Assembly: GCF_029350975.1 (NCBI RefSeq)
Contig: NZ_JARKMR010000001.1
Coordinates: forward strand, 992,001 to 1,056,000
Origin: Maribacter zhoushanensis
GTDB lineage: Bacteria; Bacteroidota; Bacteroidia; Flavobacteriales; Flavobacteriaceae
Direction of reading: 5' to 3'
DNA: 64,000 nucleotides
The translations under genes and the position numbers were made by a program. The notes below the pieces were generated by a model that did not search any database, had not been told where the DNA came from, and was given only the letters and a program-made list of their open reading frames with translations. Each line of letters opens with the position of its first letter. Positions within the stretch are counted from its first letter, which is position 1. Positions 1 to 64,000 of this stretch are shown here, one piece after another.

Positions 1-275
1 TTTGCTTCAGTGTTATCATCAAAGCTAATGTATAAATCAACTTTTTCTAATAGATCACCATCTTCATAATCTTGCTCTTCAAAAGTAAAGCCAAATGTAG
101 TAGAGGTGTCGAATCTATCGAATATACCGTCAGATTCAATTGTTCTTAAAACAGCACCTCTAGTAGTTTCTGCAAAGACTTCATCAATAACTTTGCCACC
201 GTCGTCATCACATGATGTTATTAGTAGCGAGGAAACACCTATAATAGCGCCTAATATTTTATTGTTTATTTTCAT
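1..275 (-). CDS. Lipoprotein of a SusC/SusD locus, 3' end off window
   Basis: Reading leftward from the ATG at 275, the protein begins MKINNKILGAIIGVSSLLIT followed by SC, a signal peptide with lipobox and acceptor Cys22, then an Asp-rich linker. About 91 residues are in the window and the frame is open to the left edge. It follows susD by 11 nt, so it is probably co-transcribed with it. Third genes of this kind in SusCD operons often encode accessory surface lipoproteins that bind the same substrate, but no fold can be named from the visible part. Only the signal peptide and position are seen; the role is inferred. Confidence 0.75.
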   Translation of the reverse strand, partial: MKINNKILGAIIGVSSLLITSCDDDGGKVIDEVFAETTRGAVLRTIESDGIFDRFDTSTTFGFTFEEQDYEDGDLLEKVDLYISFDDNTEA

Positions 276-286
276 TTTCTTAATTT

Positions 287-1963
287 TTAGTTAGCAGATG
301 GGAAAGCTGGTCCAGCTGGATTAGTATCCCAAAATACTTGAGTTGATAAATCAGATTTCTGCGAAACATTCGGGTTTGTAATAACCTCTGTCTGAGGATA
401 TAAAAATGATCTTGGAAATGAACCTGGATTTAGTTCCCAGTTAGGAGCTAATGTTGTAGGGAAGCCTGTTCTTCTGTAATAGTTAAAGGCTTCAACACCA
501 CCACCATAAAGTGCGATCCAGTACTGTTCAGATAAAATGTTAGTTTGGTCATCTCCTGTAGCAGCTAAATAATCGGCAACTGTATCATCTATATAGGTAG
601 TAACTTCAGTTTCTGTCGGAGCTACAGATAAATCTGCATTAGAATCTAAAGAACCAAAACTTTGAACTTTAGCAATTGACTTTGTCATAGCAGACTCTAA
701 AAATGTCGCTTTCTCTGCTGCTGAAGTAGCCATTTCTGCTTGCCAGAAATCAACATATGAAGCAAGGATGATTGGCTCAATACCTCCGCCTCCGCCACCT
801 AGGCCAAGACCAACAACATCAAAGCTGTTATCATCAAAACGTCCTGCTGCAGGATATACGCCAGCTGCAGTTTTTTGGAAACCATCTGGTGGGCCTCCTT
901 CATTATTTCCATGAGATCTTCCCCAGTATCCATCATCCACTGAACAATAAACAAAACCATCGTAATGTACTGGTGGAGTAGCTAGTGAACAGGCAAGTAA
1001 CTCTTCATTTGGTGCTACACCTTCTGCTCCAGGTGTTTCAGCTTCTTGTCGATAGAAATAATATCTAATTCTAGGATCTTCTCTTTTCAACATGTTATTC
1101 ATTAACCAGTTGTTCTGATAAAGGTTAGCTCCACTACTAGTGTAGTCATCATTATAATCAGGGTGACGTGTATCTGGTTGTAATTCTCTAGTACCATACT
1201 GCCATTGAAAATCATCTGCTGTTTCTGCAATGTAGTCACCACCTGCAATAATTGAACTAAAAGTACTTGAGTCACCAGTGGTAACAGCAGCTTTTAATCT
1301 GATAGTGTTAATTAATTTTATCCAGTTTTCAGTGTCACCACCATAGAAAAAATCTTCACCACCTTGTGTAGCCGGGTCAGCAGCGAACAATGCTTCCGCC
1401 TCGGTCAATAACGCCAGTGCACCTGTATAAACATCTTCCCCATCATCTAACATTGGAGCAGGAAATTCGACAGGATTACCTGCTTGACTTAAAGTAGCTT
1501 TTCCTAAATAATCTGTAACAAGTAAAAGCATGTGTGCTTTTAAAGTTTGACCAACTGCAATGTGGAAACTATAGTCAGTATCACTTGAAGCATCAATGGT
1601 TTTTAGGTTGTCTACGTTAGGGAAAATACCTAGGTCTACATCGTTAGTAAATACATCATCGTTTCCATCTGTACTACTATAAAGACGTTCCCAAATGTCA
1701 TCAAAAGTATCACCTGGGTAAGTATTAAAATAGTTACGACCGTTCATATAATCGATACGAGTTAATTCAGAACCAATATCATTTATAGTGTACATATTGG
1801 CTACATATGCAAGTTGAATTGAATTCAACAATAAATTAGGGTCTGCTTGGTCAGCAGCAAGATCGTTAGGGCTAGTCCTAAGATCTAGGTCTGTTGTTTC
1901 ACAAGAGTTTAATAGCACTCCTGCGGTAAAAACAACGGTTATATATTTAATTATTTTTTTCAT
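287..1963 (-). CDS. SusD/RagB-type outer-membrane nutrient-binding lipoprotein
   Basis: A protein of 558 residues, exported as a lipoprotein: MKKIIKYITVVFTAGVLLNS then Cys21. I chose the ATG at 1963 because the upstream in-frame ATG (1990) would put nine residues ahead of the signal peptide. After the signal come the NDL/LLLNSIQLAYVAN region and the long helical body typical of the SusD-like group that handles non-starch ligands (SusD_2-like families). SusD proteins form the lid over the SusC channel and catch glycans or peptides at the cell surface. It lies 30 nt downstream of the susC homolog in the same direction. There are no glycoside hydrolases in view, so the substrate cannot be guessed. 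Confidence 0.9.
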   Translation of the reverse strand: MKKIIKYITVVFTAGVLLNSCETTDLDLRTSPNDLAADQADPNLLLNSIQLAYVANMYTINDIGSELTRIDYMNGRNYFNTYPGDTFDDIWERLYSSTDGNDDVFTNDVDLGIFPNVDNLKTIDASSDTDYSFHIAVGQTLKAHMLLLVTDYLGKATLSQAGNPVEFPAPMLDDGEDVYTGALALLTEAEALFAADPATQGGEDFFYGGDTENWIKLINTIRLKAAVTTGDSSTFSSIIAGGDYIAETADDFQWQYGTRELQPDTRHPDYNDDYTSSGANLYQNNWLMNNMLKREDPRIRYYFYRQEAETPGAEGVAPNEELLACSLATPPVHYDGFVYCSVDDGYWGRSHGNNEGGPPDGFQKTAAGVYPAAGRFDDNSFDVVGLGLGGGGGGIEPIILASYVDFWQAEMATSAAEKATFLESAMTKSIAKVQSFGSLDSNADLSVAPTETEVTTYIDDTVADYLAATGDDQTNILSEQYWIALYGGGVEAFNYYRRTGFPTTLAPNWELNPGSFPRSFLYPQTEVITNPNVSQKSDLSTQVFWDTNPAGPAFPSAN

Positions 1964-1993
1964 AATATTTCTATTAATTAAGATTAGCAATTT

Positions 1994-4900
1994 TTAAAAG
2001 GTTGCTTTGATACTAACTCCATATCTTCTAGAACTTGGACCGTTAATAAAGTCAAAACCTTGTGAGTTACCTACACCTGCACCTTGAATGTTAGGGTCAA
2101 AATTAGCACCCTCTGGTGTGTTGTAAGCATCAAACCATAAGTTGAAACCTTGAGCGGTTATCGTCAATGAACCAAAAGGAGTTCTTTCTAAAGCTTTCGC
2201 CGGGAAAGTATATCCTAATGATAGTTCTTGTAAACGAACAACAGAAGCATCATAAACTTTTAATTCAGTTGGGCCGAATAATATATTGTTGAAGTAGTAA
2301 GTAGAGTTGTTGATCTGCTTATTATTTACTTCACCAGTACTTTGAGAAACACCTGGTAGAATATATGTATTTTCTCTATCTAAAGTTTCAGTTATTAAAC
2401 CTCTACCTAATAAGGTACCAATTGTGTTAGAAACAATATCACCACCTTTTGTATGACTAATTTGAAATCCTAAATTCCAATTCTTATAAGAAAGAGAGTT
2501 TATAATGTTCATGATATAGTCAGGGTTTGGATTACCGATTACAGGAACGTTGCCATCCGCATCAATTTCAGTAGTAACATAATCACCACCATCATCAATT
2601 AAGAAGTTACCATCTGCATCTCTTGCAATTGCATCACCTACTATAACACCTAGCTGCTCGCCTTTAATTGCTGCATTACCACCTACTGATAAAGTTGAAC
2701 TACCAGCATAAATAATAATATCCTGCTCTTGCTCTGTTACAATAAATTTGTTTTTAGTAAAATTCGCTCTAGTATTCCAGTTGAAACCACTTGGTTCGTC
2801 ACTTCTTATCCAATCAACACCTAAGTCAATTTCAATACCATCACCTTCTATTTTACCAACATTACTTTGTGTGAACGTAAAACCTGTTGATGGTGCAAGA
2901 GGTTCTCTTACAATAAGATCTTTTGTAGTTCTATCAAAATATGTGAAATCTAAAGAAACTCTGTTGCTAAAGAATTTAGATTCAAAACCAACTTCAAATT
3001 CAGAAAGAAGCTCAGGCTTTAAATCAGGATTTGCTTTAAAACCAGCAACTTGGTTAGTTGTAACCTCTCCACCTTCACCAAAAACTTGTGTGTTTTGTTC
3101 AACAACACTTATAGTTGGGTAGGCTGTAGGGAAAGTTGCAGACTGACCTAAACCAGCTCTTAATTTTAAGAAATTAAGCCCTTTTTCTGATTTAATACCA
3201 GGCCAAGCAGCAGTAGGCAAGAAAGATGCACTTGCACTTGGATACGTTTGGCTATTATTCTCAGTAGTAAGGTTAGATACCCAGTCAGTTCTAGTAGAAG
3301 CCGTAAAGAATAACATGTTGTCATAATCTAAAGTAACTTGTCCTAAAAGACCTGCAATATTTCTTTTTTCAGTATACTGAATTGGAGATTGGTTTTCGTA
3401 GTTAAAATGTCTTTGAATATCAAAAACAATCTGTCCTGTACTAGCAACACCAGACTGGTCAAAAGTAGTTGAACGTGTAGTTCCACCAACATTAAATGTC
3501 AATCCTAGTTTTTCAGATAAATCATAGTTACCATTTAATGCTAAATAATGATCCCAAATAGTATTGTTGTTGTCATATGTATTTAAGAAACCAAAAATGG
3601 CATCTGTAAAGTTTACACCACCTTTGTTAGAATATTGTTCATTTCTTTCATTGTAATAATCTAGACCTGCTCTGTAGGTCATGTTAAGATTATCGTTAAT
3701 GTCATATTGTACGGCAGCATTCCAGAAAACACGTGTCGTCAATTGAGAATACTTTACATTGTTCTCAGTCCAACGTGGGTTAATAATGTCATTACCATTT
3801 CTATAGTATACACTAGATCCATCAATAGGATTTTCATAAGGTAAACCTAATAAGTCAACACTTCTTGGTGTAAAATAAATATTACCGAAGATAGAAAGAC
3901 CTGTTGTACCGTTACCTTCACTTGCTGCAATTGGAGGCGAGCTGTAATCAGTTCTAGAGTAGTTCATAGCACCAGATACAGTGAATCTGTTAGATAGTTT
4001 AGATCTACCACCAATAGATACATTTGCTCTTGTTAATCCGTTTCCAGGTACAAAAGATTCATCATCTAAATAACCAAAGTTAGCATTGAACGTAGTGTTT
4101 CCATCTTCAGAAGCACCGTTAATGTTAACAGATGTAGAACTAACCGATCCAGGCTTAAAATAATCTTCTACAGAATCATAAGGTTTCCAATCATATCTTG
4201 CACCTTGTAATTCAGGAAATGCTTCTCTAGTAGAAGCTACTGAAGTACTACTATATGGGTGTTCTAAAGTACCGTTCTCGTCAATAGATGCTTGTCTTGC
4301 CCATCCAGAAAGTCCGCTTTCTTCAAAACTAGGACCCCAGTTACTAAAGAACCAACCAAATGCTTGATCAAAACCATTACCGTATTCATCTTGGTAATCT
4401 GGTAAAGAAGCAAATTCGTTAACAAAGTAAGATTGGTTTACAGTAATTTCAGTTTTCTTTTTACCACCAACAGCAGAACCTGCTTTAGTTGTAATAAGGA
4501 TTACACCGTTTTTACCTTGAGAACCATAAAGTGTTGCTGCTGCAAGACCTTTTAATACTTCAATTTTTGCAATGTTGTTTGGATCTAAATCTAAAAATCT
4601 AGAAGAACCAGTGTTACCTGTTAAGAAGTTAGAACTGCTACCGTTGGTAGACTGAGTGTTAGAATCACTACTAAAAGGAACACCATCAACAACAAAAAGA
4701 GCTTGGTTACTTCCGCTAAAGGAACTTAAACCCCTTACTACAACGTTAGTTGCAGATCCAGACATACCACCTGCAGATGTTATCTGTACACCAGATGCTT
4801 TACCTGATAATACACGAGCGACATCACCTTCGGCACGAGATTCTAAATCTTCTTCATCTACAGATGATACTGCAAATCCTAAAGCTTTTTTCTCACGTTT

Positions 4901-5236
4901 AATACCTTGAGCGGTAACAACCACTTCTTCAAGTGCTTGAGCATCTTCTTCCATCTGTACGCTTACTGTGCTACCGGCACCAACCGATTTTCTCACAGCT
5001 TTCTGACCGATGTAAGTAAATAATAATGTTTCGCCTTGTGAGGCCATAATAGAATAGTTACCATCAAAATCAGTTTGTGTACCAGTAGTGGTACCTTCAA
5101 CTACAATGTTAACCCCGGGCAAAGGTAGCCCTCCCTGATCAGTAACCGTACCGGAAACTGTTTTTTGCTGTGCAAAAGAAATATGCACAACTAACGCTAA
5201 AAGTAGCGTTAACAATCCATTTAGTTTTGTTCTCAT
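1994..5236 (-). CDS. SusC/RagA-type TonB-dependent outer-membrane transporter
   Basis: 1080 residues from the ATG at 5236, which directly starts the signal peptide (MRTKLNGLLTLLLALVVHIS, cleavage near FA-Q); the longer frame from 5266 adds ten unlikely residues. Order: signal peptide 1-22, carboxypeptidase-regulatory-like domain about 25-110 (VSGTVTDQGGLPLPGVNI), plug about 115-260 (RVLSGKASGVQI, VVVRGLSS), then a large beta-barrel ending in a terminal Phe (SIKATF) as expected for barrel assembly. SusC proteins import ligands captured by the SusD partner, using energy from TonB. It is the first gene of a leftward operon with susD and a lipoprotein. It diverges from rpsL, with a 399-nt gap in between. 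Confidence 0.95.
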   Translation of the reverse strand: MRTKLNGLLTLLLALVVHISFAQQKTVSGTVTDQGGLPLPGVNIVVEGTTTGTQTDFDGNYSIMASQGETLLFTYIGQKAVRKSVGAGSTVSVQMEEDAQALEEVVVTAQGIKREKKALGFAVSSVDEEDLESRAEGDVARVLSGKASGVQITSAGGMSGSATNVVVRGLSSFSGSNQALFVVDGVPFSSDSNTQSTNGSSSNFLTGNTGSSRFLDLDPNNIAKIEVLKGLAAATLYGSQGKNGVILITTKAGSAVGGKKKTEITVNQSYFVNEFASLPDYQDEYGNGFDQAFGWFFSNWGPSFEESGLSGWARQASIDENGTLEHPYSSTSVASTREAFPELQGARYDWKPYDSVEDYFKPGSVSSTSVNINGASEDGNTTFNANFGYLDDESFVPGNGLTRANVSIGGRSKLSNRFTVSGAMNYSRTDYSSPPIAASEGNGTTGLSIFGNIYFTPRSVDLLGLPYENPIDGSSVYYRNGNDIINPRWTENNVKYSQLTTRVFWNAAVQYDINDNLNMTYRAGLDYYNERNEQYSNKGGVNFTDAIFGFLNTYDNNNTIWDHYLALNGNYDLSEKLGLTFNVGGTTRSTTFDQSGVASTGQIVFDIQRHFNYENQSPIQYTEKRNIAGLLGQVTLDYDNMLFFTASTRTDWVSNLTTENNSQTYPSASASFLPTAAWPGIKSEKGLNFLKLRAGLGQSATFPTAYPTISVVEQNTQVFGEGGEVTTNQVAGFKANPDLKPELLSEFEVGFESKFFSNRVSLDFTYFDRTTKDLIVREPLAPSTGFTFTQSNVGKIEGDGIEIDLGVDWIRSDEPSGFNWNTRANFTKNKFIVTEQEQDIIIYAGSSTLSVGGNAAIKGEQLGVIVGDAIARDADGNFLIDDGGDYVTTEIDADGNVPVIGNPNPDYIMNIINSLSYKNWNLGFQISHTKGGDIVSNTIGTLLGRGLITETLDRENTYILPGVSQSTGEVNNKQINNSTYYFNNILFGPTELKVYDASVVRLQELSLGYTFPAKALERTPFGSLTITAQGFNLWFDAYNTPEGANFDPNIQGAGVGNSQGFDFINGPSSRRYGVSIKATF

Positions 5237-5564
5237 TTTTAAATTATTTGAATTAGCTAGCGACAAACTTCACAATAATGTGTTAATAATGCAAGATAAT
5301 TTTAATAAAACTTTAAGACCTTGAGGTAAAATTAGGAGTTACAGATTAAACACGATCCATATTTAAAGTTATATAATTCAGCATGGTTTTTTTTGTCATA
5401 TTCGCAATTCTTCAAAAAAACTCAGAAAAACCTGCGTTTTATTCAGATCGAAAATTGTATGGGTTTTGCTAGTATATTTTGTTAATGTTGGGATATTTTA
5501 ACAAGCTCATTTTTAATTGAAAAACGGACTATTTGAAAAAAAATAAAAATAAATGCGTAAGGGT
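5237..5564. other. AT-rich divergent intergenic region, no gene seen
   Basis: This stretch separates the leftward susC start from the rightward rpsL promoter. It is strongly AT-rich and has no open frame that looks coding. I searched the minus strand for a TAnnTTTG box that could serve susC and found no exact match, so the susC promoter is not assigned. Nothing else recognisable is present. Confidence 0.6.
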
Positions 5565-5594
5565 TTGAATTATAATGAAATATTACTACATTTG
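5565..5594 (+). promoter_or_regulatory. Bacteroidota-type promoter of the ribosomal operon
   Basis: TTG at 5565-5567, a 19-nt spacer and TACATTTG at 5587-5594 match the Bacteroidota sigma factor consensus (TTG, N19, TAnnTTTG). The predicted transcription start, around 5600, leaves a leader of about 35 nt before rpsL. This is the only full consensus promoter I could place for the operon, so it probably drives rpsL through rplQ. Confidence 0.8.
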
Positions 5595-5635
5595 CCGACC
5601 CTTAAAGTAGGGGTAATTTTTATATATTATATAGT

Positions 5636-6010
5636 ATGCCAACAATATCACAATTAGTACGAATAGGAAGAGAGACGATTACTAAGAAGAGTAAATCGGC
5701 TGCTTTGGATTCGTGTCCTCAAAGAAGGGGTGTTTGTACACGTGTTTATACTACCACGCCTAAGAAGCCGAACTCAGCTATGAGAAAAGTAGCAAGGGTA
5801 AGGTTAACGAACGGTAAGGAAGTGAATGCTTACATTCCAGGAGAGGGTCACAATCTTCAAGAGCACTCGATAGTATTAGTAAGAGGCGGAAGAGTTAAAG
5901 ATTTACCAGGGGTAAGGTATCATATTGTACGTGGTGCATTGGACACAGCAGGTGTGGCCGGTAGAACACAACGTAGATCTAAGTATGGTGCAAAACGCCC
6001 TAAGAAGTAA
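5636..6010 (+). CDS. rpsL: 30S ribosomal protein S12
   Basis: A 124-residue protein of normal length for S12, the decoding-centre protein of the small subunit. The signature [18 protein letters not shown] is present, with Pro42 and Lys43, the residue whose change gives streptomycin resistance in E. coli; here it is the sensitive type. The second decoding loop [14 protein letters not shown] is also intact. It is the first gene of the long translation operon, about 40 nt after a consensus promoter, with rpsG 23 nt downstream. Confidence 0.99.
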
Positions 6011-6033
6011 TTAAACTTGTTTAAAAAGAAGTA

Positions 6034-6510
6034 ATGAGAAAAAGACAGGCAAAGAAAAGACCGCTTTTACCGGATCCAAGATTTAACGATCAGTTGGTGA
6101 CACGTTTCGTCAATATGATGATGTGGGATGGTAAAAAATCAGTTGCTTTTGGTGTTTTTTACGATGCAATTGATATCGTAGATGCTAAGAAGACTGATGA
6201 TGAGAAGACAGCTTTAGAGCTTTGGAAAGATGCATTAAGTAATGTAATGCCTCACGTAGAAGTAAGAAGTAGAAGAGTTGGTGGTGCAACATTTCAGATT
6301 CCAATGCAAATTAGACCAGACCGTAAGATATCAACAGCTATGAAGTGGTTGATTAGTTATGCTAGAAAGCGTAATGAAAAAGGTATGGCTCAAAAATTGG
6401 CTGGTGAAATTTTGGCTGCGGCAAAAGAAGAAGGTGCTGCGGTTAAGAAAAGGGTTGATACGCACAAGATGGCTGAAGCAAACAAAGCATTTTCGCACTT
6501 TAGATTCTAA
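6034..6510 (+). CDS. rpsG: 30S ribosomal protein S7
   Basis: 158 residues, the usual S7 length. S7 nucleates assembly of the 30S head and contacts the E-site tRNA. Visible signatures are the N-terminal [15 protein letters not shown], the [16 protein letters not shown] segment and the C-terminal [15 protein letters not shown]. It lies between rpsL and fusA (6 nt gap), the classical str order. Unlike in E. coli, no tuf gene follows fusA in this window. Confidence 0.99.
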
Positions 6511-6516
6511 GTAGAC

Positions 6517-8649
6517 ATGGCAAGAGATTTAAAATATACAAGAAATATAGGTATTGCTGCGCATATTGATGCTGGTAAGACTACGACTACAGAGCGTATA
6601 CTTTTTTATACGGGTGTTAGTCATAAAATAGGTGAGGTTCATGATGGTGCTGCTACTATGGACTGGATGGAGCAAGAGCAGGAAAGAGGTATTACTATTA
6701 CTTCTGCTGCTACTACATGTACGTGGAAGTTTCCTTTGGAGAATGCGCAAGAATTGCCTGATACAAAGGATTATCACTTTAATATAATAGATACTCCGGG
6801 TCACGTTGATTTTACCGTAGAGGTGAATCGTTCTTTACGTGTATTGGATGGTTTGGTCTTTTTGTTTAGTGCTGTTGATGGTGTTGAGCCTCAATCAGAG
6901 ACTAACTGGAGATTGGCTGATAACTATAAGGTTCCGAGGATAGGTTTCGTGAACAAAATGGATCGTCAAGGTTCTAATTTCCTTATGGTTTGTAAACAAG
7001 TTAAGGAGATGTTAGGTTCAAATGCTGTGCCAATTGTACTTCCTATCGGTGATGAAGCTGATTTTAGAGGTATTGTTGATTTGGCAAAGAATAGAGCAAT
7101 TGTTTGGCATGATGAAGGATTCGGTTCTACATTTGATGTAATTGATATTCCTGAAGAAATGAAAGCTGAAGTTAAGGAGTACAGAGCTGCCTTGATAGAA
7201 GCTGTTGCTGAATATGATGAAGAGTTGATGGAGAAGTTCTTTGAGGACGAGGATTCTATCACAGAAGAAGAGGTGCATGCTGCATTAAGAGCTGCGGTTA
7301 TGGATCGTGCAATCATTCCTATGATTTGTGGTTCTTCATTTAAGAATAAAGGTGTTCAGTTTTTATTGGATGCTGTTTGTAGATATTTGCCTTCTCCTGT
7401 GGATAAGGATGATATTGAGGGTACTAACCCAGATACAGGTGCTGTTGAAAAACGTAAGCCTAATGTAAAAGAGCCTTTTTCGGCTTTAGCATTTAAGATT
7501 GCTACTGATCCTTTTGTAGGTAGATTGGCATTCTTTAGAACATATTCTGGTCGTTTAGATGCTGGTTCTTATATATTGAACAATCGTTCAGGTAAAAAAG
7601 AGCGTATCTCTCGTATTTACCAAATGCACTCTAATAAACAAAACGCTATCGATTTTATCGAAGCAGGAGATATTGGTGCAGCTGTAGGTTTTAAGGATAT
7701 CAAGACTGGTGATACTATGTCTGATGAAAAGCATCCAATTGTTTTGGAAAGTATGGACTTCCCGGAACCAGTAATTGGTATTGCTGTAGAGCCTAAGACA
7801 AAAGCTGATGTTGATAAATTAGGTATGGCTTTAGGTAAATTAGCTGAAGAGGATCCTACATTTACTGTAAGAACTGATGAGGCTTCAGGTCAAACTATTA
7901 TATCTGGTATGGGTGAGCTTCACTTAGATATTATTGTTGATCGTTTAAAGAGGGAATTTAAAGTAGAGGTAAGTCAAGGTGAGCCTCAGGTTGAATATAA
8001 AGAAGCTTTAACTAAAACTGCTGGTCATAGAGAGACTTATAAAAAGCAATCTGGTGGTCGTGGTAAGTTTGGTGATATTGTATTTGAAATGGGTCCTGCT
8101 GATGAGGATTTCGAAGGAGAAGGGTTGCAATTTGTCGATGAGATAAAAGGTGGTCGTATACCTAAAGAATTTATACCATCTGTAGAAAAAGGATTTAAGG
8201 TAGCAATGCAAAATGGTCCTTTAGCTGGTTATGAAATGGATAGAATGAAAGTGGTTCTTAAGGATGGTTCTTTCCACCCTGTGGATTCAGATGCTCTTTC
8301 TTTCGAATTAGCTGCTAAAATGGGTTATAAAGCTGCTGGTAAAGCTGCTGGTGCCGTTATTATGGAGCCAATTATGAAATTAGAAGTTATTACTCCTGAA
8401 GAAAACATGGGTGATATCGTTGGAGATTTAAATAGACGTAGAGGTACTATCGGTGATATGAGTGATAGGGCTGGAGCGAAAGTTGTTAAAGGTACAGTTC
8501 CATTATCTGAAATGTTCGGATATGTTACTTCTCTTAGAACATTATCTTCAGGTCGTGCTACTTCAACCATGGAATTTTCACACTATGCAGAAACTCCTTC
8601 TAATATTTCAGAAGAAGTAATCAAAGCAGCAAAAGGTATAACAGCATAA
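6517..8649 (+). CDS. fusA: Translation elongation factor G
   Basis: 710 residues. EF-G is the GTPase that translocates tRNA and mRNA on the ribosome. The P-loop [15 protein letters not shown], switch [14 protein letters not shown] and the NKMD guanine-specificity motif are all present, as are the later beta-barrel domain and the C-terminal domains IV and V ([18 protein letters not shown]). Start ATG 6517 is 6 nt after rpsG. It is followed after only 9 nt by rpsJ, so the str and S10 gene blocks are physically joined. Confidence 0.99.
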
Positions 8650-8658
8650 ATTTAGGAC

Positions 8659-8964
8659 ATGAGTCAGAAAATTAGAATAAAACTAAAATCTTACGATCAC
8701 AATTTGGTGGATAAGTCTGCTGAGAAAATCGTAAAAACGGTAAAGACTACCGGTGCTGTTGTAACAGGGCCAATTCCTTTACCAACACATAAAAAAATAT
8801 TTACAGTTTTGCGTTCACCGCACGTAAATAAGAAGTCTAGAGAGCAGTTCCAATTAAGTTCTTACAAGAGATTGTTGGATATCTATAGCTCTTCATCTAA
8901 AACTATTGATGCACTTATGAAGTTAGAGCTTCCAAGTGGTGTTGAAGTAGAGATTAAGGTGTAA
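8659..8964 (+). CDS. rpsJ: 30S ribosomal protein S10
   Basis: 101 residues, a normal S10 (NusE), which is both a 30S head protein and a partner of NusB in transcription antitermination. It starts [20 protein letters not shown] and carries the [20 protein letters not shown] core. In many bacteria S10 opens the operon that follows with L3, L4, L23 and L2. The same order is kept here, but a 143-nt gap with paired hairpins separates it from rplC. Confidence 0.98.
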
Positions 8965-8970
8965 TTTCTT

Positions 8971-8992
8971 TCTAATCCTTCATAGGGTTAGG
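8971..8992 (+). promoter_or_regulatory. Hairpin in the rpsJ-rplC gap
   Basis: CTAATCC at 8972-8978 pairs with GGGTTAG at 8985-8991 (seven pairs, one of them G-U) around a six-base loop, with an extra U-G closing pair. It begins 7 nt after the rpsJ stop codon and precedes the attenuator-like element. With the G-rich stretch to about 9027 it could be the sensing part of a leader, but that is inference. Confidence 0.5.
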
Positions 8993-9028
8993 TAACATGT
9001 CCTGAGCTGCGTGCGAGGGAAAAACGGA

Positions 9029-9068
9029 AAAATAATTTAGGGTTAAATTATTTTGACCCTATTTTTTT
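9029..9068 (+). promoter_or_regulatory. Attenuator-like element (alternative hairpins) before rplC
   Basis: Two exclusive stems can be drawn. Terminator form: TAGGGTTAAA at 9038-9047 pairs with TTTTGACCCTA at 9052-9061 (ten pairs, one G-U) around a TTAT loop, followed at once by seven T at 9062-9068. Alternative form: 9029-9039 pairs with 9044-9054 in an eleven-pair, A/T-only stem around GGGT. A terminator inside an operon just before L3-L4 suggests transcription attenuation. In E. coli, L4 controls this operon by attenuation in a leader upstream of rpsJ; the position here is different. Confidence 0.65.
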
Positions 9069-9107
9069 GAAATAGAATTTAATAAGTAATAATTAATATA
9101 AATAAGT

Positions 9108-9725
9108 ATGTCTGGGTTAATAGGAAAGAAAGTAGGCATGACCAGTATTTTTGACGAGAATGGAAAAAACATTCCATGTACCGTTATACAGGCTGGACCA
9201 TGTGTAGTTACCCAAGTCAGAACCGAAGAGGTCGACGGGTATAGTGCCCTTCAACTTGGTTTCGATGACAAGGCAGAAAGTCGTGCTATTAAGGCTGAAT
9301 TGGGCCATTTTAAAAAAGCAGGTGCTTCTCCTAAGAAAAAAGTCGTTGAATTCCGAGATTTTGAAGGTGAATTTAAATTAGGTGACACTGTAGGTGTTGA
9401 TGTTTTTGCTGAAGGGCAATTCGTTGATGTTATTGGTACATCTAAAGGTAAAGGTTTTCAAGGTGTTGTAAAACGTCATGGATTCGGTGGAGTTGGTCAA
9501 GCAACTCATGGTCAGCATAACAGACTTAGAGCTCCAGGTTCTATTGGTGCTGCATCATATCCAGCAAGAGTATTTAAGGGTATGAAAATGGCCGGTAGAA
9601 TGGGTACTGATCGTGTAACGGTTCAGAATCTTAGAGTTTTAAAAGTAGTTCCAGAAAAAAATCTTTTAGTAGTAAAAGGTTGTGTTCCGGGCCATAAGAA
9701 TGCTTATGTAACCATACAAAGGTAG
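9108..9725 (+). CDS. rplC: 50S ribosomal protein L3
   Basis: 205 residues, usual length. L3 is an early-assembling 50S protein whose loop reaches the peptidyl-transferase centre. It shows the N-terminal [17 protein letters not shown] and the diagnostic loop [23 protein letters not shown] split over about residues 123-145, with the Gln and His of the methylated loop region. It starts 143 nt after rpsJ, and rplD follows after 4 nt. Its expression probably depends on read-through of the hairpin at 9038-9068. Confidence 0.98.
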
Positions 9726-9729
9726 AGTA

Positions 9730-10362
9730 ATGAAGATAGCAGTTTTAGATATTAAAGGAAAAGACACAGGTAGAAAGGCAAACCTTTCTGATGATGTTTT
9801 CGCTATTGAGCCTAATGATCATGCAGTTTACCTAGATGTAAAGCAGTATTTGGCTCACCAGAGACAGGGTACTCACAAAGCTAAGGAAAGAGCTGAGATC
9901 GCTGGTAGTACAAGAAAAATTAAGAAACAAAAAGGTACAGGTACTGCGAGAGCAGGTAGTATTAAATCACCGGTTTTTAGAGGTGGTGGTAGAATATTTG
10001 GCCCTAGACCAAGAGATTATAGTCAAAAGTTAAATAAAAACTTAAAGCGTTTGGCAAGAAAATCTGCATTGACTTTGAAGTCTAAAGAGAATGCGATTTT
10101 AGTTGTAGAAGACTTTGATTTTGACACTCCAAAAACTAAAGATTTTATTCAAGTTTTAAAGACTTTAGGTCTAGAGAATAAAAAGTCTTTAATAGTGTTG
10201 GGTGATTCAAATAAAGGTGTATATTTGTCTTCGCGTAATTTTAAAGGCTCAGAAGTTATAACTAACTCAGAATTAAGTACTTACAAAATTCTTCATGCTA
10301 ATAGTGTGGTATTGTTAGAAAGCTCTTTAGAAGGAATTGAATCGAATTTAAATAAACAATAA
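9730..10362 (+). CDS. rplD: 50S ribosomal protein L4
   Basis: 210 residues. L4 binds 23S rRNA and sends a loop into the exit tunnel; the loop motif [13 protein letters not shown] and the [13 protein letters not shown] segment are clear. In E. coli, L4 also represses its own operon. That makes it the leading candidate ligand, by analogy only, for the hairpin region upstream of rplC. Gaps of 4 nt on each side point to one transcript with rplC and rplW. Confidence 0.98.
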
Positions 10363-10366
10363 TATC

Positions 10367-10657
10367 ATGAGTGTGTTGATAAAACCAATTATAACGGAAA
10401 AAATGACTGCTGATAGCGAGTTGAATAACCGTTATGGATTCGTAGTTGACCCTAAGGCTAACAAGTTGCAGATTAAAGATGCGGTTGAAGCTACTTATGG
10501 TGTTTCTGTGAAGAAGGTACGTACAATGAATTACGGTCCTTCAAGAAAATCCAGATATACAAAAACTGGTGTGCAGCATGGAAAAACAAATGCTATTAAA
10601 AAAGCAATTGTTGATGTTGTAGAAGGTGATATTATCGATTTTTACAGTAATCTATAA
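10367..10657 (+). CDS. rplW: 50S ribosomal protein L23
   Basis: 96 residues, normal for L23, which sits at the tunnel exit and docks trigger factor and SRP. It begins MSVLIKPIITEKMTADSE and carries VDPKANKLQIKDAVEATYGV and VRTMNYGPSRKSR. It lies 4 nt after rplD and 9 nt before rplB, in the conserved S10 order. Confidence 0.98.
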   Translation: MSVLIKPIITEKMTADSELNNRYGFVVDPKANKLQIKDAVEATYGVSVKKVRTMNYGPSRKSRYTKTGVQHGKTNAIKKAIVDVVEGDIIDFYSNL

Positions 10658-10666
10658 AGACAAGAA

Positions 10667-11491
10667 ATGTCAGTTAGAAAATTAAAACCAATCACTCCAG
10701 GACAGCGTTTTAGAGTAGTAAATGGATTTGACGCCATTACTGCTGATAAGCCGGAGAAAAGCTTGCTTGCTCCGTTAAAAAAGTCGGGAGGTAGAAACAG
10801 TCAAGGAAAAATGACCATGCGCCAGAAAGGTGGAGGTCATAAAAGAAGGTATCGTGTAATAGATTTTAAGAGAGATAAGCAAGATGTACTTGCTACTGTT
10901 AAAACTATTGAGTACGATCCAAATAGAACTGCATTTATTGCTCTTTTGGAATATGCAGATGGTGAAAAGCGTTATGTAATCGCTCAGAATGGTTTACAAG
11001 TTGATCAGCAGGTTTCTGCGGGTGCAACTGTTGCTCCTGAGATTGGTAATGCATTACCATTAAGTGAAATTCCATTAGGAACTATAATTTCGTGTATTGA
11101 GTTAAGACCTGGTCAGGGAGCTATAATGGCTCGTAGCGCAGGAACTTTTGCTCAACTTATGGCGAAAGACGGTAAGTTTGTTACTGTTAAAATGCCATCT
11201 GGTGAAACTAGATTAATTCTTTCAGGTTGTATGGCAACTATTGGTGCTATATCTAACTCTGATCATCAATTATTAGTGTCAGGTAAAGCTGGTAGAAGTA
11301 GATGGTTGGGTAGAAGACCAAGAACTAGACCGGTAGCTATGAACCCTGTCGATCACCCAATGGGTGGTGGTGAAGGTAGAGCTTCAGGTGGTCATCCAAG
11401 ATCGAGAAACGGAATACCTTCTAAAGGGTTCAGAACTCGTTCTAAGACCAAGAGCACCAACAAATATATAATCGAACGTAGAAAGAAATAA
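10667..11491 (+). CDS. rplB: 50S ribosomal protein L2
   Basis: 274 residues. L2 joins the subunits and supports peptidyl transfer. N-terminal [13 protein letters not shown], the RNA-binding core [13 protein letters not shown] and the C-terminal [18 protein letters not shown] motif, which contains the conserved His near the catalytic centre, are all intact. The Arg/Lys-rich tail is normal. It is 13 nt from rpsS. Confidence 0.99.
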
Positions 11492-11504
11492 AAATTAGAA
11501 AGAA

Positions 11505-11783
11505 ATGGCACGTTCACTAAAAAAAGGACCTTACGTTCACTATAGCTTGGAGAAAAAAATCCAACAAAGTGTATCATCCGGTAAGAAAGCGGTAATCAAA
11601 ACTTGGTCTAGAGCATCTATGATCACTCCTGATTTTGTTGGGATGACAATTGCTGTACATAACGGAAAACAATTTGTACCTGTTTTCGTAACAGAAAACA
11701 TGGTAGGACATAAACTTGGGGAATTTTCACCAACTAGATCTTTTAGAGGTCATGCTGGTGCGAAAAACAAAGGAAAAAAGTAA
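11505..11783 (+). CDS. rpsS: 30S ribosomal protein S19
   Basis: 92 residues. S19 lies in the 30S head with S13 and touches the A-site tRNA. Signatures are [38 protein letters not shown] and [16 protein letters not shown]. The gap to rplV is only 3 nt. Confidence 0.99.
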
Positions 11784-11786
11784 GCT

Positions 11787-12194
11787 ATGGGAGTTCGTAA
11801 AAAACAGATGGCCGAAAGAATAAAGGCTGAGAAGAAGATGGTAGCTTTCGCTAAGTTGAATAACTGTCCTACTTCACCTAGAAAAATGCGTTTAGTTGCA
11901 GATTTAATTCGTGGTGTAAAGGTAGAGCAAGCTTTAGCTATATTAAGGTTCAATCCTAAGGAGGCTTCTAGAAAATTAGAGAAGTTATTGCTTTCAGCTT
12001 TAGCTAATTGGCAAGCAAAAAATGAAGAAGCAAGTTTAGAAGATGCTGATTTAATTGTAGCTGAAATTAGAGTTGATAGTGGTGCAATGTTGAAAAGGTT
12101 GCGTCCTGCTCCACAAGGTAGAGCACATAGAATTAGAAAACGTTCAAACCATGTTACATTGGTTTTGGGTTCAAAAAACATAACAGAAAACTAG
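11787..12194 (+). CDS. rplV: 50S ribosomal protein L22
   Basis: 135 residues, somewhat longer than the E. coli protein because of a basic N-terminal extension ([17 protein letters not shown]) before the usual core starting near [17 protein letters not shown]. The tunnel-lining hairpin ends in [20 protein letters not shown]. The ATG at 11787 is kept because the extension is common in flavobacterial L22 and the spacing to rpsS (3 nt) and rpsC (1 nt) is tight. Confidence 0.97.
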
Positions 12195-12195
12195 A

Positions 12196-12912
12196 ATGGG
12201 ACAGAAAACAAATCCAATAGGAAATCGTCTAGGAATCATAAGAGGTTGGGAATCTAACTGGTATGGTGGAAACGATTATGGTGATAAATTGGCTGAGGAT
12301 GATAAAATACGTAAGTATATTCATGCCAGACTTTCTAAAGCTAGTGTTTCAAGAGTTATAATTGAACGTACTCTTAAATTAATCACTGTTACTGTTACAA
12401 CTGCAAGACCTGGTATTATTATCGGTAAAGGTGGTCAGGAAGTTGATAAATTGAAAGAGGAGTTGAAAAAGATCACCAATAAGGAGGTTCAGATCAACAT
12501 TTTTGAAATAAAAAGACCTGAGCTTGATGCTAATTTAGTAGCAGCAAGTGTAGCTCGTCAAATTGAAAGTAGAATTTCTTTTAGAAGAGCGATAAAAATG
12601 GCAATCGCTGCAGCAATGCGTATGAATGCCGAAGGAATAAAGATTCAGATCTCAGGAAGATTGAATGGAGCTGAAATGGCACGTTCAGAATCATATAAAG
12701 ATGGTAGAATTCCATTATCAACCTTTAGAGCAGATATTGATTATGCTTTACAGGAAGCCCAAACTACATATGGTAAACTTGGTATTAAAGTTTGGATTAT
12801 GAAAGGTGAGGTATATGGTAAGAGAGATTTATCTCCATTAGTAGGAATGCAAAAGGATTCTTCTAAAGGTGGTAAGCAAGAAGGTGGAAGAAAACAACGT
12901 CGTAGAAAGTAA
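12196..12912 (+). CDS. rpsC: 30S ribosomal protein S3
   Basis: 238 residues. S3 is part of the mRNA entry channel and has helicase activity. It begins [20 protein letters not shown], has the KH-domain GxxG loop as [12 protein letters not shown] and the S3 C-terminal [14 protein letters not shown]. The tail is Lys/Arg/Gly-rich. It starts 1 nt after rplV and is followed by rplP after 20 nt. Confidence 0.99.
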
Positions 12913-12932
12913 TTTTTTAAAGAACTAAAGTA

Positions 12933-13361
12933 ATGTTACAACCGAAAAGAACGAAGTTCCGTAAGATGCAGAAAGGCCGTATGAAAGGTCTTGCTGGAAG
13001 AGGACACCAACTTTCAAATGGTATGTTCGGTATAAAGAATGTTGATGATGCTGCATTTTTGACTTCACGCCAAATAGAAGCTGCTCGTATTGCTGCTACT
13101 AGATTTATGAAGAGAGAAGGTCAACTGTGGATTAAAATATTTCCAGATAAGCCGATTACCAAAAAACCATTAGAAGTACGTATGGGTAAAGGTAAGGGTG
13201 CACCAGAATATTTTGTAGCCGTGGTTAAACCGGGTAGAATCATGTTCGAAGTGGCCGGAGTTCCTATGGAAGTAGCAAAAGAAGCTTTAAGATTAGCGGC
13301 TCAGAAACTTCCTGTAAAAACAAAATTCATTGTAGCTCGTGATTACGAGGCTGGAAATTAA
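12933..13361 (+). CDS. rplP: 50S ribosomal protein L16
   Basis: 142 residues. L16 helps shape the A-site tRNA path. [19 protein letters not shown] at the N terminus, [19 protein letters not shown] and the C-terminal [13 protein letters not shown] are diagnostic. It sits 12 nt before rpmC, in the standard order S3-L16-L29-S17. Confidence 0.99.
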
Positions 13362-13373
13362 ACGTAAGTAATA

Positions 13374-13565
13374 ATGAAAAAACAAGAGATTAAAGAAATG
13401 TCTGTGGAAGGACTTACGGAGAAATTGGCCGAGTACAAAAAGCAGCATGCAGATTTGAAAATGGCACATTTTGTAACTCCGTTAGAGAATCCGCTTCAGA
13501 TTAGAAAAGTAAGGAGAACGGTAGCAAGATTAGCTACTGAATTAACTAATAGGGAGAACCAATAA
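13374..13565 (+). CDS. rpmC: 50S ribosomal protein L29
   Basis: 63 residues. This is a short two-helix protein near the tunnel exit, contacting L23. The family features are MKKQEIKEMSVEGLTEKLAE and NPLQIRKVRRTVARLATEL. The start at 13374 follows rplP by 12 nt. Confidence 0.97.
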   Translation: MKKQEIKEMSVEGLTEKLAEYKKQHADLKMAHFVTPLENPLQIRKVRRTVARLATELTNRENQ

Positions 13566-13577
13566 CTGGTGGGCTTT

Positions 13578-13835
13578 ATGGAGAAAAGAAATTTAAGAAA
13601 AGAAAGAGTAGGAGTTGTCACTAGTAATAAAATGGAGAAATCTATTGTTATTGCGGAAGTGAAGAGAGTAAAACATCCTATGTACGGTAAATTCGTTTTG
13701 AAGACAAAGAAATATGTTGCACATGACGAAAAGAACGATTGTAACATTGGTGATACTGTAAAGATCATGGAAACTAGACCTATGAGTAAAACCAAATGTT
13801 GGAGATTAGTAGAAATCTTAGAAAGAGCTAAATAA
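13578..13835 (+). CDS. rpsQ: 30S ribosomal protein S17
   Basis: 85 residues from the ATG at 13578 ([20 protein letters not shown]); an in-frame GTG at 13569 would add only MGF and is less likely. S17 is an OB-fold protein that binds 16S rRNA early. The core [20 protein letters not shown] and [19 protein letters not shown] are typical. It lies 3 nt before rplN. Confidence 0.97.
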
Positions 13836-13838
13836 GTT

Positions 13839-14207
13839 ATGTTACAGCAAGAATCTAGACTAAAAGTAGCGGATAACACAGGAGCAAAGGAAGTTTTAAC
13901 TATCCGTGTTCTTGGTGGTACCAAAAGAAGATATGCTTCAATAGGTGACAAAATTGTTGTTACTGTTAAAGAGGCAACTCCAAATGGAGGTATCAAGAAA
14001 GGTGCGGTTTCAACTGCTGTTGTAGTTCGTACAAAGAAAGAGGTTAGAAGACCTGATGGGTCTTATATCAGATTTGATGATAACGCTTGTGTGTTATTGA
14101 ATCCTGCCGGAGAAATGAGAGGAACTCGTGTTTTTGGACCTGTAGCAAGAGAGCTTAGGGATAAGCAGTTCATGAAGATTGTATCATTGGCCCCAGAGGT
14201 ATTATAA
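13839..14207 (+). CDS. rplN: 50S ribosomal protein L14
   Basis: 122 residues, exactly the usual length. L14 lies at the subunit interface and forms an intersubunit bridge. [20 protein letters not shown], the [20 protein letters not shown] segment and the C-terminal [20 protein letters not shown] are diagnostic. rplX starts 13 nt later. Confidence 0.99.
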
Positions 14208-14220
14208 TATAACGGACAAG

Positions 14221-14535
14221 ATGAAAAAGTTAAAAATCAAAACAGGAGATACAGTAAGAATTACTGCTGGTGACCATAAAGGTACCGAAGGTAAAGTGTT
14301 ACGTGTTAATCTTGAGAAAAATAAAGCCATCGTTGAAGGTGCCAATATGGTATCTAAGCATGAGAAGCCTAGTGCTAAAAACCCTCAAGGTGGTATTGTA
14401 AAAAAAGAAGCTTTAATCCATATTTCTAACTTAGCTTTGATCGACAGTAAAACTGGCGATGTAACAAGAGTAGGTTACGAAATCAAGGATGGTAAAAAAG
14501 TTAGGGTTTCCAAAAAATCCAATGAAGTAATTTAG
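14221..14535 (+). CDS. rplX: 50S ribosomal protein L24
   Basis: 104 residues from ATG 14221 ([20 protein letters not shown]). The frame is open back to 14179, inside rplN, but the upstream residues do not belong to L24. L24 starts 50S assembly; its KOW motif [19 protein letters not shown] is plain. It is followed by rplE after 2 nt. Confidence 0.98.
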
Positions 14536-14537
14536 TT

Positions 14538-15089
14538 ATGGCATACGTTGCAAGATTAAAGAAAGAGTATAAGGAGCGAATAGTAGCTGCCCTTACCGAA
14601 GAGTTTGGTTACAGTAATGTAATGCAGGTTCCTAAGTTAGAGAAGATAGTAATGAGTAGAGGTGTAGGAGCTGCTGTTGCTGACAAGAAACTTATTGACC
14701 ATGCAATAGATGAGATGACTATGATAACGGGTCAAAAAGCCGTTGCTACAATGTCTAAAAAAGATGTTGCTGCCTTTAAATTAAGAAAAGGTATGCCAAT
14801 TGGTGCAAAAGTTACCTTAAGAGGTGAGCGTATGTACGAATTTTTAGATCGTTTAGTTACTTCTGCATTACCACGTGTAAGAGATTTTCAAGGAATCAAA
14901 GCTACAGGTTTTGATGGTCGTGGAAATTATAACCTTGGTGTAACGGAGCAAATTATATTTCCAGAAGTTAATATTGATAAAATCAATAGAATTAACGGTA
15001 TGGATATTACATTTGTAACATCTGCGGATACAGATAAAGAAGCGAAATCATTATTAACAGAATTAGGTTTACCTTTTAAAAAGAATTAG
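14538..15089 (+). CDS. rplE: 50S ribosomal protein L5
   Basis: 183 residues. L5 binds 5S rRNA and touches the P-site tRNA. Signatures are [57 protein letters not shown] and the C-terminal [20 protein letters not shown]. It ends 1 nt before rpsN. Confidence 0.99.
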
Positions 15090-15090
15090 T

Positions 15091-15360
15091 ATGGCTAAGG
15101 AATCAATGAAAGCCCGTGAGAGAAAAAGGGAAAAAACTGTAGCAGTTTATGCTGAGAAACGCAAAGCTTTAAAAGAAGCTGGTGATTATGAAGCGTTACA
15201 GAGATTACCTAAAAATGCATCTCCGGTACGTTTGCATAACAGATGTAAATTAACTGGAAGACCTAAAGGTTACATGAGAACTTTTGGTATTTCAAGGGTG
15301 AAATTCAGAGAGATGGCTAACGCTGGGTTAATACCAGGTGTTAAGAAAGCTAGCTGGTAA
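15091..15360 (+). CDS. rpsN: 30S ribosomal protein S14, zinc-independent long form
   Basis: 89 residues, the long form of S14. It carries [20 protein letters not shown] and [19 protein letters not shown]. The two CxxC pairs of the short zinc-binding form are missing and only one Cys remains, so this is the C-minus type. A 66-nt gap with a hairpin separates it from rpsH, wider than most gaps of the operon. Confidence 0.98.
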
Positions 15361-15378
15361 GTAAAGAATTATTAATGG

Positions 15379-15418
15379 ATTCAGGTTTAGCATAAGTGCT
15401 GAAAACCGTTTCCGAATT
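15379..15418 (+). promoter_or_regulatory. Hairpin in the rpsN-rpsH gap (possible S8 site)
   Basis: GGTTT-AGC at 15384-15391 pairs with GCT at 15398-15400 and AAACC at 15103-offset position 15403-15407, with GA (15401-15402) bulged and an ATAAGT loop. An outer pairing ATTC 15379-15382 with GAAT 15114-offset position 15414-15417 closes it. S8 in E. coli represses the spc operon through an mRNA stem with unpaired bases, though within rplE. The link to S8 here is inference. Confidence 0.45.
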
Positions 15419-15426
15419 ATATACAT

Positions 15427-15825
15427 ATGGTAACAGATACTATTGCAGATTACCTAACGAGAGTTAGAAACGCGAGTAGAGCGGGACATAGGGTTGTTGA
15501 AATTCCTGCGTCGAATCTAAAAAAAGAGATAACTAAAATATTATTCGATCAAGGATATATTTTAAGCTACAAGTTCGAAGAGAGCAAAGTTCAAGGGTCT
15601 ATTAAAATAGCCTTGAAGTATGATAAGCTTACAAAAGAACCTGTTATCAAGAAAATACAGCGTATTAGTAAGCCTGGTTTAAGAAAATATGCAGGTAGCG
15701 AAGATTTACCTCGTGTATTGAATGGTTTGGGTATTGCTATTGTTTCTACATCTCATGGTGTTATGACTAGCAAGCAGGCTAAGGCAGAGAAAGTTGGTGG
15801 TGAAGTTTTATGCTACGTTTATTAA
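15427..15825 (+). CDS. rpsH: 30S ribosomal protein S8
   Basis: 132 residues. S8 organises the central domain of 16S rRNA and is the autoregulator of the spc operon in E. coli. The sequence TDTIADYLTRVRNASRAGH, ISKPGLRKYAGSEDLPRVLN and the C-terminal STSHGVMTSKQAKAEKVGGE are diagnostic. ATG 15427 is preceded by a 66-nt gap with a stem-loop. Confidence 0.98.
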   Translation: MVTDTIADYLTRVRNASRAGHRVVEIPASNLKKEITKILFDQGYILSYKFEESKVQGSIKIALKYDKLTKEPVIKKIQRISKPGLRKYAGSEDLPRVLNGLGIAIVSTSHGVMTSKQAKAEKVGGEVLCYVY

Positions 15826-15844
15826 TTGATAAAAGATTTAGAAA

Positions 15845-16387
15845 ATGTCTAGAATAGGTAATAATCCAGTCGCAATTCCTGAAGGGGTTACAGTTGAAAT
15901 CAACGACAATATCATTTCTGTTAAAGGAAAGTTAGGTGAGTTGACTCAAGAGTTCTCAGGAGTATCGGTTAAAGTAGAAGACGGACAGGCTTTCGTAACA
16001 AGGCCATCTGATTCTAAGGATCATAAAGCAAAGCACGGTTTATATAGATCACTTATCACGAATATGGTAGAGGGTGTTTCTAAAGGGTGGACCAAAGAAT
16101 TAGAATTAGTAGGTGTAGGTTATAGAGCTAGTAATCAAGGTCAAAAACTTGATTTAGCTTTAGGTTTTTCTCATAACATTGTTTTTAATCTTGCTCCAGA
16201 AGTAAAGGTTGAAACTATTTCAGAAAAAGGTAAAAACCCTATAGTAAAGCTTACTTCTCATGACAAGCAATTAGTTGGTCATATAGCAGCAAAGATTAGA
16301 TCTTTCCGTAGTCCGGAGCCGTACAAAGGGAAAGGAATTAAGTTTGTAGGTGAAATATTAAGAAGAAAAGCTGGTAAATCAGCTTAA
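15845..16387 (+). CDS. rplF: 50S ribosomal protein L6
   Basis: 180 residues. L6 is a two-domain protein near the factor-binding site. [19 protein letters not shown] and the C-terminal signature [20 protein letters not shown] are present. It lies 19 nt after rpsH and 11 nt before rplR. Confidence 0.99.
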
Positions 16388-16398
16388 TAAAGGATATT

Positions 16399-16755
16399 AT
16401 GGGATTATCAAAAACACAAAGAAAATTAAGAATCCGACGTAGAATACGTAAGGTTTCTTCTGGAACTGCAGCTAAACCAAGATTATCTGTATTTAGAAGT
16501 AACAGCGAAATTTACGCTCAAGTTATAGACGACGTAAAAGGAGTCACTTTAGTATCTGCTTCTTCAAGAGATAAGGATATAGCAAAAGTAAAAGGAAATA
16601 AAACCGAGATTGCTGCTTTGGTTGGTAAAACAATCGCTGAGAAATCTGTAAAAGCTGGCTTAGATAAAGTTGCTTTTGATAGAGGAGGTAATTTGTATCA
16701 TGGAAGAGTAAAATCTTTAGCTGATGGTGCAAGAGAAGCAGGATTAAAATTCTAA
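16399..16755 (+). CDS. rplR: 50S ribosomal protein L18
   Basis: 118 residues. L18 binds 5S rRNA with L5. The core [20 protein letters not shown] and the C-terminal [20 protein letters not shown] are typical. It is 9 nt before rpsE, within the spc block. Confidence 0.99.
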
Positions 16756-16764
16756 TATACTAGT

Positions 16765-17289
16765 ATGTTCCAAAAATATAAAAACGTAGAGACTGTTAAA
16801 CCAGGTGGTTTAGATTTAAAAGATAAATTAGTTGGTATTCAACGTGTTACTAAGGTAACAAAAGGTGGTAGAGCATTTGGTTTTTCTGCAATTGTTGTTG
16901 TAGGTGATGAGAATGGTGTTGTAGGTCACGGTTTAGGTAAATCAAAAGAGGTTGCTACTGCAATTGCTAAAGCAATTGAAGATGGTAAGAAAAACTTAGT
17001 TCGTATTCCTTTAAATAAAGGGACTTTACCTCACGAGCAAAAAGGTAAGTTTGGTGGTGCAAGAGTATATATCCAGCCTGCTTCTCATGGTACTGGTGTA
17101 ATTGCTGGTGGTGCTGTTAGATCAGTATTAGAATCTGTAGGTGTACATGATGTATTGTCTAAGTCTCAGGGTTCATCGAATCCACATAACGTTGTAAAAG
17201 CTACTTTTGATGCTTTGTTACAACTTAGAGATGCAAAAACTATTGCTACACAAAGAGGTGTTTCTTTAGAAAAAGTATTTAAAGGTTAA
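16765..17289 (+). CDS. rpsE: 30S ribosomal protein S5
   Basis: 174 residues. S5 affects decoding accuracy and lies at the mRNA entry. Signatures are [39 protein letters not shown] and [20 protein letters not shown]. The gap to rpmD is 10 nt. Confidence 0.99.
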
Positions 17290-17299
17290 GAGGAAAATT

Positions 17300-17479
17300 A
17301 TGGCAAAGATTAAAGTTACACAGTTAAAAAGTGGAATTAAGAAACCTCAAAATCAAAAAAGAACTTTAGAGGCTCTTGGTTTAAAAAGAATTGGTCAGGT
17401 TGTTGAACATGATGATACACCTAACATTCTTGGTATGATAAATAAAGTTAAACATTTAGTTTCCACTGAGGAGGCTTAA
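17300..17479 (+). CDS. rpmD: 50S ribosomal protein L30
   Basis: 59 residues, ATG 17300 to TAA 17477-17479: MAKIKVTQLKSGIKKPQNQK, then LEALGLKRIGQVVEHDDTPN and a short tail ending HLVSTEEA. This is the whole of a normal bacterial L30, located between rpsE and rplO as in E. coli. Gaps of 10 and 12 nt fit co-transcription. Confidence 0.97.
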   Translation: MAKIKVTQLKSGIKKPQNQKRTLEALGLKRIGQVVEHDDTPNILGMINKVKHLVSTEEA

Positions 17480-17491
17480 ATTTAGAATAAA

Positions 17492-17944
17492 ATGGGTTTA
17501 CATAATTTACAGCCTGCAGAAGGTTCAGTGAATAGAGACGGAAAACGCCTTGGAAGAGGTCAGGGTTCTGGAAAAGGAGGAACAGCTGCAAGAGGTCATA
17601 AAGGAGCAAAATCAAGATCTGGTTATTCTAAGAAAATTGGTTTTGAAGGTGGTCAAATGCCTTTGCAACGTCGTGTACCTAAGTTTGGTTTTACGAACAT
17701 TAATCGTAAGAGCTACCAAGGTATCAATTTAGAGAAGTTGCAAGAGCTTGTTGATAACAAAGTTGTGACCAATGAAGTTTCTTTGGATCTTTTGATCGAG
17801 AATGGTTTAGTTGGTAAAAACGATTTAGTGAAAATTTTAGGAAATGGAGAATTAAAAGCTTCCCTTAAAATTTCAGTACATAAATTTACAGCATCTGCCA
17901 AAGCAGCTATTGAAGCAGCAGGTGGTGAAGCAATAAGTTTGTAA
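17492..17944 (+). CDS. rplO: 50S ribosomal protein L15
   Basis: 150 residues. L15 is a late-assembling 50S protein. MGLHNLQPAEGSVNRDGKRL, the Gly-rich GRGQGSGKGGTAARGHKGAK and FEGGQMPLQRRVPKFGF are diagnostic. It lies 14 nt before secY, as in the classical spc order. Confidence 0.99.
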   Translation: MGLHNLQPAEGSVNRDGKRLGRGQGSGKGGTAARGHKGAKSRSGYSKKIGFEGGQMPLQRRVPKFGFTNINRKSYQGINLEKLQELVDNKVVTNEVSLDLLIENGLVGKNDLVKILGNGELKASLKISVHKFTASAKAAIEAAGGEAISL

Positions 17945-17958
17945 GCATAAACGAGAGC

Positions 17959-19302
17959 ATGAAGAATTTTATTGATACAATATCCAATATTTGGAAGATA
18001 GAAGAGCTAAGAAATAGAATTCTTATAACATTAGGTCTTTTATTGGTTTACCGTTTTGGTTGTCAAATTGTACTTCCAGGTATAGATTCAACACAATTAG
18101 GTGGTTTAACGGATAGTACTGACCAAGGTATTTTTGGTCTTTTAAATGCATTTACAGGAGGAGCGTTCGCTAATGCTTCTGTTTTTGCGTTAGGTATCAT
18201 GCCTTATATTTCTGCATCTATTGTAGTACAGTTGATGGGTATTGCAATTCCTTATCTTCAAAAATTACAGAAAGAGGGTGAAAGTGGTCGTAAGACTATT
18301 AATCAAATTACCAGATGGTTGACTATCGGTATTTGTATTGTTCAAGCTCCTGCATATTTGTATGGTTTAGAGGCTTTCGGTGTAAGAGATAGTGCTTTCT
18401 TATTAGGGAAAGGACTTGATTTTATGGTTCCGGCTGTTATAATTTTGGTTACGGGTACCGTGTTTGCAATGTGGTTAGGTGAGAAAATTACTGATAAAGG
18501 TATTGGTAATGGTATTTCACTTTTGATTATGATTGGTATAATCGCTACAATGCCACAATCATTTGTTCAGGAATTTATATCAAGAACTACTAATAATAAT
18601 GGTGGGCTTATGTTCATCTTAATTGAAGTTATTGTTTGGTTCTTAGTTATATTGGCTTGTATACTGTTAGTAATGGCTACAAGACAGATTCCGGTTCAAT
18701 ATGCAAGAAGAACAGCTTCTGGTGGATATGAAAAGAACATCATGGGCTCAAGACAGTATATTCCGTTAAAATTAAATGCGTCTGGGGTAATGCCAATTAT
18801 CTTTGCTCAGGCAATTATGTTTGTGCCTGGTATGATAGGTGGTGCTTTTGATGATACTTCATTTGGGCAATGGATGCAAGTTCAGTTCAGTGATATCTTC
18901 GGATGGGCATATAACTTACTGTTTGCAATATTGATTATAATCTTTACATATTTCTATACTGCAATTACGGTTCCTACCAATAAGATGGCAGATGACCTTA
19001 AAAGAAGCGGTGGTTTTATCCCTGGAATACGTCCAGGAAAAGAAACTGGAGATTATTTAGATAAGATTATGTCATTAATAACGCTACCTGGATCTATTTT
19101 CTTAGCTTTGCTGGCTATTTTACCGGCGATAGTGGTAAAGTTGATGGATGTTCAAGCTGGATGGGCGTTATTTTATGGTGGTACTTCCCTTTTAATTATG
19201 GTGGGTGTTGCTATAGATACAGTTCAACAGGTTAATTCGTATTTGTTGAATAGACATTATGACGGTTTAATGAAAACTGGTAAAAATAGAAAAGTAGCAT
19301 AA
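17959..19302 (+). CDS. secY: Protein translocase subunit SecY
   Basis: 447 residues with about ten membrane segments; the channel of the Sec translocon in the inner membrane. The N-terminal IWKIEELRNRILITLGLLLV, the plug region, GIMPYISASIVVQLM and the C-terminal cytoplasmic loop GIRPGKETGDYLDKI are present. secY is followed directly by infA (3 nt). The map or adk genes that often sit here in other bacteria are absent. Confidence 0.98.
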   Translation: MKNFIDTISNIWKIEELRNRILITLGLLLVYRFGCQIVLPGIDSTQLGGLTDSTDQGIFGLLNAFTGGAFANASVFALGIMPYISASIVVQLMGIAIPYLQKLQKEGESGRKTINQITRWLTIGICIVQAPAYLYGLEAFGVRDSAFLLGKGLDFMVPAVIILVTGTVFAMWLGEKITDKGIGNGISLLIMIGIIATMPQSFVQEFISRTTNNNGGLMFILIEVIVWFLVILACILLVMATRQIPVQYARRTASGGYEKNIMGSRQYIPLKLNASGVMPIIFAQAIMFVPGMIGGAFDDTSFGQWMQVQFSDIFGWAYNLLFAILIIIFTYFYTAITVPTNKMADDLKRSGGFIPGIRPGKETGDYLDKIMSLITLPGSIFLALLAILPAIVVKLMDVQAGWALFYGGTSLLIMVGVAIDTVQQVNSYLLNRHYDGLMKTGKNRKVA

Positions 19303-19305
19303 TTT

Positions 19306-19521
19306 ATGGCTAAGCAGGCAGCAATAGAACAAGATGGATCTATCATTGAAGCATTATCAAATGCAATGTTTCGTGTAGAGTTGGAGAATGGACATGTGGT
19401 AACAGCGCATATATCAGGTAAGATGCGTATGCACTATATTAAACTATTACCTGGAGATAAGGTTAAATTGGAGATGAGTCCTTATGACCTTACTAAAGCA
19501 AGAATTACATATAGATACTAA
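19306..19521 (+). CDS. infA: Translation initiation factor IF-1
   Basis: 71 residues with the S1-like OB fold: [40 protein letters not shown] and [22 protein letters not shown]-1 binds the A site during initiation. It is closely spaced with secY (3 nt) and rpmJ (8 nt). Confidence 0.98.
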
Positions 19522-19529
19522 GATACAAG

Positions 19530-19646
19530 ATGAAAGTAAGAGCATCAGTTAAAAAGAGAAGTGCCGACTGCAAGATTGTTCGCAGAAAAGGCAGGTTGTA
19601 CGTAATCAACAAAAAGAATCCTAGATTTAAACAAAGACAAGGGTAG
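19530..19646 (+). CDS. rpmJ: 50S ribosomal protein L36, zinc-independent form
   Basis: 38 residues from ATG 19530 to TAG 19644-19646: [20 protein letters not shown], ending NPRFKQRQG. The length and both termini fit L36. The zinc ribbon is broken: of the C-x2-C, C and H ligands of the E. coli protein only Cys14 remains. So this is a C-minus L36 that should fold without zinc. It is 2 nt from rpsM. Confidence 0.96.
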
Positions 19647-19648
19647 TT

Positions 19649-20023
19649 ATGGCAAGAATCGCAGGTATAGATATACCAAAACAAAAGAGAGGCGTTATCG
19701 CCTTAACCTATATTTTCGGAATTGGAAGAAGTAGGTCACAAGAAATATTGAGTAAAGCCCAAGTTAGCGAAGATACTAAGGTTTCTGATTGGAATGATGA
19801 TGAAATAGGTCGTATCAGGGAAGCTGTATCTGAATTTACCATTGAAGGTGAATTACGTTCAGAGACTCAGTTAAACATTAAGCGTTTAATGGATATTGGC
19901 TGTTATAGAGGTATTCGTCACAGGTCTGGTTTACCTTTAAGAGGTCAACGTACCAAGAATAACTCTAGAACTAGAAAAGGAAAGCGTAAAACAGTTGCTA
20001 ACAAGAAGAAAGCGACTAAATAA
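19649..20023 (+). CDS. rpsM: 30S ribosomal protein S13
   Basis: 124 residues. S13 in the 30S head contacts the P-site tRNA and 23S r[23 protein letters not shown], the helix-two-turns-helix [15 protein letters not shown] and the C-terminal [20 protein letters not shown] are typical. It opens the alpha block, 9 nt before rpsK. Confidence 0.99.
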
Positions 20024-20032
20024 TAATTAGGT

Positions 20033-20425
20033 ATGGCAAAGGCAAATACTAAAGTTACCAAGAAACGTAAAGTTATAGTTGATTCTGTTGGTGAGGCGCA
20101 CATAAGTGCATCTTTTAACAACATCATTATCTCTTTGACAAATAAAAAAGGAGATGTTATTTCTTGGTCATCTGCCGGTAAATTAGGTTTTAGAGGTTCT
20201 AAGAAAAATACACCTTACGCTGCACAAGTTGCTGCAGAAGATTGTTCTAAAGTTGCTCATGAAGCAGGTTTAAGAAAAGTGAAGGTTTATGTAAAAGGTC
20301 CGGGTAACGGAAGAGAATCTGCAATCAGATCATTACATAATGCAGGTATCGAAGTAACAGAAATAATTGATGTTACTCCAATGCCACATAACGGTTGTAG
20401 ACCTCCAAAAAGAAGAAGAGTTTAA
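20033..20425 (+). CDS. rpsK: 30S ribosomal protein S11
   Basis: 130 residues. S11 forms the platform of the 30S subunit near the E site. Signatures are [40 protein letters not shown] and the C-terminal [18 protein letters not shown]. An 85-nt gap follows before rpsD, unusually long for this operon, and it is predicted to fold. Confidence 0.99.
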
Positions 20426-20443
20426 TTAATATTATATTTCACC

Positions 20444-20497
20444 GAAAGTGTAGTTACGATTATCGAAGGATAAGCCTTAATTCATAATCTCACTTTC
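20444..20497 (+). promoter_or_regulatory. Three-tier stem-loop before rpsD (candidate S4 leader)
   Basis: Three nested perfect pairings fill the rpsK-rpsD gap: GAAAGTG 20444-20450 with CACTTTC 20491-20497; GATTAT 20458-20463 with ATAATC 20484-20489; AAGG 20466-20469 with CCTT 20475-20478 around an ATAAG loop. Seven bases are unpaired on the 5' side and one on the 3' side between the first two stems. No T-run follows, so it is not a terminator. S4 is the autoregulator of this operon in E. coli, and S4 leaders have been proposed in other phyla, so a feedback site is a fair inference. Confidence 0.6.
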
Positions 20498-20510
20498 AAA
20501 TTTAAAGAAA

Positions 20511-21116
20511 ATGGCAAGATATACAGGACCAAAATCAAAAATCGCCCGTAAATTCGGCGAAGCAATTTTCGGAGATGACAAATCTTTCGAGAAAAAGAAT
20601 TACCCACCAGGACAACACGGTAATAACAGAAGAAGAGGTAAAAAATCTGAGTACTCTGTTCAGTTAATGGAAAAGCAAAAAGCTAAATATACTTATGGTA
20701 TTTTAGAGAAGCAATTCAGAAACTTATTCCAGACTGCAAAAAGAAAAGAGGGTGTTGCTGGTGAAATTTTGCTTCAATTATGTGAGTCTCGTTTAGACAA
20801 TGTTGTTTTTAGAATGGGAATTTCTCCTACTAGAAGCGGTGCTAGACAATTAGTATCTCATAGACACATTACGGTAAATGGCGAGTTGGTAAATATACCT
20901 TCTTATTCATTAAAAGCAGGAGATGTTGTTGGTGTTAGAGAGAAATCAAAATCATTACAAAGTATACAAGATTCATTAGCTGCTAGTAGTGCAGTATATG
21001 AGTGGATTACTTGGAACAGTGAGAAGAAGGAAGGTACTTATGTTTCTATTCCAGAAAGATTACAGATTCCAGAAAATATCAAAGAACAATTAATCGTGGA
21101 GTTATACTCTAAATAA
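20511..21116 (+). CDS. rpsD: 30S ribosomal protein S4
   Basis: 201 residues. S4 starts 30S assembly and in E. coli represses the alpha operon. It shows [20 protein letters not shown], the S4 RNA-binding segment [20 protein letters not shown] followed by [13 protein letters not shown], and a [20 protein letters not shown] tail. It lies 85 nt after rpsK behind a structured gap and 17 nt before rpoA. Confidence 0.99.
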
Positions 21117-21133
21117 ACAATACCGATCCAATT

Positions 21134-22126
21134 ATGGCATTATTTAATTTTCAGAAACCCGATAAAGTAATAATGATCGATTCCTCTGATTTCGAAGGGA
21201 AGTTCGAATTTCGCCCTTTGGAACCTGGTTATGGATTAACTGTTGGGAATGCATTAAGACGAGTATTGCTTTCTTCTTTAGAAGGTCATGCAATTACTTC
21301 GGTTAGGATTGATAAAGTAGAGCATGAGTTTTCTACTATACCTGGCGTTGTTGAAGATGTAACAGAGATTATATTAAACTTGAAGCAAGTTCGTTTCAAG
21401 AAGCAAATAGAAGATTCTGAAGCAGAAGTTGTTTCAATTTCAGTTAGTGGTAAGGAACAATTAACTGCTGGTGATTTTCAAAAGTTTATTTCTGGATATC
21501 AAGTATTGAATCCGGATTTAGTTCTTTGTAATATGGATGCTAAAGTTAGCATCAATATGGAAATAACTATTGAAAAAGGTAGAGGTTATGTTCCTGCAGA
21601 GGAAAATAAAAAATCTGGTGCTCCATTAGGTACCATAGCTGTAGATTCTATTTTTACTCCTATAAAGAACGTAAAATATAGTATTGAAAACTTTCGTGTA
21701 GAGCAAAAGACTGATTATGAAAAATTAGTTTTTGAAATATCTTCAGATGGTTCTATTCATCCAAAAGATGCTTTAACCGAAGCAGCAAAAGTTCTTATTC
21801 ATCACTTTATGTTATTCTCTGATGAGCGTATTACTTTAGAAGCTGATGAGATTGCTCAAACGGAGACTTATGATGAAGAGTCTTTGCATATGAGACAATT
21901 ATTGAAAACTAAATTAGTTGATATGGACCTTTCTGTTCGTGCACTAAACTGTTTAAAAGCAGCTGAAGTTGATACTTTAGGTGATTTAGTTTCTTTCAAT
22001 AAGAATGACTTAATGAAGTTTAGAAACTTCGGTAAAAAATCTTTAACTGAGCTAGAGGAACTTGTAATTAATAAGGGCTTAAGCTTTGGTATGGATTTAT
22101 CAAAATACAAATTAGATAAAGATTAA
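21134..22126 (+). CDS. rpoA: RNA polymerase alpha subunit
   Basis: 330 residues. The N-terminal domain (about 1-230) dimerises and binds beta and beta prime: [20 protein letters not shown] and [20 protein letters not shown]. The C-terminal domain (about 250-325) binds DNA and activators: [20 protein letters not shown] and [15 protein letters not shown]. It lies between rpsD and rplQ as in most bacteria. The 59-nt gap to rplQ contains a hairpin. Confidence 0.99.
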
Positions 22127-22137
22127 ATAATCATATT

Positions 22138-22168
22138 TTGCTCCTCGTTCTTTCGAGTTTGGTAGCAA
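22138..22168 (+). promoter_or_regulatory. Stem-loop in the rpoA-rplQ gap
   Basis: TTGCT 22138-22142 pairs with AGCAA 22164-22168, and inside it CTCG 22144-22147 pairs with CGAG 22154-22157 around a TTCTTT loop. It ends 17 nt before the rplQ ATG and has no T-run after it. It may be a translational control or RNA-processing site; its effect cannot be judged by eye. Confidence 0.4.
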
Positions 22169-22185
22169 GATGGTAAAATTAAAAG

Positions 22186-22719
22186 ATGAGACACGGTAAA
22201 AAAATTAATCACTTAGGTAGAAAAACTGCCCACAGAAAAGCAATGTTAGCAAACATGGCTTGTTCTTTGATCGAGCATAAAAGAATCAATACTACAGTTG
22301 CAAAAGCTAAAGCTTTAAAGCAATTTATTGAGCCTTTGATTACAAAATCAAAAGCTGAAAATAATGTTAGTGCTGAGAAAGGTACTCACAATAGACGTAT
22401 TGTTTTTAAGAATCTTCGTGATAAGTATGCTGTAACTGAATTGTTCAGTGTAGTATCTGAAAAGGTAGCTGATAGACCAGGTGGTTATACTAGAATTATC
22501 AAATTAGGTAATCGTTTAGGTGATAACGCTGATATGGCAATGATAGAATTGGTTGACTTCAACCAATTGTATAACGCTGGTAAGCCTAAGAAGAAATCTA
22601 CTAGAAGAAGTAGAAGATCTGGTGGTAGTGATGCTGCTGCGGTTTCTGCTGAGAAGGAAACAAAAGTAGAAGAAGCTCAAACTGAAACAGAAGCTAAGAC
22701 AGATGATTCTAAGGAATAA
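22186..22719 (+). CDS. rplQ: 50S ribosomal protein L17 with acidic C-terminal extension
   Basis: 177 residues, about 50 longer than E. coli L17. The conserved core covers about 1-125: [57 protein letters not shown]. From about 126 on there is a basic patch ([13 protein letters not shown]) and then a low-complexity stretch rich in Ala, Glu and Thr. L17 lies at the tunnel exit region, so the tail could protrude from the ribosome surface; its role is unknown to me. It is the last gene of the operon, followed by a strong terminator. Confidence 0.97.
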
Positions 22720-22745
22720 AATTGTCGATAAATATTAATAATGAT

Positions 22746-22777
22746 AAAGGATAAGCTTTCTAGCTTATCCTTTTTTT
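22746..22777 (+). terminator. Intrinsic terminator after rplQ
   Basis: GGATAAGCT at 22749-22757 pairs perfectly with AGCTTATCC at 22762-22770 around a TTCT loop; AAA before and TTT after extend the stem to 12 pairs, and T continues to 22777. It closes the ribosomal operon and separates it from carA. Confidence 0.92.
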
Positions 22778-22813
22778 ATGTTTTTTTGTGAACGAATAAA
22801 TTATAAGACTAAA

Positions 22814-23941
22814 ATGAAATATCAGGCAAAGAGAAAAGCTATAATATTACTTGCAGATGGTACTATCTTTTATGGAAAATCTGTTGGAGATAAAGAAGGT
22901 ACCGCTTTTGGAGAAGTATGTTTCAATACAGGTATGACAGGATACCAAGAGATATTTACAGACCCATCTTATTTCGGACAAATAATGGTGACTACCAATG
23001 CTCATATTGGTAATTATGGTGTAAATAAAGATGAAATAGAATCTGAGTCTATTAAAATTTCTGGATTGGTTTGTAGAAATTTTAGCTATGAATATTCAAG
23101 ACCTTTGGCAGATGATAGCCTACAAGGTTTTTTAGATAAAAATGAATTGTTTGCGATATCTGATGTAGATACACGTGCATTGGTTAGTTATATAAGGGAT
23201 AACGGTGCAATGAATGCTGTAATTTCTACAGATATTGAGAATGTAGAAGGGCTTAAAAAACAATTAAGTGAAGTGCCAAGTATGGAAGGGCTAGAACTTG
23301 CTTCTAAAGTTTCTACTAAAGAAGCATATTTTGTAGGTGATGAAAATGCTACTTTTAAAATAGCTGCATTAGATATAGGTATTAAGAAGAATATTTTAAG
23401 AAACTTAATTAAGCGTGGAGCTTATGTAAAAGTCTTCCCTTTCAACAGTAGTTTCGAAGATATGGCTTCTTGGAATCCTGATGCATTCTTTATTTCTAAT
23501 GGACCTGGTGATCCAGAACCATTGGTTGACGCCATTGCTGCGGTTAAAAAAATGATTCAAACAGACAAACCTCTTTTTGGAATTTGTTTAGGTCATCAAG
23601 TTTTGGCATTGGCGAACGGAGTATCTACTTATAAAATGCATAATGGGCATAGAGGTATTAATCACCCTATTCTTAACCTGATAACAGGTAAGGGAGAAAT
23701 TACATCTCAAAACCATGGTTTTGCTATAAATAGAGAAGAAACAGAGGCGAATGAGAGCTTAGAGATTACACATACGCATCTTAATGATAAAACAGTTGCT
23801 GGTATTAGAATGAAAGATAAGGATGTGTTTTCTGTTCAATATCATCCGGAGGCAAGTCCAGGACCACATGATGCAGATTATCTTTTTGATGATTTTTTCA
23901 AATTAATTGAGAAAAGTTCAAAACATAACGAAATAGTTTAA
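22814..23941 (+). CDS. carA: Carbamoyl-phosphate synthase small (glutaminase) subunit
   Basis: 375 residues from ATG 22814 (MKYQAKRKAIILLADGTIFY); the frame is open to 22778, but those residues lie over the terminator tail. CarA hydrolyses glutamine and passes ammonia to CarB to make carbamoyl phosphate for arginine and pyrimidines. The N-terminal CPSase domain (FGEVCFNTGMTGYQEIFTDP) and the class I glutamine amidotransferase (ISNGPGDPEPL, nucleophile in GICLGHQVLA, QYHPEASPGP) are complete. carB is not adjacent. Confidence 0.97.
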   Translation: MKYQAKRKAIILLADGTIFYGKSVGDKEGTAFGEVCFNTGMTGYQEIFTDPSYFGQIMVTTNAHIGNYGVNKDEIESESIKISGLVCRNFSYEYSRPLADDSLQGFLDKNELFAISDVDTRALVSYIRDNGAMNAVISTDIENVEGLKKQLSEVPSMEGLELASKVSTKEAYFVGDENATFKIAALDIGIKKNILRNLIKRGAYVKVFPFNSSFEDMASWNPDAFFISNGPGDPEPLVDAIAAVKKMIQTDKPLFGICLGHQVLALANGVSTYKMHNGHRGINHPILNLITGKGEITSQNHGFAINREETEANESLEITHTHLNDKTVAGIRMKDKDVFSVQYHPEASPGPHDADYLFDDFFKLIEKSSKHNEIV

Positions 23942-23976
23942 ATTAACATTATTTAATTGGGAAATCTTGGGTTTAA

Positions 23977-25335
<1,359 letters not shown>

Positions 25336-25356
25336 TTTAAAGTGAATTATATAATC

Positions 25357-25388
25357 AAGCCTTTCTTTCGAGAAAGGCTTTTTTTTTT
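25357..25388 (+). terminator. Intrinsic terminator after eno
   Basis: A perfect ten-pair stem, AAGCCTTTCT 25357-25366 with AGAAAGGCTT 25371-25380, is capped by a TTCG tetraloop and followed by eight further T. This is a textbook strong terminator. Confidence 0.96.
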
Positions 25389-25453
25389 GGCGTACTTCAA
25401 AACTTTAACTACCTTTTGAGAATAAATCAATAATAACACCTCTTTGTTAGCGT

Positions 25454-26989
25454 ATGAATAATTTTCTTTTTGTTTCCGCAGAGAATGATGCCATTCCTGA
25501 TTGTAAAGCTGGTGGAATGGGTGACGTAGTTAGAGACGTGCCTAGAGAAATTTCTAAGCGGGAAGATAAAGTTAACGTAGTTGTACCCTCATATTCTAGA
25601 TTACATAAAAATGGAATATTTAAAACTAAACTTGAATTTAGTCTTAGGGGTATGCCATACACGGCAGAGTTATATGAAGTTATTCCTAAGCGAGTAGATA
25701 AGAATATTACACATTATGTTATACATCATCCTGAAATTGTAGAAGGTGGTATAGCTCATATTTATCATGATGACCCAACGGAACCATTCTTTAATGATTT
25801 TATAAAGTTTATCATATTTTGTACTGCCACTGCAGAAGCAATTAAAATAGGAGCTTTTGGAGATTTGGATATTGTACATATGCATGACTGGCATTCTGCT
25901 GCACTTTTGTTCATTAAAACTTATCATCCAAATTATCAAGATTTGAAAAAGATGAGATATGTATATACCATACATAATTTGGCTATACAAGGTATCCGTC
26001 CTTTTCACAATAATTACGCATCGGTCAATAATTGGTTTCCTGAAGTTCAATTAAATCATGCCGCTTTAATGGATTCCAGATATCAAGATTGTATAAATTT
26101 AATGGCAGTAGGTATACGCCTTGCAGATGCTGTACATACTGTATCGCCATCTTACAAAGAAGATGTTCTTTTGCCAAGTAGAAGACCAGAATTTATTGGT
26201 GGTGAAAGTTTAGAGAATGATTTGTTGAAAGCAGATAATGAAGGTCGTCTTTTTGGTATTCTAAATGCCAGTAATTATGGTAATATACGAGTAGCTGAAA
26301 AGGGATTTTTATATAGAAATACCGTTAAAGCTTTATTTAGATGGCTTCAAGAAAATTCAAAGAAGTACAAAGCTGATTTTCTAGCTCATACAGGAGAGAA
26401 GATTATGCAATTTGTAGGTAATAGACCAAAATTTATTGTTTCTAGTGTAGCAAGATTAACAGAACAGAAATTTTACTTTCTAAAACGTTCACCAGAAGCT
26501 TTTGAAAAAATGCTTGATAGGTTAAATGAGATAGACGGTATATTCATTCTATTGGGTACGGGTGACCCAGATTATGAAGAGTTTTTTCGTCATATGAGCT
26601 ACCATCATAAAAACTTCGTGTTTACCAATGGGCAATCAGAAGATTTAATAGATTCTATGTATTTAGAGACAGATTTGTATTTTATGCCCAGTTTGTTTGA
26701 GCCATGTGGTATAAGTCAAATGTTGGCTATGAGAAACGGAAATCCTTGTTTGGTACATCATACTGGTGGACTAAAAGATACAGTTCATCATTTAAAAACA
26801 GGTTTTGTTTTTAGTGGAGAGACGTATGATGAACAGATCAGTAATATGGTCAAGGTTTTTGATGAGGCATTAACTCTTTGGGAAGAAGATAAGGACACCT
26901 GGAAAAAGATTAAGGCGAATGCCAAAAAGGCTCGCTTTACATGGAAAAAATCCTTAGATGCATATTACGAGTCGCTATATCTGTTGTAA
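25454..26989 (+). CDS. Glycogen/starch synthase, GT5-like glycosyltransferase
   Basis: 511 residues. GT5 enzymes add glucose from a nucleotide sugar to the end of an alpha-1,4-glucan. The N-terminal lysine loop is present as KAGGMGDVV (residues 18-26; KxGGL in typical GlgA), followed by VHMHDWHSAALLF, YTIHNLAIQG, and the C-terminal nucleotide-sugar domain with FEPCGISQMLAMRNG and HHTGGLKDTV. It is somewhat longer than bacterial GlgA, and no glgB or glgC is adjacent, so the gene symbol is withheld. ATG 25454 has a TCTTTG tract a few nt upstream but no clear ribosome site. Confidence 0.85.
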   Translation: MNNFLFVSAENDAIPDCKAGGMGDVVRDVPREISKREDKVNVVVPSYSRLHKNGIFKTKLEFSLRGMPYTAELYEVIPKRVDKNITHYVIHHPEIVEGGIAHIYHDDPTEPFFNDFIKFIIFCTATAEAIKIGAFGDLDIVHMHDWHSAALLFIKTYHPNYQDLKKMRYVYTIHNLAIQGIRPFHNNYASVNNWFPEVQLNHAALMDSRYQDCINLMAVGIRLADAVHTVSPSYKEDVLLPSRRPEFIGGESLENDLLKADNEGRLFGILNASNYGNIRVAEKGFLYRNTVKALFRWLQENSKKYKADFLAHTGEKIMQFVGNRPKFIVSSVARLTEQKFYFLKRSPEAFEKMLDRLNEIDGIFILLGTGDPDYEEFFRHMSYHHKNFVFTNGQSEDLIDSMYLETDLYFMPSLFEPCGISQMLAMRNGNPCLVHHTGGLKDTVHHLKTGFVFSGETYDEQISNMVKVFDEALTLWEEDKDTWKKIKANAKKARFTWKKSLDAYYESLYLL

Positions 26990-27043
26990 TGAAAGCTATT
27001 CATAGAACTTATTGTTAATTTTACCCAAAACAGATTTTTGAAA

Positions 27044-27074
27044 TTGGTAGACCAATCCTGTTTTGTTAACTTTA
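27044..27074 (+). promoter_or_regulatory. Probable promoter of the citrate synthase gene
   Basis: TTG 27044-27046, a 20-nt spacer and TAACTTTA 27067-27074 resemble the Bacteroidota TTG, N19, TAnnTTTG promoter, with the final G replaced by A. The predicted start leaves a leader of about 25 nt before ATG 27104. Confidence 0.55.
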
Positions 27075-27103
27075 CGAGAAGTATTTAAAACGTAAAAATA
27101 AAA

Positions 27104-28390
27104 ATGTCAGACAAAGCTATTTTAGAATATAATGGTGAAAAATATGAGTTTCCTGTTATTAAGGGAACCGAAGATGAACTTGCAATCGATATCAAAACAT
27201 TGCGTTCAGCAACCAAAGGAATTATAACTATTGATCCAGGTTTTAAAAATACGGGATCTTGTGAAAGTGCTATTACTTTTTTAGATGGCGAAAAAGGTAT
27301 TTTACGTTACAGAGGTTACTCAATTGAAGAACTAGCTGAGAAAGCTGATTTCTTAGAAGTTGCTTATGCATTAATTTTTGGAGACTTGCCAAACGAAGAA
27401 GAATTGGCTAAGTTTCATAAGGATATAAAAGATGAGTCTCATGTAGATGAAGAGATGAAAAAGATATTGGACGGTTTTCCAAAATCTGCTCACCCAATGG
27501 GCGTTTTATCATCTTTGACAAGTGCATTGATTGCATTTAACCCATCTACTGTTGATGTGAGTTCAGATGATGATATGTACCATGCTATTGTACGTATACT
27601 TGCAAAATTTCCAGTTCTTGTAGCTTGGACTTTGCGTAAAAAGAAAGGTCTTCCATTAGATTATGGTGATGATAGTTTAGGTTATGTTGAGAACATTCAT
27701 AAAATGATGTTTAAGCGTCCTAATCAAGATTATAAAAAGAACAAGGTTGTTATAGAAGCATTAGATAAGTTGTTGATCTTACATGCTGATCATGAGCAAA
27801 ACTGTTCTACGAGTACGGTTCGTATCGTAGGATCTTCTCATGCTGGTTTATTTGCATCTTTATCTGCAGGTATTTCGGCGCTTTGGGGTCCACTTCATGG
27901 TGGTGCCAACCAAGCGGTATTAGAAATGCTTGAGGCTATTGAAGCTGATGGTGGCGATACTAAAAAGTACATGGCTAAAGCTAAAGATAAGTCAGATCCG
28001 TTTAGGTTAATGGGCTTTGGGCATAGAGTATATAAAAACTTTGATCCACGTGCCAAAATTATTAAAGTTGCCGCTGATGAAGTGTTGGCAGATTTAGGTA
28101 TAGATGATCCTATTTTAGAGATTGCAAAAGGGTTAGAGAAAGAAGCCTTAGAAGATCAGTACTTTGTGGATAGAAAATTATATCCTAACGTAGATTTTTA
28201 CTCAGGTATTATTTACAGAGCTTTGGGTATACCAACAGAAATGTTCACAGTAATGTTTGCACTAGGTAGATTACCAGGGTGGATAGCACAGTGGAGAGAA
28301 ATGAGATTGAACGGTGAACCAATTGGTAGACCAAGACAAGTATATACAGGTGAAAATTTAAGATCTTTTGTCGAACTGGACAAAAGGTAG
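27104..28390 (+). CDS. gltA: Citrate synthase
   Basis: 428 residues, type II (hexameric-type) length. It condenses acetyl-CoA and oxaloacetate at entry to the TCA cycle. Catalytic regions are visible: DHEQNCSTSTVRIVGSSHAG with the first His, LWGPLHGGANQAVLEML with the second, GFGHRVYKNFDPRAKI and the Asp region near FYSGIIYRALGIP. The N-terminal beta-rich segment (LEYNGEKYEFPVIKGTE) is typical of this subtype. A terminator follows, so it is probably monocistronic. Confidence 0.97.
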   Translation: MSDKAILEYNGEKYEFPVIKGTEDELAIDIKTLRSATKGIITIDPGFKNTGSCESAITFLDGEKGILRYRGYSIEELAEKADFLEVAYALIFGDLPNEEELAKFHKDIKDESHVDEEMKKILDGFPKSAHPMGVLSSLTSALIAFNPSTVDVSSDDDMYHAIVRILAKFPVLVAWTLRKKKGLPLDYGDDSLGYVENIHKMMFKRPNQDYKKNKVVIEALDKLLILHADHEQNCSTSTVRIVGSSHAGLFASLSAGISALWGPLHGGANQAVLEMLEAIEADGGDTKKYMAKAKDKSDPFRLMGFGHRVYKNFDPRAKIIKVAADEVLADLGIDDPILEIAKGLEKEALEDQYFVDRKLYPNVDFYSGIIYRALGIPTEMFTVMFALGRLPGWIAQWREMRLNGEPIGRPRQVYTGENLRSFVELDKR

Positions 28391-28416
28391 ATTGCTACCG
28401 TTAATAAAAAAACAAA

Positions 28417-28449
28417 AAGCTCTTTTAATTTTAAAGGGGCTTTTTTTTG
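28417..28449 (+). terminator. Intrinsic terminator after gltA
   Basis: 28417-28426 pairs with 28433-28442 (ten pairs, two of them G-U) around an AATTTT loop, followed by a T-run to about 28448. It separates gltA from the amidinotransferase-fold genes. Confidence 0.85.
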
Positions 28450-28483
28450 TGCCAAATTTTAATTCAGATTTAAATACATACAT

Positions 28484-29398
28484 ATGTTACAGTTAAACGT
28501 TAATGATGAAATTTCACCGTTAAAGGCAGTTGTTTTAGGTATTGCCCAAAGTTCTGGTCCAACACCTACTTTAGAGGAGGCGTATGATCCAAAATCAAAA
28601 GAGCATATCAAAGCTGGTACATACCCTGCAGAACCTGATATGATTGTTGAAATGGAAGCTTTCAAAGCAGTGTTCGAGAAGTATGGTGTTAAAGTTTTTA
28701 GACCTGAAATTCTTGAAGATTGTAACCAGATCTTCACTAGGGATATTGCATTTGTTATTGAAGATAAATTAATCAAAGCTAATATATTACCTGATCGTGA
28801 GCAGGAAGTGGAAGCAATTCTGCATGTTTTGGATAAAATTGAAGATGATAACATTTTAACCCCGCCAGAAGAAGTTCATGTTGAAGGGGGCGACGTTATG
28901 CCTTGGAACGATTATATTTTTGTAGGTACATATACGGCAGCTGACTATCCTACTTATATAACTGCAAGAACAAATAAGGCGGCTGTGGAATATTTGACAA
29001 AACAGTTTCCGCATAAAACAATTAAATCTTTTGAACTGCGTAAGTCTAACACCGTTGCTCAAGATAATGCGTTGCATTTAGATTGTTGTTTTCAACCTTT
29101 GGGAAAAGGGAAAGCAATCATTCATAAAAACGCATTTTTAGTAGAAGAGGAGTGCCAATGGTTGGTAGATTTTTTTGGAAAGGAAAATGTTTTTGAAATT
29201 GATGCAAGAGAAATGTATCATATGTACAGCAATGTTTTTTCTATTTCACCAGATGTGGTAGTCTCTGAAAAAAGCTTCACACGTTTAAATAATTGGTTAC
29301 GTGAACAAGGTTTTACGGTAGAGGAAATTCCATATGCTGAAATATCAAAACAAGAAGGGTTACTGCGCTGTAGTACATTACCCTTGATTAGAGCGTAA
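28484..29398 (+). CDS. Amidinotransferase-fold hydrolase (arginine deiminase/DDAH-like)
   Basis: 304 residues of the pentein (amidinotransferase) superfamily. Family residues are visible in order: Asp in FTRDIAFV, Glu-Gly-Gly in VEGGDVMPW, His in NALHLDCCF and the nucleophilic Cys296 in LLRCSTLPL. Members hydrolyse guanidino groups of arginine or methylated arginine to citrulline plus an amine. The sequence is shorter than classical ArcA (about 400) and closer to DDAH or related groups. It is 26 nt upstream of a second pentein, probably in one operon; the exact substrate cannot be told from the sequence. Confidence 0.85.
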   Translation: MLQLNVNDEISPLKAVVLGIAQSSGPTPTLEEAYDPKSKEHIKAGTYPAEPDMIVEMEAFKAVFEKYGVKVFRPEILEDCNQIFTRDIAFVIEDKLIKANILPDREQEVEAILHVLDKIEDDNILTPPEEVHVEGGDVMPWNDYIFVGTYTAADYPTYITARTNKAAVEYLTKQFPHKTIKSFELRKSNTVAQDNALHLDCCFQPLGKGKAIIHKNAFLVEEECQWLVDFFGKENVFEIDAREMYHMYSNVFSISPDVVVSEKSFTRLNNWLREQGFTVEEIPYAEISKQEGLLRCSTLPLIRA

Positions 29399-29424
29399 TT
29401 TATAAATCAACATACAACAATTTA

Positions 29425-30366
29425 ATGAGTACCCCTATGCAAATAACAAATACAATATTGATGATTCGCCCGGTTTCATTTAGAATGAATGAGCAGACCG
29501 CTGTCAATAACTACTTTATGGAAGATATTGATTTGAAGAATCAAGAAATAAATCAGAAAGCTCAAGAGGAGTTCGATGCATTTGTTTCCGTATTAAAAAG
29601 TAAAGGAGTAAATGTTATCGTTGTACAGGATACCAAAGAGCCTGATACTCCAGATAGCGTTTTTCCTAATAATTGGATTTCTTTTCATGCCAACGGTACA
29701 GTAGGTGTTTACCCAATGTTTGCAGAGAATAGAAGAAATGAACGCAGAGAAGATATCTTTGAGATTTTAGAGGAGAACAATTTTAAAATCAAGGATGTCA
29801 TTGATTACACTTCTGCAGAAGATGAAGAATTATACTTAGAAGGTACAGGTAGTATTCTTATAGATAGAGTGAATAAGAAAGCTTATTGCGCCCTTTCTGA
29901 ACGTGCAGATGAAGAGTTGTTTATTGAGTTTTGTGAAGATTTTGATTTTTTTCCTGTAATCTTTACTGCTAACCAATCTGTAGATGGTAAAAGATTGCCT
30001 ATTTATCATACCAACGTGATGATGGCATTAGCAGAAACTTTTGTGGTCATCTGTTCTGAATCTATCGATGATAAGAAGGAAAGAAAAAATGTGTTGGACC
30101 ACCTTAAAAAAGATGGGAAAGAAATAATTACTATTACCGAGCAACAGATGCATCAGTTTGCTGGTAATATGTTGCAAGTTTTGGGTAGTGATGATAAACG
30201 ATATATGGTAATGAGTTCTGCGGCATTCCATAGTTTAACGCCAAAACAAGTTACTCAAATTGAAAAGCATTGTGCTATTTTACATAGCTCTTTACATACT
30301 ATTGAAACGTGTGGTGGCGGTAGTGCGCGCTGTATGATGGCAGAGGTTTTTCTTCCAAAGAGCTAA
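29425..30366 (+). CDS. ctlX: Amidinotransferase-related hydrolase, CtlX-like
   Basis: 313 residues, a second pentein-fold protein. Visible features are FRMNEQTAVNNYFM, PNNWISFHANGT, Glu in LEGTGSILIDR, His in IPIYHTNVMMALAE-like YHTNVMMA and Cys303 in GGGSARCMMAEVF. It resembles the group named citrulline utilization hydrolase CtlX, thought to act in arginine and citrulline catabolism. It follows the other pentein gene by 26 nt, suggesting that they work in successive or related steps. The name comes from memory of the family; the fold assignment is firmer than the substrate. Confidence 0.8.
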   Translation: MSTPMQITNTILMIRPVSFRMNEQTAVNNYFMEDIDLKNQEINQKAQEEFDAFVSVLKSKGVNVIVVQDTKEPDTPDSVFPNNWISFHANGTVGVYPMFAENRRNERREDIFEILEENNFKIKDVIDYTSAEDEELYLEGTGSILIDRVNKKAYCALSERADEELFIEFCEDFDFFPVIFTANQSVDGKRLPIYHTNVMMALAETFVVICSESIDDKKERKNVLDHLKKDGKEIITITEQQMHQFAGNMLQVLGSDDKRYMVMSSAAFHSLTPKQVTQIEKHCAILHSSLHTIETCGGGSARCMMAEVFLPKS

Positions 30367-30376
30367 ATCAAATAAT

Positions 30377-30416
30377 TACCCCATTGAAATTATATATTTT
30401 AATGGGGTATTTTTTT
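30377..30416 (+). terminator. Intrinsic terminator after the CtlX-like gene
   Basis: TACCCCATT 30377-30385 pairs perfectly with AATGGGGTA 30401-30409 across a 15-nt AT loop, followed by seven T. It ends the two-gene pentein unit. Confidence 0.88.
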
Positions 30417-30473
30417 GTGAAGTATTCGCTATCTTCAAAGGGGTTAGATGTTTTTTACATTTTATAAATCACT

Positions 30474-31076
30474 ATGAAGATAAAATCAATTTATATTGTC
30501 CTAATATTATCTATCACAGGTTTGCTATTTGCATTAGCCAATACGACAAAAACCGCAACATATGAACTTGTAGATGACCAAGCTCAAAATGCTAATGATG
30601 ATTATAATAAGATGATGGATGTACTTACCCATCAACGTTGTATGAATTGTCATCCAAGTGATAACATTCCTAAACAAGGTGATGATAGTCACCCGCATTA
30701 TTTTGGTATGGCAAGGGGCAAAAATGATCATGGTTTTGAAGCTACTAATTGTAATACTTGTCATCAATCTGAAAATAATTTAAATTCTGGAGTTCCTGGT
30801 GCACCGCATTGGGCATTGGCGCCAGCTTCAATGGCGTGGGAAGGATTAACCAGAGAAGAAATAGCAGAACGCTTATTAGATAAAAATATAAATGGAAATA
30901 GAAGTCATGATGAGCTGGTTAAACATATGACCGAAGATGATTTAGTGCTTTGGGCTTGGCAACCTGGTGTTCATGCAAATGGAGAACAACGTACAGTACC
31001 ACCGGTTTCTAAAGAGGATTTTAAAAAAGCTGTTGAAAACTGGTTTGCTAATGGAGCCGTAATTCCTTCTAAATAA
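30474..31076 (+). CDS. Diheme c-type cytochrome, partner of a molybdenum hydroxylase
   Basis: 200 residues with an N-terminal hydrophobic signal (IYIVLILSITGLLFALA) and two heme c motifs, CMNCH at 56-60 and CNTCH at 93-97. These would attach hemes after export to the periplasm. It is followed after 9 nt by the [2Fe-2S] subunit and then the molybdopterin subunit, so it most likely accepts electrons from that enzyme and passes them to the respiratory chain. The association is inferred from gene order; the heme motifs are seen directly. Confidence 0.85.
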   Translation: MKIKSIYIVLILSITGLLFALANTTKTATYELVDDQAQNANDDYNKMMDVLTHQRCMNCHPSDNIPKQGDDSHPHYFGMARGKNDHGFEATNCNTCHQSENNLNSGVPGAPHWALAPASMAWEGLTREEIAERLLDKNINGNRSHDELVKHMTEDDLVLWAWQPGVHANGEQRTVPPVSKEDFKKAVENWFANGAVIPSK

Positions 31077-31085
31077 TAAAATTTT

Positions 31086-31577
31086 ATGAAAATTTCCTTA
31101 ACTGTTAACGGTGAACTCAAAACTGTTGAAATAGCAGATGAAAATACACCTCTACTTTGGGTAATTAGAGATACTCTAGATTTAAAAGGAACAAAATTTG
31201 GGTGTGGAAAAGCAGCTTGTGGAGCATGTACTTTACACGTAGATGGTGAAGCGGTGCGATCATGTTCCTATCCTGTGAAATTTGCTGAGGGTAAAAAAGT
31301 AACTACTATTGAAGGGTTGGGCGATAGAGAAAATCCGCATCCTGTTCAACAAGCTTGGATAGAAGAAATTGTGCCACAATGCGGCTATTGCCAGCCAGGC
31401 TTTATGATGGCTACGGCTGCTCTTTTAAATAAAGTGCCTAAACCTACAGATGAAGATATTGATAAGAATATTATAAATGTATGTCGTTGCGGTACGTATT
31501 ATCGTATGAGAAAAGCAATACACAAAGCAGCTAATTTGCAGTTAGAAAAAGAAAATAACCAATCTAAAGAATTGTAA
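31086..31577 (+). CDS. [2Fe-2S] subunit of a xanthine-oxidase-family dehydrogenase
   Basis: 163 residues, the length of small subunits such as IorA or CoxS. The plant-type cluster motif [17 protein letters not shown] is in the N-terminal domain, and the second cluster is formed by [10 protein letters not shown] and [10 protein letters not shown]. It shuttles electrons from the molybdenum site. There is no signal peptide of its own, so it probably travels with the Tat-dependent large subunit, which starts 3 nt downstream. Confidence 0.93.
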
Positions 31578-31580
31578 TTC

Positions 31581-33746
31581 ATGGCTGATAAAGATAATGG
31601 TTCAAAAAAAGTATCTAGACGTAAGTTTCTGGTAAAAGGAGGACTTGGTACTATTGGTGTTGTTGCAATTGGTGCGTATATATTTAGAAACCCTATTCGA
31701 AGAGAGTTGTTAAGTTTCGCAAATTCATTAGAAGCGCCGTATGTTGATAATACGGATAAACCTATGGTGTGGTTTGAGGTAACTACGAATAATGAAATAT
31801 TATTGCATTCTCCTAAAATGGAAATGGGGCAAGGAACCTTTACGGGAATTGCTCAAATGGCTGCAGATGAACTTTCTGTTTCTATGAGCCAAATTAATGT
31901 TGTTCATGCGGCATCATCTACCGGTAACGTTGATAGTTTTGCTACAGGTGGTAGTACCTCAATTTCAGGATTATGGCAACCCTTAAGAGAGCTCGCTGCT
32001 ATGCTTAGGGTTATGTTGATTAAAGAAGCCGCTCGTAAAATGAATGTCGATAGCAATCAACTTACGGTTGAAGACGGAGTCATTTCCGGCAACGGCAAAA
32101 CATTGACTTATGCCCAAGCTGCTGAGGGAGTTGAAAATTGGGAGGTGCCAGATGTACCAGATTTAAAGGATATAAAGGAATATAAATATATAGGTAGACC
32201 GGTACCTAGGGTAGATTTAGATGCCAAAGTGTATGGTGACCCCATTTTTGGAATGGATGCAGATATGCCAGGTATGCTTTACGGTGCTGTTGTAAGACCT
32301 TCTAAAATTGGATCAACCTTTGTTAGTGCGGATATTTCTGCGGCGGAGAATATGCCCGGAGTGGTGAAGATAATTGTTGAAGATGATTTTGTAGGTGTTG
32401 TCGCAAATTCTATGATAGAAGCTGAACATGCCAAAGATGCCATTAATGTAACTTGGGAAAGCTTTGAGAATTTAGACACTGCTGCCATCACTAAAATGAT
32501 GACGGTAGGTAATGGAAATGCTACTACTATTCAGAAAAATGGTGCTGCTTTTGACGAAGGTGATGATTTTGAAACATTGGAATTTAGAAGTCCTATTGGA
32601 GCACATGCACAAATAGAACCGAATGGAGTAGTTGCTTCTGTGGAAAGTGACAGTGCTACGATAAAAATTTCAACCCAAGTGGTTAGTATTACTAGAAAAG
32701 AGGTTGCAAAACGTTTAGGTTTAGATACCGAAAAAGTAAATATTGTGCCTACTTATCTAGGCGGTGGTTTTGGTAGAAGGTTGCATACGCCACATGCTGT
32801 ACAGGCAGCTGTAATGTCTAAAGCTGTAGGTAAGCCTGTGAAATATTTTTTTAGTAGAAAAGAGGAATTTCAGCATGATATGTTTCGCCCTCCAACACAT
32901 CATATTATAAAAGGTAAATTAAACAGTGAAGGTTTATTAGATACGCTTGAACATGAGTTTGTAAGTGGTGATGTGGCTACGGATTCGGCATTGATACCTA
33001 ACGCGTTGACTAACTTTTTAGGGGCAGATGTAGGCGCTATTCGTGGTGGGTTTATTCAATACACGGCTATTCCTAATTTTAAAACGGTTTATTGGCATGT
33101 AGAGTTACCGTTTGCAACCAGTTGGTGGCGTAGTTTAGGTTTATTGGCAAATACCTTTGCCATGGAAAGTTTTATAGATGAAATGGCGTTAAAAGCCAAT
33201 AAAAATGCGGTAGATTTTAGATTACATCAAATAGGGGATGAGCCAATAGATAAACGTCTTAAAAATGTAATTAAGGCTGCTGCCGAAAAAGCAAATTATA
33301 CTGAAGAAGTTATTAATGGTCGTGCTATGGGCTTTGCAGCTTCTATAGATGCGAATACTCCTTGTGCTCAGGTAGCCGAGGTTTCTATAGTTGATAATGA
33401 AATTAAAGTACATAAAGTAACCGTTGCTATGGATCCTGGTTTAGCGGTAAATCCTGATCAGATACGAGCACAATGTGAAGGATGTGTTATTATGGGTATG
33501 AGTGCTGTGCTATACGAACAAATGTTTGTGGAGGATGGGGAATTAACACCAACCATATACGGACCGTATCAAATGGCTTTAATGAAGAACGCTCCTAAAG
33601 AAATTGACGTGGTATTGCTACAAGGTAAAGACACACCTGGTGCAGTGGGCGAGCCTCCATTGGGTCCTATTGGTGCGGCGATAGCAAATGCAGTTAGAAG
33701 ATTAACGGGACAAAGATTGACCGAATTACCATTACAACTTTCTTAG
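31581..33746 (+). CDS. Molybdopterin subunit of an IorB-like hydroxylase, Tat-exported
   Basis: 721 residues. The N terminus has a twin-arginine signal, SRRKFLVKG at 12-20, followed by a hydrophobic stretch (GTIGVVAIGAYIF). The aldehyde oxidase/xanthine dehydrogenase fold shows LHSPKMEMGQGTFTGIAQMA, TYLGGGFGRRLHTPHAVQAA and the C-terminal GAVGEPPLGPIGAAIANAVR with the catalytic Glu. Members oxidise aldehydes or N-heterocycles such as isoquinoline with water as oxygen source. With the cytochrome and the [2Fe-2S] protein upstream it forms a complete exported three-gene unit. The substrate is unknown. Confidence 0.9.
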   Translation: MADKDNGSKKVSRRKFLVKGGLGTIGVVAIGAYIFRNPIRRELLSFANSLEAPYVDNTDKPMVWFEVTTNNEILLHSPKMEMGQGTFTGIAQMAADELSVSMSQINVVHAASSTGNVDSFATGGSTSISGLWQPLRELAAMLRVMLIKEAARKMNVDSNQLTVEDGVISGNGKTLTYAQAAEGVENWEVPDVPDLKDIKEYKYIGRPVPRVDLDAKVYGDPIFGMDADMPGMLYGAVVRPSKIGSTFVSADISAAENMPGVVKIIVEDDFVGVVANSMIEAEHAKDAINVTWESFENLDTAAITKMMTVGNGNATTIQKNGAAFDEGDDFETLEFRSPIGAHAQIEPNGVVASVESDSATIKISTQVVSITRKEVAKRLGLDTEKVNIVPTYLGGGFGRRLHTPHAVQAAVMSKAVGKPVKYFFSRKEEFQHDMFRPPTHHIIKGKLNSEGLLDTLEHEFVSGDVATDSALIPNALTNFLGADVGAIRGGFIQYTAIPNFKTVYWHVELPFATSWWRSLGLLANTFAMESFIDEMALKANKNAVDFRLHQIGDEPIDKRLKNVIKAAAEKANYTEEVINGRAMGFAASIDANTPCAQVAEVSIVDNEIKVHKVTVAMDPGLAVNPDQIRAQCEGCVIMGMSAVLYEQMFVEDGELTPTIYGPYQMALMKNAPKEIDVVLLQGKDTPGAVGEPPLGPIGAAIANAVRRLTGQRLTELPLQLS

Positions 33747-33756
33747 CTGGCTGCTA

Positions 33757-35193
33757 TTATTTGGAATTTTTCTGATTGGCAATATTCTTGATCATTCCGC
33801 CAAAAATGAAGTAATGAAATGGTACTATACTGTACCAATATAATCTACCACGTAAGCCACGTGGTCTAAAGGTTGCGGTTTGGTGAAGTACATTATTTTC
33901 ATCAATCTTAAACTCTAACCAAGCTTCACCTGGTAGTTTCATTTCTGCGAATAACAATAATCGTTTCGTTTTTTTATCGGCTAATAGAACCCGCCAAAAA
34001 TCTAACGAATCTCCAGCAAATATTTTATTGGCGTGGGTGCGACCTCTACGTAGTCCTACGCCTCCAGATAATTTATCTAAAAAGCCTCTAATTTTCCACA
34101 GCCAATTTCCATAGTACCAACCCGTTTCTCCGCCAATACTCCAAATTCTTTGTAATACTTCATTTGGGTTGTTCACTTTTACGTGTTTATAATCTTTTAA
34201 TATGCCGTATTTAGGTACTTGTATGTGCTTTTCTAAATTGTCATGTATACGACCGCTCACCATACTATCTTTCCAGCTGCTAATTACCAAGTTTTGCTCA
34301 ATTTTTTTGAACGCAAGATCAATGGCATTCTTATACGTATGTGGTGTAATATTGAGAATTTTTTGTAGCCTTTTGTCTTTGGCGACGACTTCTATACGCA
34401 TACTGTCTACAAGGTTCAATGCTAATTTATAGGAAGTTGAGGTTACAAAATATAACCAATAGGAAGACAGTTTAGGTGTCATGACAGGTACTGTCCAGAT
34501 ATAATTTTTAAACCCACGAACCTCTGCATATTGGTGCAGCATTTCTTTATAGGTCAATACATCAGGTCCTGCAATATCAAAAGAGTCATTGTAGGTTTCT
34601 TCATGCCCTAATACGCCGGTTAAAAAAGAAATAACGTCACGTATGGCTATGGGCTGCGTTTTTGTAAGAACCCATTTGGGCGTAATCATAACCGGGAGTT
34701 TTTCGCATAGGTCACGAATAATTTCAAAAGAAGAACTGCCGGAACCAACTATAATACCGGCTCTTAAAACGGTAAGGTTAAAATTACCTTCGTATAAAAT
34801 CTCTTCTACGTTTTTTCTTGACTGTAAATGTTTGGATAAATTGTCGTCGTTTACAATACCACTCAAATAAACAACTTGTTTAATTTGAGTTTTTTCTACC
34901 ATGATATTGAAGTTTTTGGCTGTTTGTGCCTCCATACTATCAAAATCTTGAGTTGAAGAACTCATGGAGTGTATTAGAAAATAGGCAGCATCAATATCGT
35001 TAGGAATACTATTTGGTTTTGGTTCCTCTAAAAAGTCGATTTCTATAACTGAAATCCTTTTTCTGGTATCTGCATCTACTGATAATCTAGCTTCGTTACG
35101 TACAGCACAAACTACCTCATGCCCCATATCTAGAAGCTGAGGTAAAAGTCGCATACCTATATAACCATTGGCACCAGTGAGTAGTATCTTCAT
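33757..35193 (-). CDS. SDR-family protein with C-terminal DUF2867
   Basis: 478 residues. The N-terminal Rossmann domain starts at once with LLTGANGYIGMRLLPQL (TGxxGxxG at 6-13) and continues with an atypical NmrA/SDR core (AAYFLIHSM, VVYLSGIVNDD, RAGIIVGSGSSSFEIIRDL). The C-terminal third (GWYYGNWLWKIRGFLDKLSG, RRGRTHANKIFAGDSLDFWR) is the DUF2867 region. The function is unknown; such proteins are usually annotated as NAD(P)-binding. Its start codon overlaps the stop of the upstream gene by one base, so translation of the two is probably coupled. Confidence 0.85.
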   Translation of the reverse strand: MKILLTGANGYIGMRLLPQLLDMGHEVVCAVRNEARLSVDADTRKRISVIEIDFLEEPKPNSIPNDIDAAYFLIHSMSSSTQDFDSMEAQTAKNFNIMVEKTQIKQVVYLSGIVNDDNLSKHLQSRKNVEEILYEGNFNLTVLRAGIIVGSGSSSFEIIRDLCEKLPVMITPKWVLTKTQPIAIRDVISFLTGVLGHEETYNDSFDIAGPDVLTYKEMLHQYAEVRGFKNYIWTVPVMTPKLSSYWLYFVTSTSYKLALNLVDSMRIEVVAKDKRLQKILNITPHTYKNAIDLAFKKIEQNLVISSWKDSMVSGRIHDNLEKHIQVPKYGILKDYKHVKVNNPNEVLQRIWSIGGETGWYYGNWLWKIRGFLDKLSGGVGLRRGRTHANKIFAGDSLDFWRVLLADKKTKRLLLFAEMKLPGEAWLEFKIDENNVLHQTATFRPRGLRGRLYWYSIVPFHYFIFGGMIKNIANQKNSK

Positions 35194-35705
35194 TATTTAG
35201 GTATTTTAAACATCTTAAAGATGTAATAAATTGGCAATAGGGTTGCAACTGCTACAATTATTAATGATAGGCTTGAGATTTGAAACCCTATGTCTATTTT
35301 ATAAGCTAGCAATATGGTTTCTATAATTACAGGAGTAGCTATTATTGATATTAACAAGTTCATGTATATCAACATTTGTAATGACATTTTATAAACTTGT
35401 GGAGCATTGTTTTCTGTTACCTTAACCGGATAATTCATGTTCCATGGTTTTACTTTTCTGATAATTAAATATAGCATTACGTAAGTAAAACACATTATCA
35501 AGGGTAGCGTCCAAATAGTATTTTTTTCGCCATAACCGTCAACGTCTCCTTTGTAATTAAAATGTGAAGGAATAGTTTCGGGCAAGTCAGCATAAAAAAT
35601 CGCAATGGCTAATAAATTTAAGGCTAATAGTATCCACCCAATGAAAATCAACCTTTGTTGATTTTTTGTAAGATTTATATCTATTTTGGGTAAATCTGCG
35701 AACAT
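35193..35705 (-). CDS. DUF1648-type membrane protein
   Basis: 170 residues with about four membrane segments (LIFIGWILLALNLLAIAIFY; WTLPLIMCFTYVMLYLII; MLIYMNLLISIIATPVII; LIIVAVATLLPIYYIFKMF). The motif LPETIPSHFNYKGDVDGYG between the first two segments is the DUF1648 signature, seen in SdpI-like immunity and membrane proteins. It is probably in the inner membrane. It lies in a three-gene leftward unit with one base between it and the upstream unknown gene. Confidence 0.8.
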   Translation of the reverse strand: MFADLPKIDINLTKNQQRLIFIGWILLALNLLAIAIFYADLPETIPSHFNYKGDVDGYGEKNTIWTLPLIMCFTYVMLYLIIRKVKPWNMNYPVKVTENNAPQVYKMSLQMLIYMNLLISIIATPVIIETILLAYKIDIGFQISSLSLIIVAVATLLPIYYIFKMFKIPK

Positions 35706-35706
35706 A

Positions 35707-36132
35707 TTATAGGTCTTCTATAGAGGTTGGTGCGTTATCGGCTTTGTAGCCTAATAATTTTTTAAAGAATTTCTGTACCGCTTTGGTGTCAGATGCTACT
35801 TTGATGAAATAATGATCTTTGTAAATGGAATATACTGAAGCTTCGCCTTTGTACATAGAGAGTTTGTAATAGGGGACGACCAAGGCGTATGATTCTAATA
35901 ATGATCTAAACCCAACTATTATTCCCTTAGGTCTCATTTCAATATTACAAGTGTCTCTGTTGTTATCTAAAATCAACAAATTTCTAATTTCTATACTGGT
36001 TTCTGTAATTACAAGTTTAGGAGAACCAATACCGTTCAATGCCCATCTTTCTTTCAAGGTAAAAGGCTTGCCTACTTCAGTGTCAATTTTCCTTGAAATC
36101 TCTTTATTGTTATAAGTTACGTTTACGAGCAT
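35707..36132 (-). CDS. Conserved-looking cytosolic protein of unknown function
   Basis: 141 residues. No signal peptide or membrane segment. The sequence is beta-rich in pattern (LVNVTYNNKEISRKI, PKLVITETSIEIRNLLIL, YALVVPYYKLSMYKGEASVY) with a basic C-terminal helix (VQKFFKKLLGYK). I do not recognise the family. It is the first gene of the unit with the DUF1648 and SDR proteins (gaps of 1 nt and minus 1 nt), and it diverges from argS. Coding status is supported by this tight arrangement and by clean codon use. Confidence 0.7.
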   Translation of the reverse strand: MLVNVTYNNKEISRKIDTEVGKPFTLKERWALNGIGSPKLVITETSIEIRNLLILDNNRDTCNIEMRPKGIIVGFRSLLESYALVVPYYKLSMYKGEASVYSIYKDHYFIKVASDTKAVQKFFKKLLGYKADNAPTSIEDL

Positions 36133-36218
36133 GGTAAATTTGTTGCGCAGTTTTCATTAAAGTTAACGAAATGCCGAATGATTGCCGCATCTGTTCAGCT
36201 TAAAGCATAAAAAATGAT

Positions 36219-36226
36219 TAATTTTG
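36219..36226 (+). promoter_or_regulatory. -7 element upstream of argS
   Basis: TAATTTTG is an exact match to TAnnTTTG, 21 nt before the GTG start of argS. There is no clear TTG at the -33 distance (CTGTTC lies there), so this is a partial promoter. Another TAAATTTG at 36135-36142 could act as a second start. Confidence 0.5.
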
Positions 36227-36247
36227 CAGCCTTAATTAAACGTTTTG

Positions 36248-38029
36248 GTGAATATTCAAGAGGTACTATCAGATAAAGTAAAAGAAGCGGTAAAATCTAT
36301 TTTTGACAAGGAATTGCCAAATGTAGAGTTTCAACCTACGCGTAAAGATTTTGAAGGAGATATCACAATAGTGGTTTTCCCAATGTTACGTGTGGTTAAG
36401 GGTAACCCTGTTCAAATTGGTGAGCAAATTGGTGCTTACTTAGAAGAGCATGTTGCTGCCGTAGCTGGCTTTAACGTGATTAAAGGATTCTTGAATATCG
36501 TTATTAACGATGGTTTCTATCTAGATTTTTTCAATTCTATTATTGCTACCGAAAATTACGGTTATGTAAAAGAATCTGATGATGCGGTAATGGTAGAATA
36601 TTCTTCACCAAATACCAATAAACCATTACACCTAGGGCATATTCGTAATAACTTATTAGGATATTCTGTTGCAGAAATTTTAAAGGCATCTGGTAAGAAG
36701 GTTTATAAAACTCAAATTATCAATGACCGTGGTATTCATATTTGCAAGAGTATGGTGGCTTGGCAGAAATTTGGGAACGGAGAAACGCCGGAGTCTACAG
36801 GGTTAAAAGGAGATAAGCTAGTTGGTAATTATTATGTGGCTTTTGATAAATCATATAAAGAACAAATAGCGGAGTTGGTTGCTAACGGTACGGAACAGAA
36901 AGTTGCTGAAAAAGAAGCGCCAATTTTATTGGAAGCTCAAGAAATGCTTTTAAAGTGGGAGTCTGGAGACGAAGAAACCGTTGCACTTTGGAAAACCATG
37001 AACGGTTGGGTGTACAAAGGTTTTGAAGTGACTTATAAAAATCTTGGAGTTGATTTTGATACGCTGTATTATGAAAGTGATACGTATCTTTTAGGAAAAG
37101 ATGTTGTTGCCGAAGGATTGAAAAAAGGTGTGTTCTTTAAAAAAGAAGATGGCAGTGTTTGGATCGATTTGACCGAAGATGGGTTAGATGAAAAAATTGT
37201 ACTTCGCTCAGATGGTACCGCAGTATACATGACTCAAGACATTGGTACTGCTATACAACGTGTAAAAGACCATCCAGATGTAAACGGAATGGTGTATACC
37301 GTAGGAAATGAGCAAGATTACCACTTTAAAGTTTTATTTCTGATTCTGCAAAAACTTGGTTTTTCTTGGTCTAACAAACTACATCACTTAAGTTACGGGA
37401 TGGTTGATTTACCTAGCGGAAAAATGAAAAGTAGGGAAGGTACAGTTGTAGATGCCGATGATCTTATGGCTGATATGACTCAAACTGCTGCAAATATTTC
37501 AGAAGAGTTAGGAAAGCTTGATGACTATAACGAAGAAGAAAAGCAATCACTTTATAAAATGATTGGTTTAGGGGCTTTAAAATATTACATATTAAAAGTA
37601 GATCCTAAAAAACGAATTTTGTTTGATCCAGAAGAGTCGGTAGATTTTCAAGGGAATACGGGTCCATTTATTCAATATACTTATGCGCGTATTCAGTCTA
37701 TTTTAAGAAAGGCAGAAAGTATGGGAATCGATACTTCTAATGATGCTAAGGTTAAAGCGCTTCATAGCAAGGAAAAGGAGTTGATCAAGCAACTACAGTT
37801 ATTCCCAGATACTATTCAATTAGCTGCAGATAATTATAGTCCGGCTTTGATTGCAAACTATACGTATGACTTGGTTAAAGAGTTTAATTCTTTCTATCAG
37901 CAAGTCTCTATTTTAGGTGAAACTGATGATGCTAAAAAGGCATTACGTGTTCAATTATCTAAAAAAGTTGCAGAGGTGATACAAGATGCCTTTAGTTTAT
38001 TGGGCGTTTCGGTTCCTGAACGTATGTAG
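36248..38029 (+). CDS. argS: Arginyl-tRNA synthetase
   Basis: 593 residues, a class I synthetase that charges tRNA-Arg. I place the start at GTG 36248 (reading MNIQEVLSDKVKEAV); a TTG directly before it at 36245 is the only in-frame alternative, and there is no ATG near. HIGH is present as PLHLGHIRNNLLG, and the KMSKS-like loop as KMKSREGTVVD. The N-terminal Arg-specific domain and the C-terminal anticodon-binding helices (TYARIQSILRKAE) are complete. It diverges from the 35707-36132 gene. Confidence 0.97.
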   Translation: MNIQEVLSDKVKEAVKSIFDKELPNVEFQPTRKDFEGDITIVVFPMLRVVKGNPVQIGEQIGAYLEEHVAAVAGFNVIKGFLNIVINDGFYLDFFNSIIATENYGYVKESDDAVMVEYSSPNTNKPLHLGHIRNNLLGYSVAEILKASGKKVYKTQIINDRGIHICKSMVAWQKFGNGETPESTGLKGDKLVGNYYVAFDKSYKEQIAELVANGTEQKVAEKEAPILLEAQEMLLKWESGDEETVALWKTMNGWVYKGFEVTYKNLGVDFDTLYYESDTYLLGKDVVAEGLKKGVFFKKEDGSVWIDLTEDGLDEKIVLRSDGTAVYMTQDIGTAIQRVKDHPDVNGMVYTVGNEQDYHFKVLFLILQKLGFSWSNKLHHLSYGMVDLPSGKMKSREGTVVDADDLMADMTQTAANISEELGKLDDYNEEEKQSLYKMIGLGALKYYILKVDPKKRILFDPEESVDFQGNTGPFIQYTYARIQSILRKAESMGIDTSNDAKVKALHSKEKELIKQLQLFPDTIQLAADNYSPALIANYTYDLVKEFNSFYQQVSILGETDDAKKALRVQLSKKVAEVIQDAFSLLGVSVPERM

Positions 38030-38408
38030 TTAAGTTTATTCCGTCTTATTATTTACTATTCTTTATGTCATGTTCATTCATGGGCATATGTCATTACGCA
38101 CTATGGATCCGTATCTATTGGTGTGTATTGATAATACGTTTTGTAGTATACTTTTATTCTTAAAGTCTAAGAACACTTTTAACTCGTATATATATTCAGA
38201 ATTTCTTAAAAGTACTTCTATCACTAATGCTAACATGGTATTCGTCAATGGCAGTTCTGGAAAAGAGTTTTTCAAAATATTATAGTAAAGAACATCTAAA
38301 AGTATTTCATCAACAGTATAGAGTTGGGCCTCGTTGATGATATCGATAGATGTTTTTGAGAGGAAGTTTATGAAAATAGAATTCCTTTTTTGCCCCACAA
38401 GCAACTTT

Positions 38409-38442
38409 AGAGCATCCATTTATAGTGGATGCTCTTTTGTTT
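38409..38442 (+). terminator. Intrinsic terminator upstream of ffh
   Basis: AGAGCATCCA 38409-38418 pairs perfectly with TGGATGCTCT 38426-38435 around a seven-base loop and is followed by TTTTGTTTTG. The T-rich side shows that it works on the plus strand. It belongs to whatever is transcribed between argS and this point. Confidence 0.88.
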
Positions 38443-38486
38443 TGTTTATTTTCTAGCACTTGCTACGAATTTTGCATTGATATTAT

Positions 38487-38494
38487 TAAATTTG
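38487..38494 (+). promoter_or_regulatory. -7 element of ffh
   Basis: TAAATTTG matches TAnnTTTG exactly, 22 nt before the ffh ATG. A TTG at 38460-38462 lies 24 nt upstream, longer than the usual spacer. It sits after the terminator, so ffh very probably has its own promoter here. Confidence 0.6.
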
Positions 38495-38516
38495 TAACCC
38501 CTTAAAAAAGAAAAGA

Positions 38517-39854
38517 ATGTTCGATAATTTAAGCGATAAGCTAGACAAGGCATTACATGTACTAAAAGGACATGGTCAGATTACAGAAATTAATGTTGCA
38601 GAGACTACCAAAGAAGTACGCCGAGCCTTATTGGATGCGGATGTTAACTTTAAAATAGCCAAAGAATTTACCAATAGGGTAAAAGAAAAGGCATTGGGGC
38701 AAGATGTATTGACCACCTTACAACCTGGTCAGTTAATGGTCAAGATTGTAAAAGATGAGTTAACCCAATTAATGGGTGGTGAGTCAGAAGGTATTAATCT
38801 GTCCGGTAATCCATCGGTTATTTTAATGTCTGGTTTACAGGGTTCTGGTAAAACTACCTTTTCTGGTAAACTTGCTAATTTTCTAAAAACAAAAAAAACT
38901 AAAAAGCCGTTATTGGTTGCTTGTGATGTGTATCGTCCGGCGGCAATTGATCAGTTGCACGTAGTTGGTGAGCAAATTGGTGTTGAAGTATTTTCTGATA
39001 GAGGAAATACCGATCCAGTAGCTATTTCTAAAGCTGGTATAGCACATGCAAAGGCAAACGGACATAATGTGGTCATCATTGATACCGCTGGTCGTTTGGC
39101 TGTTGATGAGGCTATGATGAATGAAATATCTGATATTCATAAAGCGATACAACCTCAAGAGACTTTGTTCGTAGTAGATTCTATGACAGGTCAAGATGCT
39201 GTAAATACGGCAAAGGCATTCAATGATATCTTGAATTTTGATGGTGTTATCTTAACCAAATTAGATGGTGATACTCGTGGTGGTGCCGCTATTTCTATTA
39301 AATCTGTGGTAGATAAACCAATTAAATTTATTGGTACCGGTGAGAAGATGGAGGCTATTGATGTTTTCTATCCATCACGTATGGCAGATCGTATCTTGGG
39401 TATGGGTGATGTAATTTCGCTTGTAGAAAGGGCTCAAGAGCAGTTCGATGAAGAGGAAGCTAGAAAAATCCAAAAGAAGATTGCTAAGAATAAATTTGGA
39501 TTCGATGATTTCCTGAGCCAAATTCAGCAAATTAAGAAGATGGGTAATATGAAAGATCTTATGGGGATGATACCTGGCGCGGGTAAAGCCTTAAAAGGTT
39601 TGGATATTGATGATGATGCCTTCAAACATATAGAAGCAATTATTTATTCCATGACTCCAGAAGAGCGTTCTACACCTTCTAAATTAAATGCAAGTAGAAA
39701 AAAGCGTATTGCAAAAGGTTCTGGTAGAGAAGTTCAAGAAATCAATCAGCTATTAAAGCAGTTTGACCAAATGAGCAAGATGATGAAAATGATGCAAGGC
39801 GGTGGCGGTAAGAAGATGATGCAGATGATGGGTGCCATGAAAGGAATGAAATAA
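38517..39854 (+). CDS. ffh: Signal recognition particle protein Ffh (SRP54)
   Basis: 445 residues. Ffh binds signal sequences of membrane proteins as they leave the ribosome and delivers them to FtsY with GTP. Domains: N (about 1-90), G with GLQGSGKTTFSGKLA, DTAGRLAVDEAMM and TKLDGDTRGG, and the Met-rich M domain at the C terminus (MSKMMKMMQGGGGKKMMQMM). The NGxM-type linker region DFLSQIQQIKKMGNMKDLMG is normal. folD follows after 46 nt and is probably co-transcribed. Confidence 0.98.
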   Translation: MFDNLSDKLDKALHVLKGHGQITEINVAETTKEVRRALLDADVNFKIAKEFTNRVKEKALGQDVLTTLQPGQLMVKIVKDELTQLMGGESEGINLSGNPSVILMSGLQGSGKTTFSGKLANFLKTKKTKKPLLVACDVYRPAAIDQLHVVGEQIGVEVFSDRGNTDPVAISKAGIAHAKANGHNVVIIDTAGRLAVDEAMMNEISDIHKAIQPQETLFVVDSMTGQDAVNTAKAFNDILNFDGVILTKLDGDTRGGAAISIKSVVDKPIKFIGTGEKMEAIDVFYPSRMADRILGMGDVISLVERAQEQFDEEEARKIQKKIAKNKFGFDDFLSQIQQIKKMGNMKDLMGMIPGAGKALKGLDIDDDAFKHIEAIIYSMTPEERSTPSKLNASRKKRIAKGSGREVQEINQLLKQFDQMSKMMKMMQGGGGKKMMQMMGAMKGMK

Positions 39855-39900
39855 AGACCGAATAATACAACCTAACAACACAACTTAAAGAGAAGCGGAT

Positions 39901-40785
39901 ATGGAATTATTGGATGGTAAAAAAGTATCCAACGAAATTAAAGAGGAAATCAAGGCAGAGGTTGCCAAGATGAAAGAGCGTGGTGAAAAAGTACCACATT
40001 TGGCGGCAATTATTGTCGGTAGTGATGGGGCTAGTTTAACCTACGTAGGTAGTAAGGTTCGTTCTTGTGAACGTATTGGTTTTGAATCTACCTTAATTCA
40101 AATGCCAAGTACTACTTCTGAGCAAGAATTATTGAACAAGATCAAAGAATTGAACGTTGATGATGATATTGACGGTTTTATTGTTCAGTTACCGTTACCA
40201 GAGCAGATAGATACCCAAAAGGTAATTATGGCCGTAGATCCAGATAAGGATGTTGACGGTTTTCACCCTACCAACTTTGGTAAAATGGCTTTGGATATGA
40301 GTACCTTCATTCCTGCAACGCCGTTTGGTATTCTTGAATTATTGGAGCGTTATAAAGTAGATACAAAAGGTAAACATACTGTAGTTATTGGTCGTAGCCA
40401 TATTGTAGGTAGACCAATGAGTATTTTAATGGGTAGAAAAGGCTGGCCAGGCAACTCTACCGTAACACTTACCCATAGTCATACAAAGAATATTACTCAA
40501 ATTATATCTCAAGCAGATATTGTAATTTCAGCATTAGGGGTGCCAAAATTCTTAAAAGCGGAAATGGTAAAAGATGATGCCGTTGTAATAGATGTAGGTA
40601 TTACTAGAGTACCAGATGAGACTAGAGAAAAAGGATATTATATTACTGGTGATGTTGATTTTGAAAATGTAAGTAAAAAAGCATCATACATTACTCCCGT
40701 TCCTGGTGGGGTAGGACCTATGACCATTGCAATGTTATTGAAAAATACATTGTTAGCTCGTGAGAGACATAGAAGTAGAAACTAG
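39901..40785 (+). CDS. folD: Methylenetetrahydrofolate dehydrogenase/cyclohydrolase FolD
   Basis: 294 residues. This bifunctional enzyme interconverts 5,10-methylene-THF, methenyl-THF and 10-formyl-THF. Signatures are the N-terminal LLDGKKVSNEIKEEI, the active-site YVGSKVRSCERIGFES with Lys, FIVQLPLPEQ, NAD(P)-binding GRSHIVGRPMSILMG and the C-terminal TPVPGGVGPMTIAMLL. It is complete. The ffh-folD pairing and the terminator behind it define a two-gene unit. Confidence 0.98.
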   Translation: MELLDGKKVSNEIKEEIKAEVAKMKERGEKVPHLAAIIVGSDGASLTYVGSKVRSCERIGFESTLIQMPSTTSEQELLNKIKELNVDDDIDGFIVQLPLPEQIDTQKVIMAVDPDKDVDGFHPTNFGKMALDMSTFIPATPFGILELLERYKVDTKGKHTVVIGRSHIVGRPMSILMGRKGWPGNSTVTLTHSHTKNITQIISQADIVISALGVPKFLKAEMVKDDAVVIDVGITRVPDETREKGYYITGDVDFENVSKKASYITPVPGGVGPMTIAMLLKNTLLARERHRSRN

Positions 40786-40803
40786 TACTGTATAAAATTT
40801 ATT

Positions 40804-40837
40804 AAAAGCCTTGCAAAATTATTGTGGGGCTTTTTTT
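40804..40837 (+). terminator. Intrinsic terminator after folD
   Basis: AAAAGCCTTGCAA 40804-40816 pairs with TTGTGGGGCTTTT 40822-40834 (thirteen pairs including three G-U) around AATTA, followed by more T. Its T-run touches the stop codon of the small leftward lipoprotein gene. Confidence 0.85.
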
Positions 40838-40982
40838 ATTCCGGTAGTTTCTTGATGGCTACACCGGTTTCAGTAGTGTCGTTAGGTACTAAAATGTCTA
40901 TGTCATTACTGTCATCGTAATCGCAACTTGCCATCGCCGTTATTGAAATACAGATTAAGAAAGCGTATAAAATTTTTTTCAT
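40836..40982 (-). CDS. Small lipoprotein of 48 residues
   Basis: From ATG 40982 the frame reads MKKILYAFLICISITAMAS then Cys20, followed by DYDDSNDIDILVPNDTTETG and a stop at 40836-40838. This is a classic lipoprotein signal (basic start, hydrophobic core, lipobox M-A-S-C) with an acidic mature part of 28 residues. Asp-rich residues directly after the Cys are common in Bacteroidota lipoproteins. It stands alone, convergent with folD, and its stop overlaps the folD terminator. The function is unknown; it may instead be a decayed remnant of a longer lipoprotein. Confidence 0.65.
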   Translation of the reverse strand: MKKILYAFLICISITAMASCDYDDSNDIDILVPNDTTETGVAIKKLPE

Positions 40983-41096
40983 AGCATAGGTTTTAGGGAC
41001 AATACTAAAAGGTCATGTATTTAAAACGTTGAAATTTTAGTCTTGGTATTTGATGTGATTATAGAATACTGTACCTTTTGTGAAACATTTATCCTT

Positions 41097-42830
41097 ATGA
41101 GAAAAATTCTTTTGGTACTACTGGTCATTGCTTTTGTAATAGGGTGTACAGAACCTCCTAAATTAGAGCATAAATTTTCAATAAATGTTAGTTATTCTGC
41201 TGAGGTAGATTCTTTGGCAAAAGACGGGCGGTTGTTGCTAATGCTTTCTTCTGATGATGGTAATGAACCAAGATTTCAGATTAATGACGGACTAAACACA
41301 CAGCTCATTTTTGGTATGAATGTGGAGAATTGGGCTAAAGATTCCGTGTTGACTTTTGATCAATCTGTTTTTGGTTATCCGTATGAAAGCTTAAAAGATG
41401 TGCCACCGGGAGAATATAATGTGCAGGCACTTTTGAACGTATACGAAACTTTTAATTTATCTACCGGTCATACAGTAAAGTTACCCATGGATAATGGAGA
41501 GGGACAACAATGGAATAAATCTCCAGGTAATTTATATAGCAAGCCGTTTAAGATAAGGGTTGCCAGTAACGGGTTTGAAAATGTGTCAGTCAATTTGGAC
41601 CAAGTTATTCCTGCAATTGAAGAGCCGGAAGATACCGAGTGGATAAAGCACGTTAAAGTGAAGTCAGAAAAGCTTTCTGAGTTCTGGGGTAGGGATATTT
41701 ACTTGGGAGCTCATGTATTATTGCCAAAAGGATTTGAAGAACATCCGGAAGCTAAATATCCGCTAATGGTGTTTCACGGACATTTTCCATCAGATTTTGG
41801 CGGATTCAGAACTACACCGCCAGACCCTAACTTAAAACCAGAGTATTCTGAACGTTTTAGTTTAGAGGGCTATAATATTATTCAACAACAAGAAGCCTAT
41901 GATTTTTATAAACGATGGAACGAGCCGGATTTTCCAAGATTTATAGTATTGCAAATTCAGCATCCTACTCCGTATTACGATGATTCTTATGCAGTGAACT
42001 CTGCAAGTCAAGGTCCGTATGGTGATGCTATTACCTATGAGTTAATCCCTGAAATAGAAAAACAATTTAGAGGAATGGGCGAGGGGTGGTCTCGTTTTCT
42101 TTACGGTGGATCAACCGGCGGTTGGGAAGCGTTGGCGGTACAAGTGAAATATCCAGATGAATACAATGGTTGTTTTGCGGCATGCCCTGATCCTATTGAT
42201 TTTAGAGCGTATACCTTAACAAACATCTATGAAGATGAAAATGCCTATTTCTATAAGAGTGCTCATAAAACGTTGGAAGTGCCGTCGCATCGTAATTACC
42301 TAGGGCAAATACAATCTACGCTAAGACAAGGAAATCATTTGGAATTGGTTTTAGGTGATAAATCTAGATCAGGTCAACAGTGGGATATTTGGGAAGCAAC
42401 CTATTCACCACAAGGCGAAGATGGTTATCCTGAGAGAATATGGGATAAGAAAACTGGAGATATAGACCACGAGGTGGCAGAATACTGGAAAGAGAATTTT
42501 GATTTAAGACATATTCTTGAACGCGATTGGGCTAAGTTGGGTGATAACCTAAAAGGGAAAATTCATATCTATTGTGGCGATATGGATAATTATTATCTAA
42601 ACAATGCTGTCTACTTGATGGAAGATTTCTTGGAAAGTACGACAGACCCTTATTATGAGGGAGAAGTAAAATATGGGGATCGAGACGAACATTGTTGGAA
42701 CGGAGACCCAGATCAACCCAACGCCATTACTCGTTTAAGATATAACAGCATGTACGTGCCAAAGATTATGGAACGTATAGCCAATAGTGCACCCAAAGGG
42801 GCAGATTTGACAAGTTGGAGGTATAAGTAA
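41097..42830 (+). CDS. Esterase-like alpha/beta-hydrolase lipoprotein
   Basis: 577 residues from ATG 41097, which begins the signal peptide (MRKILLVLLVIAFVIG then Cys17); the longer frame from 41043 is rejected. The N-terminal half is beta-rich. The C-terminal half has an esterase-like core with HVLLPKGFEEHPEAKYPLMV, FHGHFPSD and the nucleophile elbow LYGGSTGGWEALAV (Ser in GGSTGG). A His near the C terminus (RDEHCWNGD) may complete the triad. It resembles the Esterase D/PF00756 group. The substrate is unknown; it is probably anchored in the outer membrane or periplasm. Confidence 0.75.
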   Translation: MRKILLVLLVIAFVIGCTEPPKLEHKFSINVSYSAEVDSLAKDGRLLLMLSSDDGNEPRFQINDGLNTQLIFGMNVENWAKDSVLTFDQSVFGYPYESLKDVPPGEYNVQALLNVYETFNLSTGHTVKLPMDNGEGQQWNKSPGNLYSKPFKIRVASNGFENVSVNLDQVIPAIEEPEDTEWIKHVKVKSEKLSEFWGRDIYLGAHVLLPKGFEEHPEAKYPLMVFHGHFPSDFGGFRTTPPDPNLKPEYSERFSLEGYNIIQQQEAYDFYKRWNEPDFPRFIVLQIQHPTPYYDDSYAVNSASQGPYGDAITYELIPEIEKQFRGMGEGWSRFLYGGSTGGWEALAVQVKYPDEYNGCFAACPDPIDFRAYTLTNIYEDENAYFYKSAHKTLEVPSHRNYLGQIQSTLRQGNHLELVLGDKSRSGQQWDIWEATYSPQGEDGYPERIWDKKTGDIDHEVAEYWKENFDLRHILERDWAKLGDNLKGKIHIYCGDMDNYYLNNAVYLMEDFLESTTDPYYEGEVKYGDRDEHCWNGDPDQPNAITRLRYNSMYVPKIMERIANSAPKGADLTSWRYK

Positions 42831-42857
42831 TTCCAATCGCTCAGTTGAAATGTGAGT

Positions 42858-42905
42858 GTCATTTCGAGTGAATTTTGAGGCACGAAAAATTAGTGTCGAG
42901 AAGCG
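42858..42905. repeat. Imperfect palindromic intergenic repeat (REP-like)
   Basis: The segment GTCATTTCGAGTGAATTTTG, a short centre, then AAAAATTAGTGTCGAGAAGC forms two imperfect inverted arms. From memory, very similar units (starting GTCATTTCGAG and ending CGAGAAGC) are scattered through intergenic regions of many Flavobacteriaceae. Only one copy is visible in this window. It lacks a T-run, so it is not a typical terminator. Confidence 0.6.
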
Positions 42906-42970
42906 TTTAAGTATTCAGTGATGCTTGTTGCTATTTAAAATATTTATAATAACTATAGTATAAAGATGTA

Positions 42971-43942
42971 ATGAAATACAGAAGATTTGGAAGAACAGAT
43001 TGGCAAGTAAGTGAGGTAGGATACGGAATGTGGGGAATGGCAGGATGGACGGCCAGTGACGATGCCCAATCCGCAAAATCTTTGGACTTAGCAGTTGAAA
43101 ACGGAGTTAACTTTTTTGATACTGCTTGGGGTTATGGAGAAGGCCATAGTGAGGAATTATTGGGGGAGTTGGTAAAAAGACATCCTTCTAAAAAGTTGTA
43201 CACGGCAAGTAAAATACCGCCAAAGAACTTTCAATGGCCGGCAAAACCTGAATATGCTTTTGACGACTCTTATCCTACAGCTCATATAATGGAATATACC
43301 CATAAGACGCTAAAAAATTTAGGTCTGGAGCAAATAGACCTCATGCAATTTCATACATGGGATGACGGTTGGAGTGACCGGGAAGAATGGCAACGCGCTG
43401 TTCAAGATCTAAAGACTTCTGGCAAAGTAGCGGCAATGGGTATTAGTATGAACCGCTGGGAGCCGGAAAATGGAATCAAAGCTTTAAAAACTGGGTTATT
43501 AGACGCCGTACAGGTCATTTATAACATATTCGATCAAGCGCCAGTAGATAATTTATTTCCGCTGTGTAAAGAGCTAGATATCGCAACCATTGCACGTGTG
43601 CCTTTTGATGAAGGCACATTGACAGGAACTATGACGAAAGAAACTACGTTCCCTGAGGGCGATTGGCGGGGCACTTATTTTGTGCCTGAGAATTTAATTT
43701 CTTCGGTAGAACATGCCGATGCTTTAAGACCGTTAATTCCTGAAGGTATGACCATGGCAGAAATGGCATTGCGTTTTATTCTAATGAATGATAATGTTGG
43801 GACAACCATACCTGGTATGCGTAAGCAACGTAATGTATTGGCAAATACTGCCACCAGTGATGGTAAATTGTTGTCTAATGAACTGTATGAAGAATTGAAA
43901 AAGCACCGTTGGGATAGAGTACCGACTTCTTGGTCGCAGTAG
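42971..43942 (+). CDS. Aldo/keto reductase
   Basis: 323 residues with a TIM-barrel aldo/keto reductase pattern. The catalytic tetrad is visible: Asp and Tyr in NFFDTAWGYGEGHSEELLG, Lys in YTASKIPP and His in LMQFHTWDD. The NADPH site appears near the C terminus (TTIPGMRKQRNVLANT). The substrate cannot be told; close relatives are described as general oxidoreductases. It stands alone downstream of the esterase-like lipoprotein with a REP-like repeat between them. Confidence 0.92.
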   Translation: MKYRRFGRTDWQVSEVGYGMWGMAGWTASDDAQSAKSLDLAVENGVNFFDTAWGYGEGHSEELLGELVKRHPSKKLYTASKIPPKNFQWPAKPEYAFDDSYPTAHIMEYTHKTLKNLGLEQIDLMQFHTWDDGWSDREEWQRAVQDLKTSGKVAAMGISMNRWEPENGIKALKTGLLDAVQVIYNIFDQAPVDNLFPLCKELDIATIARVPFDEGTLTGTMTKETTFPEGDWRGTYFVPENLISSVEHADALRPLIPEGMTMAEMALRFILMNDNVGTTIPGMRKQRNVLANTATSDGKLLSNELYEELKKHRWDRVPTSWSQ

Positions 43943-44051
43943 GATAATCGTAACCCTTAATCTTTATCTTGTGTTCTTTGTATAAATCAATCGTAAATCT
44001 GCAATTATGTAGATATAAACCTTTTGTAAAATAATTAAATATCCTATTCCA

Positions 44052-44612
44052 TTGAATTCTATTGATAAAGCCGTTGATTTTTTACGCTTATTAAAAGTTA
44101 GGAATATTGGAAATATAAACTATCAAAATATTGCAATTATTGGTTTATTTAGCGGCTGGATTGTATACAACAGTTTAGAAAGAAACTGGATTCCGATTAA
44201 TTTAATTATAGGAATTGTACTAATCTCCGCGATAGGCACAAGTATCATTTTTTTTAAATTCTATAAAACTAAATTAGGATTAGTATGGTCTATTTTTCAT
44301 AATTTGACTATAGGATTATTGGTAGTTTTTTTATTTGTTAAGAGTAATAATTTTCTTTCTTCGGAACCTATAGTCACTAAAGAATATTATATCACTAACT
44401 TATTATTGGAACATGGAACAAATGGAAAACGCAGTTCAAGTGGACTTAAACCAAAAATAACGGTTGAAATAAACGGAATGAGTAAAAATTTCACTTTACA
44501 TACTTCTCGATCTAAGAGTGCTACTCATACAAGAAAGGTGATTATCGGAATAAAAAAAGGATTTTGGAATTACAATATTGTCAAAAGTCTAAAATTGGCG
44601 AATGAAGAGTAA
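44052..44612 (+). CDS. Membrane protein of unknown function, TTG start
   Basis: 186 residues. Three hydrophobic segments (IAIIGLFSGWIVYN; LIIGIVLISAIGTSIIFF; IFHNLTIGLLVVFLFV) lie in the first 110 residues, followed by a soluble Lys/Ser-rich tail (KPKITVEINGMSKNFTLHTS). No family recognised. The only start in reach is TTG 44052; the first internal ATG is far downstream. The gene is more AT-rich than its neighbours, as is the hydrolase gene after it, which may point to a recently gained pair. Confidence 0.6.
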   Translation: MNSIDKAVDFLRLLKVRNIGNINYQNIAIIGLFSGWIVYNSLERNWIPINLIIGIVLISAIGTSIIFFKFYKTKLGLVWSIFHNLTIGLLVVFLFVKSNNFLSSEPIVTKEYYITNLLLEHGTNGKRSSSGLKPKITVEINGMSKNFTLHTSRSKSATHTRKVIIGIKKGFWNYNIVKSLKLANEE

Positions 44613-44706
44613 AATAATAATAATCTTACAGGAGAAAATGGATTTGAAGCATAGGATAACGGAATAGAAATTTCCTATTGCATAACCTTTGAACAGCATC
44701 TCATTT

Positions 44707-45615
44707 ATGAATAGAGTTTTATTTTCAATATTTTTCTTCTTTTTTTTAAGCTTTGGGTTTGCTCAAAACGGAAAATTGATTTCTAAAAAAGTTATTGACA
44801 TAACTGATACTCCAGTTTGGAATAGGATTTCAGAAAATAATATTCTCAAAGAAGAGTTCGATCATTTAGAAAAATTAGATTTCTTCTCTATAACTTATCA
44901 AAGTGACTCTCTGGTAATAAAAGGTATTTTGGTGGAACCTAAGATAGAAGGAGTCTATCCTGTTGTAATTTTTAATCGTGGTGGAAATAGAGATTTTGCT
45001 CCGCTTAACTTGTCAACGATAATTAATTATACTTCAAAATTGGCAGAACAAGGGTATGTTATAATAGGAAGTAATTATCGAGAAAAGGATGAGTTTGGCG
45101 GTGAAGAATTAAATGATGTTTTGAATTTGACTGAAACAGTAAAAGAAATTGAAAAAGCCGACCCTAATTGTATTGGCATGTTCGGGTGGTCAAGAGGTGG
45201 TATAATGACTTATCTGAGCTTAAAGGAATTAGATAAAATTAAAACCGCTATCGTAGGTAATGGGGTTACGGACTTGTTTCAATTAATAAAAGATAGACCT
45301 AAAATGGAAATAGCGGTTTTGGCTGAATGTATTCCAAATTATTATCAAAATAAAGAAGTCGAATTACGAAAACGTTCAGCTTTATATTGGGCAGAAAAAC
45401 TAAATAAACATAGCAGTTTATTAATTATATCTGGTAAGAATGATAAACGAGCAAATCAGGATTCTACAACTAAATTTGCAGAAAAATTATCAGACTTGAA
45501 ATATGATTTTGAATATCAAGAATTTATAACAGATCACTTTTTCTCAAATAAAAGAAAAGAGCTAGATGAATTAGTCATATCCTGGTTTGATAAACGATTA
45601 AAAAACGCAGATTAA
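44707..45615 (+). CDS. Secreted alpha/beta hydrolase, prolyl-oligopeptidase-like
   Basis: 302 residues from ATG 44707, which starts a signal peptide (MNRVLFSIFFFFFLSFGFAQ); the frame open from TTG 44689 is less likely. The hydrolase core shows YPVVIFNRGGNRDF (oxyanion region), YVIIGSNYREKDEFGGEE, the nucleophile elbow MFGWSRGGIMTYL (Ser in GWSRGG), LLIISGKNDKRANQDS with the Asp, and a His in ITDHFFSNKRKE. This order fits S9-type peptidases or related esterases in the periplasm. The substrate is unknown. Confidence 0.8.
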   Translation: MNRVLFSIFFFFFLSFGFAQNGKLISKKVIDITDTPVWNRISENNILKEEFDHLEKLDFFSITYQSDSLVIKGILVEPKIEGVYPVVIFNRGGNRDFAPLNLSTIINYTSKLAEQGYVIIGSNYREKDEFGGEELNDVLNLTETVKEIEKADPNCIGMFGWSRGGIMTYLSLKELDKIKTAIVGNGVTDLFQLIKDRPKMEIAVLAECIPNYYQNKEVELRKRSALYWAEKLNKHSSLLIISGKNDKRANQDSTTKFAEKLSDLKYDFEYQEFITDHFFSNKRKELDELVISWFDKRLKNAD

Positions 45616-45624
45616 ACTTGTGTC

Positions 45625-46050
45625 TTACTTCGCAAACAACTGCCCCATATCTTTGAAAGCTTTAAACTCTAAAGCATTACCAGCTGGATCATAGAAAAAC
45701 ATTGTAGCTTGTTCGCCAACTTTACCTGCAAAACGTACATAAGGTTCAATAACAAATGTTACGCCTTTAGATTTTAATTCTTCTGAGAAGCTTTGAAAGG
45801 TTTCCCAAGGTAATACTACTCCGTAATGTGGAACAGGTACATCATGGCCATCTACGGGATTATGGTGTACGCTTTCAGTTTCTGATTTAGGTTTATAATG
45901 TATTACCAATTGATGTCCGAATAAATTAAAATCTACCCAGTGGTCACTACTACGACCTTCTTCGCAATTTAAAATATCTCTATAAAAAGTTCTGCACTCC
46001 GCCAAGTTATGAACGGGAATAGCAATATGGAAAGGTGTTACGTTTTGCAT
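45625..46050 (-). CDS. VOC (glyoxalase/bleomycin-resistance fold) protein
   Basis: 141 residues, two beta-alpha-beta-beta-beta repeats. [20 protein letters not shown] at the N terminus carries the first metal His; [24 protein letters not shown] and [19 protein letters not shown] (with the last Glu ligand) follow. VOC proteins bind a metal for dioxygenase, isomerase or binding functions; the substrate cannot be read. It is 2 nt downstream of the Rho_N-type gene, likely in one transcript. Confidence 0.9.
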
Positions 46051-46052
46051 AA

Positions 46053-46304
46053 TCAGTTATTTCTTAAGGCTGAAATTAACTCTTTTTTGCTCATTTTGGA
46101 ACGTCCGTCGATACCAATTTTTTTAGCTTGGTCATAAAGTTCCTTTTTGGTCCTAATTTCATAGGTAGAAGCTTTACCACCTTTTTTGCCTGCGTCTTTA
46201 GTATTTGCTATACGTGCAGCTTTTTCTTTGCTGTAACCTTTGTCTACTAAGGCTTCGTATTGTTCTTCGTTTTGTATTTGAGGTATATTATTTGACTTCG
46301 CCAT
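46053..46304 (-). CDS. Small Rho_N/SAP-like domain protein
   Basis: 83 residues, highly charged. N-terminal part [20 protein letters not shown] followed by [15 protein letters not shown] resembles the short helical family often annotated together with Rho termination factor N-terminal domains. The C-terminal part ([33 protein letters not shown]) is a SAP/Rho_N-like helix-extended-helix likely to bind nucleic acid. The role is unknown. It lies just upstream of the VOC gene. Confidence 0.75.
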
Positions 46305-46361
46305 TTTTATTTTAAAATTAAATAAAAAGTGACTTTTGGGTGTGCTGTATAGAATCAGAAA

Positions 46362-47201
46362 TTATCCTTCTAAAAAAGAGACGATCTTTTCATTTACACC
46401 ATCTTGGTGCATAGAATGCCCTAAATCTTCTGTACTAACTAATTCACTCCCTTTCCAATGTTTATGTACATCAACAGAGGCGTGATAGGGAGCAATCTTA
46501 TCAAACTTGTCATGAAAGAGTAAGCCTTTTTTTGTGTTGCTCTGAACAAATTTGGAACTTGAAAATTCTTTTACAGTAAATTGAAATTTCTTGTATACTA
46601 AATCTTTCAGCGCTTTTAAAACCTTATCGTTGAAACCTAACAAATTCTTATAATGTGCCAGTATCTCATGAAACTCTGAAGGAGAACCAATAGTAACTAT
46701 TTTTTCAATCGTTTTATTGGGATGTAAAGATTCATTGTACAAAACGGTCATACCGCCCATTGAATGTCCAATAACTGTTGTTGGTTTATACTTAGTCAAT
46801 ACGTGTTGTACAGTATCCGCATACAAGGGAACATGAAGATTGTCGCCAGAAGAATAGCCGTGTGCAGGAGCGTCAAACGCAATTATATTGTAGCCTGCTT
46901 TTTGTAATTTGGCTATAAGTTTATGCCAACGCCAAGTGTTACTTTCCCAACCGTGTACCAGTAAAACGGTTTCTTTGTTTCCGGGCCATTTGTATACTTG
47001 AATATCATTTTTGTCCAACGATAAAACTTCTAATTTGGCATTGTCAAGAAATGTCTTTTGATTGGGTAGTACGCGTCCTTTTCTAACTTTTATAAATACT
47101 AAAAAAGCTTTTTTAGCAGCTTTTTTTGGTGAGAACCATACGAGAAAGTTGAGGTAGAAACCAATTAATTTAGGGATGAGTTTTTGTAGAAATACCGGCA
47201 C
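46362..47201 (-). CDS. Alpha/beta hydrolase
   Basis: 279 residues. After a basic, partly hydrophobic N terminus (KLIGFYLNFLVWFSPKKAAK) the core runs ETVLLVHGWESNTWRW (oxyanion), IIAFDAPAHGYSSGDN, TTVIGHSMGGMTVLYN with the nucleophile Ser, LLFHDKFDKIAPYHASVDVH with Asp, and STEDLGHSMHQDGVNE with the His. The triad is therefore complete. The fold is certain; the substrate is not. It stands alone, leftward. Confidence 0.88.
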   Translation of the reverse strand: MPVFLQKLIPKLIGFYLNFLVWFSPKKAAKKAFLVFIKVRKGRVLPNQKTFLDNAKLEVLSLDKNDIQVYKWPGNKETVLLVHGWESNTWRWHKLIAKLQKAGYNIIAFDAPAHGYSSGDNLHVPLYADTVQHVLTKYKPTTVIGHSMGGMTVLYNESLHPNKTIEKIVTIGSPSEFHEILAHYKNLLGFNDKVLKALKDLVYKKFQFTVKEFSSSKFVQSNTKKGLLFHDKFDKIAPYHASVDVHKHWKGSELVSTEDLGHSMHQDGVNEKIVSFLEG

Positions 47202-47267
47202 CTGCTAAAATTTAAAATGTATTAAGTTATTATCCTAGGGATGTAAGAAGTGTGGAATTTTGGAAAA

Positions 47268-47825
47268 TCAATCCCAACCTACCATCATATATTTCACTTT
47301 GGCAGCATCTGGTATTTGAACTTCTTCAATGTTGTTATTAGCGTTATATCTAAGACTTTCTGGAAGCTCTTTTTTGTCAATGGTAAAATAAATGTCACTG
47401 TCTTTTAATAATACTACTACATTGTTCAATGAAGTAATGATTTTTTTAATATGGTAGTTTTCTCGAATATCTTTAAATGTGCTCAGCTTAGAAATACCCT
47501 TGTCGGTTTTAAACCTTTCATCATTGATCAATACATTTTGTATTGTTGCAATGCTGTCGTTATTAGGTGTGAGCGTAAGAAGTAAAGCACCCGCACCTCT
47601 TTCAAATATTTTTATTTTGCTAGCGCCACTACCAATTTTAAGTTTTACGGTATCTTGAACAACTGAATCTTTTTCAAAAATTAATTCTACATCACGTGCT
47701 AAACTTTCTTTAGATAATTTGCCCACCTGATCACCAGATATAACAAAATTCGTATTGGTTTCACCGGCACAGTTAATGAGCAGGCCACAACATAAAATCA
47801 ATAAAAGGGTGTATCTAAACTTCAT
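47268..47825 (-). CDS. Lipoprotein of unknown function
   Basis: 185 residues with a lipoprotein signal, MKFRYTLLLILCCGLLIN then Cys19. The mature part is beta-rich and Lys/Asp-rich (LIFEKDSVVQDTVKLKIGSG, IYFTIDKKELPESLRYNANN) with no motif I recognise. It follows the HerA-like ATPase gene by 3 nt in the same direction, so they are likely co-transcribed, although a functional link is not obvious. Confidence 0.75.
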   Translation of the reverse strand: MKFRYTLLLILCCGLLINCAGETNTNFVISGDQVGKLSKESLARDVELIFEKDSVVQDTVKLKIGSGASKIKIFERGAGALLLTLTPNNDSIATIQNVLINDERFKTDKGISKLSTFKDIRENYHIKKIITSLNNVVVLLKDSDIYFTIDKKELPESLRYNANNNIEEVQIPDAAKVKYMMVGWD

Positions 47826-47828
47826 AGG

Positions 47829-49334
47829 TTATCTCATCACTTTTTTTAATACTCCAAGAACTCCTCTTATAAAAGTAGCACTCGTTAAAACTTTAATTAC
47901 CGGATTTTGTTTTGTACTTGTTCTGCTAGATGTTTTTCTTGCAGCCGGTTTGTTCTTTTCTTTTTCCGCTAACTTTTCTGCCTTCTCAATTTTTTCGTTC
48001 AAGATTTCATAGGCACTTTCTCTATCTATAACCTCACCATATTTTTTTACCAATGAAGAGCTGTCTATTACTTCTGCCAATTCTTTTTTGGTCAAAACAT
48101 CCATGCGGCTCATTGGTGCGCGCAATAATGTTGCGGCTAGTGGCGTAGGTCTACCTTTTTCATCTAAAGCAGAAATCAATGCCTCACCTATACCTAAAGA
48201 TGTAAGTACTTCTTTAGTATCATAATACTCAGATTCAGGATAGTTTTCTGCAGTCAATTTAATAGCTTTTCTATCTCTAGCGGTAAATGCCCTTAATGCA
48301 TGTTGCACTTTTAACCCTAATTGCGACAATACATCATTTGGTACATCTGTTGGATTTTGAGTTACAAAATACAAACCAATACCTTTTGAACGTATCAGTT
48401 TAACAATACTTTCTATTTGATCCAATAATGCTTTTGAAGCTTCTTTGAAAATAAGATGTGCTTCATCTATAAACAATATTAACTCTGGTCTGTCACTATC
48501 GCCTTGTTCAGGGAAGGTGTCATATATTTCTGCCAATAAGCTCAACATAAATGTAGAGAATAACTTTGGTCTGTCTTGAATATCTGTCAGGCGTAAAATG
48601 TTGATATAGCCTCTGCCTTTCTCATCAATACGGGTAAGGTCATTTACATCAAAAGACTTTTCACCAAAGAACAATTCTGCACCTTGCTGCTCTAACTCAA
48701 TAATTTTTCTAAGTATTGTACCGGTAGAACTTGTAGAAATTCGGCCGTATTCTTTTGTGAATTCCGCTTTGCCGGCTCCTGTTGCATATTGCAATACTTT
48801 TTTGAAATCTTTTAAATCTAACAATGGCATTTTTTGGTCATCGCAGTATTTGAATACTACGGCAACAATACCCGATTGTGTTTCAGAGAGGTCAAGTATA
48901 CGTGATAATAAAACAGGTCCAAATTCAGAAACCGTGGCTCTCAACTTTACACCGTCTTGCTCAGATAACGAAAGTATCTCAACAGGAAAGCTACTTGCTT
49001 TGAACGGGAAACCAATTTTTGCGTGACGCTCGTCTATTTTTGCGTGACCTGGACTAGGTTGTGCCAACCCGCTTAAATCTCCTTTTAAATCCATCAACAT
49101 TACAGGAATACCTTTTTCAGATAAATTCTCTGCAAGCACTTGCAATGTTTTGGTTTTACCAGTACCCGTAGCACCTGCAATAAGCCCGTGCCTGTTTAAA
49201 GTTTTTAACGGAATTTTTACGAATGCATTAGTAACAGCTTCACCATTAAGCATAGCTGCGCCCATATTAATGTAATCGCCTTTCGTAGCATATCCCTTTT
49301 CTATGTGGTCAAAAAAATCTTCGGTACCGGCCAT
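47829..49334 (-). CDS. HerA-like ATPase, DUF853 (YjgR-type)
   Basis: 501 residues from ATG 49334 (MAGTEDFFDHIEKGYATKGD); 17 residues of the longer open frame look non-coding. The N-terminal part leads to Walker A GATGTGKT at 54-61, Walker B ELILFIDEAHLIF, and VTQNPTDVPNDVLSQLGLKV, as in HerA/FtsK-type motors. The C terminus is a coiled, Lys-rich tail (KIEKAEKLAEKEKNKPAARK). YjgR-like proteins are cytosolic ATPases of unclear role, perhaps in DNA handling. It diverges from queE. Confidence 0.85.
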   Translation of the reverse strand: MAGTEDFFDHIEKGYATKGDYINMGAAMLNGEAVTNAFVKIPLKTLNRHGLIAGATGTGKTKTLQVLAENLSEKGIPVMLMDLKGDLSGLAQPSPGHAKIDERHAKIGFPFKASSFPVEILSLSEQDGVKLRATVSEFGPVLLSRILDLSETQSGIVAVVFKYCDDQKMPLLDLKDFKKVLQYATGAGKAEFTKEYGRISTSSTGTILRKIIELEQQGAELFFGEKSFDVNDLTRIDEKGRGYINILRLTDIQDRPKLFSTFMLSLLAEIYDTFPEQGDSDRPELILFIDEAHLIFKEASKALLDQIESIVKLIRSKGIGLYFVTQNPTDVPNDVLSQLGLKVQHALRAFTARDRKAIKLTAENYPESEYYDTKEVLTSLGIGEALISALDEKGRPTPLAATLLRAPMSRMDVLTKKELAEVIDSSSLVKKYGEVIDRESAYEILNEKIEKAEKLAEKEKNKPAARKTSSRTSTKQNPVIKVLTSATFIRGVLGVLKKVMR

Positions 49335-49493
49335 TTTATATATTTTCGATAAAAATAGGGGATTTTTAACCAAACCAAAAGGCAAGACCAGCCTTAAATA
49401 TCACTACTTTTTAACATTTAACGTACGAACAGTACGAGCCTGAGTACAGAATTTACCGATGCGTACTTCTTATAGAATTTGTCAACTAAAACG

Positions 49494-49501
49494 TATCTTT
49501 G
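49494..49501 (+). promoter_or_regulatory. -7 element 4 nt before queE
   Basis: TATCTTTG matches TAnnTTTG. The ATG of queE begins at 49506, so transcription would start at or next to the start codon. The mRNA would be leaderless or nearly so. Confidence 0.5.
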
Positions 49502-49505
49502 CCGA

Positions 49506-50138
49506 ATGAAAAATGAGGAGGTACTTGAGAAAGTGAATAAGGGGGTGTATTTACCCTTAATGGAAGAGTTTTATACCATACAGGGTGAAGGCTTTCATAA
49601 AGGAACTGCAGCTTACTTTATTCGTGTTGGAGGGTGTGATGTTGGTTGCCATTGGTGCGATGTAAAAGAGAGCTGGAATGCAGAAACGCATCCACCTACA
49701 GCCATTGAACAGATTGTTGATAATGCCGCTAAGTATTCTGATACTATTGTTATTACCGGCGGAGAACCTTTAATGTGGGATATGGACCCAATTACAAAGG
49801 CATTAAAAGATAAAGGTTTAAAAACGCATATTGAAACTTCTGGAGCCTACACGCTTTCTGGCGATTGGGATTGGATCTGTCTTTCACCTAAGAAAAATAA
49901 ATTACCTGAAGGTCGTATCTACGACGAAGCCCATGAGCTTAAAGTCATTGTTTATAACAAGCATGATTTAATTTTTGCTGAAGAGCAAGCCGCTAAAACT
50001 AACGCTGATTGTATTTTATATCTACAGCCAGAATGGAGTGTTAGGGATAAGGTAGTACCAATGATCGTTGACTATGTAATGAAAAACCCTAAATGGAAAG
50101 TGTCATTGCAAACACATAAGTATTTGAATATTCCTTAA
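49506..50138 (+). CDS. queE: 7-carboxy-7-deazaguanine synthase
   Basis: 210 residues from ATG 49506 (MKNEEVLEKVNKGVYLPLME). QueE is a radical-SAM enzyme that forms the deazaguanine ring in queuosine (preQ0) biosynthesis. The cluster motif is C44-x3-C48-x2-C51 (GGCDVGCHWCD), and the substrate part FYTIQGEGFHKGTAAYFIR plus ITGGEPLMWD and HIETSGAYTL are typical. No other preQ0 genes are adjacent. It converges closely (15 nt) with the metalloprotease gene. Confidence 0.95.
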   Translation: MKNEEVLEKVNKGVYLPLMEEFYTIQGEGFHKGTAAYFIRVGGCDVGCHWCDVKESWNAETHPPTAIEQIVDNAAKYSDTIVITGGEPLMWDMDPITKALKDKGLKTHIETSGAYTLSGDWDWICLSPKKNKLPEGRIYDEAHELKVIVYNKHDLIFAEEQAAKTNADCILYLQPEWSVRDKVVPMIVDYVMKNPKWKVSLQTHKYLNIP

Positions 50139-50153
50139 AATAAGCTATACTGG

Positions 50154-51056
50154 TTAGCGGCCTCCGTTAGCTTGAATATCTAATAAACATTCCGCATCTA
50201 AAGGCACCGTGTTTGTGCTTTTAGCAGTATTCTGTTGTAGCAGGCTTAAAACGGTTGTGCCAGATAACCTACAGCCAGATTTTACGCCTTCTTCATATTG
50301 GGCAAGGGCAGTTGATTGTAAAGATTTACCTGTTGATCCGCCAAATTGTAATTCTGAACGCATAAGGCAAACGGCTTGGTTACAATGATTATCACCAACA
50401 AGCTGACCATCTTCATTTTCAGATTCAGACTCATGGTCATTGACCATATCAGAACCTAAATTGACTAAACCGAATAAGTGTCCGAATTCATGATTTAAAG
50501 TGGTGGTTTCTACATCCGCCTCAGTAATAGAAGATCTTGAACTCGCTAAATCTCTTACAGTAGATTCATGTATAACCATAGAGGTGTTGCGGTAAACAGC
50601 ACCTAAGGTTACAAGACCGCCTTCTAAATCATCACCTTCTGCCGGTGCATCTGCAAAGTAAATATAGATAGCCAATGTGCTGTCTGTATTAAAGGCTGTT
50701 CTGTTTCTAGTTTCTAAATCTGCAATTTCTTGTAGTGTAAGTTCATCTTCTGACGGACTAGATAATTCGTTATATACTAACTCAATATCTTCTTTGAATG
50801 TATGTTCTTGCAGATATTCTGTAAAATCTGCCATAGCAGCTTCAGTTGGTTTAAAACCGGTAACGTATGCTATTTCTATTAGAAGTTTGTCATAGGTATC
50901 GTTAGAAAGAATGTCTTTTGCAGAATCTCCTGTTGCCAGTAAGTTAGCAGCTTTGTCAACTTTGGCTTCTGAGCTATCATTATCTGAAGAACTTTTAGAG
51001 CAAGAAACGGCAAATGCTACAATACTAATTAGCAATAAACTTTTGAACTTATTCAT
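50154..51056 (-). CDS. Lipoprotein metzincin-like protease with interrupted zinc site
   Basis: 300 residues, signal peptide with lipobox ending Cys19. HEFGHLFGL at 189-197 gives the first two zinc His. In a normal metzincin the third ligand would be at 199, which here is Asn. About 25 residues later the sequence NHCNQAVCLM (223-232) has the HCx4CxM pattern of archaemetzincins, so His224 may be the third ligand and Met232 the Met-turn, separated by an acidic insert. It could cleave peptides at the cell surface. Similar proteins are sometimes annotated as membrane metalloproteases. Confidence 0.75.
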   Translation of the reverse strand: MNKFKSLLLISIVAFAVSCSKSSSDNDSSEAKVDKAANLLATGDSAKDILSNDTYDKLLIEIAYVTGFKPTEAAMADFTEYLQEHTFKEDIELVYNELSSPSEDELTLQEIADLETRNRTAFNTDSTLAIYIYFADAPAEGDDLEGGLVTLGAVYRNTSMVIHESTVRDLASSRSSITEADVETTTLNHEFGHLFGLVNLGSDMVNDHESESENEDGQLVGDNHCNQAVCLMRSELQFGGSTGKSLQSTALAQYEEGVKSGCRLSGTTVLSLLQQNTAKSTNTVPLDAECLLDIQANGGR

Positions 51057-51101
51057 AAAATCGTTTTGTACAAATAGGATAACGAAAAAAAAGTATCGCT
51101 A

Positions 51102-51815
51102 TTACTTCATATGCGTCAATCTTGCTAAATAGTCGTAATGTTCGCCCTCCATTACAAGCTCACATGTTAAATTACTATAATTTGCTGCTCTTTGTAAGGT
51201 GTTATAGTCTACATATAACCATGGGAAAGATTCGCTTTTCTCCTTTTTGTATTCCATTTCAAAGCTTACTTCGCCGTAGTAATTAACGTTATCTGGAATC
51301 CAGTACCCGCCATCTTCGTCATCTTCGAACATGTAAATAATGTCGCTGGAATCTAAGAGAATTTGTCCGCCGTCTTTTAAGAGTGATTTTAATTTAGAGA
51401 AAAAAGGTTCTAATCCGTCGAGGGTACCTGCTAACCCTACGCCGTTCATTAAAATTAGAATAGTATCAAATTGCTCACCTTCGTATTTTAGTAATTCTGA
51501 GTGTGCAGTGTTTTTGAGTCCGCGCAATGTACTGACTTCAATAGCCCCTTTAGATGCATCTAGACCAGTAACCAATAGTCCTTTTTCTTGTAAATACAGA
51601 CCATGGCTACCTGCACCACAGCCAACATCTAGCACGTTGCCTTTACATAATTGTAATGCCTTTTGCTCTAGCTCTGGCATTTCTTTAAAACTCCTGAACA
51701 TATAGGGTAGTGGCAAAACATCGTCTTCAAGTAGAGATGAATACGTGGTAATATCTTCAGTATAGTTTTCGTTCTGATAATCTAAAAGTGCCGTACCTAA
51801 AATGTCTTCTTTCAA
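51102..51815 (-). CDS. Class I SAM-dependent methyltransferase
   Basis: 237 residues. Motif I is NVLDVGCGAGSHGLYLQEKG, the acidic end of beta-2 follows in VTGLDASKGAIEV, and FDTILILMNGVGLAGTLDGL plus LLKDGGQILLDSSD match motifs II and III. It has the fold of a small-molecule or tRNA methyltransferase; the substrate cannot be deduced. It diverges from the Cys-cluster gene with a 75-nt gap. Confidence 0.87.
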   Translation of the reverse strand: MKEDILGTALLDYQNENYTEDITTYSSLLEDDVLPLPYMFRSFKEMPELEQKALQLCKGNVLDVGCGAGSHGLYLQEKGLLVTGLDASKGAIEVSTLRGLKNTAHSELLKYEGEQFDTILILMNGVGLAGTLDGLEPFFSKLKSLLKDGGQILLDSSDIIYMFEDDEDGGYWIPDNVNYYGEVSFEMEYKKEKSESFPWLYVDYNTLQRAANYSNLTCELVMEGEHYDYLARLTHMK

Positions 51816-51879
51816 AATTCTTGTATTTCTAGTTGCAAAAGTCTCGCTTTTTGGTACTACTTCGCTAGTTTTGAAGAAT

Positions 51880-51887
51880 TAATTTTG
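51880..51887 (+). promoter_or_regulatory. -7 element 3 nt before the Cys-cluster gene
   Basis: TAATTTTG is an exact TAnnTTTG match that ends 3 nt before ATG 51891. The transcript would begin at the start codon itself, i.e. be leaderless. Confidence 0.55.
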
Positions 51888-51890
51888 CAC

Positions 51891-52382
51891 ATGGAAGAGG
51901 TTTTACGAGAATTGCCGCAAAAGGCAAAAGAAAAACATAACGAGAATAAAAAGTTCTTTGTTAAGCTAAGAAAGAAGCCACCTAAGAATTTAGATTATAT
52001 CATGCAAGAACTGCATGAGGAGGAATTTGAGCGAACAGATTGCCTTACTTGTGCCAATTGCTGCAAAACCACAGGACCACTTTTTACAAATGCCGATGTA
52101 GAGCGTATTTCAAAATCGTTTCGAATGAAACCCCAAAGATTCATAGAGACGTATTTACGTATAGATGATGAGAACGACTATGTGCTGCAACAAACCCCGT
52201 GTACTTTTTTAGGAGCAGACAATTATTGTTCTATTTATGATGTTCGCCCAAAAGCATGTCGTGAATTTCCGCATACAGATAGAAAGAAGTTTCAGCAAAT
52301 AAGTAATCTTACCCTTAAAAATGTAGCTATTTGCCCCGCTGCTTATAATATTGTGGAGGAAATGAAGAAGTTGATTAAGTAA
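51891..52382 (+). CDS. YkgJ-family cysteine cluster protein
   Basis: 163 residues from ATG 51891 (MEEVLRELPQKAKEKHNENK); the two upstream codons lie within the putative promoter. The cluster TDCLTCANCCKTTGPLFT, followed by CTFLGADNYCSIYDVRPKAC and REFPHTDR, is the Fe-S or metal-binding pattern of this family. The role is poorly defined; it is thought to bind an Fe-S or zinc centre. It starts a two-gene rightward stretch with the DTW-domain gene. Confidence 0.9.
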   Translation: MEEVLRELPQKAKEKHNENKKFFVKLRKKPPKNLDYIMQELHEEEFERTDCLTCANCCKTTGPLFTNADVERISKSFRMKPQRFIETYLRIDDENDYVLQQTPCTFLGADNYCSIYDVRPKACREFPHTDRKKFQQISNLTLKNVAICPAAYNIVEEMKKLIK

Positions 52383-52434
52383 GTAGATAAATAAAGAGAA
52401 TTTCATATTGCAAGTCGAAATAAATAATCCAAGA

Positions 52435-53133
52435 ATGAAATGTTACAAATGCATGCGGCCATCGAGCACCTGTATTTGTAAACATATTAATACTGTCAAG
52501 ACTAAAACACGTTTCATTATTTTGATGCACCCAAAAGAGTATAAGAAAGAAAAGAATGGAACAGGGTATATGACGAATCTTCAACTTGAGAATTCAGAAA
52601 TTATAGTTGGTGTAGATTTTAGCGATAATGATCGTGTAAATGAAATTTTGACTAATGAAGAAATTGGTTCATTCTTACTCTATCCTGGTAGAGAAAGTTT
52701 TAATCTATCTCAAAGAAAAGGTTCAGAAATGAATTCTTTTATGGGTAAGAATCCTCACCTCTTCATTCTCGATGGTACATGGCCCTGTGCCCGTAAAATG
52801 CTTAAGTTGAGTACCAACTTGCAAAAATTAAATAGAGTAAGTTTTGATAATAGTATAGAGTCAAAATTTATTATCAAGCAACAGCCAGAAGCGCTTTGCC
52901 TTAGCACGATTGAATCAGTATATACAGTTTTAAATTTATTGAAGAAGGGTGGGGTAGAACAATGCGATACGACGGACTTCCTAATCCCCTTTGAAAAGAT
53001 GATTGAACATCAACTCGACTATATTCTAAACCCAAATAATAAAAACTATAACGAAACTGCGAAAAGAGAGATTGGCCCGAAGACGATGTATAAAAATAAC
53101 AAGGAGAGAAATGTTGTTTTTGAGTTGGAATAG
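52435..53133 (+). CDS. DTW-domain tRNA aminocarboxypropyltransferase-like protein
   Basis: 232 residues from ATG 52435 (MKCYKCMRPSSTCICKHINT). The four N-terminal Cys form the metal motif of the DTW family, and FILDGTWPCARKM holds the D-x-T-W signature. The family includes the E. coli enzyme that makes acp3U in tRNA, using SAM as donor. An in-frame TTG at 52408 would extend it by nine residues. The C-terminal 30 residues are Lys/Asn-rich and probably variable. Confidence 0.88.
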   Translation: MKCYKCMRPSSTCICKHINTVKTKTRFIILMHPKEYKKEKNGTGYMTNLQLENSEIIVGVDFSDNDRVNEILTNEEIGSFLLYPGRESFNLSQRKGSEMNSFMGKNPHLFILDGTWPCARKMLKLSTNLQKLNRVSFDNSIESKFIIKQQPEALCLSTIESVYTVLNLLKKGGVEQCDTTDFLIPFEKMIEHQLDYILNPNNKNYNETAKREIGPKTMYKNNKERNVVFELE

Positions 53134-53262
53134 ATGCCCTTGGAAAACTGTTAATATTTTTGTAAATTTATTCGTACTTATTTTGTAGTCCTTTTTAATT
53201 TGGTTTATTCGTTGTCAGCAAATTATGCATCAATAATAATCTTTTGATCAAACCAAATTCTT

Positions 53263-53850
53263 GTGATAAAATTCTCAATATATTTAAGTTGTTTATTTAT
53301 AAGTTCAATTGTTCTTGGTCAAAATGATAGTTTGCAAAATTCAGGTAAACGAAATTCTATTATGGTTTCATGGGAAAGCCTGAGTTTACAAGTTGGGATG
53401 CCTTCAGAAACTGGTGGGGGAGTATCTTATTCAAGAGATTTTTTTACAAAAGGAAAACATAATTTTGCTTTTCAAACAACAGCAAACTTCATTTATGATC
53501 CGAATATTAGAATTATCTACTTTTTCGGGTTAGGCGCGCTTTACCGATATGAAATTTCTGAACGTTCTAGTTTAGGTTTGAATATCGCCGGAAATTATGT
53601 TCATACACATTTGTCTTATGAACGTTTTGAGTATGATAGTAATGGGGAAATAGTAAGTCGGGGGTCTGATTTACATAGCTTCGCTCCATCAATTGGCATG
53701 AATTACAGTTATGATGTTTTTAAGTTGAAATCGGCAACCTTTGGTGTCCTTCTCGGAACTAGGTTAATTGGTCTGGATAATGGTAGGTACACTAATTTTT
53801 TTGAAGCCGGTAAACTCAATATTTCTTTTGGTTTTTTTTATAAATTTTAA
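53263..53850 (+). CDS. Outer-membrane beta-barrel-like protein, GTG start
   Basis: 195 residues. GTG 53263 begins a signal peptide (IKFSIYLSCLFISSIVLGQ, cleavage at G-Q) with no ATG close by. The rest has alternating beta-strand pattern: IMVSWESLSLQVGMPSETGG, YFFGLGALYRYEISERSSLG, FAPSIGMNYSYDVFKLK, and ends in Phe (GFFYKF), as barrels do. No specific family recognised. It may be an outer-membrane protein of unknown function. Confidence 0.7.
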   Translation: MIKFSIYLSCLFISSIVLGQNDSLQNSGKRNSIMVSWESLSLQVGMPSETGGGVSYSRDFFTKGKHNFAFQTTANFIYDPNIRIIYFFGLGALYRYEISERSSLGLNIAGNYVHTHLSYERFEYDSNGEIVSRGSDLHSFAPSIGMNYSYDVFKLKSATFGVLLGTRLIGLDNGRYTNFFEAGKLNISFGFFYKF

Positions 53851-53908
53851 AAATTAAGATTTAAAGAAAAGATGTTAGTTAGGTAAACACTTAAAATCAG
53901 TTTTATAA

Positions 53909-55072
53909 ATGAAAAAGTTTTCAAATTATATTTTAATGAGTGTTTTGTTGCTGTTACTTTCGGCCTGTATAAAAGACAATATCAGTATTCCTGCAGATGT
54001 AACAAATAACCCCCAATCTTCTACTATAGATCTTAGTGTAAACGACATATTTCATAGTCATAAAGATAATATTAATACTGTTGGACTGTCGATCGGTATT
54101 TTAAAAGACGGAGAAACATATTTTTATGGCTATGGAGAAACAAAAAAAGGATCCAATATCGTACCTGACGAGAATAGTATTTTTGAAATCGGCTCTATTA
54201 CTAAAACCTTTACTTCAATATTGGCAACAGAAATGCTGTTAAATAACAACTTAGATGTTGAAACAACTATAAAAGCTTATTTACCTAACAATCTGCCTAC
54301 ACTTAATAGAAATGGTATCGAGGTGAATTTCAAACACCTTCTTAGTCATACTGCCGGTTTTCCTTTTATGCCATCAAATTTTAGAGCCAAACCTTTCAGT
54401 GATGCTTCAAAAGCTTGGGAAGAATATGATGAAAGACTTCTTTTTTCTTTTTTGGACAACCTTCATTTAAGTTCAGATCCTTTTTCAAAAATGCAATATT
54501 CTAATGCTGGTATGGCTGTTGTTGGGGTTGCAATTGAACAAAACTATAACCAAGATTATAGAAATGTTCTTCAAAATCAACTTTTGATGCCATTAAATTT
54601 GAATAATACTTCAGCTTATTTTGAGCGTTTAGATGTAAAAAATTGGTCTACCGGATATTCATTTAATGGTAAGGAAACTAATTATTTTAAATCTCTCAAT
54701 GCCTTAAATTCTGCCGGTGTTATTAAGTCAACGGCCAAAGACCTATTGACTTATGCTTCTGCTAATATCAATATACCCGAGACGGTTCTGGGAAATGCCA
54801 TAAAACTTTCGCACAAAGTTCAATTTGAAGAATACGAAGAGAATGATTACTATAAAATCAGAAGTTGTTCAGGGTGGTTCGAATATGTAAATAATAATTT
54901 TCCAAGCGAAACATTTATATGGCATAATGGTGCAACTGGCGGCTACAACTCTGAGATATTTATAAGTTTAGACCATGAAAGTGCATTAGTTTTATTGTAC
55001 AACAAAAGAACTTTAGATAGTAGTAATAGAGAATTATTTGTAGCAGACATGCTGCAATTACTTCTTAAGTAG
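53909..55072 (+). CDS. Serine hydrolase of the class C beta-lactamase/DD-peptidase family, lipoprotein
   Basis: 387 residues. Signal and lipobox: MKKFSNYILMSVLLLLLSA then Cys20. Active-site motifs are SITKTFTS (SxxK), the YSNAG tyrosine motif and HNGATGGYN, in the place of KTG. This is the beta-lactamase fold that includes DD-peptidases and esterases such as EstB. Antibiotic hydrolysis is not implied; most relatives of this kind act on peptidoglycan or small esters. It is probably anchored on the membrane by its lipid. Confidence 0.88.
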   Translation: MKKFSNYILMSVLLLLLSACIKDNISIPADVTNNPQSSTIDLSVNDIFHSHKDNINTVGLSIGILKDGETYFYGYGETKKGSNIVPDENSIFEIGSITKTFTSILATEMLLNNNLDVETTIKAYLPNNLPTLNRNGIEVNFKHLLSHTAGFPFMPSNFRAKPFSDASKAWEEYDERLLFSFLDNLHLSSDPFSKMQYSNAGMAVVGVAIEQNYNQDYRNVLQNQLLMPLNLNNTSAYFERLDVKNWSTGYSFNGKETNYFKSLNALNSAGVIKSTAKDLLTYASANINIPETVLGNAIKLSHKVQFEEYEENDYYKIRSCSGWFEYVNNNFPSETFIWHNGATGGYNSEIFISLDHESALVLLYNKRTLDSSNRELFVADMLQLLLK

Positions 55073-55101
55073 TAAGCTTATAGGCCAATTAATAATTAAT
55101 T

Positions 55102-55652
55102 ATGAGATACTTATCCATATTCCTGATTTTAATATTCCTTAGCTGCAAGAACGACTCTAAGAAAGAAATAGTAACAGAAAATGGTATTGACGCATCTGTC
55201 TATGAAATGTGGAATGACTATACCGCATCTAACCCTCAAATGAACAAGGAAGAATTACCCGAGTCTTGGTTTTTTCATGATAATAAAGAAGATGCCGATA
55301 GATTGGCGGCGTTGACAGTAAACGGAAAAAAACCGCTACTACTTCAGGATTGTATAAATGGTACGTTGAAGCAGAAGCTGTTTTGCCGCTAATTGGTACA
55401 AATCATATTATAACAGATTTTGATGGTAAATCACAAGCTATTATTGAAATAATAAAGGTTGATACGATACCTTTCAATCATCTTTCAGAATCTTTAGCAT
55501 CTTTAGATATGGGAACAGACATAGAGCCTCTTCAAAAATGGAGAAAAGCGCATTGGGATTTCTTTCAAAGTGTAATGGTTGAAAACCGAGAAGAACCCAC
55601 AGAAGATATGCTCATCGTTTTTGAAAGATTTAAAACAGTTTGGAGGAAATAA
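55102..55652 (+). pseudogene. Lipoprotein with ASCH domain, split by a frameshift at A7
   Basis: Frame 1 (55102-55392) has a lipoprotein signal (MRYLSIFLILIFLS then Cys15) and the start of an ASCH domain (ESWFFHDNKEDADRLAALTV, NGKK). It then breaks at GG-AAAAAAA-CC (55326-55332). Reading one base back continues TATTSGLYKWYVEAEAV to MLIVFERFKTVWRK and the stop at 55650-55652, an ASCH domain of normal length (about 183 residues in all). The A-run sits as A AAA AAA in the zero frame, a slippery heptamer. So it is either a frameshift mutation or sequencing error, or programmed or transcriptional slippage. ASCH proteins are usually cytosolic RNA binders, so the lipoprotein signal is odd. Confidence 0.7.
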
Positions 55653-55764
55653 TTATATTTTCGGAAGCCAAGAATTTGTAAAGAACATCAAAAGAATCGA
55701 AATTGGACCAGTATCTTATTGGCTGAAAATCAGTGATCATCTACCCATAATCTGTGAGTTTTAG
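55641..55764 (+). pseudogene. Remnant of an endonuclease/exonuclease/phosphatase gene
   Basis: In a frame different from the ASCH gene, about 40 codons read NNYIFGSQEFVKNIKRIEIG, then PVSYWLKISDHLPIICEF and a stop. SDHLPIICEF is the characteristic C-terminal end of the endonuclease/exonuclease/phosphatase superfamily, where the Asp-His pair is catalytic. Nothing upstream in that frame looks like the rest of such an enzyme, so this is a 3' remnant fused to the end of the ASCH gene by deletion or recombination. Confidence 0.6.
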
Positions 55765-55956
55765 TAAATATTCAAGGCTTGTATTTTTAAAACGGGATTC
55801 TTAAAAAGTAAATTCCATAGTTATAAAATCAACAAAAGTTTATTATATTGGGTGATTAGTTGCGAATTTATCATAATTCATATTTTTTATTGACGATACA
55901 ATAATTGTGTTAGAAAGTTTATTTGCGGCTCATAACTTAAACGACTCACTCATTTA

Positions 55957-56811
55957 ATGGAACAGATTATAACATATTTTGAATCGATCCCTGCAGCTCA
56001 CAGATCACTTATTTTAGTTGGCGGAATCACATTTTTTTGGATACTAGAAGGTATAGTACCTTTATTTAACGGCAGTTATAACAAATGGAAGCATTCGCTA
56101 CCTAACTTCTTTTTTACATTGACAACGATAGTTATAAATTTTCCGCTAGCGTTTTTATTATTAAAAACTTCTGATTGGACGGTTGCCAATGATTTCGGAA
56201 TTATTAATTGGTTACCAGAAATGCCGTTATGGGCATATGTGTTTTTAGGTGTAGCGTTGCTAGATTTAATTGGTGCCTATACTGCACATTTGGTAGAGCA
56301 CCGCGTAAAACCTTTATGGATGGTGCATTTGGTACACCACACTGATCATAATGTAGATACAACCACTGCAAACAGACATCATCCGTTAGAAAGTATCATT
56401 CGCTATATATTTACTTTAGTAGGTGTTTTTGTAGTTGGTGCACCTGTGGGAATAATTATGTTATACCAAAGTTTATCAGTAGTCTTATCTCAATTTAACC
56501 ATGCGAATATAAAGTTGCCAAAAGGAGTTGATAAAGCGATTAGTTATATAATTATTTCACCAGATATGCATAAAGTGCATCATCATTATGTACTACCATA
56601 TACAGATAGTAATTATGGGAATATCTTCTCTTGGTGGGATCGCTTATTTGGTACGTATATGCATTTAGACAGAGAGAAAATTATCTACGGTGTAGACACT
56701 TTTCCTGATGAGGTTGCTAATGGTCAAATTAGCTCTTTGTTGAAATATCCATTTGTTGGGTATAGAAAACCAACGACTGATATTGCTGGTGAGCAACCTT
56801 TAGTAAAGTAA
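55957..56811 (+). CDS. Sterol desaturase/fatty acid hydroxylase family protein
   Basis: 284 residues, integral membrane, about four hydrophobic segments. The His clusters that bind the di-iron centre are visible: AHLVEHRVKPLW, MVHLVHHTDHNVDTTTANRH followed by HPLE, and DMHKVHHHYVLPYTDSNYG. Members hydroxylate or desaturate lipids, or act in carotenoid or alkylglycerol metabolism. The substrate is not clear. Its last 12 nt overlap the end of the convergent namZ-like gene. Confidence 0.9.
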   Translation: MEQIITYFESIPAAHRSLILVGGITFFWILEGIVPLFNGSYNKWKHSLPNFFFTLTTIVINFPLAFLLLKTSDWTVANDFGIINWLPEMPLWAYVFLGVALLDLIGAYTAHLVEHRVKPLWMVHLVHHTDHNVDTTTANRHHPLESIIRYIFTLVGVFVVGAPVGIIMLYQSLSVVLSQFNHANIKLPKGVDKAISYIIISPDMHKVHHHYVLPYTDSNYGNIFSWWDRLFGTYMHLDREKIIYGVDTFPDEVANGQISSLLKYPFVGYRKPTTDIAGEQPLVK

Positions 56812-58038
56812 ATACTTCGCTCTAATTTTTTTGAACTTTTCAATGTCTTCTTGCCAAGTCGCTTTTATTTCGGCATTGGTGGCACCGGCTATAATTTGTT
56901 TTTGTAGTTTGTTGTTACCTGCGTGTTTGGTAAAACCACTAGTGATAAAGAATTTACTCTTGTCGACCGAATTCGTATAGGCGTCAATAATATAATCCAT
57001 GGTTACCTCGTTCATGCGCTCAGATTTAGACAAGTCTTTTCCGTAGCACAATTTACCTTCTTCCTTTGGGTATTTAGAACCAAAATTTGGCTCAGGAGTA
57101 TAGGTGAAATCATACACGTGGGAATCTAAAAATGAAGCACCGTAGCGTTGAAACTGAAATTCGGTTCCGCGACCTGCGTTGATGTTGGTACCTTCAAACA
57201 TTCCTAAACTTGGGTATAGGTTAATAGAAGTATCATTTGGTAAATTTGGAGAAGGGCGTATTGGTAGGCTGTAAAACATATCATGCGTCCAGTTTTCTAA
57301 AGATATTACGGTTAAATCTGCTTTTTTATCACCATCTAGCCATAGTTCATCATTGATCATGTTGGCATATTCACCAATGGTCATTCCGTAAACTAAGGGG
57401 ATTTCGGTCATGCCTAAAAAACTGGTATGTGCAGTTTCCATGGTTGGTCCGTCAACGTAGTGTCCGTTTGGGTTTGGTCTATCTAGCACTATAACAGGAA
57501 TTTCTTTTTCAGCACAAGCTTCCATCACCAATTGCATAGTAGAAATATAGGTGTAAAAACGAGCACCCACATCTTGAATATCGAATAACACTAAATCTAA
57601 ACCTTCTAATTGCTCTTGACTTGGTTTTCTGTTTTTACCGTGCAGTGATATTAATTCTAATCCTGTTTTTGTGTCGGTACTGTTTTTTACATGTTCACCT
57701 GCATCAAAATTACCTCTAAAACCATGTTCTGGTGCAAACACTTGCTTAATATCTATATCTAAAGAAAGTAGGCTATCTACCAAATGGGTGTGTCCGTCAG
57801 ACTTAAATATTACACTGGTTTGGTTGGCGACAATAGCAATTCTTTTTCCTTTTAAAAGTGGTACATATACTTCCGTACGGTTGGCGGCGACTACAATTTC
57901 TTTTGCCTCTTGCTCAATTTTTGGTTCATCGGTTGGTGATGTGGTAACGGCTTGCTCTTTGGTTTCGTTTCCGCAGGTAGCCAATACCAAAAACCATAAT
58001 AAAACTGTACTTTTGAAATTGGATAAAAATAACATCAT
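56800..58038 (-). CDS. namZ: Exo-beta-N-acetylmuramidase NamZ-like (DUF1343) lipoprotein
   Basis: 412 residues. Signal peptide with lipobox (FLVLATC, Cys22), then DUF1343: GKRIAIVANQTSVIFKSDGH, FAPEHGFRGNFDAGEHVKNS, LVLFDIQDVGARFYTYISTM, VLDRPNPNGHYVDGP and EGTNINAGRGTEFQFQRYGA. NamZ in Tannerella and Bacillus removes N-acetylmuramic acid from the non-reducing end of peptidoglycan fragments, feeding cell-wall recycling. ATG 58038 and ATG 58035 are both possible. The start abuts the divergent permease start, and the 3' end overlaps the desaturase gene by 12 nt. Confidence 0.9.
   Translation of the reverse strand: MMLFLSNFKSTVLLWFLVLATCGNETKEQAVTTSPTDEPKIEQEAKEIVVAANRTEVYVPLLKGKRIAIVANQTSVIFKSDGHTHLVDSLLSLDIDIKQVFAPEHGFRGNFDAGEHVKNSTDTKTGLELISLHGKNRKPSQEQLEGLDLVLFDIQDVGARFYTYISTMQLVMEACAEKEIPVIVLDRPNPNGHYVDGPTMETAHTSFLGMTEIPLVYGMTIGEYANMINDELWLDGDKKADLTVISLENWTHDMFYSLPIRPSPNLPNDTSINLYPSLGMFEGTNINAGRGTEFQFQRYGASFLDSHVYDFTYTPEPNFGSKYPKEEGKLCYGKDLSKSERMNEVTMDYIIDAYTNSVDKSKFFITSGFTKHAGNNKLQKQIIAGATNAEIKATWQEDIEKFKKIRAKYLLY
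58008..58015 (+). promoter_or_regulatory. -7 element of the FtsX-family permease gene, inside namZ
   Basis: TACTTTTG matches TAnnTTTG, 23 nt before the TTG start at 58039, on the strand opposite to namZ and inside its signal-peptide codons. TAAAA at 58024-58028 may serve as ribosome-binding element. No TTG at the -33 position was found, so it is partial. Confidence 0.5.
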
Positions 58039-59280
58039 TTGAATCTAGAATATTTTATCGCCAAACGGCTTATAAAGGGTAAGGAGCATAAAATTAGCAT
58101 ATCTGCACCAATAATAAAAATAGCCATTGCAGCAATTGCAATAGGGGTTATCATGATGTTGGTCGCTATTGCTACGGGACTGGGATTAAAAGAGAAAATC
58201 CGTGAAAAAATAACTGCTTTCAACGGTCACGTACAAATCTATAATTACGATAATAATAATTCTGAAGTTTCTGTGGTGCCCGTGAGTACGGAGCAAGAGT
58301 TTTATCCGGACTTTAAGATGGTTGATGGCATTGTGCACATACAAGCTGTGGCGACCAAAGCAGGAATTATACGTACCGAAGAAACTTTTGATGGTATTAT
58401 CGCCAAAGGAGTGGGTAAAGAATATAATTGGGAGCCGTTTGATGAGTTTTTGATTGACGGTGTTTTACCTGATTATTCGGGAGAGTTAAATTCTGATGTG
58501 CTTATTTCTAGAATAATGGCAAATCGTTTGAACTTAAAAGTGGGAGATTCTTTCTTTACCTTTTTTCTACGGGATGATGCAGCTGATAAAATACCTAACC
58601 AAAGAAAATTTACCATCACCGGAATCTACGATAGCGGGTTTGAAGAAATTGACGGACTCTATATATTCACAGATATACGCCATATTCAGCGCATGAATAA
58701 ATGGAAAGATACAGAAGTGGGTAATTTTGAAATCTTCTTGAATAGTTTTGATGATATTGATCAAAAAGCAAATGAAATTTATGGTGAAACGGTTGCCAGT
58801 TTAGATACTAAAACTATAAAAGATAAGTACTATAAAATATTTGAATGGATAGGGTTATTCGATTTTAATATTGCCCTTATCATTGGCATCATGATTATCG
58901 TTGGTGGTATAAATATGATTACCGCTTTACTCGTTTTAATATTGGAACGTACGCCAATGATTGGTATTTTAAAGGCATTGGGTAGTACAAATTGGAGTAT
59001 TAGAAAGGTGTTTTTATACAATGCGACCTACCTTATTGCAGTAGGCTTATTTTGGGGCAACCTTATAGGGCTTGGGATTATTTTTATACAAGAGAAGTTT
59101 CGAGTTTTTAAATTCCCGAACCCAAAAGAATACTACATTGAGTATATACCTGTAAGTATAGACTTGTGGACTATTCTTCTTTTAAACGCGGGCGTGTTGC
59201 TGCTTTGTTTGTTAATGCTTTTGATTCCTTCATATATTATTACTAGAATAACACCAGTGAAAGCTATTCGATTCGAGTAG
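58039..59280 (+). CDS. FtsX/LolE-family ABC transporter permease, TTG start
   Basis: 413 residues. TTG 58039 starts NLEYFIAKRLIKGKEHKIS; the first internal ATG is after the first membrane helix. One N-terminal helix (IAIAAIAIGVIMMLVAIATG), a periplasmic MacB-like domain, and three C-terminal helices (IALIIGIMIIVGGINMITAL; ATYLIAVGLFWGNLIGLGII; ILLLNAGVLLLCLLMLLIPS) fit lipoprotein-release or related permeases. No ATPase is next to it, so it may use one coded elsewhere. Its first base follows the last base of the divergent namZ start codon. Confidence 0.85.
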   Translation: MNLEYFIAKRLIKGKEHKISISAPIIKIAIAAIAIGVIMMLVAIATGLGLKEKIREKITAFNGHVQIYNYDNNNSEVSVVPVSTEQEFYPDFKMVDGIVHIQAVATKAGIIRTEETFDGIIAKGVGKEYNWEPFDEFLIDGVLPDYSGELNSDVLISRIMANRLNLKVGDSFFTFFLRDDAADKIPNQRKFTITGIYDSGFEEIDGLYIFTDIRHIQRMNKWKDTEVGNFEIFLNSFDDIDQKANEIYGETVASLDTKTIKDKYYKIFEWIGLFDFNIALIIGIMIIVGGINMITALLVLILERTPMIGILKALGSTNWSIRKVFLYNATYLIAVGLFWGNLIGLGIIFIQEKFRVFKFPNPKEYYIEYIPVSIDLWTILLLNAGVLLLCLLMLLIPSYIITRITPVKAIRFE

Positions 59281-59334
59281 TTTGTTTTTAAATAGCTTAT
59301 TCCAAATTTAATCTTCGGTTAAACCCCTTTTTGG

Positions 59335-59342
59335 TAAATTTG
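59335..59342 (+). promoter_or_regulatory. -7 element of the M20 peptidase gene
   Basis: TAAATTTG matches TAnnTTTG, 16 nt before ATG 59359, leaving a leader of about 10 nt. No TTG is found at the -33 distance. Confidence 0.5.
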
Positions 59343-59358
59343 ATGTAAAACAGACCAC

Positions 59359-60654
59359 ATGCATCAAAAACTACTACTTACCCTAATTGCTGTGTTTTTA
59401 TTGACAGGCGTCAATGCACAGAAACTTTCAAAGAACGAGAAGAAGGTTGTAAAATCTATTGAGCAAAATAATGCCGAGGCAATTTCATTTTTAGAAAAAG
59501 TCGTAAACATTAATAGCGGTACCTTAAATCTTAAAGGTGTTGAAATGGTAGGTCAAGAATTTGCTTCTGCTTTCACCGATATCGGTTTTGAAAGTAACTG
59601 GATACCTATGCCTGAAGAAATGAATAGAGCGGGACATTTATTTGCTGAAATTAAAGGGACAAAAGGAAAGAAGTTATTACTTATTGGTCATCTAGATACG
59701 GTGTTTGAAGAAGACAGTCCGTTTCAAACTTTTGAGATGGTGAACGATTCTATTGCTCATGCACCAGGTGGTAATGATATGAAAGGTGGCGATGTTATAG
59801 TGCTATATGCACTAAAAGCATTACAACAAAACGGATTGCTAAATGACGCTCAAATAATTGTAGCCTTTACAGGTGATGAAGAAAGCACGGGTAGTCCGCT
59901 AGAAAAAAGTAGACATGATTTAATTGAAGCTGCCAAAAGAAGTGATATCGGTTTAGGTTTTGAAAACTCCACCGGATTCAATTATGCAACTGTTGCCAGA
60001 AGAGGTTCTTCAGGGTGGAAAGTTGAGGTAGAGGGTAAGAGAGCACATTCCTCTGGTATCTTTAGTGAAGGCACAGGTGCAGGGGCCATTTTTGAAATGT
60101 CGAGAATCTTAAACGGATTTTATACCGATGTTAGAGGAGAAGATTTATTGACTTTTAATCCTGGGACTTTAGTTGGTGGTACTTTTGTTGAATTTGATGA
60201 AATGACTAGTAAGGGAACTGTTTTTGGCAAGACCAATGTAGTGGCTCAAAAAGCAGAAGTCCGTGGCGGATTACGTTTTATCTCTGAAGAACAAAAAGAA
60301 CGTGCTCGTGATAATATGCGAACCGTAGTGGCGAATAATTTACCACATACATCTTCAACAGTAACTTTCAAAGATAGTTACCCAGCAATGCAACCTACGG
60401 CAGGTAATAAGGCGTTATTGACAAAACTGAACAATGTGAGTTTAGATTTAAAACAAGGTGAGGTTTTAGCATACGATCCGGGTAAAAGAGGTGCAGCAGA
60501 TACTTCTTTTGTAGCGGAGTATGTAGATTGTTTAGACGGATTGGGTACTATGGGTAATGCAGCCCACACTCCCGAAGAAACGGTGAATTTGAATACTATT
60601 GAAGCTTTAACGAAAAGAACAGCATTATTAATTTATAGATTGATAAATGAGTAA
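59359..60654 (+). CDS. Secreted M20-family metallopeptidase (carboxypeptidase G2-like)
   Basis: 431 residues with a signal peptide (MHQKLLLTLIAVFLLTGVNA, then QKLSKN). The di-zinc site residues lie in LLIGHLDTVFEEDS, PGGNDMKGGDVIVLYAL, FTGDEESTGSPLE and the C-terminal NAAHTPEETVNL. The middle has the dimerisation domain (GWKVEVEGKRAHSSGIFSEG). M20 members hydrolyse dipeptides, C-terminal glutamate or acylamino acids; this one acts outside the cytoplasm. It overlaps the next gene by 8 nt. Confidence 0.92.
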   Translation: MHQKLLLTLIAVFLLTGVNAQKLSKNEKKVVKSIEQNNAEAISFLEKVVNINSGTLNLKGVEMVGQEFASAFTDIGFESNWIPMPEEMNRAGHLFAEIKGTKGKKLLLIGHLDTVFEEDSPFQTFEMVNDSIAHAPGGNDMKGGDVIVLYALKALQQNGLLNDAQIIVAFTGDEESTGSPLEKSRHDLIEAAKRSDIGLGFENSTGFNYATVARRGSSGWKVEVEGKRAHSSGIFSEGTGAGAIFEMSRILNGFYTDVRGEDLLTFNPGTLVGGTFVEFDEMTSKGTVFGKTNVVAQKAEVRGGLRFISEEQKERARDNMRTVVANNLPHTSSTVTFKDSYPAMQPTAGNKALLTKLNNVSLDLKQGEVLAYDPGKRGAADTSFVAEYVDCLDGLGTMGNAAHTPEETVNLNTIEALTKRTALLIYRLINE

Positions 60655-61432
60655 TATAACAACATTAAGAGTAAGTGACCAGCAAGTGACAATTGAAGCA
60701 GGAGAATTGGTAGGTTACCAAGTTTCTGGTTATGAATTTATGCACCAAAAGGGAAACCCTGGATGGCGTAGTGTAGATACTGAAATGTTTCCGTTGATCG
60801 GACCAACAAATGAGGCAGATTTTAAAGTGAAAACTCCCAAGGGTTTTGCCACTCAAGATCAGCACGGTCTGTTACGTGAAATGAAATATAAGTTGGTAGA
60901 AAGCTCAGCAAGTAAAGCTGTGTTCTCTAAAAAATATACAGCAAATACCGAGGTTTTAAATTCAAAATATCCTAAAAAATCTACCGCAGAGAAATTAAGC
61001 TGGCCTTACGATTTTGAGTTTGTAAAGTCACTTGAATTAATAGACAATTCGTTGGTGGTTACGTTTTCAATTTCTGGCGAAGAAGGCATGCCTTTTATGT
61101 TGGGCTATCACCCTGCGTTTATGCTACATTCTGAAAACGCGATCATTTCTGCCGGAGAACAAAATATTACCATACCCGAGGTTTTGGAGGTTGGCAGTAG
61201 AGCATTACAAGTGCCAAATACAGATGTAATTACTTTAAAAGATGAGAAATCGCTACAAATAACGTCTGAAGGTTTTAGTCATTTTATGCTTTGGACGGAG
61301 GTATCTAATATGGTCTGTATAGAGCCAATTACCTTTTATCCGTATGCGGTAGAACAAGATGATTTAGCAGAAGGCTTTATGGTATTAAAGAAGGAGCCGG
61401 CTATTTTTACAGTTACGTTAAAACCTGTATAG
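60647..61432 (+). CDS. Aldose 1-epimerase (galactose mutarotase)-like protein
   Basis: 261 residues of the galactose mutarotase-like fold. Typical segments are VGYQVSGYEFMHQKGNPGWR, MFPLIGPTNEADF, QDQHGLLREMKYKLVE with a His, and the C-terminal MVCIEPITFYPYAVEQDD. Family members interconvert sugar anomers or hexose phosphates. The start overlaps the M20 gene (ATGA motif), so translation is coupled. Confidence 0.85.
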   Translation: MSNITTLRVSDQQVTIEAGELVGYQVSGYEFMHQKGNPGWRSVDTEMFPLIGPTNEADFKVKTPKGFATQDQHGLLREMKYKLVESSASKAVFSKKYTANTEVLNSKYPKKSTAEKLSWPYDFEFVKSLELIDNSLVVTFSISGEEGMPFMLGYHPAFMLHSENAIISAGEQNITIPEVLEVGSRALQVPNTDVITLKDEKSLQITSEGFSHFMLWTEVSNMVCIEPITFYPYAVEQDDLAEGFMVLKKEPAIFTVTLKPV

Positions 61433-61460
61433 TTTAAAATTCATCGCTAAAGAATAGCGT

Positions 61461-62234
61461 ATGTGTTATGATGTAAAAACCAGCTTAGAGGCGCAGTTAA
61501 AAAGAGCAAAGAGAAGTCAAGATTTAAAGGCGATTGAAGAGATTGTTGAGAAACTTGGACCGTTGACCGATTTACCGCTTCACCATGCATCAGGCTTTTC
61601 ACATCCTGAGGTTTTAATTTATACCAATGATGATCCGTTTTATCCTATTGTAGCAACTTGGGGATTGATTCCGCATTGGGTGAATAGTGTTGAACAACAA
61701 AAGAAAATTTGGAATAGCACTTTGAACGCTCGGGTAGAAACCATTTTCGAGAAACCCGCTTTTAGAGATGCTGCCAACGAAAAACGCTGCATACTTTATG
61801 TTGACGGCTTTTACGAGCATCACCATTATGACGATAACACCTATCCGTTTTTTATCCACCGAAAAAATAATGAACCTTTAGCGTTAGCTGCATTGTGGTC
61901 TGAGTGGATACACCCTGAACATGGCGGTACTATCAATTCATTTTCAATTGTAACTACAGTTGGAAATGGTATGATGGCTAAAATTCATAATAACCCTAAA
62001 CTGAAAGAACCACGTATGCCATTAATGTTGGGGGAAAATATGGAAGAGCAGTGGTTAACATCATCTGCAGATTTTGAAAAAGAATTAGAAGGGCTGCTGA
62101 GCTCAAATAATCATGTGGCATTGCAAGCACATACCGTGGGCAAACTCCGTGGTAAAAACTATGCAGGAAATATAGAATCAATTGCCCAAGAAGTAGTGTA
62201 TAAAGAACTAGAACCAGAAGAACTTAATTTCTAA
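61461..62234 (+). CDS. SOS response-associated peptidase (SRAP/HMCES-like)
   Basis: 257 residues. The catalytic Cys2 is exposed after Met removal (MCYDVKTSLEAQL). Other conserved elements are WGLIPHWVNSVEQQKKIWNS, NARVETIFEKPAFRDAANEK, CILYVDGFYEHHHY and EPRMPLML. SRAP proteins form covalent links with abasic sites in single-stranded DNA to shield them. Compared with the usual H-x-RMP motif the His position is Glu here; an IHN His lies ten residues before the Arg. It is 28 nt after the mutarotase gene and 3 nt before the TfoX gene. Confidence 0.9.
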   Translation: MCYDVKTSLEAQLKRAKRSQDLKAIEEIVEKLGPLTDLPLHHASGFSHPEVLIYTNDDPFYPIVATWGLIPHWVNSVEQQKKIWNSTLNARVETIFEKPAFRDAANEKRCILYVDGFYEHHHYDDNTYPFFIHRKNNEPLALAALWSEWIHPEHGGTINSFSIVTTVGNGMMAKIHNNPKLKEPRMPLMLGENMEEQWLTSSADFEKELEGLLSSNNHVALQAHTVGKLRGKNYAGNIESIAQEVVYKELEPEELNF

Positions 62235-62237
62235 ACA

Positions 62238-62582
62238 ATGGCATATAGTGAGTATTTAGCAGATAGGGTTAGACCTCGTTTAAAAGGTAAAGGTCATCTG
62301 GAGGAGAAGAAAATGATGGGCGGACTCACCTTTATGGTCAATGGTAAAATGTGCATTGGTATTATGTTCGACAAAAAAAGCGAAGAAGATAAGTTAATGG
62401 TGCGTGTTGGTAAATTGAATTATGAAGAACTACTAAACAAACCGGGTAGCAGACCAATGGACTTTACTGGCAAGCCAATTCGAGGTTTTTTATTTGTAGG
62501 TCCCGATGGATTCGACACCGAAGATGATCTTGATTTCTGGGTAGAAAATGCTCTGGAGTTTAACAGACTTTTGAATCAATAA
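62238..62582 (+). CDS. TfoX N-terminal domain protein
   Basis: 114 residues. MAYSEYLADRVRPRLKGKGH, EEKKMMGGLTFMVNGKMCIG and DDLDFWVENALEFNRLLNQ match the TfoX N-terminal-type proteins common in Bacteroidota, related to the competence regulator Sxy. The role outside gamma-proteobacteria is unknown. It follows the SRAP gene by 3 nt, so both are likely co-transcribed. Confidence 0.88.
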   Translation: MAYSEYLADRVRPRLKGKGHLEEKKMMGGLTFMVNGKMCIGIMFDKKSEEDKLMVRVGKLNYEELLNKPGSRPMDFTGKPIRGFLFVGPDGFDTEDDLDFWVENALEFNRLLNQ

Positions 62583-62624
62583 AGTAATGGTTTTAAAATC
62601 TGATTTTATGCCCTTTGAAATGAT

Positions 62625-62632
62625 TAAATTTG
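62625..62632 (+). promoter_or_regulatory. -7 element 4 nt before the SulP gene
   Basis: TAAATTTG is an exact TAnnTTTG match. GTG 62637 follows 4 nt later, so the mRNA would be leaderless. A TTG at a standard -33 spacing was not found. Confidence 0.5.
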
Positions 62633-62636
62633 ACCT

Positions 62637-64000
62637 GTGAAAAACATTTTCCCTTTTTTGGAATGGGTTTCAACCTATAAAAAAGCTTACTTCATTAAAG
62701 ATTTGTTGGCTGGTCTTACTGTGGGTATCGTATTAGTGCCACAAGGTATGGCGTATGCAATGATTGCAGGGTTGCCGCCAGTTCATGGTCTATACGCTTC
62801 TTTATTTCCGATTCTTACCTATGCACTTTTAGGAACCTCGCAAAAAATAGCCGTAGGACCTGTTGCGATGGATTCGTTATTGGTTGCCGTAGGTTTGGGG
62901 ACATTGGCAATTACCGGAGTAGAAAACTACATTATAATGGTGGTATTGCTTACCCTGATGGTGGGTTGCATACAGTTTTTATTAGGTGTTCTACGAATGG
63001 GATTTTTGGTCAATTTTCTTTCTAAACCCGTTATTAGTGGCTTTACATCCGCGGCAGCGATTATCATTGTATTAAGTCAGCTGAAACATTTATTGGGTGT
63101 TTCTATACCAGGCAGTAATAAAATCTATGAAACCGTTTTTAATATCTTTTACAAACTAGGTGAAATCAATTGGGTAGATTTTAGTATTGGTATTGTTGGT
63201 ATAGCATTATTGCTGGGCTTTAAAAAATGGAATAAAAACATCCCAGGAATATTAATAATAGTAGTGCTAGGTATATTGGCTGTCTATCAGTTTCAGCTTG
63301 ATGTCTATGGAGTTAAATTAGTAGGTGAAGTCACTAGCGGATTTCCAACTTTTGTAATGCCAACATTAGATATTGTAGACATGGAAAAATTAGCACCTAT
63401 TGCAATTGCTTTGGCGTTGGTTGGGTATCTAGAAGCTATTTCTATTGGTAAGGCCATAGAAGATAAAACAGGTGAAGATACTATAGATGCTAATCAAGAA
63501 TTAATAGCTATTGGTTCGTCAAATATTGTTGGGTCTTTCTTTCAAGGTTACCCAGTTACCGCAAGTTTTTCTAGATCTGCAATTAGTTACGATGCTGGTA
63601 CAAAAACGAATCTTTCAGCAATATTCAGTGTTATATTGGTGGTACTGACCTTATTGTTTTTAACGCCGTTATTTCAATATTTGCCCAATGCAATCTTGGC
63701 AAGTATTATTATGGTATCTGTAGTAAAACTTATTGATATTGCTTACTTCAAACATTTATGGCTCAATAGAAAAGATGAGTTTTTTATAATGTTGATTACG
63801 TTTATAATCACGCTATTTATAGGTATAACAGAAGGTATTCTAATTGGAGTGTTATGCTCTTTATTGTTAATGGTATATAGAACGTCTAAACCGCATTTTG
63901 TGGAGATAGGTAACATTGGTAATTCTGACTACTACAAGAATGTTATTCGTTTTGCAGATGAGGTGGTGGTGCGTAATGATCTTTTAATTGTTCGATTTGA
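62637..64000 (+). CDS. SulP-family inorganic anion transporter, 3' end off window
   Basis: From GTG 62637 (reading KNIFPFLEWVSTYKKAYFIK) the frame is open to the right edge, giving 454 residues. DLLAGLTVGIVLVPQGMAYA and MIAGLPPVHGLYASLFPILT are the N-terminal SulP signature. About ten or more membrane segments follow, then the start of a STAS domain (VEIGNIGNSDYYKNVIRFAD). SulP proteins import sulfate, bicarbonate or other anions into the cytoplasm. No cysteine-biosynthesis genes are near, so the substrate is open. Confidence 0.93.
   Translation, partial: MKNIFPFLEWVSTYKKAYFIKDLLAGLTVGIVLVPQGMAYAMIAGLPPVHGLYASLFPILTYALLGTSQKIAVGPVAMDSLLVAVGLGTLAITGVENYIIMVVLLTLMVGCIQFLLGVLRMGFLVNFLSKPVISGFTSAAAIIIVLSQLKHLLGVSIPGSNKIYETVFNIFYKLGEINWVDFSIGIVGIALLLGFKKWNKNIPGILIIVVLGILAVYQFQLDVYGVKLVGEVTSGFPTFVMPTLDIVDMEKLAPIAIALALVGYLEAISIGKAIEDKTGEDTIDANQELIAIGSSNIVGSFFQGYPVTASFSRSAISYDAGTKTNLSAIFSVILVVLTLLFLTPLFQYLPNAILASIIMVSVVKLIDIAYFKHLWLNRKDEFFIMLITFIITLFIGITEGILIGVLCSLLLMVYRTSKPHFVEIGNIGNSDYYKNVIRFADEVVVRNDLLIVRF

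Follow-up and report, generated by a model that had tools for sequence, protein, structure and literature searches.

Between rpsJ and rplC of Maribacter zhoushanensis lies a conserved leader RNA that looks like a feedback switch, seemingly not described before, that belongs to one bacterial family: an attenuator-type leader of ribosomal-protein (r-protein) genes. We put the probability at roughly 0.72 that it acts as such a leader, in which a protein of the operon would bind a short conserved core, block an antiterminator and let a terminator form. In the window (the whole stretch of 64,000 nucleotides that was analysed), rpsL, rpsG, fusA and rpsJ are followed by rplC, rplD and further genes of the S10-spc-alpha series, all on the + strand and all named from a reading of their translations. 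The rpsJ-rplC gap measures 143 nt, and the elements found in it follow one another in the order given here, between the genes that flank them:

8659-8964, + strand: rpsJ (S10), upstream of the leader, with its stop codon (8962-8964) included
8971-8992, + strand: P1, a variable hairpin directly 5' of the core, recognised by its fold score against shuffles
8995-9027, + strand: the core, ACAUGUCC-P2-GGAAAAACGG, a candidate ligand site recognised by conservation
9000-9020, + strand: P2, a hairpin within the core, with pairs 9000-9003/9017-9020 and 9006-9007/9013-9014
9029-9054, + strand: the alternative hairpin, a candidate antiterminator of eleven pairs with a loop of 4
9038-9061, + strand: the terminator stem, ten pairs with a loop of 4, recognised by consensus scan, folding and covariation
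9062-9068, + strand: the T run (U tract) of seven T
9108-9725, + strand: rplC (L3), the first gene past the switch
9730-10362, + strand: rplD (L4), a candidate regulator by precedent, its role being inferred

The sequence-only reading of this DNA had described the ten-pair stem with its seven T and the overlapping eleven-pair stem that excludes it, and both are confirmed by coordinates and folding; the two stems share 9038-9054 and are thus mutually exclusive. They turn out to be the 3' half of a longer conserved leader, whose core and P1 hairpin were absent from that reading, the core being the most conserved part of the gap. The claim built on the two stems, that a terminator/antiterminator-like switch stands before rplC at a site unlike that of E. 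coli, is strongly supported by the comparison of relatives described below. Compensatory changes, for which an alignment had been proposed, were found in both stems: they are strong in the terminator, and in the alternative hairpin the outer arms covary and the support for the inner helix is modest.

The segment 9033-9068 folds at -12.2 kcal/mol (z -3.8), with 1 of 200 shuffles equally good. A consensus scan is by itself weak evidence for a terminator, as it returned 16 terminator-like sites in 20 kb versus 11.3 (sd 4.0) in shuffles. The switch stands above chance because it is conserved, the 5' arm of the terminator being used by a hairpin in 102 of 103 leaders and both stems showing covariation. 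In alignment A1, which holds 97 of the 104 leaders (seven odd-shaped ones were omitted), the terminator stem is paired in 98.6% of 873 cells; changes on both sides occur in 84 cells, compared with 20.3 in shuffles, double changes are carried by seven of the nine pairs, the covariation was matched by 0 of 500 shuffles, and RNAalifold agrees. A tree of the single gene rplC (96 tips, that is, 96 of the 97 rows, L022 being left out) gave, in one parsimony reconstruction, 57 double changes versus 11 breaks, and 3' arms could be exchanged among genomes only at a mean cost of 5.0 kcal/mol (79 rows), both counts being taken over related sequences. A strict stem finder had recovered the terminator in 84 and the alternative stem in 71 of the 104 leaders, and an energy-based search was used afterwards.

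The longest T run 3' of the stem has at least six T in 56 of 103 leaders, five in 14, and four or fewer in 33. The stems of this last group are strong (mean -18.3 kcal/mol), and shortness of the run tracks stem strength across the leaders (rho 0.64), a trade-off that may be mere kinship. The run in the window comprises seven T. Termination is plausible. Since 33 of the 103 leaders have runs of four or fewer, termination may be poor there, and it is least certain in relatives that combine stems near -19 kcal/mol with runs of four.

The candidate antiterminator folds at -5.3 kcal/mol (9029-9055; z -5.1), and none of 200 shuffles was equally good. For the comparison across relatives, leaders were cut ahead of the G-C portion of the 3' terminator arm, L085 being excluded (wrong stem picked). 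A hairpin of at least four pairs, joining the terminator 5' arm or loop to the preceding sequence, was found in 102 of these 103 leaders, the exception being L107, with that of L005 differing in shape; the cut leaders have a mean z of -3.4 (100 dinucleotide shuffles each), and in all 103 the alternative fold is weaker than the terminator. It begins 0-7 nt past the core, and at a distance of 1-3 nt in 81 of 101 leaders.

When the 3' arms of the alternative hairpin were swapped between genomes (L005, L085 and L107 excluded), the mean cost was 2.0 kcal/mol and the own arm did better than the mean swap in 91% of 89 rows; with the outer arm alone swapped, the own partner beat the mean of swaps in 80 of the 89. 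For the outer pairs, the anchor was the fold predicted for the sequence in question, which biases the share paired; counting wobble changes, these pairs have 33 double changes versus 6 losses. The inner four pairs are paired in 92.5% of cells and have 11 double-change cells versus 2.4 in shuffles. On two further counts they fare less well: 79 of 500 shuffles were as good for pairs with double changes, and for further pair types, with 448 of 500, they do no better than shuffles; a helix shifted by -1 performs equally on both and has more double-change pairs (3 versus 2), and on the rplC tree the inner helix shows 24 breaks versus 8 double changes.

The core, with the consensus A(C/A)AUGUCC-hairpin-GGAAAAACGG, is present in 104 of 121 rpsJ-rplC gaps according to a pattern search that permitted up to four errors. 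Its AUGUC is altered in just one of the 104 sequences, and changes in the nine letters GAAAAACGG are limited to A to G in two and C to U in four. The P2 hairpin was assessed in alignment A2, which comprises 59 of 103 distinct cores. None of 500 shuffles was as good in covariation score, in share paired or in pair types, double-change cells were equalled by 1 of 500, and the number of pairs with a double change is weaker (53 of 500). Among the substitutions, G14-C24 is replaced by A-U in 10 sequences and C10-G28 by U-A in 3. Judged by this pattern of conservation, the core looks like a ligand site.

The P1 region (8966-8994) has a z of -4.2 in the window and a mean z of -3.1 in relatives (n=89; mononucleotide shuffles, the one shuffle type used). 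P1 is optional, as it is missing in 15 of the 104 leaders, where the core sits at most 20 nt from the rpsJ stop. Inspection by eye revealed no pairing of the core with the arms of the alternative hairpin. A third pairing, between the core and the U tract, was also considered by eye and dropped, as it fails in relatives. A leader peptide starting at the core AUG was rejected as well: the frame comprises 2 codons in 33 of the 104 sequences and 4-38 codons in 70, there is no AUG in one, and the length is not conserved.

At least 118 exact-pattern matches to the core were obtained in named genomes; among those listed, 109 are preceded by rpsJ and followed by rplC, 8 agree with this arrangement on the one side available, and one fits neither. 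This last match (L155, Desulfobacterales) was rejected as a carrier, having neither rpsJ nor rplC nearby, and is probably due to chance, by which about 2 would be expected on a rough estimate. In G123 the two genes are 8.7 kb apart, and the core and the switch stand directly before rplC, the core beginning 112 nt 5' of its ATG. A TAnnTTTG box, presumably of the Bacteroidota promoter type, is present upstream of the core in G123 and in L022, L072 and L109, the last three of which have long gaps; those of G123, L022 and L072 were recognised by reading the sequences, and a strict two-box promoter pattern was matched in L109 and L113 only, the latter without a core. From the placement in G123 and these upstream boxes we conclude that the element belongs to the rplC operon and not to the end of rpsJ. 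L113 itself (G127, genus g127) has a strong hairpin with a T run after rpsJ and a promoter-like TTG-N20-TACTTTTG upstream of rplC; in genus g127 the operon may have been split, with loss of the leader.

A search of 149 genomes of the window's family located rpsJ in 143, and the set of gaps was formed by 120 of the 142 other rpsJ-bearing genomes together with the window (121 in all). The element is present in 105 of these 121 genomes, namely in the 104 gaps and in G123, where it adjoins rplC. Of the 17 gaps without a core, 15 measure 4-93 nt, and 12 of those 15 are in genomes of 1.6-2.3 Mb; larger genomes without the element include G033 (4.8 Mb) and G127 (5.4 Mb). Thus the element is dispensable, as it is absent from 16 of 121 genomes, G033 and G127 among them. 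Three loci lacking the core (L089, L104 and L261) retain a plain hairpin between rpsJ and rplC, followed by a T run in L089 and L261 and by none in L104, and these hairpins are possibly unregulated terminators.

A core model, R1, built from 59 sequences of the same family as the genomes scanned, found a match in 312 of 397 genomes of the family, in 284 of the 330 good ones, and in 193 of 237 genera. Named carriers include Maribacter, Winogradskyella, Polaribacter, Tenacibaculum, Cellulophaga, Arenibacter, Aquimarina, Lutibacter and Robiginitalea. In samples of the order and of the class, which were searched with stricter filters that lose weak matches, R1 matched 11 of 148 and 3 of 247 genomes, respectively, all of them from the window's family; ten genomes of genus g127 in the order sample gave no R1 match. 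Nor was the core seen in the gaps inspected among 28 rpsJ loci from other families of the order: rplC lies beside rpsJ in 25 of these, 2-38 nt away in 20 of the 25, and in L269-L271 it was not recognised there. The suggestion that a switch at this site may be a distinct Bacteroidota solution therefore stands as regards the site, which is distinct from that of E. coli, but not as regards generality, the matches being confined to one family. Two contigs filed elsewhere, L170 (Rhodobacteraceae) and L185 (a Chlorobiota MAG), carry the element beside an rplC or rpsJ that scores high for the window's own gene, and are probably misbinned.

From these results, a mechanism may be proposed. When no ligand is bound, the first hairpin would form while the RNA emerges and hold back the terminator until RNA polymerase has passed. 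As a free r-protein of the operon accumulates (precedent makes L4 the likeliest, with L3 or another possible), it would bind the core and mask the antiterminator's A-rich 5' arm next to it, which would allow the terminator to form. Expression from rplC onward would be lowered, and rpsL-rpsG-fusA-rpsJ would still be transcribed. The order of core, antiterminator and terminator, together with the core abutting the 5' arm of the antiterminator, fits a repressor that favours the terminator when on the core, and we infer the sign of control to be that binding leads to termination; feedback by r-proteins is the usual logic of such leaders. Two features expected of this kind of leader are seen here, namely a conserved structured RNA ahead of r-protein genes and, at the level of sequence and predicted folds, exclusive terminator and antiterminator folds, support for the inner helix of the latter being modest.

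In our judgement, the ligand is possibly L4 and equally possibly L3 or another protein of the operon, and it is unlikely to be something else. The protein sites of such leaders often, though not necessarily, resemble rRNA. We compared the core flanks with rRNA using a linear PSSM: the best paired score in the genome's own 23S rRNA (2829 nt) was 1.0, shuffles having a mean of 1.8, and in the 16S-bearing locus L123 (3386 nt, flanks included) it was 7.9, outside the 16S gene, shuffles having a mean of 4.4 and a maximum of 16.1. As no score in these two sequences exceeded the range of 30 mononucleotide shuffles, rRNA mimicry points to no particular r-protein.

A bolder alternative, itself quite unlikely, is a new class of operon-internal RNA switch with a compact core read by a factor that need not be an r-protein of the operon, such as S10 (NusE) with NusB or a dedicated antiterminator; the core would then decide whether a polymerase that has passed the EF-G and S10 messages continues into the block led by L3. 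A constitutive partial terminator, which would lower the mRNA from rplC onward relative to rpsL-fusA-rpsJ, with the alternative hairpin tuning its efficiency and no ligand involved, is improbable. Such an arrangement would agree with the conservation of the terminator stem and with the plain hairpins retained by some core-less genomes, but it leaves unexplained both the near-invariant core ahead of the switch and the fact that the element follows rplC when the genes separate. More improbable still is an antitermination element, at which S10 and NusB, or a dedicated factor, would act on the core and make the polymerase ignore the terminator, the sensor not being a downstream r-protein. In its favour, E. 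coli S10 acts as a Nus factor, the core comes before the terminator, and the gene immediately upstream is rpsJ in 109 of the 118 matches listed; however, the core has a single match in its own genome (E up to 10) and hence is not shared with an rRNA operon, a boxA-like sequence was not seen by eye, and the element of G123 is 8.7 kb from rpsJ, though action in trans would be compatible with this. Control after transcription, in which the folds would govern rplC translation or mRNA processing and the hairpin, at any rate one with a short T run, would not truly terminate transcription, is highly improbable: it would suit the 33 of 103 leaders with strong stems and at most four T, but the hairpin lies anywhere from 31 to 142 nt ahead of the rplC start (103 leaders, without L085), which is ill-suited to direct masking of the start, and 56 leaders, that of the window among them, have runs of at least six T.

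The attenuator-type r-protein leader that we favour has partial counterparts elsewhere. The E. coli S10 leader sits upstream of rpsJ and is similar in having a leader terminator ahead of the rplC-rplD block; in contrast, the present element comes after rpsJ and accompanies rplC where the two genes are separated, is short, and has a conserved alternative hairpin and a candidate ligand. As described in the excerpted text of PMC10931766, L4 triggers premature termination in E. coli before the block with rplC-rplD, the leader is long, NusA pausing is thought to be involved, and translation is controlled too. In the B. subtilis rplJL leader, according to the same excerpt, binding of L10(L12)4 upstream governs terminator/antiterminator alternatives (PMC10931766). 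The choice between two folds is alike, at the predicted-fold level in our case, whereas the genes are others and the B. subtilis leader has an anti-antiterminator fold; inspection by eye found no core-to-arm pairing here. An L4-Archaeoglobi r-leader candidate before rplC-rplD, with L4 as the most likely ligand and the motif rated '?' in the excerpted survey (PMC7247131), is alike in its place before rplC; it is archaeal, and the likeness is one of description.

In the part of that 2020 survey available to us, S4, S15 and S16 leaders are given for Flavobacteria and an S10 leader of Firmicutes is mentioned, and its table contains no bacterial leader directly before rplC (PMC7247131). The excerpted main text on the Flavobacterium psychrophilum transcriptome names neither rpsJ nor rplC (PMC9723704), and no description of the element was found in the portions of the open-access literature covered, a scope outside which most subscription papers and preprints fall. 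Rfam 15 gave nothing at the gathering threshold in 8900-9200, where three weak matches are far below it. Even within the gammaproteobacteria the E. coli L4 site lacks wide conservation, as stated in the excerpt of PMC10931766, and control of this operon in other bacteria is consequently largely open; for Flavobacteriaceae, the element is a candidate regulator of these genes with defined limits. Its short core could be used to fish for the ligand, the two stems occur in natural variants, and the genomes that have lost the element offer controls. It would be an attenuator located within a fused str-S10 operon, and genome annotation would gain a new RNA family.

Two observations were made outside the gap. 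On the + strand 5' of rpsL (start 5636), promoter-like boxes, TTG at 5565 and TACATTTG at 5587, which we take to be of the Bacteroidota promoter type, are followed by a short hairpin at 5598-5614 lying between them and rpsL; boxes and hairpin (5565-5614) may mark the start of the fused str-S10 transcript. Further downstream, the S4-Flavobacteria leader RF03141, a hairpin assigned to S4 in the excerpted survey (PMC7247131), matches at 20458-20489 (+ strand) with 52.5 bits, the sole Rfam match in the window at the gathering threshold. It is likewise lineage-specific and located in the same gene cluster, is another RNA family with no match in the rpsJ-rplC gap, and would provide the genes from rpsD onwards with a leader of their own.
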